Origin: Candidatus Gastranaerophilales bacterium
GTDB lineage: Bacteria > Cyanobacteriota > Vampirovibrionia > Gastranaerophilales > Gastranaerophilaceae
DNA: 40,969 bases
Assembly: GCA_944325085.1 (NCBI GenBank)
Contig: CALUYT010000056.1
Location: forward strand, 1 to 40,969
Reading direction: 5' to 3'
Below are positions 1 through 40,969 of the stretch, piece after piece. How positions within the stretch are numbered: the first letter of the stretch is position 1; each line of letters starts with the position of its first letter. The position numbers were made by a program, and so were the translations under genes. The notes beneath the pieces are model-generated. The model saw only the letters and a program-made list of their open reading frames with translations. It was not told the DNA's origin and made no database searches.

Positions 1-397
1 TTACGTTTTGGAAGTTTGCAGGTCTAACCATTGTATATGCTTGAGCTGTACCGTTAACGTTACGTCTTAAATCAGCAACTGTACCTTGGAAAGTTTGACC
101 AGTTAAAGTACCATTTAAGATAGCACAGAATGTCATTGTTGATTCTGGGTGTTCAGCAGCACCCGCAGCTTGACCTGCAGCACAAGGTGCTACTGTACCA
201 GCATAGTCAAAATCATATTGTGCTTGAGACATTAAACCTGCTTGGTTTAATGTAGAAACTGTTTTCTTAAATTGTGAACGGAATTTTGCACCATTAGTGT
301 TCGCTATCAATGTAGGAATAGTCATTGCAGCAACAACACCAATAATACCAAGTGTAATCAATACTTCTGCTAAAGTAAAACCGAATCTTTTTGTCAT
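1..397 (-). CDS. Type IV prepilin-like protein, partial (3' end outside window)
   Basis: The ATG at 397 opens a frame that stays open to base 1 (132 codons visible). The protein starts MTKRFGFTLAEVL: a five-residue basic leader, the prepilin peptidase site G^F with Glu at mature position 5, then a hydrophobic helix (residues 7-31) ending AMTIPTL. This is the class III signal of type IV pilins and pseudopilins, which PilD-type peptidase cleaves before assembly at the inner membrane. The visible globular part has two cysteines (CAAG and FCAIL) that could form a disulfide. An AGGTG ribosome site precedes the start. The N-terminal helix closely matches the prepilin at 30933. Family call is firm; the pilus subtype cannot be told. 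Confidence 0.88.
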   Translation of the reverse strand, partial: MTKRFGFTLAEVLITLGIIGVVAAMTIPTLIANTNGAKFRSQFKKTVSTLNQAGLMSQAQYDFDYAGTVAPCAAGQAAGAAEHPESTMTFCAILNGTLTGQTFQGTVADLRRNVNGTAQAYTMVRPANFQNV

Positions 398-506
398 AAT
401 CTTTTCACCTTTCTTTTTTAATCTTATTGTACTAACCCAAGTTTTAAGCTAATACTTATGGATTAATAACAACTTCTTATTCACATGTTATTCTATCATG
501 CCAATT

Positions 507-534
507 TTGTCAAGTGTAATTATTACAGTAAGAT
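507..534 (+). promoter_or_regulatory. Putative promoter of the XRE regulator
   Basis: A TTGTCA -35 box (507-512) is followed after 16 bp by TAAGAT (529-534). The spacer holds the imperfect palindrome GTAATTATTAC, which could be an autoregulatory operator for the HTH protein encoded downstream. Placement is by eye. Confidence 0.4.
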
Positions 535-581
535 ATATTTTCTTTCAAAACTTAATTGTATCCTATATATAAGAGGGATAT

Positions 582-902
582 ATGGCAATATTAAGTAAAC
601 TACTAGGACAAAGAATAAAAGAGCTTAGAAAACGTCAAAAAATGACGCAAGCCACACTTGCAGAAACTATAGGAATGGAAACAACCAACCTATGTAAACT
701 TGAAAATGGCGGGCAATTACCAAAAGAAGAAAACATTGAAAAAATAGCAAAAGCGCTAAAAGTAAATGTTAAAGATTTATTTGATTTTGGTCATATGAAA
801 TCACGACAAGCATTACAAGATGAATTATTTGAAATAATCAAAACTGCATCTAGAAAAGAACTTGAAATGTACTACAAACTAATAATTGCGACAAAAGAAT
901 AG
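582..902 (+). CDS. XRE-family helix-turn-helix transcriptional regulator
   Basis: The protein has 106 residues. Residues 10-63 form a Cro/C1-type helix-turn-helix: RIKELRKRQKMTQATLAE gives helices 1-2, the recognition helix lies around TTNLCKLENG, and KIAKALKVNVKDLFDF is the closing helix pair. The C-terminal 35 residues are helical and may dimerise. AAGAGGG lies about 5 nt before the ATG. A DNA-binding regulator role is secure from the fold, but the target is unknown; self-repression through the palindrome in its promoter is possible. It is transcribed away from the prepilin at 397, so it could also control that gene. Confidence 0.85.
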   Translation: MAILSKLLGQRIKELRKRQKMTQATLAETIGMETTNLCKLENGGQLPKEENIEKIAKALKVNVKDLFDFGHMKSRQALQDELFEIIKTASRKELEMYYKLIIATKE

Positions 903-983
903 CTAACCAACCATATAAAATAAGGATTTACAACTATCATAAAATATAATAAAATTACCTTATAAAATAGAGAGGTAATAAAA

Positions 984-2090
984 ATGCACGAAAATATTTG
1001 GGACAAATATGCAAAAGTACTTGTCGATTATTCGACAGATGTTCAAAAAGGAGATCTAGTAGTTATAAGAGCAGAATCTCCGGAGGCACAAGAGCTTGTT
1101 AAAGCTATATACAAAAGAGTATTAGAAAAAGGTGGAAATCCTGTTGCCAGAACTACAGTTGGGAATTTAGGCGAAATATTTTTAAAAAATGCATCAGATG
1201 AACAACTGGACTATATCGATCCAATGACAGAATTAGAATATGAAAAAGCTGATAAATTCATTTCAATTGGCGCACCTTTAAATACTAAAAATATGGCAAG
1301 AGCAAATCTTACAAAACTAGCAAGAAGAGGAAAAGCAACAAAACATTTATCAGAAAAACTGATGAAACGCTCAGCAGAAGGAAGCGCAAAATGGGTTATC
1401 GCAGATGTCCCTACGAATGCTCTAGCTCAAGAAGCAAAAATGTCATTAGATGAATATTCAGAATTTTTATTCAAATCTTGCTACCTGGATTTAGATGATC
1501 CGGTTGCAAAATTAAAAGAACTAGATGAAAAACAAACACGCTGGGCAAATTACTTAAACGGAGTAAAAAAATTACACATTGTTGGAGAAAAAACAGATAT
1601 AACTTTTAATGTTGAAGGTAGAAAATGGATTAGTTGCTCAGGTTTAAACAACTACCCTGATGGTGAAGTATTTACATCACCTGTTGAAGACGGTATAAAT
1701 GGAGAAATTTACTTTGACTATCCACAAAATTATAGAGGAAACAGCGCTCACGGAGTTCATCTATGGATTGAAAATGGGCTTGTAGTAAAAGCAGAAGCTG
1801 AACAAGGCGAAGAATTCCTAAATGCAATGATAAACATGGATGAAGGCTCTCACGGAATAGGTGAAATAGCAATTGGTACAAACGATGAGATCCAAGAAAT
1901 TACAGGAAACATTCTATTTGATGAAAAAATAGGTGGAGCAATTCATATGGCAGTAGGCGCTTCATACCCAGAAACAGGTGGTAAAAATGTTTCAGGACTT
2001 CATTGGGATCTGATCAAAAATATGAAAAATGGCGGAAAAATATACGCCGATGATAAACTTATTTATGAAAACGGAAAAATGATTATCTAA
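984..2090 (+). CDS. Aminopeptidase, M29 family (AmpS/AP-T type)
   Basis: This 368-residue protein is a cytosolic metallo-aminopeptidase of family M29, which removes N-terminal residues from peptides with two metal ions. The ligands line up with the known set: E228 in DGEVFTSP, E294 in GEIAIGTN, H321 and Y328 in GAIHMAVGASY, and H340 and D342 in GLHWDLI. The spacing agrees with the thermophilic AP-T enzymes. Length is slightly under the usual 400 or so. AGAGAGG sits 6-8 nt before the ATG. It appears monocistronic, followed by a strong terminator. Family identification is confident; substrate preference is unknown. Confidence 0.93.
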   Translation: MHENIWDKYAKVLVDYSTDVQKGDLVVIRAESPEAQELVKAIYKRVLEKGGNPVARTTVGNLGEIFLKNASDEQLDYIDPMTELEYEKADKFISIGAPLNTKNMARANLTKLARRGKATKHLSEKLMKRSAEGSAKWVIADVPTNALAQEAKMSLDEYSEFLFKSCYLDLDDPVAKLKELDEKQTRWANYLNGVKKLHIVGEKTDITFNVEGRKWISCSGLNNYPDGEVFTSPVEDGINGEIYFDYPQNYRGNSAHGVHLWIENGLVVKAEAEQGEEFLNAMINMDEGSHGIGEIAIGTNDEIQEITGNILFDEKIGGAIHMAVGASYPETGGKNVSGLHWDLIKNMKNGGKIYADDKLIYENGKMII

Positions 2091-2114
2091 TAACGATTTT
2101 CAATTACAAATTAC

Positions 2115-2166
2115 AAATTTGCCATTTATGTAAAATAAATACTACATAAGTGGCAAATTTTTATTT
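2115..2166 (+). terminator. Rho-independent terminator of the M29 peptidase gene
   Basis: An 18-bp stem (2115-2132 with 2143-2160, one G-U pair) has a 10-nt loop and runs into TTTTTATTTT. It lies 25 nt after the peptidase stop codon. Confidence 0.85.
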
Positions 2167-2213
2167 TACGTGTTTTAATGCTTACATACAAAAAACAACC
2201 GATAGGAGATATT

Positions 2214-3389
2214 ATGCAAATATCAAGAATTCAAGCAAACTATTTTACAACCCCTCAAGCACAATTAACAAAAACTCAAAGCCGCCAAAATTACACAACC
2301 CCGGCAACAAATAACAGTAATAAACAAATACCAACTAATTTTAGATACAATGCTAACATTTCATTTGGAGAATTTTTCGATCCTAACAGAACAGTTCCCC
2401 ATATAGATTATGAAGAATACATGGCAATGAAACCTGCTACAAAAACTCGTTTCAGAAAACGTTATATGACATTTGATAAACAAGTTAATAAAGAGGAACT
2501 TGTAGATTTAAAAATGCCAACACTACCCCTAAAAAGTGAACGCACAATGGATGAATTTATAAAAACTGCACAAATTTATAACAAATACAAAGACCAACCA
2601 ATTATATGTCTTGGAAGAAGCCCTAAGTGGTTTTTAAATGCTGCTCTTTGGATGAAAGACGGTATAGACAACTACAAATTTGTTGCATTTTCAAAATTCT
2701 GGCATAGACCTGACGCAAGAGAAGGTATGATTCGTATGGAATCTGTTGCACCTACAGAAAAAGAAGAAGCTGCATACAGAAAGTATTTAAAACGTATTAA
2801 AGCAGATCCTCAATCAATTGTTGACAACATGGAAAAAACTGGTAAAAAGACTATTATAACCGATTATATCTGTTCAGGCAAAGGCGCTTGTTCTTTCCTT
2901 GATATTATGTCAAGATACGCTGATGATTTAGGAATCCTAGATAAATTTGCAAAATCTATTCAAATCGTTGGAATAGGATCTCTTGACTATATGGAAGAAT
3001 TAGATCCATATGCAGAAAATATTGCTATACCAAAAGTTCCAATGCCAGAAAAATTAAGACCATATTCTAAAGAAATAAAACAAGAATTCTATAATATGGA
3101 TTATCAAATGTTCAGAGAAATGTTAATAAATCAAAATACAAATGAATGTAGATCAACATATTATCCTCACGAAACCTGGACAGTTTATAAACCGGATAGA
3201 TTTAAAACAGGCTTAATTCATGATATGAAAAAAGTTAAAGAAATGGTAAAAACCCTAAAAGGTGAAAACAAAAGTATGTCTTCATTCACTCCTGCAATGT
3301 ATGATTTTAGAAATTTACTAAACTTTAGAATTTTAGATGCTTTGAATGAAAGAGGCCTACTAAAACTAGTACATAAATCAAAAATGTAA
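2214..3389 (+). CDS. Unknown protein, possible phosphoribosyltransferase-like fold
   Basis: I do not recognise this 391-residue protein. The ATG at 2214 is chosen because AGGAG lies 5 nt upstream; an in-frame ATG at 2178 has no ribosome site. Residues 1-50 are polar, Gln/Asn/Thr-rich and probably disordered, ending in NISFGEF. The body has two suggestive strands: PIICLGRSPKWFLNAAL, and TIITDYICSGKGACSF, whose hydrophobic-D-x-x-x-S-G-K pattern resembles the PRPP loop of phosphoribosyltransferases. No signal peptide or membrane helix is seen. The PRTase suggestion rests on these two motifs only and is weak. It is a single-gene unit with its own terminator. Confidence 0.7.
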   Translation: MQISRIQANYFTTPQAQLTKTQSRQNYTTPATNNSNKQIPTNFRYNANISFGEFFDPNRTVPHIDYEEYMAMKPATKTRFRKRYMTFDKQVNKEELVDLKMPTLPLKSERTMDEFIKTAQIYNKYKDQPIICLGRSPKWFLNAALWMKDGIDNYKFVAFSKFWHRPDAREGMIRMESVAPTEKEEAAYRKYLKRIKADPQSIVDNMEKTGKKTIITDYICSGKGACSFLDIMSRYADDLGILDKFAKSIQIVGIGSLDYMEELDPYAENIAIPKVPMPEKLRPYSKEIKQEFYNMDYQMFREMLINQNTNECRSTYYPHETWTVYKPDRFKTGLIHDMKKVKEMVKTLKGENKSMSSFTPAMYDFRNLLNFRILDALNERGLLKLVHKSKM

Positions 3390-3405
3390 TAAATTTATTC
3401 AACCT

Positions 3406-3443
3406 AAAAAAGGACAAGACTAAAAGTTCTTGTCCTTTTTTTT
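3406..3443. terminator. Bidirectional terminator
   Basis: The arms GGACAAGA (3412-3419) and TCTTGTCC (3428-3435) are flanked by A6 on the left and T8 on the right. The hairpin can therefore end transcription from 2214 rightward and from the remnant at 3449 leftward. Confidence 0.85.
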
Positions 3444-3448
3444 ATCAA

Positions 3449-3835
3449 TTATTTGAACGCTTTTATAGGAGCTCCAGCAAACGCACCATCCATCTGATTT
3501 AAACTATCTTCTGACAATAAACTCTTATCAAATTCCAACCCAGTAATTATGTCTTTTGTATAAATATAAGCTGGTTCTATTGAAACAGATTTAAACCACA
3601 CTTCTTCAAGAATTTTTTTATATTCTTCAATTTTTATAGCACCAGATATACAACCAGCCCAAAGTTGAGCTTGCTCTTTAATATCTTCAGATACATCCTT
3701 TAATGACACAACATCTGCTATAGCGATTCTTCCACCATCTTTTAAAACTCTATATGCCTCAGACAAAGCTTTTTTCTTATCTTCTGATAAATTTATTACA
3801 CAATTTGAAATAATGACAAATAAAAAGACCGACAT
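3449..3835 (-). pseudogene. arsM: Truncated arsenite S-adenosylmethionine methyltransferase (C-terminal half)
   Basis: The 128-codon frame matches only the second half of ArsM, the enzyme that methylates As(III) using SAM. It begins at the strand SNCVINLS, continues with the RVLKDGGRIAIADVV motif, and keeps the second conserved cysteine in LWAGCISGA plus the EEYKKILEE helix. The N-terminal half with the SAM-binding glycine loop (DLGSGxG) is absent. The only ATG sits in the loop of the rpsI terminator hairpin, has no ribosome site, and its first residues (MSVFLF) are encoded by the terminator arm. A functional methyltransferase is very unlikely. An alternative is a small expressed ORF of other function. 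Confidence 0.78.
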
Positions 3836-3850
3836 AAAGTCGGTCTTTTT
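3822..3850 (-). terminator. Rho-independent terminator of the ribosomal operon
   Basis: The stem AAAAGACCGAC/GTCGGTCTTTT (3822-3833 with 3839-3850) has a 5-nt loop and T-rich tails on both strands. It lies 24 nt after the rpsI stop, and its loop contains the ATG of the arsM remnant. Confidence 0.9.
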
Positions 3851-3873
3851 GTAAATCCAATAATAGATAAAGA

Positions 3874-4266
3874 TTAACGTTTTGAGAATTGGAATCTCTT
3901 ACGAGCTCTTTTTCTACCATATTTTTTACGTTCTTTAACACGTGGGTCTCTTGTTAATAAACCTTCAAGTTTTAGAACATTTTTGAATTCTTCATTAGAT
4001 TTAACCAATGCTCTTGAAATACCGTGTCTGATTGCACCACATTGTGAAACAATACCGCCACCAACAGCCTTAACTCTAACATCATATCTATCTTGAGTTT
4101 CAGTTAAAACCAATGGTCTATAAACTAACATTTCAATAGCTGGTCTATTACCGATATAATCTGTTAACTTTCTGCCGTTAACAAAAATTCTGCCGCTACC
4201 TTTAACCAATTTTACAACTGCGATAGAGGTTTTTCTACGACCAGTAGCTTTAATTTCATCTGCCAT
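3874..4266 (-). CDS. rpsI: 30S ribosomal protein S9
   Basis: The 130-residue protein has the full S9 pattern: [19 protein letters not shown] at the start, then VNGR, the conserved [19 protein letters not shown] core, and the basic tail ending KRFQFSKR. That tail reaches the P-site tRNA in the ribosome. It is the last gene of the operon. Its ATG overlaps the rplM stop by one base (TAATG), so the two are probably translationally coupled, which suits the usual L13-S9 pairing. Confidence 0.98.
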
Positions 4267-4703
4267 TATTTAGCCTCCTTTTCCAATTGTACAGGTTTTT
4301 GAGCTGCATGTGGATGATTTGGTCCTACATATACTTTTAATTTATTGAATTGTTCAGCTCCTAAAGTATTGTGTTGTAACATACCTCTTACAGCATGTTC
4401 AATAACAATTCTAGGATCTTTTTCCATCAATTCTTTAAAACTAGCAGATTTCAAACCACCTGGATATCCTGTGTGGTGTAAATAAATTTTATCAGTTTCT
4501 TTTTTACCTGTAACTTTCACTTTTTCAGCATTGATAACGATTACGAAATCACCAGTATCAACGTTTGGAGTGTATTCAGGTTTATTTTTACCTCTTAAAA
4601 TGTTAGCAATTCTAACAGCTAAGCGACCTAATGTTTCGCCATCTGCATCGATTACATACCATTTTCTTTCTACTTCTAGAGGTTTTGCTGAATATGTTTT
4701 CAT
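4266..4703 (-). CDS. rplM: 50S ribosomal protein L13
   Basis: The 145-residue protein is a typical L13, an early-assembly protein that binds 23S rRNA. Diagnostic segments are [15 protein letters not shown] near residue 15, [26 protein letters not shown], and the C-terminal [16 protein letters not shown]. Length is normal. It follows truA by 21 nt and is coupled to rpsI by a one-base overlap. Confidence 0.98.
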
Positions 4704-4724
4704 CGCATTTCTCCATTTATTAAT

Positions 4725-5510
4725 TTAATACATTACTTTCACTAATGTTAATCCATAAGGACTAACTGTCATTCCCGCCTTACGGCGATCTTTAGCTTCT
4801 AAAACATCTTTCATATGTTCCGGAGCCAAATTATGACCTTCTATTTCTAGAAGTGTCCCGACAATTGTTCTTACCATATTATAAAGAAATCTATTCCCTA
4901 CAATATCAATAAAAACTCTGTCTCCGACCCTTGAAACTTTCGTTTCATATATAGTGCAAATTTTGCTCGGGTTTAGCGTTCCGGAACTTTTAAAACTTGA
5001 AAAATCATGTTCGCCTAATAAATAATCCAAAGACTTTTGCATCCTTTCATCATCTATTTTAAACTTTACCCTCAACAAATCTCCATCAAAAGCATTTTTA
5101 CAACGTCTGTTTATAAATTCAAACCTGTAATATCTCTTTTTAGCAGACTTTTGAGCATGAAATGATTTATCAACTTCTTTCAAGTCTGAAACAGATATAT
5201 CGTCAGGTAAAATTTCATTTATAGAATAGAGAAACTTTGAAGCAACAATTGTTTTCTCAGTATCAAAATGAACTACCTGACCTAAAGAGTTTACACCCTT
5301 ATCTGTTCTGCCGGAAAAAATTGCCTTTATTGGCCGGCTATTATCATTTGAATCACGGTTTATATACCGTTTTCCTAATATCAATGTACAAAGTGCTTTT
5401 TCAAGTTCGCCCTGTATAGTAGGAGCATCTATCATTTTGCCATTTTCAAACTGAATTTGACTTCCTGCATAATTCTTTCCAATATACTGAACTTGAAATG
5501 CGTATCGCAT
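4725..5510 (-). CDS. truA: tRNA pseudouridine(38-40) synthase TruA
   Basis: The 261-residue enzyme isomerises uridines 38-40 in the tRNA anticodon stem-loop. The catalytic aspartate lies in FSGRTDKGVNSLGQVVHF (family form GRTDAGVHA), so Lys and Asn replace two usual residues next to it while Asp is kept. KKRYYRFEF, HDFSSFKSSG and RFLYNMVRTIVGTL are the other conserved blocks. It starts 6 nt after the rplQ stop. The order rplQ-truA-rplM-rpsI is the same as in cyanobacteria, which supports the lineage assignment. Confidence 0.96.
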   Translation of the reverse strand: MRYAFQVQYIGKNYAGSQIQFENGKMIDAPTIQGELEKALCTLILGKRYINRDSNDNSRPIKAIFSGRTDKGVNSLGQVVHFDTEKTIVASKFLYSINEILPDDISVSDLKEVDKSFHAQKSAKKRYYRFEFINRRCKNAFDGDLLRVKFKIDDERMQKSLDYLLGEHDFSSFKSSGTLNPSKICTIYETKVSRVGDRVFIDIVGNRFLYNMVRTIVGTLLEIEGHNLAPEHMKDVLEAKDRRKAGMTVSPYGLTLVKVMY

Positions 5511-5516
5511 CAGAAA

Positions 5517-5945
5517 TTACACCAATTGGATTAATGCCATTTCAGAAGCGTCACCACGTCTTGGTGGTAAGTGGTATATTCTAGTATATCCACCTTTTTT
5601 GTCTGAATATTGTTTTCCAATTACTACAAACAATTTTCTTAAAACTGTTTGTGAAGCTAATTTTTTATCAGCTTGTGGAGTTTCAAACACTTCGCCTGTA
5701 GCTAAATCCATATATTTACCAGTTTCTTTGTTATAAATATATCTTGCAGCTTGACGAATTGAGTGAAGGTCACCTTTTTTTGCAAGAGTGATAATCTTTT
5801 CAGCATATGGTTTCAAAGCCTTAGCACGAGCCATAGTTGTTGTGATTTCACCGTGTACAAAAAGTTCAGTAGCTAATGAACGCAACAATGCCTTTCTTTG
5901 GTCTTGTGCTTTCCCTAGCGTATGTTTTTTACACATATGTCTCAT
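5517..5945 (-). CDS. rplQ: 50S ribosomal protein L17
   Basis: The 142-residue protein starts MRHMCKKHTLGKAQDQRKAL, the L17 signature, followed by LATELFVHGEITTTMARAKALK. It is about 20 residues longer than the shortest L17s because of a segment around residues 70-95 (NKETGKYMDLATGEVFETP), a region that varies in the family. The C-terminus GGYTRIYHLPPRRGDASEMALIQLV is canonical. L17 contacts 23S rRNA near the exit tunnel. It lies between rpoA and truA. Confidence 0.97.
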   Translation of the reverse strand: MRHMCKKHTLGKAQDQRKALLRSLATELFVHGEITTTMARAKALKPYAEKIITLAKKGDLHSIRQAARYIYNKETGKYMDLATGEVFETPQADKKLASQTVLRKLFVVIGKQYSDKKGGYTRIYHLPPRRGDASEMALIQLV

Positions 5946-5999
5946 TTTTCTGTATCCTTTACTTAATTTAATTTGTATTATCTATTTATTTTAATTGGA

Positions 6000-6971
6000 T
6001 TAACCAATCATATCTTCTTCTTCCACTGGGCTTGGAGCTAAGTCTAAACCAAAGTGGTGTAATCTTTCGATAACTTCATCTGATGATTTTTTACCGAAAT
6101 TTTTAATATTTAATAAATCATGTTCTGATTTTTTCAATAATTCAGCCATTGAATTGATGCTTGCTCTTTTTAAGCAGTTGTATGCTCTTACTGACAATTC
6201 TAATTCTTCAATTGTCATTGTTGGAGCTTCTTCTTCTTCACTTACTTTTTCTTCAACTTGTGGCAATACTGCAATTGTTGGTTGTCCAGTAATTGAAGCA
6301 ATTTGCATAAAGTGTTCGATAAGTAAGTTTGAAGCTTGGCTTAATGCATTTTGAACATCAATTGATCCGTTTGACCAGATTTCTAAAGTTAATTTATCAA
6401 AGTCTAAAGCGTCACCTACACGAGCGCTTTCTACGTTGTAACTAACTCTTTTAATTGGCATAAATGTTGCATCGATAGGTAAAATATCGATTGTTGCATC
6501 TTTAGCATCTCTTGGAACATCATTTGGAACGTATCCTTTTCCTGTGTCAACAATAATGTCAGCATGGAATGATCCGCCATCTGCAACTGTACATATTAAC
6601 CAGTCTGGATTTACAACTTTTACACCTGCAGGTAATTGAATATCACTTGCTAATACAGGACCAGGTTTATCCACGTCAATTCTTAAGTGTTGAGATTCTT
6701 TAGAATCAGTTTTTACAACTAATCCTTTTAAATTTAACATTACGTCAATTACATCTTCTAAAACACCAGGAATTGCTGTATATTCGTGAGTAATACCTTC
6801 AATTCTTGCACTTGTAACAGCAGTTCCTTCTAGACTTGATAATAATACACGTCTTAAAGAATTACCGATAGTAGTACCGAATCCTCTTTCTAATGGTTCT
6901 ATTACAAACTTACCATATTGAGAACCGTCAGAACTTGTTGCTGTATTAACACATTTAATTTTTAATTCCAT
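6000..6971 (-). CDS. rpoA: DNA-directed RNA polymerase subunit alpha
   Basis: The 323-residue protein has the two-domain alpha architecture. Residues 1-228 are the dimerising N-terminal domain, with PLERGFGTTIGNSLRRVLLSSLEG, which anchors beta and beta-prime. An acidic linker (EEKVSEEEEAP) follows. Residues 250-312 are the C-terminal domain, with SVRAYNCLKRASINSMAELL and LLNIKNFGKKSSDEV, the helix-hairpin-helix that binds UP elements and activators. It is preceded by CTAGGAG and lies between rpsD and rplQ. Confidence 0.98.
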   Translation of the reverse strand: MELKIKCVNTATSSDGSQYGKFVIEPLERGFGTTIGNSLRRVLLSSLEGTAVTSARIEGITHEYTAIPGVLEDVIDVMLNLKGLVVKTDSKESQHLRIDVDKPGPVLASDIQLPAGVKVVNPDWLICTVADGGSFHADIIVDTGKGYVPNDVPRDAKDATIDILPIDATFMPIKRVSYNVESARVGDALDFDKLTLEIWSNGSIDVQNALSQASNLLIEHFMQIASITGQPTIAVLPQVEEKVSEEEEAPTMTIEELELSVRAYNCLKRASINSMAELLKKSEHDLLNIKNFGKKSSDEVIERLHHFGLDLAPSPVEEEDMIG

Positions 6972-7043
6972 TATTTTAATCTCCTAGTTAAAATCCTACT
7001 TAATTGCTAGTTATATAAGCTAATGCTTAACTACTTACAATTT

Positions 7044-7646
7044 CTACTTAGAATAATATTCAATTACAAGTTGTTCCTTGATTTCTGGATCTAATTCTTC
7101 TCTTTCAGGAATTCTATCGAATGTAATTTTTAATGCTTCTTTATCGATTGTCATCCATGCTGGAGCACAAGCCATATCGATCATAGCAATAACATCATTT
7201 AAGTATTTAGCGCTTTTTGCTTTAACTGTTACAACATCACCCGGTTTTACTAAGTAAGAAGGAATATCTACCTTGTTACCATTAACTAATACGTGACCGT
7301 GGTTAACGATTTGTCTAGTTTGTTTACGAGTGATACCGAAACCAGCTCTGAATAAGATGTTGTCTAGTCTTGCTTCTAATAATTGTAATAGAATAGTACC
7401 TGTAACACCTTTTCTTCTTGCAGCTTCATTGTAGTATCTTACGAATTGTTTTTCACTTACCAAATATGTGAATCTAATTTTTTGTTTTTCTGCTAAGTGA
7501 ATTGCATATTCAGAAAGTTTCTTTCTTACAGCACCGTGTTGACCAGAAGCTGTTTGTCTCATTGAAGAAGTTAACTTTCTATTTGATAAGTCTTTAACTT
7601 TTTTGTTTCTAAATAATTTGTTGGTTGGTCCTGTATATCTTGACAT
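7044..7646 (-). CDS. rpsD: 30S ribosomal protein S4
   Basis: The 200-residue protein starts MSRYTGPTNKL, the short cyanobacterial/plastid-like S4 N-terminus without zinc-binding cysteines. SASGQHG-type residues (TASGQHGAVRKKLSEYAIHL), the S4 RNA-binding domain (LEARLDNILFRAGFGITRKQTRQIVNHGHVLVNG) and the end EQLVIEYYSK are all present. S4 is a primary 16S rRNA binder and often represses its own operon. Cyanobacteria usually encode rpsD elsewhere; here it lies between rpsK and rpoA, after a 126-nt spacer able to fold into a branched RNA. That makes autoregulation at this site plausible. Confidence 0.97.
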   Translation of the reverse strand: MSRYTGPTNKLFRNKKVKDLSNRKLTSSMRQTASGQHGAVRKKLSEYAIHLAEKQKIRFTYLVSEKQFVRYYNEAARRKGVTGTILLQLLEARLDNILFRAGFGITRKQTRQIVNHGHVLVNGNKVDIPSYLVKPGDVVTVKAKSAKYLNDVIAMIDMACAPAWMTIDKEALKITFDRIPEREELDPEIKEQLVIEYYSK

Positions 7647-7670
7647 TTTTTAAATTTCTCCTTTTCTTGT

Positions 7671-7771
7671 GCGGGGCATCTATGGTTTACGTTTGGACTA
7701 ATTACGCAAGCCCCCGCCTATGTTACATCTGTTCGGTATTAACCGATTGCCATTAAATATGGCAAACATAG
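7671..7771 (-). ncRNA. Candidate structured RNA between rpsK and rpsD (possible S4-responsive leader)
   Basis: Starting 2 nt past the rpsK stop, the transcript can pair CTATGT (7771-7766) with ACATAG (7723-7718). This closes two perfect hairpins: TTGCCAT/ATGGCAA (7765-7759 with 7753-7747) and TCGGT/ACCGA (7746-7742 with 7737-7733, loop TAAT). Directly next to it, GCGGGG (7717-7712) pairs with CCCCGC (7676-7671). This is a three-way junction beside a GC-rich stem in a very AT-rich genome, ending 7 nt before the rpsD ribosome site. The pairing is seen by eye; the function is inferred from S4 autoregulation in other bacteria. Confidence 0.5.
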
Positions 7772-7772
7772 A

Positions 7773-8159
7773 TTATACTCTACGTTTTTTAGGTGGACGA
7801 CATCCGTTGTGAGGAATTGGTGTTACGTCCTTGATCAAAGTGATTTCTAAACCAGCAGCTTGAATAGCTCTGATTGCTGTTTCTCTACCTGAACCAGGTC
7901 CTTTGATATAAACTTCTACTTTTTTCATACCTTGGTCTATAGATTTTTTAGCTACCATTTCAGCTGCAGATTGAGCTGCGAATGGAGTTCCTTTTCTTGC
8001 ACCTTTAAATCCAGATGCACCAGCTGTTGCCCAAGCAATAGCATTACCTTGAGTATCTGTAGAAGTTACTATTGTATTATTGAAAGTTGATTGAATATGT
8101 ACAACTCCCTGTAATACATTTTTCTTTTCTTTTTTCTTTGTTTTTTGTGGTCTTGCCAT
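7773..8159 (-). CDS. rpsK: 30S ribosomal protein S11
   Basis: The 128-residue protein is a normal S11. [21 protein letters not shown] is the conserved N-terminal block, followed by [42 protein letters not shown] and the basic end [14 protein letters not shown]11 lines the mRNA exit channel near the Shine-Dalgarno helix. The N-terminus is lysine-rich. It lies 92 nt after rpsM and 126 nt before rpsD. Confidence 0.98.
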
Positions 8160-8251
8160 TTCTTTATCCTTTATCTTTTTTACTTTTCTTTTATAATTTT
8201 ATCTTTGTTTAAATTTAACTACGCTAAGTTTCTATTTAATGTTTACACACC

Positions 8252-8617
8252 TTATTTTTTCTTAGAAACTGGGCCAGTCTTTTTACCGCGTTGAGTTCTA
8301 GCGTTTGTTTTTGTTCTTTGTCCGCGGCATGGAAGTTTACGTTTGTGACGTAATCCTCTATATGATCCGATTTCTTGTAAACGTTTAATATTCATTGTTA
8401 CTTCACGTCTCAAGTCACCTTCTATGTGATAGTTAGATAACTCGTTACGAAGTAATTTAATATCTTCATCTGTTAAATCGTCTGTTCTTAAGTCTGGTGA
8501 AATACCTGTAGCTGCTAAAATTTTCTTACTTCTAGTTGGTCCAATACCATAGATATAAGTTAACGCTATTTCCATTCTTTTGTTACGAGGTAAATCCACC
8601 CCTACTAATCTTGCCAT
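8252..8617 (-). CDS. rpsM: 30S ribosomal protein S13
   Basis: The 121-residue protein contains [34 protein letters not shown] (the helix-hairpin-helix) and the rRNA-binding tail with [27 protein letters not shown]13 sits in the head of the small subunit and contacts the P-site tRNA and L5. AAAAGGAG lies 6 nt before the ATG. The spacer to rpmJ (8618-8718) can form a short TGAGG/CCTCA hairpin but shows no gene. Confidence 0.98.
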
Positions 8618-8718
8618 TTATTTTTCTCCTTTTCTGTTGTTAGATTTTTTTTGTTATGAGGCTTAAATACTTCCTCACCACCTACCGTTTTAGCCCGTAA
8701 GTTCAGCCGGATAAGTAA

Positions 8719-8832
8719 TTATCCTTGTCTTTGTTTGTGTTTTGGATTTTCACAAATTACTGCGATTCTGCCTTTTCTTTTAATGCATTTGCATTTATCG
8801 CACATTTTCTTTACTGATGATCTTACTTTCAT
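8719..8832 (-). CDS. rpmJ: 50S ribosomal protein L36
   Basis: This 37-codon gene is too short for most ORF screens, but the protein [20 protein letters not shown]... is unmistakable. It is the zinc-binding form of L36, with C11, C14, C27 and H32 in the C-x2-C-x12-C-x4-H arrangement, ending [10 protein letters not shown]36 stabilises the 23S rRNA around helices 89-91. The start has AAAGGAAAA upstream. The order infA-rpmJ-rpsM-rpsK is the classic one. Confidence 0.97.
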
Positions 8833-8872
8833 TTTCTTTTCCTTTATATGTTATTTGTACGTGAGATTTCTA

Positions 8873-9088
8873 CTACTTTAATCTAAATGTTATACGACCC
8901 TTTGTTAAGTCATATGGTGTCATTTCAACTTTTACTCTATCTCCAGGCAATATTCTGATAAAATTCTTTCTAATTTTGCCTGATATATGTGCCAAAATTT
9001 CATGATCATTTTCTAATTTAACTTTGAACATTGCATTTGGCATTGATTCAATAATCGTACCTTCTAGTTCTATTACGTCTTTTGCCAT
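8873..9088 (-). CDS. infA: Translation initiation factor IF-1
   Basis: The 71-residue protein starts [20 protein letters not shown] and ends GRITFRLK, a full-length single OB-fold IF-1. IF-1 occupies the A site during initiation. The ATG at 9088 is chosen because GAGGAAAAT precedes it and the family starts here; the open frame runs 14 codons further upstream with no ribosome site. It is the first gene of the visible operon. The usual upstream partners secY, adk and map are not adjacent, so the cluster begins at its own promoter. Confidence 0.97.
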
Positions 9089-9457
9089 ATTTTCCTCATT
9101 TTTCGGCTTTGTAAACCAGCCCATAGACATGGAGCTATTTTAATAATACTTGCAAAATATTTGTTTGCAAGCAATTTTTCAAGGCATTTTAAGCTCTCGT
9201 AACATATTTTTACTTTATTGTTTTTGTAAAAATACCACACAACTAATAATTTCAACAAGTTAGTAAAATGCTTTTATTATAATACTTTTGGTTTAATTGT
9301 AAATTTTTATTAAAATTTCTATTGTGTGAATTTTTAATTAAACAATCTCAATGGATTGCAACTAAATATTTCAATTTGTCCCTTAAAATTTTAACAAAAA
9401 TAAAATTATAACCTTATTGTTCAAATATTTACCACCTTAAATAATAGTAAAAAATTA
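9089..9457 (-). promoter_or_regulatory. Leader and promoter region of the ribosomal operon
   Basis: No gene is seen in this AT-rich stretch. On the minus strand a TTTACA -35 (9303-9298) and TATAAT -10 (9281-9276), 16 bp apart, would give a 5' leader of about 180 nt before infA. The leader can form a hairpin CTTGCAAA/TTTGCAAG (9171-9164 with 9156-9149), not followed by a U-tract, so it is not an obvious terminator. Confidence 0.45.
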
Positions 9458-9486
9458 TTGCAAGGAGTTTAAAATCGTGCTAACAT
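9458..9486 (+). promoter_or_regulatory. Promoter of rimI, giving a leaderless mRNA
   Basis: TTGCAA (9458-9463), a 17-bp spacer and TAACAT (9481-9486) with an extended TG (9478-9479). Transcription should start 7-8 nt downstream, at the ATG (9494). The AAGGAG at 9462-9467 falls inside the promoter, so it cannot act as the ribosome site. Confidence 0.6.
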
Positions 9487-9493
9487 AAAAAAT

Positions 9494-10027
9494 ATGCAAA
9501 CCAATATTGAAACTGTAACAATTCAAAGAATGAAGCCGGAAGATGTTGATGGCATTATAAAAATCGAGGAGTCAGCTTATGGAGACCATCATTGGTCAAA
9601 AAGCTCTTTTTTGAATGAAATAAAAAACGATTTAGCAAAATATTATTCTTTATACACAGTTAATAATGAACTTGCAGGATATGCCGGTTGCTGGCACATT
9701 CTGGATGAAGCTCACATTACAACAATCGCAATTGCTCCACAGTTTAGAAGAAGAAAATTTGCAGAAGCTCTTTTAAAAAGGATTATTGACGATTGTTACC
9801 TGGCAAAAATAAAATATATTACACTTGAAGTAAGAATAAGTAATACCCCAGCAATTAATTTATACTCAAAATATGGATTTTCTTCATTTGGAACAAGAAA
9901 AGGTTACTACCAAGACAACAACGAAGATGCAATTATAATGTGGACCAAAAACATATTTTTTGACGAATTTAAAAATCAATATGAAGAAATCACTAAAAAA
10001 TTGGAAGGAGAAATCCATATTAAATGA
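9494..10027 (+). CDS. rimI: GNAT N-acetyltransferase, RimI-like
   Basis: The 177-residue protein has a single GNAT fold that transfers acetyl from acetyl-CoA to an amine; RimI acts on the N-terminus of ribosomal protein S18. The order of elements fits: MKPEDVDGIIKIEESAY (strand 1-helix 1), ITTIAIAPQFRRRKFAEALL (motif A, with R-R-R-K-F-A where G-x-G/A is usual), and ISNTPAINLYSKYGFSSFGTRKGYY (motif B, RimI-like). The C-terminus is some 25 residues longer than the core. Its stop overlaps the next ATG (ATGA). RimI is the best guess; another N-alpha or small-molecule acetyltransferase remains possible. Confidence 0.82.
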   Translation: MQTNIETVTIQRMKPEDVDGIIKIEESAYGDHHWSKSSFLNEIKNDLAKYYSLYTVNNELAGYAGCWHILDEAHITTIAIAPQFRRRKFAEALLKRIIDDCYLAKIKYITLEVRISNTPAINLYSKYGFSSFGTRKGYYQDNNEDAIIMWTKNIFFDEFKNQYEEITKKLEGEIHIK

Positions 10028-10689
10028 GCGAAGAAGTATTAATACCTAAAATGACCCGAATCAGCAAGAGCAAAAAGAAAATAAAAATACCTTTGCTCAA
10101 TGTTGCAATTATACTTTTTTGTTCACTAATACTTGTTGGTGCAACATTTATAAATATAGATATCAAGCACTACATTATACCAAGTAATATATTTTCAAAT
10201 AAAAATCTAAATTTAGAAGATTTTATTTTTAGCTTTTATATAATTCCTCAAATTCCAATAGTTATGTTTATAACCGCCATTTTAGGAAAACGAATGGCTT
10301 TAACAAGTATATTAATCTACATAATTGCAGGACTAGCATACTTGCCGATTTTTGCACTTGGCGGTGGGATAAAATATATATTCGAATACGGATTTGGTTA
10401 TATTTTAGCATATATTCCAGCAGCAATAATTGCAGGAAATATACTAGAAAAAAAATATTCCTTTCCTAAAATGATTAAAGCATCTTTCTTAGGTGTTTTA
10501 ACAATCCACATATTAGGAATTTTATATATGTGCATAATTGCACTATTAAAACATTCTGGCTCAAGCTTTATATCAGGCTGGATATACGCGCAAAGCGGTC
10601 TAAAAATTATATATGATATTATCGCCAGTTTTGTCTTGATTTTAGTAGGCAAATATATGCACTCTTTACTAAAATTTATTATGGATTAA
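10024..10689 (+). CDS. bioY: BioY-like biotin transporter substrate-binding subunit
   Basis: The 221-residue membrane protein has about six hydrophobic helices after a basic, lysine-rich N-terminus of 25 residues. The segment GLAYLPIFALGGGIKYIFEYGFGYILAYIPAA corresponds to the BioY signature (GLPVFAGG-GG...L-GPTGGYL-GF), with the GPTGG turn changed to EYGFGYI. BioY is the S-component of ECF transporters and binds biotin. No EcfA or EcfT gene is adjacent, so it would use a shared energising module or work alone. It overlaps rimI by 4 nt. Family membership is likely; substrate certainty is moderate given the altered signature. Confidence 0.75.
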   Translation: MSEEVLIPKMTRISKSKKKIKIPLLNVAIILFCSLILVGATFINIDIKHYIIPSNIFSNKNLNLEDFIFSFYIIPQIPIVMFITAILGKRMALTSILIYIIAGLAYLPIFALGGGIKYIFEYGFGYILAYIPAAIIAGNILEKKYSFPKMIKASFLGVLTIHILGILYMCIIALLKHSGSSFISGWIYAQSGLKIIYDIIASFVLILVGKYMHSLLKFIMD

Positions 10690-10692
10690 TAA

Positions 10693-10721
10693 TTGCCACA
10701 ACGTTAATAATATGCTACAAT
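10693..10721 (+). promoter_or_regulatory. Promoter of the ExbB/ZorA-like operon
   Basis: TTGCCA (10693-10698), a 17-bp spacer and TACAAT (10716-10721) with extended TG at 10713. It begins 3 nt after the bioY stop. The predicted transcript start near 10728 excludes the ATG at 10720 and supports the one at 10747. Confidence 0.7.
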
Positions 10722-10746
10722 GCAGTACAAGGAATGGTGGCTTGTT

Positions 10747-11655
10747 ATGAATATTATGAAATATTTAAGTGATATACCTATATTGATTGTATTGACGGTA
10801 TTCACTATATCTACAATATATTGTTTTACTAAATATTTGAAAACCGGAAAAAACCTTAAAATCATTATAAATTTTATGGAAACATTCAAAAAAAATGATT
10901 TAAACTTCCGCTTTAAAGAAATAGATGAGTGGATGAAATCAAATCCTTATGTTTCAAATATTTGGACTGAATTTAGAAACACTTTGGTTTTTTCTGAATC
11001 AATTCCAATCCAATCAGAAGGAAGTTCATTGAAATATCAAGATGTATCTTCTACAGTTCAAAATATTCAAACAACTACCGACCCTTTATATTATTTTAAC
11101 GAAGAAACTTTGATTACATCAAAATTCAATTTTAAAATGATACAAACAATACCTACTGTTTTAACAGGTTTTGGACCTTTATTTACATTTTTAAATATCG
11201 CAATTGCATTTGGTAAAATTGACTTTTCTTCTCAAGAAAAAACTATTGAATCAGTAGCCAACTTTATGGGAACAATGCAAGTTGCAGCTTTAGTTTCTGT
11301 AATTGCGGTAGGTTCTTGTCTTGTATATCTTATGATTGAAAGAATTATGTATAACAAAATGTGCAAAATTCCGCTTATGAAAGTTCAAGAAATAATGGGA
11401 AATCTTTTTGCAAATATCTCAGCAGAAAAATTCTTATACGAACTTTTAAGAGAATCAAAAATACAAAACAATTCAACAGCAAATATTATGGCTGGAATGC
11501 CTGGACAATTTAAAACAGCATTCAATGCAAGTATGGCAACAAATTTGGTTCCATATTTAGAGAATTTGATTTTTGGACTGAACCAATTAAATAAACAACT
11601 TAAAGAATCACTAAAAGAGAAAAAAGCATCAGATGTTGTTGATGAACTATTTTAA
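10747..11655 (+). CDS. MotA/ExbB/ZorA-like proton channel subunit
   Basis: The 302-residue protein has the three-helix ExbB/ZorA topology. TM1 is at residues 5-25. A cytoplasmic domain of about 105 residues follows. TM2 is at 133-158, with IPTVLTGFGPLFTFL, the equivalent of the family's IPGLLT-x-GILGTF block. TM3 is at about 174-200 (GTMQVAALVSVIAVGS). The rest is a cytoplasmic tail of some 100 residues. Such proteins form pentameric rings around a MotB/ExbD/ZorB dimer and convert ion flow to motion. The next gene, 12 nt on, encodes that partner. The start follows GGTGG and the mapped promoter. MotA is less likely, since it has four helices. No flagellar gene is adjacent. Confidence 0.78.
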   Translation: MNIMKYLSDIPILIVLTVFTISTIYCFTKYLKTGKNLKIIINFMETFKKNDLNFRFKEIDEWMKSNPYVSNIWTEFRNTLVFSESIPIQSEGSSLKYQDVSSTVQNIQTTTDPLYYFNEETLITSKFNFKMIQTIPTVLTGFGPLFTFLNIAIAFGKIDFSSQEKTIESVANFMGTMQVAALVSVIAVGSCLVYLMIERIMYNKMCKIPLMKVQEIMGNLFANISAEKFLYELLRESKIQNNSTANIMAGMPGQFKTAFNASMATNLVPYLENLIFGLNQLNKQLKESLKEKKASDVVDELF

Positions 11656-11667
11656 TAAGGAATTACA

Positions 11668-12360
11668 ATGGGTATAGTATTAAGAGGACAAGGAAAAGGC
11701 GACGGAAGCGAAGAGAATATCTTCTGGGTAACAATGGCAGATTTGCTTTTGGGTTTGGCTATTGTTTTTATCACACTATTTGTCCTTGCTATGACAGGCT
11801 TTTCTCAACAATCAATACAACAACAAAAAGTCCAAATGGAAGTTTCTGAAAGAATTTCTGGTGAACTAAAAAAAGAAAATATCTTTATTGACGTTGATAA
11901 AATGACAGGTGATCTAAAGATTTCTGATGTTGAGCTTTTTGAATTAAACAGTTATGTACTTTCACCAAAAGGTAAAAAACTACTTGACAAATTGGCACCA
12001 ATATATGTAAACTCTATATTTGCAGACAAAGAATTGGCTGAACAAATACAATACATTATTATACAAGGACACACTGATTCTCAAATGTTTGCAGGTGTTA
12101 CATCAAAAGATGAACAATTTTTAAGAAATATGGACTTAAGTTTAAAACGAGCTCAAGCTGTAGCAGATTACATCTTCAAAACAAATTATGACAAAAAATA
12201 CGCAGAACAATTTAGAAAGATTGTAGTTGTTCAAGGAAAAAGTTATAATGAACCTGTATTAGTAAACGGAATTGAAGATTTTGATAAAAGCAGACGAGTA
12301 GAATTAAAACTACAAGTTAAAAATTGGGACGTATCAACAGCATTAGGATTACAAAGATGA
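11668..12360 (+). CDS. ZorB/MotB-like protein with OmpA domain
   Basis: The 230-residue protein has one membrane helix (residues 17-43) with the proton-carrying aspartate D25 in [12 protein letters not shown]. The D-L-x-x-G-L pattern is closer to ZorB (DLMxGL) than to MotB (DLMTLL). After a linker, residues 95-215 form an OmpA-like peptidoglycan-binding domain, with IIIQGHTDS at about 131-139, the [14 protein letters not shown] helix and SRRVELKL at the end. Together with the preceding ring protein it should make a cell-wall-anchored stator or motor. AAGGA lies 7 nt before the ATG, and its stop overlaps the next start (ATGA). No Zorya nuclease or helicase gene (zorC, zorD, zorE) is near. Confidence 0.82.
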
Positions 12361-13718
12361 TAGATGAAAATAATATTTTAGAAACAATAAACATGATAAA
12401 GTTATACAACCTTGATATCAGAACAGTAACACTGGCATTGAGTTTAAGAGATTGTATAGCTGAAGACACAGATACTGTATGCGAAAAGATATACAATAAA
12501 ATAAAAAAATATGCTAAAAATCTGGTAGAATATGCAGATGAATTAGCTGATGAATATTCAATTCCTATTATAAACAAAAGAATTGCAGTAACTCCAATAT
12601 CATTTATCGGAGAATCTTGCAAAAATCCAAATTATGTAAAAATTGCTCAAACACTTGATAAAGCAGCAAAAGAAGTAGGCGTTAATTTTATCGGTGGTTT
12701 TTCTGCCTTAGTAGAAAAAGGCTGTACCAAAGGTGATGAACTTCTTATTGAAAGTATTCCGGAAGCATTAGCGACTACAGAAAGAGTATGTTCATCAATA
12801 AACTTAGCATCTTCAAAAGCCGGAATAAATATGGATGCTGTATTAAAAATGTCTGAAATAATTAAGAAATCAGCAGAAATAACTAAAGATAGAGACGGTA
12901 TAGGAGCAGCTAAATTAGTAGTCTTTTGTAATGTTCCTGGAGACAATCCATTTATGGCAGGAGCTTTCTGCGGAATGGGTGAACCAGAATGTGCCTTAAA
13001 TGTAGGTGTTTCAGGCCCTGGAGTTGTAAGAGCTGCAGTGGAAGCTCTACCTAAGAACGCAGATATGAGCGAGTTAGCGAACAAAATAAAAGAAATCGCA
13101 TATAAAATTACTTCTACCGGAGAATTAGTAGGTAGGAAATTAGCAAAAAAATTAGATATTCCTTTTGGGGTTATAGATTTATCACTTGCGCCAACCCCAG
13201 CACCTGGAGACAGTGTAGCTGGAATATTCCAAGCAATGGGTCTAGAACATGCAGGAGCTCACGGAACAACAGCAGCTCTTGCAATGCTTAATGATGCCGT
13301 TAAAAAAGGCGGAATTATGGCAAGTTCACATGTTGGAGGACTTTCAGGAGCATTTATTCCTGTATCTGAAGATGCCGGAATGATTGAAGCTGCGACTAAA
13401 GGATACCTTGTATTTGACAAATTAGAAGCAATGACATCTGTATGTTCTGTTGGACTTGATATGATTGCCATTCCTGGAGATACCCCAGCTGATACAATCG
13501 CAGGTATCATTGCTGATGAAATGGCTATTGGAATGATCAATAAAAAAACAACTGCCGTTAGAGTAATTCCGGCATATGGCAAAACTGTTGGAGATAAAAT
13601 ATCATACGGAGGACTACTTGGAGAAGCTCCAATTATGCCTGTAAATAAACTATCGTCAACAACATTTGTACAAAGAGGCGGCAGAATTCCTGCACCAATT
13701 CACAGCTTAAATAACTAG
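12357..13718 (+). CDS. UPF0210 (PFL family) protein
   Basis: The 453-residue protein belongs to UPF0210, a conserved family whose biochemical role I do not know; its fold is related to pyruvate-formate-lyase/ribonucleotide-reductase barrels. Matching blocks are [20 protein letters not shown] at the start, [13 protein letters not shown], the glycine/alanine-rich [18 protein letters not shown], and [21 protein letters not shown]. The ATG at 12357 is chosen because UPF0210 proteins start here and it overlaps the preceding stop. Elsewhere the gene commonly sits beside a small ACT-domain gene, which is missing here. Its coupling to the ring/stator pair is unusual and may be chance co-transcription or a real link. 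Confidence 0.9.
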
Positions 13719-13727
13719 GAGAAAACG

Positions 13728-14246
13728 ATGGCAAAAGCAAATTCAATTACGAAATTTGACAATTCATTAACTGAATTTTTAATCAACGCATTAGCTGACA
13801 AATATGGAGATGCAAGGTCTTACGCTTACAAATACAATAACCTTAAAGTCTATATGGATCCTAAAAAAGTTGCTCAGCCACATTTTTACGTATCAATAGG
13901 GATTTCTGAAGCCTGCTTCTCAATAGATGATGGTAAAAAAATTGAAGGTGGACTTGGAACAGAAGATGGTTATGTTAAAAGATGGGCCGAAAGAACTAAC
14001 ATTCATAAGGAATTAGAAGCTCATTGGAAAATATTAAAAGAAGCAATCTCGGCAGAACAAGAAGAAGATATTAGTAAAAAAACTGCAAATACAGTAAGAT
14101 TAAGAAGAGCTGAAAACTCAAATGCTGATTTAGATGTCGATATGACAAGTACAGGTTTGAACAGAGCAAAAAAACAAGAACTTGAAAGAAAAAAGAGCAG
14201 ATTTGCAGGCTTCAAAAAAGATGTTAAAAAGAATAAGGAATTATAA
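13728..14246 (+). CDS. Unknown protein, first of a paralogous pair
   Basis: I do not recognise this 172-residue protein. Residues 1-107 form a compact domain shared with the next gene: KYNNLKVYMD, then FYVSIGISEACFSIDDGKKIEGGLG, then YVKRWAE and an amphipathic helix. Residues 108-172 are charged, Lys/Glu-rich and probably disordered or coiled. There is no signal peptide, membrane helix or cysteine motif, so it is cytoplasmic. CTAGGAG precedes the start, 9 nt after the UPF0210 stop. Its place behind the ring/stator genes suggests a regulator, adaptor or effector of that complex, but this is inference from position only. Confidence 0.8.
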   Translation: MAKANSITKFDNSLTEFLINALADKYGDARSYAYKYNNLKVYMDPKKVAQPHFYVSIGISEACFSIDDGKKIEGGLGTEDGYVKRWAERTNIHKELEAHWKILKEAISAEQEEDISKKTANTVRLRRAENSNADLDVDMTSTGLNRAKKQELERKKSRFAGFKKDVKKNKEL

Positions 14247-14262
14247 ATAAAAAGGTTATATT

Positions 14263-14868
14263 ATGAAAACACTACATGAATTAGCTATAAAATTACAAGA
14301 TTATATTATTAAATCTCAATCAGATGCTCACAACGAAACAAATATGAACGTGACCAAATATAATAATTTGAAACTAAAAATGGAAACAAGACACCATTAT
14401 CCAAACATTATTGTATGTATAGGAATTTCAGAAGCTACATTCAATATTGCAGACGGAACAAAAACTGATGGAGGTCTTGGACCTGATGAAAAATATGTTA
14501 GAAAATGGCTTGGTAGCAGTACAGTTATAGCAGATTTAAAAGAGATTTGGATTGCTATGAGCGACTTGATCAAAGCTGAAGATGAAGATAAAGCAATATC
14601 AATGGAAGGTGAAGCTGATGAAGTAAAAAAAGATGCACCAAGAAAGAAAAAATTCAGAGAACTTCTCGATATTGCAATGCCTACTAACCCACTAGAAGCA
14701 GCAGAAACCGATGAAGATTCAGAAGATGAAAGTCCTGGTTTGATGACACTAGAAGAAAGCACTCATCAAACTGAGAAAAAAGAAGTACCAGATGATGAAC
14801 CTGAAACTGTTGAAGAAGTAAAAAAAGGTTTAAAAGACTATTTAAAAGCTATGTTTAGACGCTTATAA
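14263..14868 (+). CDS. Unknown acidic protein, second of a paralogous pair
   Basis: This 201-residue protein is a diverged duplicate of the preceding one. Both share KYNNLK-x-x-M, V-x-IGISEA-x-F-x-I-x-DG-x-K, GGLG and YV-x-x-W in the same order and spacing. Residues 110-180 are strongly acidic (many Asp/Glu, Ser/Thr) and probably disordered. The last 20 residues (VKKGLKDYLKAMFRRL) form a basic amphipathic helix that could touch membrane or nucleic acid. It starts 16 nt after its paralogue and ends 3 nt before the convergent uvrC stop, with no room for a terminator. Function unknown. Confidence 0.8.
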   Translation: MKTLHELAIKLQDYIIKSQSDAHNETNMNVTKYNNLKLKMETRHHYPNIIVCIGISEATFNIADGTKTDGGLGPDEKYVRKWLGSSTVIADLKEIWIAMSDLIKAEDEDKAISMEGEADEVKKDAPRKKKFRELLDIAMPTNPLEAAETDEDSEDESPGLMTLEESTHQTEKKEVPDDEPETVEEVKKGLKDYLKAMFRRL

Positions 14869-14871
14869 GAT

Positions 14872-16533
14872 TTAGCTTTCAATACTTTTTTTAGAACGAA
14901 GTTTTCTATGATATGTAATAGCAAATCTATGAGCCTCGTCTCTAATGCGTTGAATTAAAAACAATGCACTAGAATCTCGTGGCAACAATATTGATTTTGA
15001 CTGCCCAGGTAAGAAAACCTCTTCTTGCCTTTTTGCTAAGCTTACAAAATCAATACCGCTAACACCCATTTCCTTCACAATTTGCATTACACTTGATAAT
15101 TGACCTTTACCACCATCTATAATAATCAAATCAGGTTTATCCCAACCTTTTTCACCTAGACGAGACAATCTTCTTGTTAAAACCTCTTTCATTGACAAGA
15201 AATCATCAGGTTTGCCTTCTGTAGATTTTACTTTAAATTTCCTGTATTCAGATTTTTTACTTAAACCATTGATAAAAGTTACCATTGAAGCTACAGTATT
15301 TGTTCCTTGAATATGCGAAATATCATAACATTCCATTCGATATGGAAAATTATTTAATCTAAGTTTTTCTTTTAGATAAGAACCGATATTATTAAAATCA
15401 TCACGAATTTTAGACATTTTAGAAAGCTTCGCATTATCTAAAACTACTTTTGCATTTTTATCTGCTAAGCTTTGTAATTCTTTACCTTGAACTGATTTAC
15501 CGTAACTTATTTTAACCTTTTTACCGGATATTATATTCAACCATTCTTCATACAAAGCCTTATCACCAACTGCTTCTAACTCATTTGAAACAATACGGTC
15601 AGGAAATTCTAAAGACAAAGTATTATAATATTCCTTGAAAAATGTTGCAAAAAATTCAGTTTTATCTTCTTCTTCAACATCATAAGTAAAATCTTTTTTG
15701 TCAATCAAACGACCTTCTCTAATCATCATAATGACAATAGCCAAAATTCCGTCTTCATGTTGAAGTGAAATTATATCTTCATTCAGTTTTGTATTTTCAT
15801 ATACTACTTTTTGTTTTTCTAAAGTTTTTTGCAGATCTAAATAACTATCCCGAAGTCTTGCAGCTTTTTCAAATTGTTCGGCATCAGAATATTTTTTTAT
15901 TTGTTCCATCAACTGTTTCATCAATTCTGATTGTTTACCTGATAAAAACAATTCTGCCTGATGAACCACAGCTTTATATTCTTCACTTGTAACTAGATTT
16001 TGGCAAGGTGCAAGGCATTTACCTATTTGATAATATAAACATGGTCTTGTTTTAAATTTTGGAGTTTTACATTGCTTTAGCGGAAATATTTTTTTCAAAA
16101 AATCCAACGTAGAATGCATAGCTCGTATATTTGTATATGGACCGTAATATCTACCTTTTTCTTGATTTATATTTCTTTTTCTTACAATAGATATTCTTGG
16201 AAAATCTTCATCCGTAATTAAAAAATACGGATATTTTTTATCATCTTTTAATAAAATATTGTATTTTGGCTTATGCTTTTTAATTAAATGACTTTCCAGT
16301 ATTAAAGCCTCTACTTCGGTGTTAGTAATTATATATTCCAAATGATCAATTTGAGAAACTAAAACATTAACCTTTACACTATCATGATGTTTTCTATTAA
16401 AGTATGACATCACTCGACGTTTTAAAATTTTAGCTTTTCCAACATAAATAATTTCATTATCAGAATTGTAATATATATAACACCCCGGTAATGATGGTAA
16501 TAATTTTAAACTTTCTTTTAACCTGTCATTCAT
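14872..16533 (-). CDS. uvrC: Excinuclease ABC subunit C, lacking the C-terminal HhH domain
   Basis: The 553-residue protein is UvrC, which makes both incisions in nucleotide excision repair. Residues 12-90 are the GIY-YIG domain for the 3' cut (GCYIYYNSDNEIIYVGKA). Residues 196-230 are the UVR motif that binds UvrB. From about 380 to 535 is the RNase H-like domain for the 5' cut, with MECYDISHIQG, DLIIIDGGKGQL and RDEAHRFAITYHR carrying the catalytic D, D and H. It stops at LRSKKSIES, exactly where the tandem helix-hairpin-helix domain normally begins, so about 50-60 residues are missing. The stop lies 3 nt from a convergent gene. The ATG has no ribosome site. Confidence 0.95.
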   Translation of the reverse strand: MNDRLKESLKLLPSLPGCYIYYNSDNEIIYVGKAKILKRRVMSYFNRKHHDSVKVNVLVSQIDHLEYIITNTEVEALILESHLIKKHKPKYNILLKDDKKYPYFLITDEDFPRISIVRKRNINQEKGRYYGPYTNIRAMHSTLDFLKKIFPLKQCKTPKFKTRPCLYYQIGKCLAPCQNLVTSEEYKAVVHQAELFLSGKQSELMKQLMEQIKKYSDAEQFEKAARLRDSYLDLQKTLEKQKVVYENTKLNEDIISLQHEDGILAIVIMMIREGRLIDKKDFTYDVEEEDKTEFFATFFKEYYNTLSLEFPDRIVSNELEAVGDKALYEEWLNIISGKKVKISYGKSVQGKELQSLADKNAKVVLDNAKLSKMSKIRDDFNNIGSYLKEKLRLNNFPYRMECYDISHIQGTNTVASMVTFINGLSKKSEYRKFKVKSTEGKPDDFLSMKEVLTRRLSRLGEKGWDKPDLIIIDGGKGQLSSVMQIVKEMGVSGIDFVSLAKRQEEVFLPGQSKSILLPRDSSALFLIQRIRDEAHRFAITYHRKLRSKKSIES

Positions 16534-16548
16534 AAAAAAATTATACCA
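16534..16548 (-). promoter_or_regulatory. Extended -10 promoter of uvrC, giving a leaderless mRNA
   Basis: TGGTATAAT on the minus strand (-10 hexamer at 16545-16540) is separated from the ATG (16533) by six T residues. The expected transcription start is the A of the ATG. The -35 region is poor, as is common with an extended -10. Confidence 0.65.
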
Positions 16549-16613
16549 TTATTTAATAAAATTGATAAGCTTTACAATTTCTGTTATTTTATTTAATAAG
16601 GAAGGATAAAAAA

Positions 16614-18092
16614 GTGAAAACTAATATCTATGCACTAACAGATTCTCATCAAGAAAGTCATAACTTAAGTCTTTTATTAAGTGGAATATATAATTTAGAA
16701 ATAAATAATAAAACTCCATTTTTAATTCTAGATTGCGGAGACTTATTTAAAGGTATATATGATAAGGATTTATCTGTAAATGCATATTTAAAAATAAAAG
16801 AACTACTCCCTCAAGCTCAGATTTTTATAACATTAGGCAACAACGACTTTGGTTTTAAAAAAGATGATTTTGAATATTTAAAAACTACAATAAAAAATTT
16901 CCAAAAAGCCGGAATAAATGTAATCTGTGCAAATCTTACCGATGAAAACGAAAACAAACACCTGGATTTTGTTTCTGAGTATGAACTAATTAACATAAAT
17001 GGACAAAGAATACTTATTACAGGCTTTTGCTTGAATAACTCCTGCGCTAAAAAATTCAAATGTGAATTAACACAACCGGAAGACTGTTTTATAAATTTAA
17101 TAAAAAAAATAAAAGACAAATATGACAAAATAATCATACTAAATCATCATTGGTATCCATACAGTAAAAATCTATTTATCAAAGCAAAAGAAAATGGAAT
17201 AAATGTTGATTTAATAATTGGTGGACATGAACACTCTCCTATAAAACCTGACTTTGAAAATAATATATATTATCCATTATCATTTGCGCGTACAATGTAC
17301 AAAATGACAATTGATAATAAAATTGATGATATTGTAGAAATACCGCTTGAAGAATGCAAATTTATCCCACAACTTGAAAAACCAATAAGAGAATATGAAG
17401 AAAAAACAAATTTAAAAAAGCCTTTAGCAAAAAGAGTTTTAGACTTAACAAAGAGATACTCTGATCCTTGCCCTTTAGGAACATTTATATCAGATACAAT
17501 GAGAAAACTTGGAAATACAGATATTGCATTTCACTCTACAGGATTTACAATGTATCCTCTAAAACTTGAAGATAGTAATGTTATAACGCAATATGATTTA
17601 AAACAAGTTATGTGCGAATCATCTTCTATAATTGAAAAAATAGAAATAACAACATCTGAATTAAAACAAGTTTTTGAAAATGCAGCAAAATATAGAATTT
17701 TCAAAACCCGAGGCAACTCAAGATTTGTCCAATGTTCTCAAAATATAACCATTACAGGACGAATAAAAAAAGAATTCATAAATAACATTCCAAATCCAAA
17801 TGATTTAAATATAAATCCTTATGAGATTTTACAAATAACAATAAATGGAAAAAACTTGTTAGACAAAAATCAAAATCCAATAGATGATACAAAAAAATTT
17901 ACCTGTACAATAGATCACTATATAGGAACCGGCGAACAAGGTTTTGAAGTATTAAAAAATATTCCTAAAACTAAAATTTTAGAAAATGGAAAAGAAATTC
18001 GCATTAATGAAATGTTTTATAAAGCAATATGTGAAGCGCAAAATGAATATACAAACTCAAATTATCCAGCCTTCAAGTGGATAGATTTGTAA
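16614..18092 (+). CDS. 5'-nucleotidase/UshA-family metallophosphoesterase, cytoplasmic
   Basis: The 492-residue protein has both UshA-family domains. The N-terminal calcineurin-like phosphoesterase carries the metal motifs in order: TDSH near residue 9, CGDLFKG, LGNNDFG (GNHE in most members), LNHHW and GGHEHSP. From about residue 280 the 5'-nucleotidase C-terminal domain follows (FISDTMRKLGNTDIAFHSTG), which binds the nucleobase. UshA enzymes are usually periplasmic, but this one has no signal peptide, so an internal nucleotide or phosphoester substrate is likely. The start is GTG, with AAGGAAGG 8 nt upstream. The Asn-for-His change in GNND may alter the metal site. Confidence 0.85.
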   Translation: MKTNIYALTDSHQESHNLSLLLSGIYNLEINNKTPFLILDCGDLFKGIYDKDLSVNAYLKIKELLPQAQIFITLGNNDFGFKKDDFEYLKTTIKNFQKAGINVICANLTDENENKHLDFVSEYELININGQRILITGFCLNNSCAKKFKCELTQPEDCFINLIKKIKDKYDKIIILNHHWYPYSKNLFIKAKENGINVDLIIGGHEHSPIKPDFENNIYYPLSFARTMYKMTIDNKIDDIVEIPLEECKFIPQLEKPIREYEEKTNLKKPLAKRVLDLTKRYSDPCPLGTFISDTMRKLGNTDIAFHSTGFTMYPLKLEDSNVITQYDLKQVMCESSSIIEKIEITTSELKQVFENAAKYRIFKTRGNSRFVQCSQNITITGRIKKEFINNIPNPNDLNINPYEILQITINGKNLLDKNQNPIDDTKKFTCTIDHYIGTGEQGFEVLKNIPKTKILENGKEIRINEMFYKAICEAQNEYTNSNYPAFKWIDL

Positions 18093-18103
18093 CCATTATT
18101 TTA

Positions 18104-18133
18104 TTGACATGACTTAGCAATTTAAGATACCAT
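18104..18133 (+). promoter_or_regulatory. Promoter before the acyltransferase remnant
   Basis: A consensus TTGACA (18104-18109) and TACCAT (18128-18133) lie 18 bp apart, about 45 bp before the GTG of the remnant at 18177. The intact promoter suggests the fragment is still transcribed. Confidence 0.5.
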
Positions 18134-18176
18134 ATAAATAATTAATTATTATTGTATAAGGGATTAATAGATAGTA

Positions 18177-18458
18177 GTGCCAGAAACAACTGTAAAAGAA
18201 CACTTTAAAAATATAGATTTTTTGAGATTTATATTAGCAATACTTATTGTAATGTATCATGGACGGAAGGCTTCAGTCTTACCATATTTATTATTTCCAA
18301 CGTTTAATCATTGCAATGTATGTGTTGACTTTTTCTTCATTATTTCAGGATTTTTCTTGTTTTATAGTTTAAAAAATATAGACACTGTAACCTTTGCAGC
18401 TATTAACAAAATAATTAAAAATAAAATACTAAACAATTCCCCAATAGTGCAAAAATAA
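18177..18458 (+). pseudogene. Acyltransferase family 3 N-terminal remnant
   Basis: The 93-codon frame carries the first two membrane helices of an OafA/Acyl_transf_3 protein: NIDFLRFILAILIVMYHGRK, with the catalytic-type His after MY, and VCVDFFFIISGFFLFYS. The FAAINKIIKNK that follows would be the start of the arginine-rich segment leading to the third helix. Full proteins have about 340-380 residues and ten helices; here the frame stops and the ndk promoter follows within 12 bp. The GTG start has a weak AAGGG upstream. I read it as a deletion remnant, not a working O-acyltransferase. Confidence 0.75.
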
Positions 18459-18466
18459 AAGATTTA

Positions 18467-18475
18467 TGGTATAAT
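18467..18475 (+). promoter_or_regulatory. Extended -10 of the ndk promoter
   Basis: TGGTATAAT (18467-18475) places the transcript start near 18482, which leaves a short leader containing AAGGAG. It also excludes an ATG further upstream in the ndk frame. Confidence 0.6.
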
Positions 18476-18507
18476 TGCGCTATATATGTTTAAGAAGGAG
18501 ATTTATA

Positions 18508-18981
18508 ATGCACACAGAAGAAAGAACTTTTATTGCAGTAAAACCTGATGGTGTTCAAAGAGGATTAATAGGAGATGTTATTAAAAGATTTGAAACAAAA
18601 GGATACAAAGTTATCGGACTAAAAATGATTCGAGTAACTGATGAACAAGCAAAAGCACATTACGCAGAACACGAAGGAAAACCTTTTTATCCAAGACTTA
18701 TCCAATATATTCAAAGTGGTCCTATTGTAGCAATGGTAATACAAGGTTATAATGCTGTTGCAGGTGCAAGACATCTTATGGGTTCAACTGACCCAAATAC
18801 TGCTGAAGTTGGTACAATCAGAGCTGATTTTGCACAAGTAAAAGAATACAACATTGTACACGGTTCTGATAGCGTAGAAAGTGCAGAAAGAGAAATTAAA
18901 ATTTACTTTAACGAAAATGAATTATTCCCAGAATGTAAATGTATGTCTGAACTTGTAATAGAAAGCTTAGACGCTGAATAA
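18508..18981 (+). CDS. ndk: Nucleoside diphosphate kinase
   Basis: The 157-residue enzyme transfers the terminal phosphate between nucleoside tri- and diphosphates through a phosphohistidine. RTFIAVKPDGVQRGLIG at the N-terminus is the diagnostic first strand. The active-site His is in NIVHGSDSVESAEREI, and MGSTDPNTAEVGTIRADF binds nucleotide. A C-terminal extension of about 10 residues with two cysteines (PECKCMSEL) goes beyond most family members. The ATG at 18508 follows AAGGAGATTTATA; the longer frame back to 18475 overlaps the -10 box and is rejected as a start. Confidence 0.97.
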   Translation: MHTEERTFIAVKPDGVQRGLIGDVIKRFETKGYKVIGLKMIRVTDEQAKAHYAEHEGKPFYPRLIQYIQSGPIVAMVIQGYNAVAGARHLMGSTDPNTAEVGTIRADFAQVKEYNIVHGSDSVESAEREIKIYFNENELFPECKCMSELVIESLDAE

Positions 18982-19003
18982 AAATTTTTAATAAGTTATC
19001 TAA

Positions 19004-19035
19004 AAAAATGCCGTATCATGTGATACGGCATTTTT
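19004..19035 (+). terminator. Rho-independent terminator of ndk, abutting the tgt promoter
   Basis: Perfect arms ATGCCGTATCA (19008-19018) and TGATACGGCAT (19021-19031) are followed by TTTT. The extended -10 of tgt, TGCTAAAAT (19037-19045), begins 2 nt beyond this T-run. Confidence 0.92.
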
Positions 19036-19036
19036 A

Positions 19037-20177
<1,141 letters not shown>

Positions 20178-20179
<2 letters not shown>

Positions 20180-20208
20180 AAAAGATGGTTTTAAAAACCA
20201 TCTTTTTT
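20178..20208. terminator. Bidirectional terminator after tgt
   Basis: The arms AAAAAAGATGGTTT (20178-20191) and AAACCATCTTTTTT (20195-20208) form a stem with A and T tails on both sides. It can serve tgt and the convergent gene at 20229. Confidence 0.85.
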
Positions 20209-20228
20209 ATTATATATTCAACTTTAAA

Positions 20229-20744
20229 TTAAACATCTCTATGACCAACTTTTAATTTATGATCAATAACTGCCGTTTTTTGGTTTGCTTGTAATTTTCC
20301 GGCAATCAATTGGTAAGCAAGAACAGAAGCTGAAGCTATACCTGATATTACCTTACCTGATTTTGGCATATTTTTCAAAGGATGTCTAATTACAGCCCAC
20401 AATTTTGGACCTTCTTTAGAAAAAGCTTTAGGTAAAGTTCCAAATAACCAAGAACCACTCAAGAAGGCAACTCCAGTAAGTGCACCGTAGAACAATCCTT
20501 TTAATGCTGAATTAGCCATCTGATTAGCTACAGAAAAGAATTTCCATACATTTGCAATTTTTTCATTTACTTTTTTGCCATTTTTTTGTTCAGGTTCATT
20601 GGAAATCTGAAGATTATCTTGTGATAAATTTTGAACTTGAGCACCCACTTCCGGAGCCAAATTTTGCAAATCTACCATGCCTTTATTAACAGTTTTATTA
20701 TCAGTTGCTCTAAAAGTTACTGGATTTAATGCTACCTTCATCAT
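20229..20744 (-). CDS. Unknown small membrane protein with FRA-type N-terminal motif
   Basis: I do not recognise this 171-residue protein. It starts MMKVALNPVTFRATDNK, then has a polar Gln/Asn-rich stretch to about residue 75 and two probable membrane helices: SALKGLFYGALTGVAFLSGSWLF and VISGIASASVLAYQLIAGKL. The end is basic. The ATG at 20744 follows AAGGAG, and the in-frame codons before it lack a site. The NPVTFRA segment resembles NISFGEF near the start of the 2214 protein. Orientation is inferred as both termini in the cytoplasm. Its promoter lies in the mutS side of the 66-nt gap at 20745-20810. Confidence 0.75.
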   Translation of the reverse strand: MMKVALNPVTFRATDNKTVNKGMVDLQNLAPEVGAQVQNLSQDNLQISNEPEQKNGKKVNEKIANVWKFFSVANQMANSALKGLFYGALTGVAFLSGSWLFGTLPKAFSKEGPKLWAVIRHPLKNMPKSGKVISGIASASVLAYQLIAGKLQANQKTAVIDHKLKVGHRDV

Positions 20745-20810
20745 AAACACACTCCTTGCGGATTTATAAAACACTAAAAATTTAAATTTTGCCTACTTAT
20801 ACACAAATCT

Positions 20811-23390
20811 TTACATTCCAAATAACGATAACTGTGGAACTTCACTATCATTATTTACCATTTTCTTTCGAGATGCAAGGTTATTTGAAAAATCTTTTTG
20901 CATTTTTAACATTAAATCTTCCGAACGTTTGATTACAGCATTTGGAAGTCCTGCCATTTTTGCTACTTGAATACCGTAACTTTTACTTGCTCCGCCTTGA
21001 ACAATTTTTCTTAAAAATTCAATTTCTCCGTTTTGCTCAGCAATAGTTATCCTATAATTTTTTATCTGCGGATAAGTTTTTGTCATTACATTTAATTCAT
21101 GATAATGAGTCGCAAAAATACATCTTGCATTAATCTTTGTTGCAATATATTCTGCAACTGCCCAAGCTATTGCAACACCATCATATGTACTTGTGCCTCT
21201 ACCAATTTCATCTAACAAAATAAAACTTCTATCTGTTGCAGAATTTAAAATAAATGATGTTTCAATCATCTCTACCATAAATGTAGATTGACCCAATGTT
21301 AAATCATCACTAGCTCCAACTCTTGTAAACACCTTATCTACAATACCGATTTTAGCAGCATCTGCAGGAACCCAAGAACCTATCTGTGCCAATATCACAA
21401 TTAACGCATTTTGTCTCATATATGTAGATTTACCGGCCATATTCGGACCTGTTAATATCATAAATTGCGTTGTATCTACAGAATTTGATTTCAATTCTAA
21501 ATCATTTGCTACATATTCGCCCAGTGGTAATATTTTTTCTAAAACAGCATGTCTGCCATTTTTCACAATAAAATCATCTGATTCATCAATTTCAGGTTTG
21601 CAATAATTATTTTCAACAGCAATTTCTGCTAAAGAATTTAAAACATCTGCCACCGCTATACAATCAGCAATTTCTCTAATTTTTGATACAAATTCTTTTG
21701 AATATTCTCTAAAATCTGTAAACAATTTATATTCTAATTCAGTTGACTTAAATTTTGCTGATAAAACATCATCTTCATGTTTTTTCAATTCATCAGTTAT
21801 AAATCTTTCAGCACCGGTTAAAGTTTGTTTTCTAACATAACTTTGCGGAACCATATTCAAATAAGAATTTGTAACTTCTATAAAATAGCCAAAAACTTTG
21901 TTATAACCGATTTTTAAATTTTTTATACCAGTTCTTTCTTTTTCAGATTCTTCAAAATCACTAAGCCATTGCTCACCACCGGTTAACAAATCTCTAAAAT
22001 AATCTAACTCTCCGCTAACTCTTTCTTTGATAATACCGCCATCTTTTAAAAGCATAGGCGGATTATCAACAAGAGTATTATCAATCATTCTTGCATAATC
22101 TGAAATTTCTTCGCTATACTCTCTTACAGAGCTAAACATATCGTTATCTAAAGATTCTGTAGCTTCAAGAAGAGATGGAAGCATCATTAAAGACAACTTT
22201 AAACTTACAAAATCTTTTGGGCTGGCTGAACCGTTACTCATTCGAGTAGCTAGTCTTTGAATATCATAAATTTTTTCCAAATTTTCAGATAATGAATATC
22301 TTACATTTTCTTTTGCAACCAATTCAGAAACTGAATTTTGTCTTTTTAAAATATCATCAACATTTTTTAATGGCTGACAAATCCAACTTTTTAAAAGCCT
22401 TGCGCCCATATTAGTTTTTGTTTTATCTACAGCCCATAATAATGATCCATATTTATTTTTTTCTCTAAGAGTTTCAACAAGTTCAAGATTTTTTCTTGTT
22501 GAAGCATCTAAAATCATATATTCAGACAACTCATAAGGAACAATACTATCAAACTTTGGCATATTTCCTTTTAAAGTTTCCCAAACATAAGCTAATAATG
22601 CTCCTGCAGCTCTAAATCCTAATTTATATTTTGAATAACCAAAACTTTCCAAACTTTGAGTTTTAAACACTGTTTTCAAATTATTTTCTGCAAAAGAAGT
22701 TTCAAAAACAGAAGGCGGAATTTTTGAACAGTTATATCTTTTAGTAATTTCTTCAGGCAAATTTATAACTTCATCAGGAACAATCTGAAAAGGTTTAATA
22801 TCCTGTTTTAAACTAGGAGCAACAACTTCAGACGGATTTAATCTGGCAAGTTCGGCCATAATCATATTTAATGGAGCCTGAGTTGTTTTAAATTCACCGG
22901 TTGATATATCAGTATAAGAAAACCCAAATAAATCAGACTTTTCATCTTTATAAATTGCGCAAATATAATTATTAGAATTTTGTTTTAAAAGATTGCTTTC
23001 AGTTAACGTTCCAGCTGTAATAACTCTTGTTACACCACGTTTTACAAGACCTTTTGCAAATTTTGGATCCTCTAACTGATCACATATAGCAACTTTATAA
23101 TTTTTTTGAACTAACTTTTCTAAATATCCGTCAGCAGCCTTTGCAGGAATTCCCGCTAATGGAATTCGACCTAATTTGGGACCTGCATCACGACCTGTCA
23201 AAGTCAATTCTAACTCTTTAGACATCGTCAAAGCATCTTCAAAAAATGTTTCGTAAAAATCACCTAAGCGATACCAAAGTAATATCCCAGGATTTTCCTG
23301 TTTGATTTGCAAATACTGTTGCATAACAGGAGTGGTATCTTCTAACTTAACTTCCCAACTGTTTATGTGATTGATTTCCGCTTTGCTCAT
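20811..23390 (-). CDS. mutS: DNA mismatch repair protein MutS
   Basis: The 859-residue protein is a full MutS1. Residues 20-60 hold the mismatch-reading motif in YRLGDFYETFFEDA (Phe-x-Glu). The connector, lever and clamp regions follow. The ATPase domain has Walker A GPNMAGKSTYMRQ near residue 650, Walker B in FILLDEIGRGTSTYDG, and ATHYHEL. The C-terminus ends VPQLSLFGM, a short beta-clamp-binding-like motif (QLSLF). Together with MutL it corrects replication errors; mutL is not in the window. The ATG has no ribosome site and follows an A/T run with TATAAA 11 nt upstream, so its leader is very short. It is divergent from the gene at 23430 by 39 nt. Confidence 0.97.
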   Translation of the reverse strand: MSKAEINHINSWEVKLEDTTPVMQQYLQIKQENPGILLWYRLGDFYETFFEDALTMSKELELTLTGRDAGPKLGRIPLAGIPAKAADGYLEKLVQKNYKVAICDQLEDPKFAKGLVKRGVTRVITAGTLTESNLLKQNSNNYICAIYKDEKSDLFGFSYTDISTGEFKTTQAPLNMIMAELARLNPSEVVAPSLKQDIKPFQIVPDEVINLPEEITKRYNCSKIPPSVFETSFAENNLKTVFKTQSLESFGYSKYKLGFRAAGALLAYVWETLKGNMPKFDSIVPYELSEYMILDASTRKNLELVETLREKNKYGSLLWAVDKTKTNMGARLLKSWICQPLKNVDDILKRQNSVSELVAKENVRYSLSENLEKIYDIQRLATRMSNGSASPKDFVSLKLSLMMLPSLLEATESLDNDMFSSVREYSEEISDYARMIDNTLVDNPPMLLKDGGIIKERVSGELDYFRDLLTGGEQWLSDFEESEKERTGIKNLKIGYNKVFGYFIEVTNSYLNMVPQSYVRKQTLTGAERFITDELKKHEDDVLSAKFKSTELEYKLFTDFREYSKEFVSKIREIADCIAVADVLNSLAEIAVENNYCKPEIDESDDFIVKNGRHAVLEKILPLGEYVANDLELKSNSVDTTQFMILTGPNMAGKSTYMRQNALIVILAQIGSWVPADAAKIGIVDKVFTRVGASDDLTLGQSTFMVEMIETSFILNSATDRSFILLDEIGRGTSTYDGVAIAWAVAEYIATKINARCIFATHYHELNVMTKTYPQIKNYRITIAEQNGEIEFLRKIVQGGASKSYGIQVAKMAGLPNAVIKRSEDLMLKMQKDFSNNLASRKKMVNNDSEVPQLSLFGM

Positions 23391-23429
23391 ATTATAATAT
23401 TTTTATATCAAAAAAGAGAGGATTTCAAC

Positions 23430-24029
23430 ATGGGCTGTTTAAAAAATGTAACAAGAGCAATTTTCCTAACTGTAGTTGTAGTGGGGTTCATGGCTCTTGG
23501 CGGACAGAATTGGATTAAATTTCAATTTAAAAATTTTATAAACCCAAGCCCTGATATAGTAAAAGAAAGAGCTCAAAAAGTAGGAGATTTTTCTAAAATC
23601 AACAAAGAATTTGAAATAGAAAAAGCTGCCGGAATACTAGGATACAATGCCGTACTTGCAGAACATAAAGCATCAGGACAAAAAATGCTTGTTGTAGATT
23701 CCGGTAAAAAAACACTACTTTCAAAAGAAGACATTAAAGCAAATGATGCAGAAGATCGTATAAAAAATGCAATAAATAAATTTAAATATCAAGCTGCAAC
23801 TATCGAAGAATTTAGAGTAACTGAAAAAGGTGTAATGAAATCTTATGGACAAGAAATTCCATATGTAAGATTTACCGCAAGAGTAAAAAAATTACCAATA
23901 GGCGAAATTTCAGGTATAATTTCTGTTGTAAAAGATGAAAAAGGCAATGATAAAATTTTAGTTTCTGCTAATGAAAAAGAAAAATATTCTCAATTAATTT
24001 CAAATGAATTTTTTAAAGAAATAAAATAA
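23430..24029 (+). CDS. Unknown membrane-anchored protein
   Basis: I do not recognise this 199-residue protein. After MGCLKNVTR, residues 10-27 form a hydrophobic helix (AIFLTVVVVGFMALGG) that could be an uncleaved anchor. The rest is a soluble, lysine-rich domain with alternating strands and helices (ISGIISVVKDEKGNDKILVSA near the end), presumably outside the membrane. The ATG at 23430 follows AGAGAGGATTTCAAC; the upstream frame overlaps the mutS start. Cys3 is too near the N-terminus to be a lipobox. It stands alone, ended by a strong terminator. Confidence 0.75.
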   Translation: MGCLKNVTRAIFLTVVVVGFMALGGQNWIKFQFKNFINPSPDIVKERAQKVGDFSKINKEFEIEKAAGILGYNAVLAEHKASGQKMLVVDSGKKTLLSKEDIKANDAEDRIKNAINKFKYQAATIEEFRVTEKGVMKSYGQEIPYVRFTARVKKLPIGEISGIISVVKDEKGNDKILVSANEKEKYSQLISNEFFKEIK

Positions 24030-24063
24030 AAATAAATATAAAATTTAAAATTTTTATACAACC

Positions 24064-24114
24064 AAAAATCAATCCTTTAAATATTGAAAAATATTGTAAA
24101 AAGGGTTGATTTTT
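24064..24114 (+). terminator. Rho-independent terminator with stacked hairpin
   Basis: The outer arms 24064-24078 and 24100-24114 (15 bp with one G-U) enclose a second perfect hairpin AATATT-GAAA-AATATT. A T-run follows. It separates the 23430 gene from the flagellar cluster. Confidence 0.85.
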
Positions 24115-24219
24115 TACAAATATCAATTAAAAGATTGATGTAATTATTCTAATAATATTTTATTGTAGATATGGAAAATATTCACAAATTTTCCGGGGAT
24201 GAATCAAGGGATAGTTGTT

Positions 24220-25416
24220 ATGGTAGAAGATAAAATACAAAACTCAATATCAACAGACCAGTTATACAAAGAGTTTGACTGGTATCAAAACACTTTCCCT
24301 GCAATTATTCAGGAAACTTGTGATGACTTTTTTGACAAAAACTTTAAACTAAACTTAATTGGCATAAGTAAAAACATCAATTGCCTTATGGATAATGAAT
24401 CTTGCTTTGTTACTAAAATACGTATCAATCAAGATTATGATATGTATTTCAGACTAACAGATAAAGCTTTAGATATAATTTTAAACAAAGTTTTAGGACA
24501 ATCAAAAAACAAATTTAATATAAATAAAATTTCAGAACTTGAAGCAAAAGTTATTACATCTTTTAACAACTATTTATTTGATAATTTAACAAGAACTCTT
24601 CAAATATCACATCCCACAGAATTAAAAAGAAGTAATTTTGATTTAATTCATCTGACATTTCTAATTAAAGAAGTAGAAGAATACAACAAAAAAGCCGGAA
24701 AAGTAATAGTTACAATTCCCGTAACTTTAATAACTCCGGAATCAATTAAATCAAAAGGTGCAAAATTTTCAAATACAAGTTTCCCGACAAGCGAAACAGA
24801 TGTTAATATTCTTGTAGGAAAAACAAAATTCTCATTATATGATCTTAAAAATTTAGAAATAGATGATGTTGTAGTATTTGAAAACAGTAACATAGAAAAA
24901 TTAACACTATCCATACATGGGGAAGAACTTCCCGTAAACATACATCCAAACATGGATTTACTAATACCTGAAGCAAACAACGGAGGAGACAATATGGGTG
25001 ATACTCAACCAAATATATGGGACAGTATTGAAGTCGATATGAGTGCAGAATTTGATGCTGTAAAAATAACCCTTGGCGAATTAAAAGATATAGAAGAAGG
25101 ACTTGTTGTAGATTTAACCTCTTTATACGACAACAACGTAACCCTAAAAGTTGAAGGGAAATCTATTGCAAGTGGTTCATTAGTAATAGTTAATGATAGA
25201 TATGGCGTTAAAATCAACAATGTAATTGCAGATGGCGGAAATAGCAGTGCGCCACAGAAAAAAGCATCAGCCGCAGCACCTGAAGCAAACGAAGACACTT
25301 CATATGCTGAAAATAATGAACCGGAAGAAAATCAAGAAAACTACAATCAAGAAGAACACTCTGAAGATGAAGAATTTGATTATAGTGATTTTGAACTTGA
25401 AGATGAAAATATATAA
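24220..25416 (+). CDS. fliN: FliM/FliN (SctQ-like) switch or sorting-platform protein with two SpoA domains
   Basis: The 398-residue protein has a FliM-like N-terminal domain (LTDKALDIILNKVLGQ, ISELEAKVITSFNNYLFDNL). A SpoA domain at about 190-240 (NILVGKTKFSLYDLKNLEIDDVV) and a second, clearer one at about 262-335 (EFDAVKITLGELKDIEEGLVVDL...NVTLKVEGKSIASGSLVIVNDRYGVKI) follow. The last 60 residues are acidic and disordered. FliN has one SpoA and FliM one; two in one chain is the SctQ pattern, or a FliM-FliN fusion. It should form the C-ring or sorting platform at the export gate. The ATG at 24220 follows AAGGGATAG; an ATG at 24199 is possible. It begins the fliO-P-Q-R operon. Confidence 0.82.
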   Translation: MVEDKIQNSISTDQLYKEFDWYQNTFPAIIQETCDDFFDKNFKLNLIGISKNINCLMDNESCFVTKIRINQDYDMYFRLTDKALDIILNKVLGQSKNKFNINKISELEAKVITSFNNYLFDNLTRTLQISHPTELKRSNFDLIHLTFLIKEVEEYNKKAGKVIVTIPVTLITPESIKSKGAKFSNTSFPTSETDVNILVGKTKFSLYDLKNLEIDDVVVFENSNIEKLTLSIHGEELPVNIHPNMDLLIPEANNGGDNMGDTQPNIWDSIEVDMSAEFDAVKITLGELKDIEEGLVVDLTSLYDNNVTLKVEGKSIASGSLVIVNDRYGVKINNVIADGGNSSAPQKKASAAAPEANEDTSYAENNEPEENQENYNQEEHSEDEEFDYSDFELEDENI

Positions 25417-25460
25417 ACGTATTTTTAAAACAACAAAAGACTTGGGAGAGAAACTAATAT

Positions 25461-26030
25461 ATGGGCGGATATATAGCAAATTTTACAGTATATACAATGG
25501 CAATGATTGGACTAATTTGTTTTGCCGTTTTTGTATATAAAAAATTTACAGACGGAACTATGCGCAGTGACAACACAAAGTTTTTAAGTGTTGAAGATTC
25601 AATGAGCCTTTCTCCAAGAAAAACTCTTCACGTTGTTAGAGCAGGGAACGAAAAATTTTTAATTGCTTCAGATATAGAAAGAACAACCCTTATATCAAAA
25701 TTAGGAGATTCAAAACCAACACAAAATACTAACTACACTAATTTTGAAGAAATAATACAAAAATCTCAACCAAAATACGAACAAGTACAAAATATAATAG
25801 AAGATGTACAACCAACACAAGAAATTCAAACCCAAAATAAAGTACATCTTGAACCTATAAAAACAAAAAACAAAGCACCTCGAAATGCCGTAGGTAAAAT
25901 GGACAGAAGAATTCCAACACAACAACCGCCCCAAAATAATCCGGCAGTTGTAACATTAGATTTTGATAAACCAGCAAACCACGGTTTTTCAACAATGAGA
26001 GAAATGGCTAAAAAAATAAACGAACTTTAA
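25461..26030 (+). CDS. fliO: Flagellar biosynthetic protein FliO
   Basis: The 189-residue protein has one N-terminal membrane helix (residues 8-27, YTMAMIGLICFAVFVYKKF). A short FliO domain follows, with LSVEDSMSLSPRKTLHVVRAGNEKFLIASD (family pattern: L-x-p-k-x-l-x-v-v-x-v-g-x-k). The C-terminal 110 residues are Gln/Pro/Asn-rich and disordered. FliO assists FliP ring assembly and exists only in flagellar systems, which argues that the cluster is flagellar. GGGAGAG lies 10 nt before the ATG. Position between fliN and fliP is standard. Confidence 0.85.
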   Translation: MGGYIANFTVYTMAMIGLICFAVFVYKKFTDGTMRSDNTKFLSVEDSMSLSPRKTLHVVRAGNEKFLIASDIERTTLISKLGDSKPTQNTNYTNFEEIIQKSQPKYEQVQNIIEDVQPTQEIQTQNKVHLEPIKTKNKAPRNAVGKMDRRIPTQQPPQNNPAVVTLDFDKPANHGFSTMREMAKKINEL

Positions 26031-26060
26031 ATTTAACAATAAACATAAGGACAAAAATAA

Positions 26061-26699
26061 ATGGACCAACTACAAAATATGAATCCCGTATTACAAATAT
26101 TATTAGTAATGTCATTATTTTCATTACTTCCATTTATGTTTTGCGCAATGACAAGTTTCTTACGATTTGTCGTTGTATTTTCAATGCTAAAAACTGCAAT
26201 GGGAACTCAACAAGTTCCACCTGCAATCGTAATTATCGGGTTATCTATAATTTTGACATTTTTTACAATGGGACCAACATTCCAAAAAATGTATGATATG
26301 GGTTCTGTTCCATATCAGAAAAATCACGACATGATTGCAGCAATACAGGAAGGTTCCAAGCCTTTAAAAGAATTTATGCTAAAACAAACCAGAGAAAGTG
26401 ATTTAACATTCTTTGTAGAATTATCTCATAAAACCAAACCTAAATCACCTGATGATATTTCTATATGGGAAGTTGCACCTGCTTATATAATTAGTGAACT
26501 AAAAACATCATTTGAAATAAGTTTCATAATTTTTGTTCCATTTATCATATTAGACTTGGTAGTTGCAAATATTTTACTTGCTCTCGGTATGTTTATGTTA
26601 TCACCAACAATTATTTCAATGCCGTTCAAACTGCTAATCTTTATTGCGGTAGATGGTTGGGCTCTAATTGTACAAGGACTTGTCTCAAGTTATAACTAA
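26061..26699 (+). CDS. fliP: Flagellar/type III export gate protein FliP
   Basis: The 212-residue protein is the core of the FliPQR export gate. FliP signature 1 is in LPFMFCAMTSFLRFVVVFSMLKTAMGTQQVPP, with FTMGPTF after it. Signature 2 is in FVPFIILDLVVANILLALGMFMLSP, ending FKLLIFIAVDGWALIVQGLV. It has four helices with an external loop of about 75 residues. It lacks the cleaved signal peptide of most FliP proteins and is about 35 residues shorter. ANILLALGMFMLSP and DGWALIVQGLV resemble injectisome SctR, so the family edge is blurred. Confidence 0.93.
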   Translation: MDQLQNMNPVLQILLVMSLFSLLPFMFCAMTSFLRFVVVFSMLKTAMGTQQVPPAIVIIGLSIILTFFTMGPTFQKMYDMGSVPYQKNHDMIAAIQEGSKPLKEFMLKQTRESDLTFFVELSHKTKPKSPDDISIWEVAPAYIISELKTSFEISFIIFVPFIILDLVVANILLALGMFMLSPTIISMPFKLLIFIAVDGWALIVQGLVSSYN

Positions 26700-26715
26700 A
26701 AAAGGATACTAAATC

Positions 26716-27204
26716 GTGGAAATATTACTAGAATACTTAGCTAAAGGATTTTTAATAATGCTTGCAATATCAATGCCTTGCGTATTAGTTGCAGCAGGTA
26801 TTGGTCTTGTTGTAGGTATTTTGCAAGCTGTTACTCAGGTTCAAGAACAAACAATTGCAGCTGCTCCAAAAATTCTTGGGGTATTTCTTGTTATCATAAT
26901 AGGCGGAGTTGGGTTTATTAAATTATTAACCAATTTATTCCAAGAAGGTATGGTACTGGCTTTTAATACTGTACCGCATAGCGAAAGCTTTGTCCTAGAT
27001 TCTGATTACCACAAATACACAACTCCTTTTGAACACGAAATGAGAGATAAATTTAAAAATATCGAGTCAATGGACGAAATGCTCAAAAATCCTGGAAAAG
27101 TTCCATATATCGATAATTATAAAAAAGAAAAATATACTCCGGCAGCAAAAACACCTATGCCAAAACCTGATTTAGTTGAAACAAACAGAATACTCGGAAG
27201 ATAA
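26716..27204 (+). CDS. fliQ: Flagellar/type III export gate protein FliQ with long C-terminal tail
   Basis: Residues 1-88 are a complete FliQ: two membrane helices around GLVVGILQAVTQVQEQTIAAAPK and LGVFLVIIIGGVGFIKLL. FliQ is normally 86-90 residues; here 74 more follow (residues 89-162), charged and proline/lysine-rich with a helical part (EHEMRDKFKNIESMDEMLK). Four FliQ copies wrap FliP5R1, so the tail would present four charged extensions at the gate. The start is GTG with AAAGGA 9 nt upstream. It is followed by fliR after 4 nt. Confidence 0.92.
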   Translation: MEILLEYLAKGFLIMLAISMPCVLVAAGIGLVVGILQAVTQVQEQTIAAAPKILGVFLVIIIGGVGFIKLLTNLFQEGMVLAFNTVPHSESFVLDSDYHKYTTPFEHEMRDKFKNIESMDEMLKNPGKVPYIDNYKKEKYTPAAKTPMPKPDLVETNRILGR

Positions 27205-27208
27205 TTTA

Positions 27209-27991
27209 ATGGATAATATTATTACAGAACTAATGAAAATGTTTCCAACAATTAACACCTACATTATGGCAGGTGCATTAGTTTTTGCAAGACTCATCGG
27301 ATTTTTCAGATTTGCTCCGATTTTTAATAGAAAAGATTTTCCGGCATTAGTAAAAGTTCCATTTGCCTTACTTGTAACAATATTTATTGTCCCATTTTTA
27401 TCACCTGAAAAAGTATTTACCCAATGTGATTCTTTTATGCTTTCTATTCTTTTAAATGTCGTAGTAGGAGCAATGATTGGTTATATGGCACAACTAATAA
27501 CAATTGCAATAGATTGTGGTGCTGAAATGATTAATATGCAAATGGGTTTAACTTCTGCTACAACTCTTGATCCTACAACTTCAGCACAAGTTTCTATACT
27601 TACAAAAATGTTTTCACTTATGGGAATATTAATTTTTATTCACCTAGGTGGCGTTTACTGGTTATTTAAAGCCTTATTAAGAAGCTTTGAAATATTTCCA
27701 ATGTATTCTTCTCATATTCCTCTACCTCAACTTATAAAAATGGATTTACTAATTAAAATGTCTTCTAACACTTTATATATGGGGCTTCAAATTGCATCTC
27801 CTGTATTATTGGCAACATTAGCTCAAGATATTATCTTAGGCGTAATTTCAAGAACAGCACCACAAGTTAACGTATTCCAACTAAGTTTCTTATTCAAACC
27901 TGTTTTAGGCGCAGCAATACTTGTTTGGATATTACCAATGTTAATGAATATTATTGAAGAATACTTCCTAAGCTTTGCAAATATTATTTAA
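27209..27991 (+). CDS. fliR: Flagellar export gate protein FliR
   Basis: The 260-residue protein has six to seven membrane helices and completes the gate. Diagnostic segments are ARLIGFFRFAPIFNRKDFPALVKVPFAL, the QMGLTSATTLDP motif, LFKALLRSFEIFPM and the C-terminal LGVISRTAPQVNVFQLSFLFKPVLG (family: LGILARAAPQLNIF). The ATG at 27209 is chosen by comparison with the family; the frame back to 27176 overlaps fliQ. It ends the operon here. No flhB or flhA follows; those essential partners must be elsewhere. Confidence 0.93.
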   Translation: MDNIITELMKMFPTINTYIMAGALVFARLIGFFRFAPIFNRKDFPALVKVPFALLVTIFIVPFLSPEKVFTQCDSFMLSILLNVVVGAMIGYMAQLITIAIDCGAEMINMQMGLTSATTLDPTTSAQVSILTKMFSLMGILIFIHLGGVYWLFKALLRSFEIFPMYSSHIPLPQLIKMDLLIKMSSNTLYMGLQIASPVLLATLAQDIILGVISRTAPQVNVFQLSFLFKPVLGAAILVWILPMLMNIIEEYFLSFANII

Positions 27992-27996
27992 AATAT

Positions 27997-29421
27997 TTAT
28001 TTTAAAACTTCAATAACACTATAATCTGTCAAATATGGCAAGTGATCTTCTGTAATAAGTTCCCCAGGCAATAAAATCGAAATTCCAGGAGGACATTCTG
28101 CAACAACTTCACCTGACAATCTGCCAACAGCATCTTTTGTAGGAATAATTTCTTTTTCTGAGAAATAAGCATCTCTTAGACTTTTTTTGATAATTGGAGT
28201 TAACATTGGCATATGCTTTTTATTCTCCAAATAATATATATCTTGATAATTGTGTGTATCAATCTTTTTCAAACAATCTACAAGATATTCAAAGTCAGAA
28301 CGTTTGTTACCAATATTACATAAAATCAATATACCAACATCAGAAGCACTTTCTACTTCAATACCAAAATCTATTTCCAAAATAGATTCTAATCTTTTAC
28401 CAGAAAGCCCGTCTGCTTTTATGAATACTTTTGTAACATCAGTTTTATAACCAAAATCAGATTTTAACTGATGAATATTTTGCATCTTATCAATTTCTGA
28501 ACGTAAATATTTTGCATTAGCAATAGCTTTTGCTAATTGCTTTTGACCTCTTTGACTTTGTAAATTTGCTCTTGCCGCATCTAAACTTGCCAACAACATT
28601 AAAGATGGACTTGTTGTATGCAATAACATCAATGCTCTTTCTACATCTTCGGCTGAAATCATTGAATCTTCACTTATATGTAACATTGAAGATTGACTCA
28701 TACTTCCACCGGTTTTATGTAAAGAATGAACGACAATATCAGCACCTAATTTTAAAGATGTAGTAGGAAGTTTATCATTAAAATTCCACAAACAGCCATG
28801 AGCCTCATCTACAATTAAAGGTACATTATATTTTTTACAAACTTTAGAAATAGTCTGAATATCTGAAACTACGCCTTCGTATGTAGGATTTGTTATCCAT
28901 ACCATTGAAACATCATCATTATTTTTCAACAAATCTTCAATAACTTTAGCGTCAACATTACCCCACAAACCCCAATCTGTTAACTTTTCAGGAACAATCC
29001 ACAAAGGTTCAGCTCCTGATATTATTAATCCAGTCAATATAGAACGATGACAATTTCTATTTACAATAACTTTTTGACCTTTTTTAGTTAATCCCATAGC
29101 AATAGCAAGATTGCCAATAGTAGAACCATTTAATAAAAAGAATGTTCTTTTAGCACCAAAAGCTTTTGCAGCCAATTCTTCAGCTTCTTTTATAGGACCT
29201 GTCGCAGGAGTCAATGTTCCTAAATTATCAAATTCATCAGTTGTATCAACAAGCAAAGCTTTTTTCCCGACAAGATTTCTAAAGTCAGGTAAAGTTCCCA
29301 AACCTTTAGTATGTCCAGGAATATGAAACTGAAAAGTCGGATTGTCATAAGCTTTTTTAAGTGCTTCTACAATCGGGGCGTGAATTTTTACTTGTTTATC
29401 ATTTTTAATTTTATTGGGCAT
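27997..29421 (-). CDS. Orn/Lys/Arg decarboxylase (SpeA-type, PLP-dependent)
   Basis: The 474-residue enzyme belongs to the fold-type I Orn/Lys/Arg decarboxylases, short Bacillus SpeA/YaaO subclass. FHIPGHTKGLG at the start, LNGSTIGNLAIAMGL, LIVDEAHGCLWNF (the PLP-ring Asp and His) and DIVVHSLHKTGGSMSQSSMLH (Schiff-base Lys) are all present, and CPPGISILLPGE closes the C-terminal domain. It makes agmatine, cadaverine or putrescine; arginine is the common substrate of this subclass but cannot be fixed by reading. It has no ribosome site and a leaderless-type promoter. It is divergent from the porin gene. Confidence 0.93.
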   Translation of the reverse strand: MPNKIKNDKQVKIHAPIVEALKKAYDNPTFQFHIPGHTKGLGTLPDFRNLVGKKALLVDTTDEFDNLGTLTPATGPIKEAEELAAKAFGAKRTFFLLNGSTIGNLAIAMGLTKKGQKVIVNRNCHRSILTGLIISGAEPLWIVPEKLTDWGLWGNVDAKVIEDLLKNNDDVSMVWITNPTYEGVVSDIQTISKVCKKYNVPLIVDEAHGCLWNFNDKLPTTSLKLGADIVVHSLHKTGGSMSQSSMLHISEDSMISAEDVERALMLLHTTSPSLMLLASLDAARANLQSQRGQKQLAKAIANAKYLRSEIDKMQNIHQLKSDFGYKTDVTKVFIKADGLSGKRLESILEIDFGIEVESASDVGILILCNIGNKRSDFEYLVDCLKKIDTHNYQDIYYLENKKHMPMLTPIIKKSLRDAYFSEKEIIPTKDAVGRLSGEVVAECPPGISILLPGELITEDHLPYLTDYSVIEVLK

Positions 29422-29433
29422 AGTAAAAATATA
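29422..29433 (-). promoter_or_regulatory. -10 box of the decarboxylase gene, leaderless spacing
   Basis: TATATT (29433-29428) lies exactly 6 nt before the ATG at 29421, so transcription should begin at the start codon. Confidence 0.5.
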
Positions 29434-29444
29434 CTACAAAAAAC

Positions 29445-29473
29445 TTTAAAATCTACATGTATTATGATACAAT
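29445..29473 (+). promoter_or_regulatory. Promoter of the porin gene
   Basis: TTTAAA (29445-29450), 17 bp, then TACAAT (29468-29473) with extended TG (29465-29466). The ATG at 29484 is 10 nt on, leaving a leader of about 4 nt with no ribosome site. Confidence 0.5.
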
Positions 29474-29483
29474 CTTTACACAT

Positions 29484-30875
29484 ATGAAAAAATTATTAAA
29501 ATTCATACTTATTTCAACATTAATATTTATCCCATCATTAGATGCAAAAGCTGCGGAAGACATAGCTGACGAACTTCTGGAAACAAAATTTGCAGACGAA
29601 ATTGTTCTTAACACAAATCCACATGAACTAACAACAGAAAATAATAATAAATTTAATAAAAGAATAGCAATAGAACAAAGTAAAAATGATAGTTTAGAAA
29701 CAGAAAATTCACAAACAGAAAGTCCAAAGGAACAATTTAAAGATCTTTTTAGGTTAAATTCAAATATTGATAAACCAGATGAAGAAGACTCCATCTTGGA
29801 TAACAACGAATTGGATTTTGAAATATTTAGAAGATTTGATAAAGATAACGATAACAAAATTGATGAAGACACACTACTTGGTAAAATCTATCATACTAAA
29901 ATAACAAGAACTGATATTCAATCATTCTTACTCAAAGATGAATTATCACATGAATTTAAAGAAGGACCTCTTCATAAAACTCAAATTTATGCAGGTTATA
30001 GAGGGGGCATAAATGCTCTATTTAACCAAAACTACTCAACCGAATATGATAATGCAACAACAGAACTTGGTGTATATGGTTCATTTAGAAATCCTGACTA
30101 TAAATTCAAATTTAATATAAATCCTGTCCCATCATCTGGCAGAAACTATCTTGATTCAATTTGGGGAGATGCATATATTATGAACAGCTCTATCCCTAAT
30201 CACCAAATTGTAGCAGGTTATTCAAGAGTTCAAACCGGTATAGAAGGTGGCTCATCATCTTTTGTATTACCATTTGTTGCAAGATCACAAATTGCAAGAA
30301 ACTTCGGAAACTCAAGATCATTATCAGTGAAAGTAATGGGTAATTATAAATATGCAGACTATAGTCTTTCTTTTGGTTCTTCTGGAAGATCTTTAATAAG
30401 TGGTTTCCCAGGAACAGAATTTAATGGGTGGTTAAATATTAAACCTTTTGGTTCTTTAGATCATAAATATGGTAAATTAACAATTGGTGGAGGTTTTAAT
30501 GGCGGACATAACCAAATAAATTACGGTGTTGGAAGCGTATATATAGGTTACAGACATAAAAAATTATGGACAAATTTTGAAGCGGCAATTGCGGATGGAT
30601 ACAATGGTTCGCAAGGAGTAAGCGAAAATAAAGCCTGTGGTTTTGCATATACTGCAGGTTGGAAATTCACACCTAAGCTTCAACTTATTGGAAGAATTGA
30701 CCAGTTTGATCCAAATAGAGATATTTCCGGAGACCTAAAAAGAGAATATACTATTGGACTCAATTGGTTTATAAAAGGACAAGCGCTAAAAGTCATATTA
30801 AATTACGTTTTCTGTGATAGCCAAAATCGACCAGACAGCCACAAAATTATTCTAGCAACTCAAGTATTGCTATAA
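29484..30875 (+). CDS. Outer-membrane beta-barrel porin with EF-hand-like loop
   Basis: The 463-residue protein starts with a signal peptide (MKKLLKFILISTLIFIPSLDAKA^AED). Residues 25-150 are acidic and contain FDKDNDNKIDEDTL, matching an EF-hand loop (D-x-D-x-D-x-x-I) except for Thr at position 12. From about 155 to the end there are regular amphipathic strands with aromatic and glycine residues (TQIYAGYRGGINALF, KLTIGGGFNGGHNQINYG, KLQLIGRIDQFDPNRDISGD), as in phosphate-selective or carbonate-type porins. The last strand is HKIILATQVLL. It should sit in the outer membrane as a diffusion channel. The ATG at 29484 is used since the longer frame overlaps the -10 box. Confidence 0.75.
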   Translation: MKKLLKFILISTLIFIPSLDAKAAEDIADELLETKFADEIVLNTNPHELTTENNNKFNKRIAIEQSKNDSLETENSQTESPKEQFKDLFRLNSNIDKPDEEDSILDNNELDFEIFRRFDKDNDNKIDEDTLLGKIYHTKITRTDIQSFLLKDELSHEFKEGPLHKTQIYAGYRGGINALFNQNYSTEYDNATTELGVYGSFRNPDYKFKFNINPVPSSGRNYLDSIWGDAYIMNSSIPNHQIVAGYSRVQTGIEGGSSSFVLPFVARSQIARNFGNSRSLSVKVMGNYKYADYSLSFGSSGRSLISGFPGTEFNGWLNIKPFGSLDHKYGKLTIGGGFNGGHNQINYGVGSVYIGYRHKKLWTNFEAAIADGYNGSQGVSENKACGFAYTAGWKFTPKLQLIGRIDQFDPNRDISGDLKREYTIGLNWFIKGQALKVILNYVFCDSQNRPDSHKIILATQVLL

Positions 30876-30876
30876 T

Positions 30877-30906
30877 CTGACAAATACGATATAATAAATA
30901 TATAAT
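30877..30906 (+). promoter_or_regulatory. Promoter of the second prepilin gene
   Basis: CTGACA (30877-30882) and TATAAT (30901-30906) are 18 bp apart; the start near 30913 leaves GAGGA in a short leader before the GTG at 30933. Confidence 0.45.
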
Positions 30907-30932
30907 ATAATTGATGAGGATTGGTTTTTATA

Positions 30933-31778
30933 GTGATTAAATTTAAGAAAAATGCTGGTTTCACACTATCAGAAATTTTGGTAACAATGGGACTTATTGG
31001 AGTAATAAGTGCTATGACTATTCCAACTTTAGCTTACAATTACAGAGCAAAAGTTTTAGAAGAACAATTTAGAGCGACATATAGTGAAATCAGAGAAATT
31101 GGTTCCCGCCTTAATTATGATAAAGGTGATGTAGGAACATACGCAAACAATACAGATTTTAACAATTGGCAACGAGAATTTATGTCAATGATAAATGGTG
31201 GTAACAACCTTCTTAATGGATTAAATCCTGGCAATATCACCGGTGAATTGAGAAAAATTTATAAAAATGCAGGAGGTAGCCCTGGACCTTACAGATTTAA
31301 TTTAGGCGCAAGAGGTAGAGTTCAAACTTCTGTTATATGTGATAACGGATCGATTTGGCTTGATAGTAAAGGTCGAATTTGGACATTCAACTCTGAAAAC
31401 AGAATAATCTGTGTTGATATTAATGGTATTGCAAACCCTAATAGAATAAATATAGATACATTTGCATATATTCCAATGAGTGCTGAACAAGTTGCAACTT
31501 GGGTATATGAAGATCCTGATAACCCTGACAATTATTCAGGTTCTATTATTCCATGTGACTTAGATGTTATTATTGGTAAAGGTCTATCTAATGCTATTCC
31601 TGAAAAACCATATGTTAAAAATGTAAATAACAAAAGAGTTGCACTTGATGCTTGTCCATTTTTTGAACCTGTAGAAAATATAGCTCCAATGAATAGTTCT
31701 TCTCCAGGTAGATCCGCCAAAAATAGACCTGTTACAAGTTCTGATACATATTGGAAAACATACATTAATTACAAATAA
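30933..31778 (+). CDS. Type IV prepilin-like protein
   Basis: The 281-residue protein begins MIKFKKNAGFTLSEILVTMG, a nine-residue basic leader with the prepilin peptidase site G^F and Glu5, then a helix ending AMTIPTLAYNYRAK. The GTG at 30933 is preferred because it gives a normal leader length; TTG at 30921 lies directly against GAGGA. The large C-terminal domain (about 240 residues) has SVICDNGSIWLDSKGRIWTF, a DNGS/WLD pattern I have seen as typical of pseudopilin-like proteins in this lineage, and three cysteines. Pilus or secretion pseudopilus membership is unknown. It is monocistronic. Confidence 0.85.
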   Translation: MIKFKKNAGFTLSEILVTMGLIGVISAMTIPTLAYNYRAKVLEEQFRATYSEIREIGSRLNYDKGDVGTYANNTDFNNWQREFMSMINGGNNLLNGLNPGNITGELRKIYKNAGGSPGPYRFNLGARGRVQTSVICDNGSIWLDSKGRIWTFNSENRIICVDINGIANPNRINIDTFAYIPMSAEQVATWVYEDPDNPDNYSGSIIPCDLDVIIGKGLSNAIPEKPYVKNVNNKRVALDACPFFEPVENIAPMNSSSPGRSAKNRPVTSSDTYWKTYINYK

Positions 31779-31808
31779 AAAAAACGGGATTAAAATCCCG
31801 TTTTTTTT
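31777..31808. terminator. Bidirectional terminator
   Basis: AAAACGGGAT (31781-31790) pairs with ATCCCGTTTT (31795-31804), loop TAAA, with A-run before and T8 after. It overlaps the stop codons of the convergent prepilin and dehydrogenase genes. Confidence 0.9.
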
Positions 31809-32778
31809 AGAATTTCAATAAAACTTTTAAGGTTTCTTTTTCTTTATTTTTTTCAAAACCTTCAATTGCATCATCAACAGAATACACTGCCGAAATCAAT
31901 GGTGAAAAATCTATTTTGCCGGATTTTAATAATCTTAATGCAGCAGGGAACTGACCACAACGAGAACCTAGCACAGTAATTTCATCTATTACAATTGGAG
32001 CCAAATTAAATTCTTTTGATGCTGCAACAGTACTTTTCAAAACCAATGTTCCTCTTGGTTTAGTTAAAGCTAATGCGGTTTCAAAACCAGAGATAGAGCC
32101 TGTGGCTTCAACAACAACATCATAAATTTTTTCAATTTTAAATTCATTTAACAATGCTGTTTGCACACCTTGTGCTGAAGCAATATCCAATTTATTTTTA
32201 TGTTTACCAACCAAAGTTACATCTATATTTTGAGCATTTAAAGCTAAAGCAGTTATCAAACCTAACTTTCCATCACCTAAAACAATAACTTTTTCAAATG
32301 GTTTAATATGATGTTGTTCTGTTATTTCTAAGGCTGCAGCTAATGGTTCTACAAAAACAGCTTGTTCATCAGATACATTATCAGGAACTTCAAACAATAC
32401 TTCTGTTGGCATTGTAAAATACTCTGCAAAAACACCATCTTTATGAAAAATACCTAATGTATGTCTGTTAGGACAATGTCTATATAATTTTTCTGCACAC
32501 CAAGGACAAGAAGGCTCTTTGCAACCATAACTTATTTCAGGAACAACTCTTTTGCCAATCAAAGATTTATCTTCTGAATTTACATCAACAACAACTCCGA
32601 CAGCTTCATGTCCTAAAACACCAACATATCCCATATAACCTTTTGTTATTTCATAATCTGTGTTACATATACCAGCAAGAGTTACTTTTACTAAAGCTTC
32701 CCCTTTTTGCAAAACTGGTTTTTCATAATTATCTACCAACTTTAATTCATTATCTTTTGTAAATACTACAGCTTTCAT
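31807..32778 (-). CDS. Zinc-dependent medium-chain alcohol/polyol dehydrogenase
   Basis: The 323-residue protein is a zinc MDR oxidoreductase. Catalytic zinc ligands are C38 (AGICNTDYE), H57 and E58 (LGHEAVG). The structural zinc site is C86, C91, C94 and C102 (YGCKEPSCPWCAEKLYRHC), with an extra residue in the first spacer. The nucleotide-binding turn is LGDGKLGL at about 173-180. The relatives are threonine, sorbitol or amino-sugar dehydrogenases; the substrate is not evident. AAGGAG lies 5 nt before the ATG. It begins 9 nt after the sugar-binding protein gene, so a sugar or polyol substrate is plausible. Confidence 0.88.
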   Translation of the reverse strand: MKAVVFTKDNELKLVDNYEKPVLQKGEALVKVTLAGICNTDYEITKGYMGYVGVLGHEAVGVVVDVNSEDKSLIGKRVVPEISYGCKEPSCPWCAEKLYRHCPNRHTLGIFHKDGVFAEYFTMPTEVLFEVPDNVSDEQAVFVEPLAAALEITEQHHIKPFEKVIVLGDGKLGLITALALNAQNIDVTLVGKHKNKLDIASAQGVQTALLNEFKIEKIYDVVVEATGSISGFETALALTKPRGTLVLKSTVAASKEFNLAPIVIDEITVLGSRCGQFPAALRLLKSGKIDFSPLISAVYSVDDAIEGFEKNKEKETLKVLLKF

Positions 32779-32787
32779 CTTTTCTCC

Positions 32788-34011
32788 TTATTCTTCAATT
32801 GATTTCCAATCTTTAGCAACTTTTTTTAAAATATTTTCAGTAGTATCTTCATCTAACAATATTTTCTGAGTTGCCACATTCATTATATTATTAATATCTT
32901 TTTGCCCTCGTTGAGTTTTATATACCGGTTGAATTTTATTCAACTGACTCGCACTTATAACTCTGGCTTTTGCGAATAAATCATCTTCTGTATAATTTGT
33001 ATAAAACTCATTTTTTAAAGCTTTTTTATTAACAGCCAAAACACCTGTTAATTTTGCAAGTTCAAGTTGATTTTTCTCATTAGTTAAATATAGTGCAAAT
33101 TTTAAAGCGTCGTTTTTATGCTTAGCCCTTAATGGAATTACAAAATTCATAAGTGAAAAATCATTTTGACCTAATTCACCTTTTATTTGAGGTGCAACAT
33201 CTGTATTTGAATAAGTTAATGGAGCATTTTCTTTAATCATATTCAAAAAATTTGCACCTGCATTTAGCAATACTATATTACCTGACATATATTTTTCTAA
33301 AGCTTCTTGCAATGTCATCGTTATAGACTCTTTTGGTATCAAATCTTTTGAATATAAATATTTAAACATATCAAAAACTTCAACAGATTTTTCAGAACTT
33401 ACCAAAGATGACGATGCAACCCCATACTTATTTAAAATTTTTAGCATAGTATCATTCTCGGTCAAATTTGGCAAAATAATATAAGACAAAGTTCTAGCCT
33501 TTACAATTGGTGCAAATTGCGCAACTTGAGAATAAGTTTCAGGAACATTTACTCCTGATTTTTGTAACAAAGCCTTATTATATATTGTAATTGCACTTGT
33601 TGCATACCAAGGTATAGAAAATATCTTACCATCATATTCTAAAGATTTTAAAATTTCAGTATTAAATTGTTCTAACTCAGGTTGAGGAATTTCATAAAGA
33701 GCTCCTTTATGCGCCAAAGTTGCAGAAAAATCCGGATTTAAATTAACTAAATCTGGCGGATTATCACTTAATACAGAAGCTAATGTTCTTTTTTCTCCCT
33801 CAGAAAATGGAACATCTACCCATTTTATCTTAATTTCAGGATTTTCTTTTTCAAAATCTGCAATCACATTTTTTATATATGGTGCAAAATCACTCATTTG
33901 CAAAGTCCAAAATACAACTTCATCATTACTTTGCCTTTTACCAAATACAAAAAATATACCGGTTACTAAAATTAACGTAGAAACAACTATTATCCAAAAA
34001 GTTTTATTCAA
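32788..34011 (-). CDS. ABC sugar-type extracellular solute-binding protein, membrane anchored
   Basis: The 407-residue protein is a family 1 (MalE/UgpB-like) binding protein: FWTLQMSDFAPYIKNVIADFE at the start, PDLVNLNPDFSATLAHKGAL, IPWYATSAITIYNKALL and NEKNQLELAKLTGVLAVNKKAL near the end. Residues 4-24 (TFWIIVVSTLILVTGIFFVF) are hydrophobic with no clear cleavage site and no lipobox cysteine, so it is probably tethered to the inner membrane. The start is TTG with AAAGGA 8 nt upstream. No permease or ATPase gene is adjacent. The co-transcribed dehydrogenase may oxidise the imported compound. Confidence 0.85.
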   Translation of the reverse strand: MNKTFWIIVVSTLILVTGIFFVFGKRQSNDEVVFWTLQMSDFAPYIKNVIADFEKENPEIKIKWVDVPFSEGEKRTLASVLSDNPPDLVNLNPDFSATLAHKGALYEIPQPELEQFNTEILKSLEYDGKIFSIPWYATSAITIYNKALLQKSGVNVPETYSQVAQFAPIVKARTLSYIILPNLTENDTMLKILNKYGVASSSLVSSEKSVEVFDMFKYLYSKDLIPKESITMTLQEALEKYMSGNIVLLNAGANFLNMIKENAPLTYSNTDVAPQIKGELGQNDFSLMNFVIPLRAKHKNDALKFALYLTNEKNQLELAKLTGVLAVNKKALKNEFYTNYTEDDLFAKARVISASQLNKIQPVYKTQRGQKDINNIMNVATQKILLDEDTTENILKKVAKDWKSIEE

Positions 34012-34023
34012 ATTAATATTCCT

Positions 34024-34052
34024 TTGTAAAATACATCTACCCCTGCTATAAT
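34024..34052 (+). promoter_or_regulatory. Promoter of rarA, giving a leaderless mRNA
   Basis: TTGTAA (34024-34029), 17 bp, then TATAAT (34047-34052) with extended TG. The ATG at 34059 lies exactly at the expected transcription start. Confidence 0.7.
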
Positions 34053-34058
34053 TATACT

Positions 34059-35291
34059 ATGAATAATTTATTTACGGAACTTGAAAACCAAAATAAACAA
34101 ATACCTCTTGCTGAAATTTTAAGACCTAAAACATTAGAAGATTTTTTAGGACAAAGTAATGTTATTTCACCAAGAAGTCCTCTATTAAACTTGCTAAAAA
34201 CTAACAGACTTTTTTCCTTAATATTATGGGGGACTCCAGGTTGTGGAAAAACAACATTAGCAAGATTAATTGCCACTAAAACTAATGCACAATTTATTGA
34301 AATATCAGCTGTAACTTCAGGAGTAAAAGATATAAAAGATGCCGTAGATAAAGCAAAAGAATCCTTACGTGCAGGAACAAAAACTATATTATTTATCGAC
34401 GAAATACATAGATATTCAAAAACTCAACAAGATGCACTTTTACCTCATCTTGAAAATGGAACATTATTTTTAATCGGTTCTACAACTGAAAATCCATCAT
34501 TTCAAGTTGTACCGGCGCTTTTATCAAGATTACAAGTAATAAGATTAAATTCTATAGATGATGAGAGCATGTCAAAAATTATAAAAAAAGGCTTTTCATA
34601 CCTTGCTACTACCTATACACCAATGGAATGTGAAAGTGGAGTTTTAGATTTTATAATTAATTTGGCAAGAGGAGATGCAAGATATGCTCTTAACATAACT
34701 GAGAATGCTTATTTTGCAAGTGATTTAAAAGATAACAAAAAAATACTTACTGTTAAAACCATTGAAGAAATTTGTCAGCAAAGAAATACTAGATATTCAA
34801 GACAAGAACATTACGATTGCGCTTCAGCATTTCAAAAGAGTTTAAGAGGAAGTGATCCTGATGCGGCAATATATTATTTAGCAAAAATGATAACAGCAGG
34901 AGAAGACCCAAGATTTATTGCAAGAAGGCTTATCACCTGTGCAGCTGAAGATGTTGGGAATGCAGATCCAAATGCACTTAATATCGCAATAAATGCATAT
35001 AAAGCAGTAGAACTTTTAGGACTTCCGGAAGGTAGAATTCCACTAGCTCAAGCCGTTATATATGTTGCAAGAGCACCAAAATCTAATGAAACAGTCTGTG
35101 CAATTGATGCTGCACTATCTGATATAGCTAACGGTAAAGACTATCCACCTCCAATGCACCTAAGGGATGCACATTATAAAGATGCCTCAAAATACGGATT
35201 TGGAAACGGATATATATATTCACATGATGCACCGGATATTAAACAGCAGTTCATGCCGGATGAACTGCTGAATAAAAAATATACAAAATAA
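34059..35291 (+). CDS. rarA: Replication-associated recombination protein A (RarA/MgsA AAA+ ATPase)
   Basis: The 410-residue AAA+ ATPase acts at stalled replication forks. LAEILRPKTLEDFLGQ starts the family; Walker A is WGTPGCGKTTLAR at about 59-71; Walker B is ILFIDEIHRYSKTQQDALLPHLENG; sensor 1 is in LIGSTTENPSF; the arginine finger region is VPALLSRLQVIRL. The C-terminal tetramerisation domain holds DPDAAIYYLAKMITAGEDPRFIARRL and HYKDASKYGFG. Length is somewhat below the usual 420-450. It has no ribosome site. It converges on the gene at 35309 with no visible terminator. Confidence 0.96.
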   Translation: MNNLFTELENQNKQIPLAEILRPKTLEDFLGQSNVISPRSPLLNLLKTNRLFSLILWGTPGCGKTTLARLIATKTNAQFIEISAVTSGVKDIKDAVDKAKESLRAGTKTILFIDEIHRYSKTQQDALLPHLENGTLFLIGSTTENPSFQVVPALLSRLQVIRLNSIDDESMSKIIKKGFSYLATTYTPMECESGVLDFIINLARGDARYALNITENAYFASDLKDNKKILTVKTIEEICQQRNTRYSRQEHYDCASAFQKSLRGSDPDAAIYYLAKMITAGEDPRFIARRLITCAAEDVGNADPNALNIAINAYKAVELLGLPEGRIPLAQAVIYVARAPKSNETVCAIDAALSDIANGKDYPPPMHLRDAHYKDASKYGFGNGYIYSHDAPDIKQQFMPDELLNKKYTK

Positions 35292-35308
35292 ATTAATACT
35301 TATTAGTT

Positions 35309-37405
35309 TTAATTTGAGAATAGAGTAAATGTTTTTTCAATACTCTTAGATATTAAACTTTTAACCGTATCATATTCTGTTGTTAATGATGAAATTTCAG
35401 CATCTAATTGTTTAGTTTTTAAATCAATTGAATCTTCTTTATATGTTAATTCAGCTTTTTTAGATGTAAATTCAGCCTCTGCACGTGCAATAGCATCTGT
35501 ATCAGAAACTTCTGTAATATATCCGGTTTCATTATATCTTGTTTGATAATAATAACCATCTTGGTTAAGAGAACTCATAGAATATCTTCCATCTTTTATC
35601 ATACTTTCAAGATATTCACCATCATCAATAGCATCATCTTCTCTCCAACCATATTCACAAATATTGTTATATAATTCATCAAAGAAATCTGCAGATTTAT
35701 CAACTATTGAAGTAACTGCATCAGGGTCATCTTGTGCTATATAATAATAACCTGAATTATCAGTTACATATACAGATGTATCAACTGATTTACCAACAAC
35801 GTAATCTGAATCAGCTTTTGCTAAACCATTATCGTAATAGGTTAAAAATGCCGCTAACATATTAGATAAACTTACACCATAATATTCACCCTTGCTATCT
35901 GAACCAATTCTATTGTAATTTACAGCATTTTGATATGCACTATTTTCAGTCATAGCTTTATTATTAGTTCTATCACCTTGGTCTGCAGGCTTATTACTAG
36001 TAGATAAGTATTGAGATACAACCATATCATAAGCGAATTTTAAAGCATCAGCAGATGCTTCATCAACATTTAAGCCTTGTCCTGTTAAATCTTTTTCAGA
36101 AGAATAACCCAAAGCTTCTGCCAAAGAATTAAATAATTTCAAAACTTGTTCCCTAAACGCTTTCATATCATCAGCTTTGGGTCCATTGCTGACATTTTTA
36201 TTGGCAATCAATACTATATTCCCTGACAAAATATCACCTAATGTCATCTCAGATATTTCAGTCGCATAATGATTTACAACTCCATTTTGAACAACTGAAT
36301 AAATACTATCAGATAAAGAATTAGAGCCTATGTTGATATTATTACCATAACCAGTACTAGCTTGTATTGAGCTATCTTCACTCATAGCCACAACAGCGCT
36401 CAAATCTGTATTCATCTGAGTTTGGATACTAGCATATATATCACCAGTAGTCACTGAAGATTTATTTCCATTATCATCTAAAATATAGCCGTCTTCAACT
36501 TTACCTGACATTATTTTCTTTGCGTTAGAAATTAATGTTCTTATTCTATCAGATTCAGCATTTATACGAGCAATTTCTGCATCATATTGATTTTTATCAG
36601 AGATATTGACTTTATCTTTCTTAGCTTCATTATCGTTTAAATCTCTTGTTAATTGAGATATAATGTCATTATTAATTTCATTATTGTTTGCACTTTTTAC
36701 TAAAGAAGTTAATCTTTTCTTTTCTTTTTCTAATTCTAAAGCAGTGACTTTTCCCTCCGCAACAAACATTTGACCCCAATCTATTTTTTGTTGCCCAATG
36801 TCACTCAATATCAAATCTGATAATGTCATTGCACTAACAGATGATTTATCTAAAGGTTCAGCACCCATACCTGCTGAAGGATTCCAAGATTTACCAACGG
36901 TCTCAGAAACATTGTTTGACTTGAAAACTATACCATTACCTTGAAGTGTTTTATCTTTATCAACTTCGAAATCTAATTTTGTTATTGCATTAGCTGTTTC
37001 TTGAGTAACAATTCCTCCATATGCTAATGCTTGAATAAATTTATCTCTTGAAGCTTGAGAGCCAACTCCACCAGCTTTTGAAATACCGGCAGCTTTTGCT
37101 GCAGCTGCATATTCTGAATTCAAAACTATTGCACCAGAAGGAGTTGTAACCATATAAGGATTATAATCATTTGCGGCAGATGGCATCATTAACAAACCGT
37201 AAGTTACTCCAAAATCACCTTGTACTGCATCATTTGACCAAACTAATTTAGTCGCATTCATAGCATTAGAATACTCAGTAGAAATGTCAGACAACTGATT
37301 TGTTATTTCAAGCTTTTGCTGAGCCAATTCCGTTGATTTGTATTCACAATCAGCTTTTCTTGCTGTTATACATAAAAATCTTGCTTGTGAAGCTGCCAAT
37401 CCCAT
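35309..37405 (-). CDS. Large unknown protein with flagellin-like coiled ends
   Basis: The 698-residue protein begins MGLAASQARFLCITARKADCEY. Residues 20-60 are amphipathic helix (ELAQQKLEITNQLSDISTEYSNAM), and the last 65 residues are again helical (DLKTKQLDAEISSLTTEYDTV, then LISKSIEKTFTLFSN). Ends that can pair as a coiled coil around a variable middle is the plan of flagellins and hook-associated proteins. The middle is polar, Asp/Asn/Ser-rich, with a further coiled coil near 225-290. There is no Sec signal peptide. A sigma-28-like promoter and AAGGA precede the ATG. I infer export by the flagellar/type III apparatus, but it is not a recognised flagellin. Confidence 0.72.
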   Translation of the reverse strand: MGLAASQARFLCITARKADCEYKSTELAQQKLEITNQLSDISTEYSNAMNATKLVWSNDAVQGDFGVTYGLLMMPSAANDYNPYMVTTPSGAIVLNSEYAAAAKAAGISKAGGVGSQASRDKFIQALAYGGIVTQETANAITKLDFEVDKDKTLQGNGIVFKSNNVSETVGKSWNPSAGMGAEPLDKSSVSAMTLSDLILSDIGQQKIDWGQMFVAEGKVTALELEKEKKRLTSLVKSANNNEINNDIISQLTRDLNDNEAKKDKVNISDKNQYDAEIARINAESDRIRTLISNAKKIMSGKVEDGYILDDNGNKSSVTTGDIYASIQTQMNTDLSAVVAMSEDSSIQASTGYGNNINIGSNSLSDSIYSVVQNGVVNHYATEISEMTLGDILSGNIVLIANKNVSNGPKADDMKAFREQVLKLFNSLAEALGYSSEKDLTGQGLNVDEASADALKFAYDMVVSQYLSTSNKPADQGDRTNNKAMTENSAYQNAVNYNRIGSDSKGEYYGVSLSNMLAAFLTYYDNGLAKADSDYVVGKSVDTSVYVTDNSGYYYIAQDDPDAVTSIVDKSADFFDELYNNICEYGWREDDAIDDGEYLESMIKDGRYSMSSLNQDGYYYQTRYNETGYITEVSDTDAIARAEAEFTSKKAELTYKEDSIDLKTKQLDAEISSLTTEYDTVKSLISKSIEKTFTLFSN

Positions 37406-37452
37406 GATTTTCGTAATCCTTTCGACATACAGTCATTCTTTGATTAATCATA

Positions 37453-37480
37453 ACTACGGCATTTTCACTAATAAACTTTA
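37453..37480 (-). promoter_or_regulatory. Sigma-28 (FliA/SigD)-like promoter
   Basis: On the minus strand TAAAGTTT (37480-37473), 12 nt, then GCCGTAGT (37460-37453). The -35 equals the enterobacterial FliA consensus; GCCG of the -10 (GCCGATAA) is kept. TAAA-N16-GCCG is within the range used by sigma-D. Transcription would start about 40 nt before the 698-residue protein gene. Confidence 0.5.
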
Positions 37481-37529
37481 ATATCAAAGACTTTTATTGT
37501 TACATTTCGTTACAACTTTGTTACACGTT

Positions 37530-38126
37530 TTAATTCGCTATATCTATAACAGTATATGCATTAAAATCTAATGAGCCATATATCACTTTTATTTTATTAT
37601 CCCCTTCCGGAAGCCATTTTGCAAAAGAAATAGTTTCTTCCCCAAAATCATCCGTCGTTTCTTTAGCTGGGAATTGAGCCATCACATACTGAGCTTGATA
37701 AAATTTTAAAACTAAATTTCCGGCATCATTCTCACCTTTAATTTGATAGTGACCTACCGGCAATACATCTTCCCCAACTTTTAATGCTACAGGTAAAGAT
37801 ATTACAGGCAAACTATTTTTATCAGAATTAGTATTTATAATCTCGGTTTCATTACTTTGGCTAAATTCTTCACCTTTTGGAACATTTTTATTTCTTTTTT
37901 TCAAACCCAGCCAATTTCGATTTTGTTTATCTTTAACCTGTTCAATAGCTTTATCAAAATCCTCATCTGTAACTGGCTTATCTTGGCCATAAAAATCCTG
38001 ACTAGCGCCCCAATTATCCCACAAATCTCCGGTTGCAGGCATATCAACATCATCTGCCAATACTGAAATTGTAGATATTGAAAATATAGCAATAAAAACA
38101 ATAAAAGCTTGCAACAACTTCTTCAT
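37530..38126 (-). CDS. Secreted unknown protein
   Basis: The 198-residue protein starts with a signal peptide (MKKLLQAFIVFIAIFSISTISVLA^DD). The N-terminal mature part is acidic, with DLWDNWGASQDFYGQDKPVTDEDFDKA. A lysine/asparagine-rich linker follows (WLGLKKRNKNVPKGEEF), then a beta-rich domain from about 105 (LPVISLPVALKVGEDVLPVGHYQI). I do not recognise the family. The ATG at 38126 is chosen for the signal peptide and the -10 box 6 nt upstream; there is no ribosome site. It follows a CNNM gene on the same strand. Confidence 0.8.
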   Translation of the reverse strand: MKKLLQAFIVFIAIFSISTISVLADDVDMPATGDLWDNWGASQDFYGQDKPVTDEDFDKAIEQVKDKQNRNWLGLKKRNKNVPKGEEFSQSNETEIINTNSDKNSLPVISLPVALKVGEDVLPVGHYQIKGENDAGNLVLKFYQAQYVMAQFPAKETTDDFGEETISFAKWLPEGDNKIKVIYGSLDFNAYTVIDIAN

Positions 38127-38162
38127 AATACTTTTATAATAATGAATTTTATAAAAAAGTAA
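38127..38162 (-). promoter_or_regulatory. Promoter of the secreted protein gene, leaderless spacing
   Basis: TATAAA (38138-38133) ends 6 nt before the ATG at 38126. A partial -35, TTACTT, lies at 38162-38157. Transcription should begin at the start codon. Confidence 0.45.
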
Positions 38163-38194
38163 ACCCAACAAATATATGAATAATATTTTAAAAA

Positions 38195-39538
38195 TTATTC
38201 ACTAACAGCAACATTTTCAGACTTAACTTTTTCAATAAGAAGTTTTGTTATTCTAGCTCCATCTACTTCTTTAACAGTAAAAGTAAATTCATTATATTTT
38301 ACAATATCATCAAGTTGAGCAATACGTCCAAGTTCTTTAACAACCAAACCTGCAATTGTATCTACATCTTCATCTTCTAAAGCTTTTTCCGGCAAATCAA
38401 AATAATTTGCCAATTCATCAAGACGCATCATACCATTTGCCAAATACAAATTTGGTCTAATTTCTTTTATGTCAAATTCGGCTTCTTCATCAAATTCATC
38501 TTGAACATCGCCAAATATTTCTTCTAAAACATCTTCCAATGTAATAATACCTGAAGTTCCACCAAATTCATCAACAACAACAGCCATTTGACTTTTATTT
38601 TTCTTAAATTCTCTAACCAAATTATCCATTGTTATTGTTTCAGGAACTAACATAACTTTTCTTTGTATTTTTTCAACTGAATATTCTTCATCTTTTATAG
38701 ATAAAGAATATAAATCTTTAACATGAATTAAACCTGTAATATGATCAATATCACCATCATAAACAGGATATCTGGTATATTGATTTTCTGTAGCTACCTT
38801 ATTCAATTCTTCAAAAGTAATATCACTTGGGACACAAATCATATCTGTTCTAGGAATCATAACTTCTCTAGCTGTTAAATCTGAGAATTTGAATACATTA
38901 TGAATCATATCTTTTTCGGTTTCATTCAAAACACCTTCATCATAACTTGTATCCACCAACAAATCCAAATCTTCAATTGTATGAACAACTCTTGCTGAAT
39001 TAACAGGTATTCTAAACAATTTTAAAATACTATTGCAAGCAACATTCAAAACCCAAACAAATGGTTTTGAAATAGTCATAAACAAATCCATAGGTCTTGC
39101 AACATATAAAGAAATTTTTTCAGGATACTGAAGCGCTATACATTTTGGAACCTGTTCTCCGATAACAACATGTAAAAATGTAATAACTAAAAATGCTATA
39201 ACAGCAGTAATTGTATGAGCAACATAAGCATTAGTAGCTGATAAGTTTGATAATATAGGATTCATCATCTTTTCAATAGTAGGGGATCCGAACCAACCAA
39301 TACCAATACTTGCGATAGTAACACCAACCTGAACCGCAGCTATAAAAAAGTTCATATCTTCTAATGCTTTTAATGCAAGCTTTGCATCAACATTACCATC
39401 TTTAGTAAGCTGTTCTATTTTTACTCTTCTAGCTCTTACAATAGCGAATTCGGCAGATACAAAAAAACCGTTTACAAGTAATAGTATAAAAACTACTAGC
39501 CAATTGGAAATAATTATTCCCAAACTCGAGTCACTCAT
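38195..39538 (-). CDS. CNNM/CorC-HlyC family membrane protein (UPF0053)
   Basis: The 447-residue protein has the complete architecture: a DUF21 membrane domain at 1-190 with four hydrophobic segments (LVVFILLLVNGFFVSAEFAIVRARR first), a CBS pair at about 205-330 (VMIPRTDMICVPSDITFEEL, VDEFGGTSGIITLEDVLEEIFGDVQDE), and a C-terminal CorC/HlyC domain at 355-440. Members transport or sense magnesium and related cations; several were once called hemolysins. AAAGGATG overlaps the start. A promoter whose -35 lies inside the upstream terminator drives it. Confidence 0.92.
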   Translation of the reverse strand: MSDSSLGIIISNWLVVFILLLVNGFFVSAEFAIVRARRVKIEQLTKDGNVDAKLALKALEDMNFFIAAVQVGVTIASIGIGWFGSPTIEKMMNPILSNLSATNAYVAHTITAVIAFLVITFLHVVIGEQVPKCIALQYPEKISLYVARPMDLFMTISKPFVWVLNVACNSILKLFRIPVNSARVVHTIEDLDLLVDTSYDEGVLNETEKDMIHNVFKFSDLTAREVMIPRTDMICVPSDITFEELNKVATENQYTRYPVYDGDIDHITGLIHVKDLYSLSIKDEEYSVEKIQRKVMLVPETITMDNLVREFKKNKSQMAVVVDEFGGTSGIITLEDVLEEIFGDVQDEFDEEAEFDIKEIRPNLYLANGMMRLDELANYFDLPEKALEDEDVDTIAGLVVKELGRIAQLDDIVKYNEFTFTVKEVDGARITKLLIEKVKSENVAVSE

Positions 39539-39567
39539 CCTTTATTAATCCTCATTTTATAGATATT

Positions 39568-39596
39568 ATTATAGTATCTATAAAAAAAAATTGCAA
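39568..39596 (-). promoter_or_regulatory. Promoter of the CNNM gene embedded in a terminator
   Basis: TTGCAA (39596-39591) forms part of the 3' arm of the terminator hairpin. The T-run fills most of a 17-bp spacer, and TATAAT lies at 39573-39568. Confidence 0.6.
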
Positions 39597-39617
39597 GAGG
39601 CTCATACCTCTTGCAAT
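39581..39617 (-). terminator. Rho-independent terminator of the terminase unit
   Basis: The arms ATTGCAAGAGG (39617-39607) and CCTCTTGCAAT (39600-39590) have a 6-nt loop and run into nine T residues on the minus strand. It ends transcription 17 nt after the small coiled-coil gene. Confidence 0.92.
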
Positions 39618-39633
39618 AACCATTGAAATAGAT

Positions 39634-39864
39634 TTACTTAGAAATTATTATACAATCATAAATCTTATCTATTTTATCTTTCATTTCAGTAAATTGACAC
39701 TTTAAATCTTCAAAACTGTTTATTGTTGCAAATTTTTTTTCAACATCTTTTAAAATTTCTCTATGTTTCTTCTCTAGCTGTTCTGGAGTAACAACAATTC
39801 TTTCTTGGATTAAAAACACCAAAACAACTATTATAACAGGAGAATAATATATTAAATTTTCCAT
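39634..39864 (-). CDS. Small membrane-anchored coiled-coil protein, phage-associated
   Basis: The 76-residue protein has an N-terminal membrane helix (YYSPVIIVVLVFLI, residues 5-18), then a charged coiled coil (EQLEKKHREILKDVEKKFATI and MKDKIDKIYDC). The ATG at 39864 follows AAGGAATATC; the frame upstream overlaps the terminase end. Its place 23 nt behind the terminase gene suggests a phage protein such as a holin-like or lysis accessory, but nothing in the sequence confirms that. Function unknown. Confidence 0.65.
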   Translation of the reverse strand: MENLIYYSPVIIVVLVFLIQERIVVTPEQLEKKHREILKDVEKKFATINSFEDLKCQFTEMKDKIDKIYDCIIISK

Positions 39865-39887
39865 AAATTTGATATTCCTTATAAAAT

Positions 39888-40969
39888 TTATAAAACAATT
39901 GGCCAATAAAAATCTACCAAGTAAGAAGCAGCATCGAAAGGGTGAGATAGAAACTTTAATTCTTTTGTTTGTTTTATTTGACTATATGTAGGAACATCTA
40001 TTCTTGATGAACCCTCTACATACCTCAGATTATAAATATTGTACAAAAGTTTTTCACACTTTGGAGATACATACAAATTAATATCTCCATTTGCATTTTT
40101 AACCTTTGCATTAAATGCTGCAACTCTATTTTTTATAGGAGGATTAAAAGCTTTAATTTTAATCTCGACATCATAACCGTAAGCCTCCAATTTCTTTTTT
40201 ATAATTACATAATTTGTATATTCACTTGTGCAGCTTCGATTATCTCCTGAGGCATCACCATTTATAATTACTTTTCCTTTATGATTTGGATATCTGTTAT
40301 AAAATTCATCACAAGTTTTAGCTGTTGTCGTATTTTCTAAAACTAATTCATCAAAATAAAACACCTTATCCTCAGTTTTATGCGCTAAAACCCAAGCCAT
40401 CGGATCTACGTTAAAATCACAACTTATATGAACATCTAAATCTTGTTGATATTTTATATCCTTTATATTTTCATCAGAAAAATCCTTTACAACTAAATTA
40501 CTATTATAATTTCCTGTTTTACCAAGTACAAAAATATCATAATAATCTTTGTCATATAATTTTCTTAATTCATCACAAAAACCTGAAGGTAAATGTGTAT
40601 TTTGCGTAGTAGGCGCACAAATAACTCTATAATTTGGCGGAGGATTATCAAAAAATGTTTTATAAATCCAGCCCTTTTGTACTTCAGGGTTTGTATGTCC
40701 AAAAATTCTGTAAGTAAAATTTTTCCAAGTCGGTTTAACATGTTGCCTCATTCTAGCCAACAACATTTTAAACGTATCATAAGGTACATCTGACATTTCC
40801 TCTATCTCCACAAAACCAAGATTTAGTGATTTTAATTTGTTCGGCTCATCAAAATGCCTAAATAAAATTTCAGATCCATTATGAAAAACTAACTTTTGTT
40901 CAGCACTAACCCACTTATAATCGATTTTTTCTCTCAGACCAATATTGTCAAAATGTTCAAAATAAGTTT
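39888..40969 (-). CDS. terL: Phage terminase large subunit, partial (5' end outside window)
   Basis: The frame is open to the window edge (359 residues visible); a GTG at 40811 is internal. LVFHNGSEILFRHFDEPNKLKSLNLG just precedes FVEIEEM, the Walker B segment with catalytic Glu. The nuclease domain follows: DFNVDPMAW with the first Asp, VIINGDASGDNR with the second, and HPFDAASYLVDF with the third. This is the TerL motor that packages DNA into procapsids and cuts concatemers; the architecture fits the PBSX/Terminase_3 class. The Walker A part lies outside. No portal or capsid gene follows downstream, which is unusual. Confidence 0.92.
   Translation of the reverse strand, partial: TYFEHFDNIGLREKIDYKWVSAEQKLVFHNGSEILFRHFDEPNKLKSLNLGFVEIEEMSDVPYDTFKMLLARMRQHVKPTWKNFTYRIFGHTNPEVQKGWIYKTFFDNPPPNYRVICAPTTQNTHLPSGFCDELRKLYDKDYYDIFVLGKTGNYNSNLVVKDFSDENIKDIKYQQDLDVHISCDFNVDPMAWVLAHKTEDKVFYFDELVLENTTTAKTCDEFYNRYPNHKGKVIINGDASGDNRSCTSEYTNYVIIKKKLEAYGYDVEIKIKAFNPPIKNRVAAFNAKVKNANGDINLYVSPKCEKLLYNIYNLRYVEGSSRIDVPTYSQIKQTKELKFLSHPFDAASYLVDFYWPIVL

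Follow-up and report, generated by a model that had tools for sequence, protein, structure and literature searches.

Does the spacer between the ribosomal protein genes rpsK and rpsD in Candidatus Gastranaerophilales bacterium hold a regulatory RNA and, if so, which part of the spacer forms it and to which protein would it respond? The window, 40,969 nucleotides of contig CALUYT010000056.1, carries infA, rpsM, rpsK, rpsD, rpoA, rplQ, truA, rplM, and rpsI on its minus strand, the strand of every feature described here. The upstream gene, rpsK, encodes ribosomal protein S11 (7773–8159; NF003698, E 1.8e-60). It is followed by rpsD, encoding S4 (7044–7646; NF003717 and TIGR01017, E 1.1e-72 and 3.1e-66), which starts with ATG (7644–7646) and is both the presumed regulated gene and the presumed source of the ligand. 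Downstream lie the two genes presumed to be co-regulated, rpoA (6000–6971; TIGR02027, E 5.6e-103) and rplQ, encoding L17 (5517–5945; TIGR00059, E 1e-34). The rpsK-rpsD spacer (7647–7772, 126 nt) folds at -32.4 kcal/mol (z -2.61), with 3 of 200 shuffles folding equally well.

A conserved hairpin upstream of rpsD

The structured RNA in this spacer is real, but it is smaller than the branched structure proposed in a preliminary description of the locus. When spacers from 12 genomes belonging to the genus are compared (that of the window included), the 3′ half alone is common to them. This half contains a core hairpin of 48 nt (7671–7718), a putative S4-responsive leader that covariance models R1 and R2 recover in its own genome (3.6e-12 and 1.4e-14, respectively), the sequence of the window being among those used to build both models.

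The hairpin consists of two helices, P1 and P2. P1 is a 6-bp stem in which GCGGGG (7712–7717) pairs with CCCCGC (7671–7676), the latter strand being placed by structure counts; it corresponds to the GCGGGG/CCCCGC stem of the preliminary description. Two-sided changes occur in 4 of its 6 pairs, and 98.5% of cells are paired. The 5′ strand of P2 (7703–7711) comprises G8, a mismatched C9, and then UUGCGUA; its 3′ strand (7685–7693, from the alignment and structure counts) ends in A33 (7686) and C34 (7685). Here 5 of 8 counted pairs show two-sided changes and 91.6% of cells are paired. The base of P2 is the pair G8-C34, directly above P1 on the 5′ side, which is G-C in 65 of the 66 aligned rows and G-U in the remaining one. 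Above it, C9·A33 is a C·A mismatch in 64 of 66 rows, followed by UU/AA pairs. The apical loop (7694–7702) contains a conserved UAGUCCA, with GCC in most other genera seen; GCC or GUCC is found in 65 of 66 aligned loops. The asymmetry of the hairpin lies entirely on the 3′ side, in an 8-nt bulge at the P2-P1 junction, CAUAGAUG (C-A-U-A-G-A-U-G; 7677–7684), in which columns 38, 39, 40, and 42 are invariant across all 66 rows.

Four loci carry compact forms of the element: L126 (33 nt), L127 (37 nt), L137, and L139. Judged by eye, these lack the GCC loop and keep P1, P2, and the bulge, which reads CAUAGGUG in L137 and L139. The last two stand outside the 66-row alignment and were missed by R1 and, as genomes G105 and G095, by R2. 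The computed fold of L127 matches the proposed structure, and the computed best fold of L126 differs from it.

Support for the two helices comes from covariation. An initial alignment of 27 distinct cores shows two-sided changes in 6 of 13 pairs, a count reached by none of 500 shuffles; one of five measures, the number of further pair types, is ordinary (204 of 500 shuffles are as high). A search of 88 loci with R1 returned 72 matches (68 distinct), and in the alignment of these 68 sequences 9 of 14 pairs change on both sides, for a total of 96 two-sided cells. Shuffled alignments average 26.7, with none of 500 as high, and sliding the register yields no more than 25. Since this alignment was fitted to the earlier covariance model, the count was repeated on a hand-anchored alignment of 66 rows, from which the compact L126 and L127 were excluded. 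The two-sided cells then number 92, compared with an average of 28.1 and a maximum of 40 in 1000 shuffles. In P1 the changes fall at three positions: C-G to U-A (4 rows), G-C to A-U (9 rows) or C-G (4 rows), and G-C to A-U (1 row). Six of the 66 rows cannot form the outermost P1 pair, and pairs 13-29, 15-27, and 16-26, in the middle and upper part of P2, are disrupted in 12, 17, and 29 rows, respectively. The compensatory changes that the preliminary description had proposed to seek in homologous spacers are thus present, and they are located in the core hairpin. This is the conserved, covarying part of the spacer despite an unremarkable single-sequence folding energy (7671–7718, z -0.33, 68 of 200 shuffles as good). 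A conserved structure directly 5′ of a ribosomal protein gene and covariation in its support are two marks of a ribosomal-protein leader (r-leader), in which an operon-encoded ribosomal protein would also bind and feed back on expression.

The upstream half of the spacer

All of the pairings in the preliminary description exist in the fold of the spacer: the closing stem (7771–7765/7724–7718), two hairpins, and the GCGGGG/CCCCGC stem, between whose strands lies an inner stem-loop that had not been described. The closing stem and the two hairpins form a 5′ branched domain (7718–7771) outside the conserved element. It was suggested that this domain belongs to the functional RNA and that a second CTATG copy (7680–7684) competes for the closing stem as a switch. 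The domain folds well in the window genome (z -4.07 for 7718–7772 and -2.80 for 7719–7772), and the window is among the 7 of 86 loci that hold a competing CTATG. However, the three nearest relatives by the RpsD tree (L022, L027, and L035) have no counterpart, only 35–37 nt at the place of the branched half (z -1.2, -1.65, and +0.67). Across the 86 loci this half varies in sequence and in length, from 5 to 238 nt (the distance from rpsK), with less than 25 nt upstream of the core in 7 loci; L024 and L025 retain the core although just 7 and 11 nt precede it. The second CTATG copy is itself the start of the conserved bulge, whereas the competing strand is not conserved, the complement of the 5-mer occurring in 7 of 86 upstream spacers against 5.2 expected. 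The branched domain as a functional unit is rejected for this lack of conservation, and a switch confined to the window species, built from the full branched RNA and the closing stem, has very little chance of being correct. The original proposal, an unusually placed regulatory RNA of the S4 type, survives as regards the structure and its position; the branched architecture falls with the unconserved 5′ half.

Upstream spacers in general are more structured than their shuffles (79 loci, duplicates included; median z -2.3, 45 of 79 below -2). Most of them do not resemble one another, as if any hairpin were favored after rpsK.

In locus L053, a dispersed repeat, rich in palindromes and some 135 nt long (GCCGGTGT...ACCGCCGTTG...AAGCAATCTTTGATTGCACAGGCGG), lies between rpsK and the leader, and the same repeat is found in L003, L012, L031, L043, L049, L106, L114, and L130. 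A scan of five loci against Rfam gave nothing for it at E up to 0.1. BLAST finds none in genomes G000, G003, G006, and G007 and 7, 11, 6, 2, and 3 matches, some of them partial, in G001, G004, G009, G012, and G053.

Position relative to the rpsD start site

The Shine-Dalgarno sequence of rpsD, AGGAG (7658–7662), begins 8 nt after P1. In 79 of 86 loci, a set that includes 11 repeated sequences, the distance from the end of P1 to AGGAG is 8–10 nt, and AGGAG is separated from ATG by anything from 5 to 13 nt. Since the first spacing is nearly constant while the second varies, the element is held relative to the Shine-Dalgarno sequence.

This spacing bears on the possibility that the hairpin acts in mRNA processing or stability, as a nuclease site or a protective stem that splits rpsM-rpsK from rpsD-rpoA-rplQ and sets their stoichiometry with no feedback. 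An intercistronic position is compatible with such a role, and structure is common in the upstream spacers too (z below -2 in 45 of 79). Tight spacing to the Shine-Dalgarno sequence would not be expected of such an element, however, nor would an 8-nt bulge with four invariant positions, a near-invariant mismatch, and a conserved loop, and we consider this explanation improbable.

Start codons were parsed in 102 of 104 loci. The rpsD start is ATG in all 88 motif-bearing loci and in the variants L137 and L139, while the 12 motif-less loci start with TTG (7), GTG (1), or ATG (4), that is, with TTG or GTG in 8 of 12; the rows are related and partly duplicated, so that the association rests on few independent events. 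The two unparsed loci, both from the outgroup (L013 and L016), have TTG starts. An ATG start in company with the leader would fit a strong start that needs feedback.

Three other modes of action were considered and rejected. A short open reading frame that would start at the AUG of the bulge (7679) stops before rpsD in the window, overruns the rpsD start out of frame in L002, and is, by eye, not conserved. Masking of the Shine-Dalgarno sequence by pairing finds at most 3 bp between AGGAG and the conserved bulge and loop (by eye). A transcription attenuator is opposed by the absence of any terminator-like site on the minus strand between 6900 and 9400.

Distribution of the element

A scan of 84,980 genomes of a species collection with an exact pattern tuned to the genus of the window returned 34 records with the conserved core, of which 14 are titled Gastranaerophilales, Melainabacteria, or Cyanobacteria, 19 "bacterium," and one Muribaculaceae. 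In all 34, rpsD is the next gene downstream. R1 extended the element to other genera, and rpsD is also directly downstream in each of 40 divergent R1 matches that were fetched so as to spread over genera. An R2 scan of 383 genomes of the order finds the element in 185 (E up to 0.01; 15 of 52 genera), and one of 386 genomes of the phylum finds it in 110 (E up to 0.05; 14 of 142 genera); the two samples overlap, and the stricter filters of these scans lose weak matches. Every matching genome in both scans, including all 185, has a single match and belongs to one family, f1. Among the members of the genus without a match, no rpsD was found in G138 and G008 and only the last 29 rpsD codons are present in G347, so that their spacers are unreadable. 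No such element and no R1 match was found in the spacers read from six genera of f1 (g20, g23, g24, g25, g26, and g27) or in four loci from other families of the order. Outside the phylum the search consisted of the exact, genus-tuned pattern, and a divergent relative could exist elsewhere.

On the best RpsD tree (93 rows, with L137 and L139 treated as a separate group) the motif-bearing rows require two changes, and no bootstrap tree of 200 separates them from the other rows by one branch; a single gain of the element is still conceivable.

The record titled Muribaculaceae bacterium (L040, JAMPCZ010000006.1) has a Gastranaerophilales-type rpsD locus, and its RpsD groups with the others. A search of this genome for a second rpsD, which in a chimeric bin might have come from Bacteroidia, found none, the sole rpsD product being 94% identical to the protein of the window, and the record is probably mislabelled. 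The S4 proteins of the outgroup loci L014, L015, and L016 have an N-terminal CxxC, which we take to be typical of the zinc-binding form; those read from family f1 start without CxxC.

Relationship to known S4 leaders

The S4 target of the E. coli alpha operon is found at rpsM, where it folds into a pseudoknot that covers the start site. There S4 exerts feedback on the same set of ribosomal protein genes, but the corresponding family, Alpha_RBS, has no Rfam match to the window or to the spacer. None of the Rfam 15 families attains its gathering score anywhere in the window. With the limit relaxed to E 10, the region 7400–8000 returns only three matches, all far below threshold and none of them to Alpha_RBS, and at E up to 5, five divergent relatives return nothing beyond two chance snoRNA matches.

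According to the survey of r-leaders by Eckert and Weinberg (2020; PMC7247131), S4 is a confirmed leader ligand in Gammaproteobacteria and Firmicutes and a predicted one for leaders of rpsD or its operon in Clostridia, Fusobacteriales, Bacteroidia, and Flavobacteria. The Bacteroidia and Flavobacteria leaders resemble the present element in position. As listed in that survey they are hairpins associated with rpsD, rpoA, and rplQ, the same position as here, so that the location between rpsK and rpsD, described earlier as unusual, is not unique; they too are described there as having no meaningful similarity to rRNA. They belong to another phylum, and the comparison covers position, listed genes, and dissimilarity to rRNA. 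The Clostridia and Fusobacteriales leaders concern the same operon with S4 as the likely ligand, but rpsM heads the list of genes they regulate, so that their position is upstream of rpsM (PMC7247131), whereas the present element is found between rpsK and rpsD; the conserved GAAA (Clostridia) and GUAA (Fusobacteria) described for them (PMC7247131) each occur in 0 of 66 apical loops here. In the Bacillus/Firmicutes rpsD leader (Grundy and Henkin, as cited in PMC7247131), an upstream RNA lets S4 regulate the gene that encodes it, as we propose here, and the hallmark given for it is a conserved, rRNA-like GUAA (PMC7247131). GUAA is present in 18 of 68 cores, mostly paired or at a stem edge, and is not a conserved feature: it spans the P2/loop edge in 7 of 66 rows (the window included), lies in the 3′ strand of P2 in 12 of 66, and is absent from all 66 apical loops and all 66 bulges.

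Mimicry of 16S rRNA at the sequence level was also rejected. The short matches seen by eye, UAGUCCA and CGCACAAG, do not stand out from chance when compared with the 16S rRNA of a congener (L059): for two cores, 488 and 550 of 1000 shuffles align as well, as do 531 and 539 of 1000 random pieces of the window. A 16S search of the window's own genome gave no match.

A description of the hairpin was not found in the literature searched, where it could be hidden in supplements. A study of candidate RNAs of human microbiomes (PMC8040213), for example, does not use the words rpsD or Cyanobacteria in its main text, and the element could be in its supplement. The best reading is that the hairpin is a new ribosomal-protein leader.

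Proposed feedback by S4

We propose, with a probability of roughly three in four, that the 48-nt hairpin is a cis-acting r-leader within the S13-S11-S4-alpha-L17 operon through which S4 represses rpsD-rpoA-rplQ at translation initiation. Free S4, when in excess over 16S rRNA, would bind the bulge/mismatch region of the hairpin, and the complex would stop or trap a 30S subunit at the adjacent Shine-Dalgarno sequence. Translation of rpsD would then fall and, by coupling, so would that of rpoA and rplQ, while rpsM and rpsK, lying upstream, would escape repression. Because the 3′ edge of the complex would be only 8–10 nt from the Shine-Dalgarno sequence, where a collision with the 30S subunit is expected, occlusion or trapping is the simplest model.

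We infer S4 as the ligand from gene adjacency and from its confirmed or predicted role elsewhere: rpsD follows in every locus read, and S4 leaders exist in other lineages. The hairpin could instead be a genuine cis-regulator of rpsD that responds to S11, L17, a ribosome-assembly factor, or a small molecule. The sequence itself names no ligand, the conserved bulge and loop would suit many, and the S11 gene rpsK is directly upstream. Yet the position of the element is fixed to the Shine-Dalgarno sequence of rpsD and not to rpsK, rpsD is the next gene downstream throughout the loci read, and leaders of rpsD or its operon in other lineages have S4 as their confirmed or predicted ligand in the survey cited above (PMC7247131); we therefore regard a different ligand as unlikely.

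If control by S4 is correct, a distinct S4 feedback RNA exists in one family of gut-dwelling cyanobacterial relatives that do not photosynthesize. It would differ from the S4 leaders available for comparison here and would add another example of unrelated RNAs regulating a single ribosomal protein. With a length of 48 nt, and natural versions of 33–37 nt, the hairpin could also serve as a compact model for how S4 recognizes an RNA without obvious copying of rRNA sequence.

Possible coupling between the apical loop and the mismatch

The GCC or GUCC loop and the C9·A33 mismatch occur together in 64 of the 66 aligned rows as computed. Of the two remaining rows, L128 has the loop, and on hand reading its apparent C-C is a column shift caused by a one-base insertion in the bulge, which brings the count to 65 of 65 rows with the loop. 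The other, L113, has a loop altered to GGUC together with C9-G33. The lineages without the loop (L126, L127, and L137 with L139) have, by eye, a C-G pair at this position or lack both bases. This co-occurrence, which involves about four lineages, suggests a tertiary contact between loop and mismatch. Helix 18 of 16S rRNA contains a GGC/GCC pseudoknot near the S4 site. It is possible, though we hold it to be rather doubtful, that the apical GCC of the leader folds onto G8-C9 beside the C·A mismatch as a small pseudoknot of the same kind, in which case the rRNA target of S4 would be mimicked by shape and not by sequence.
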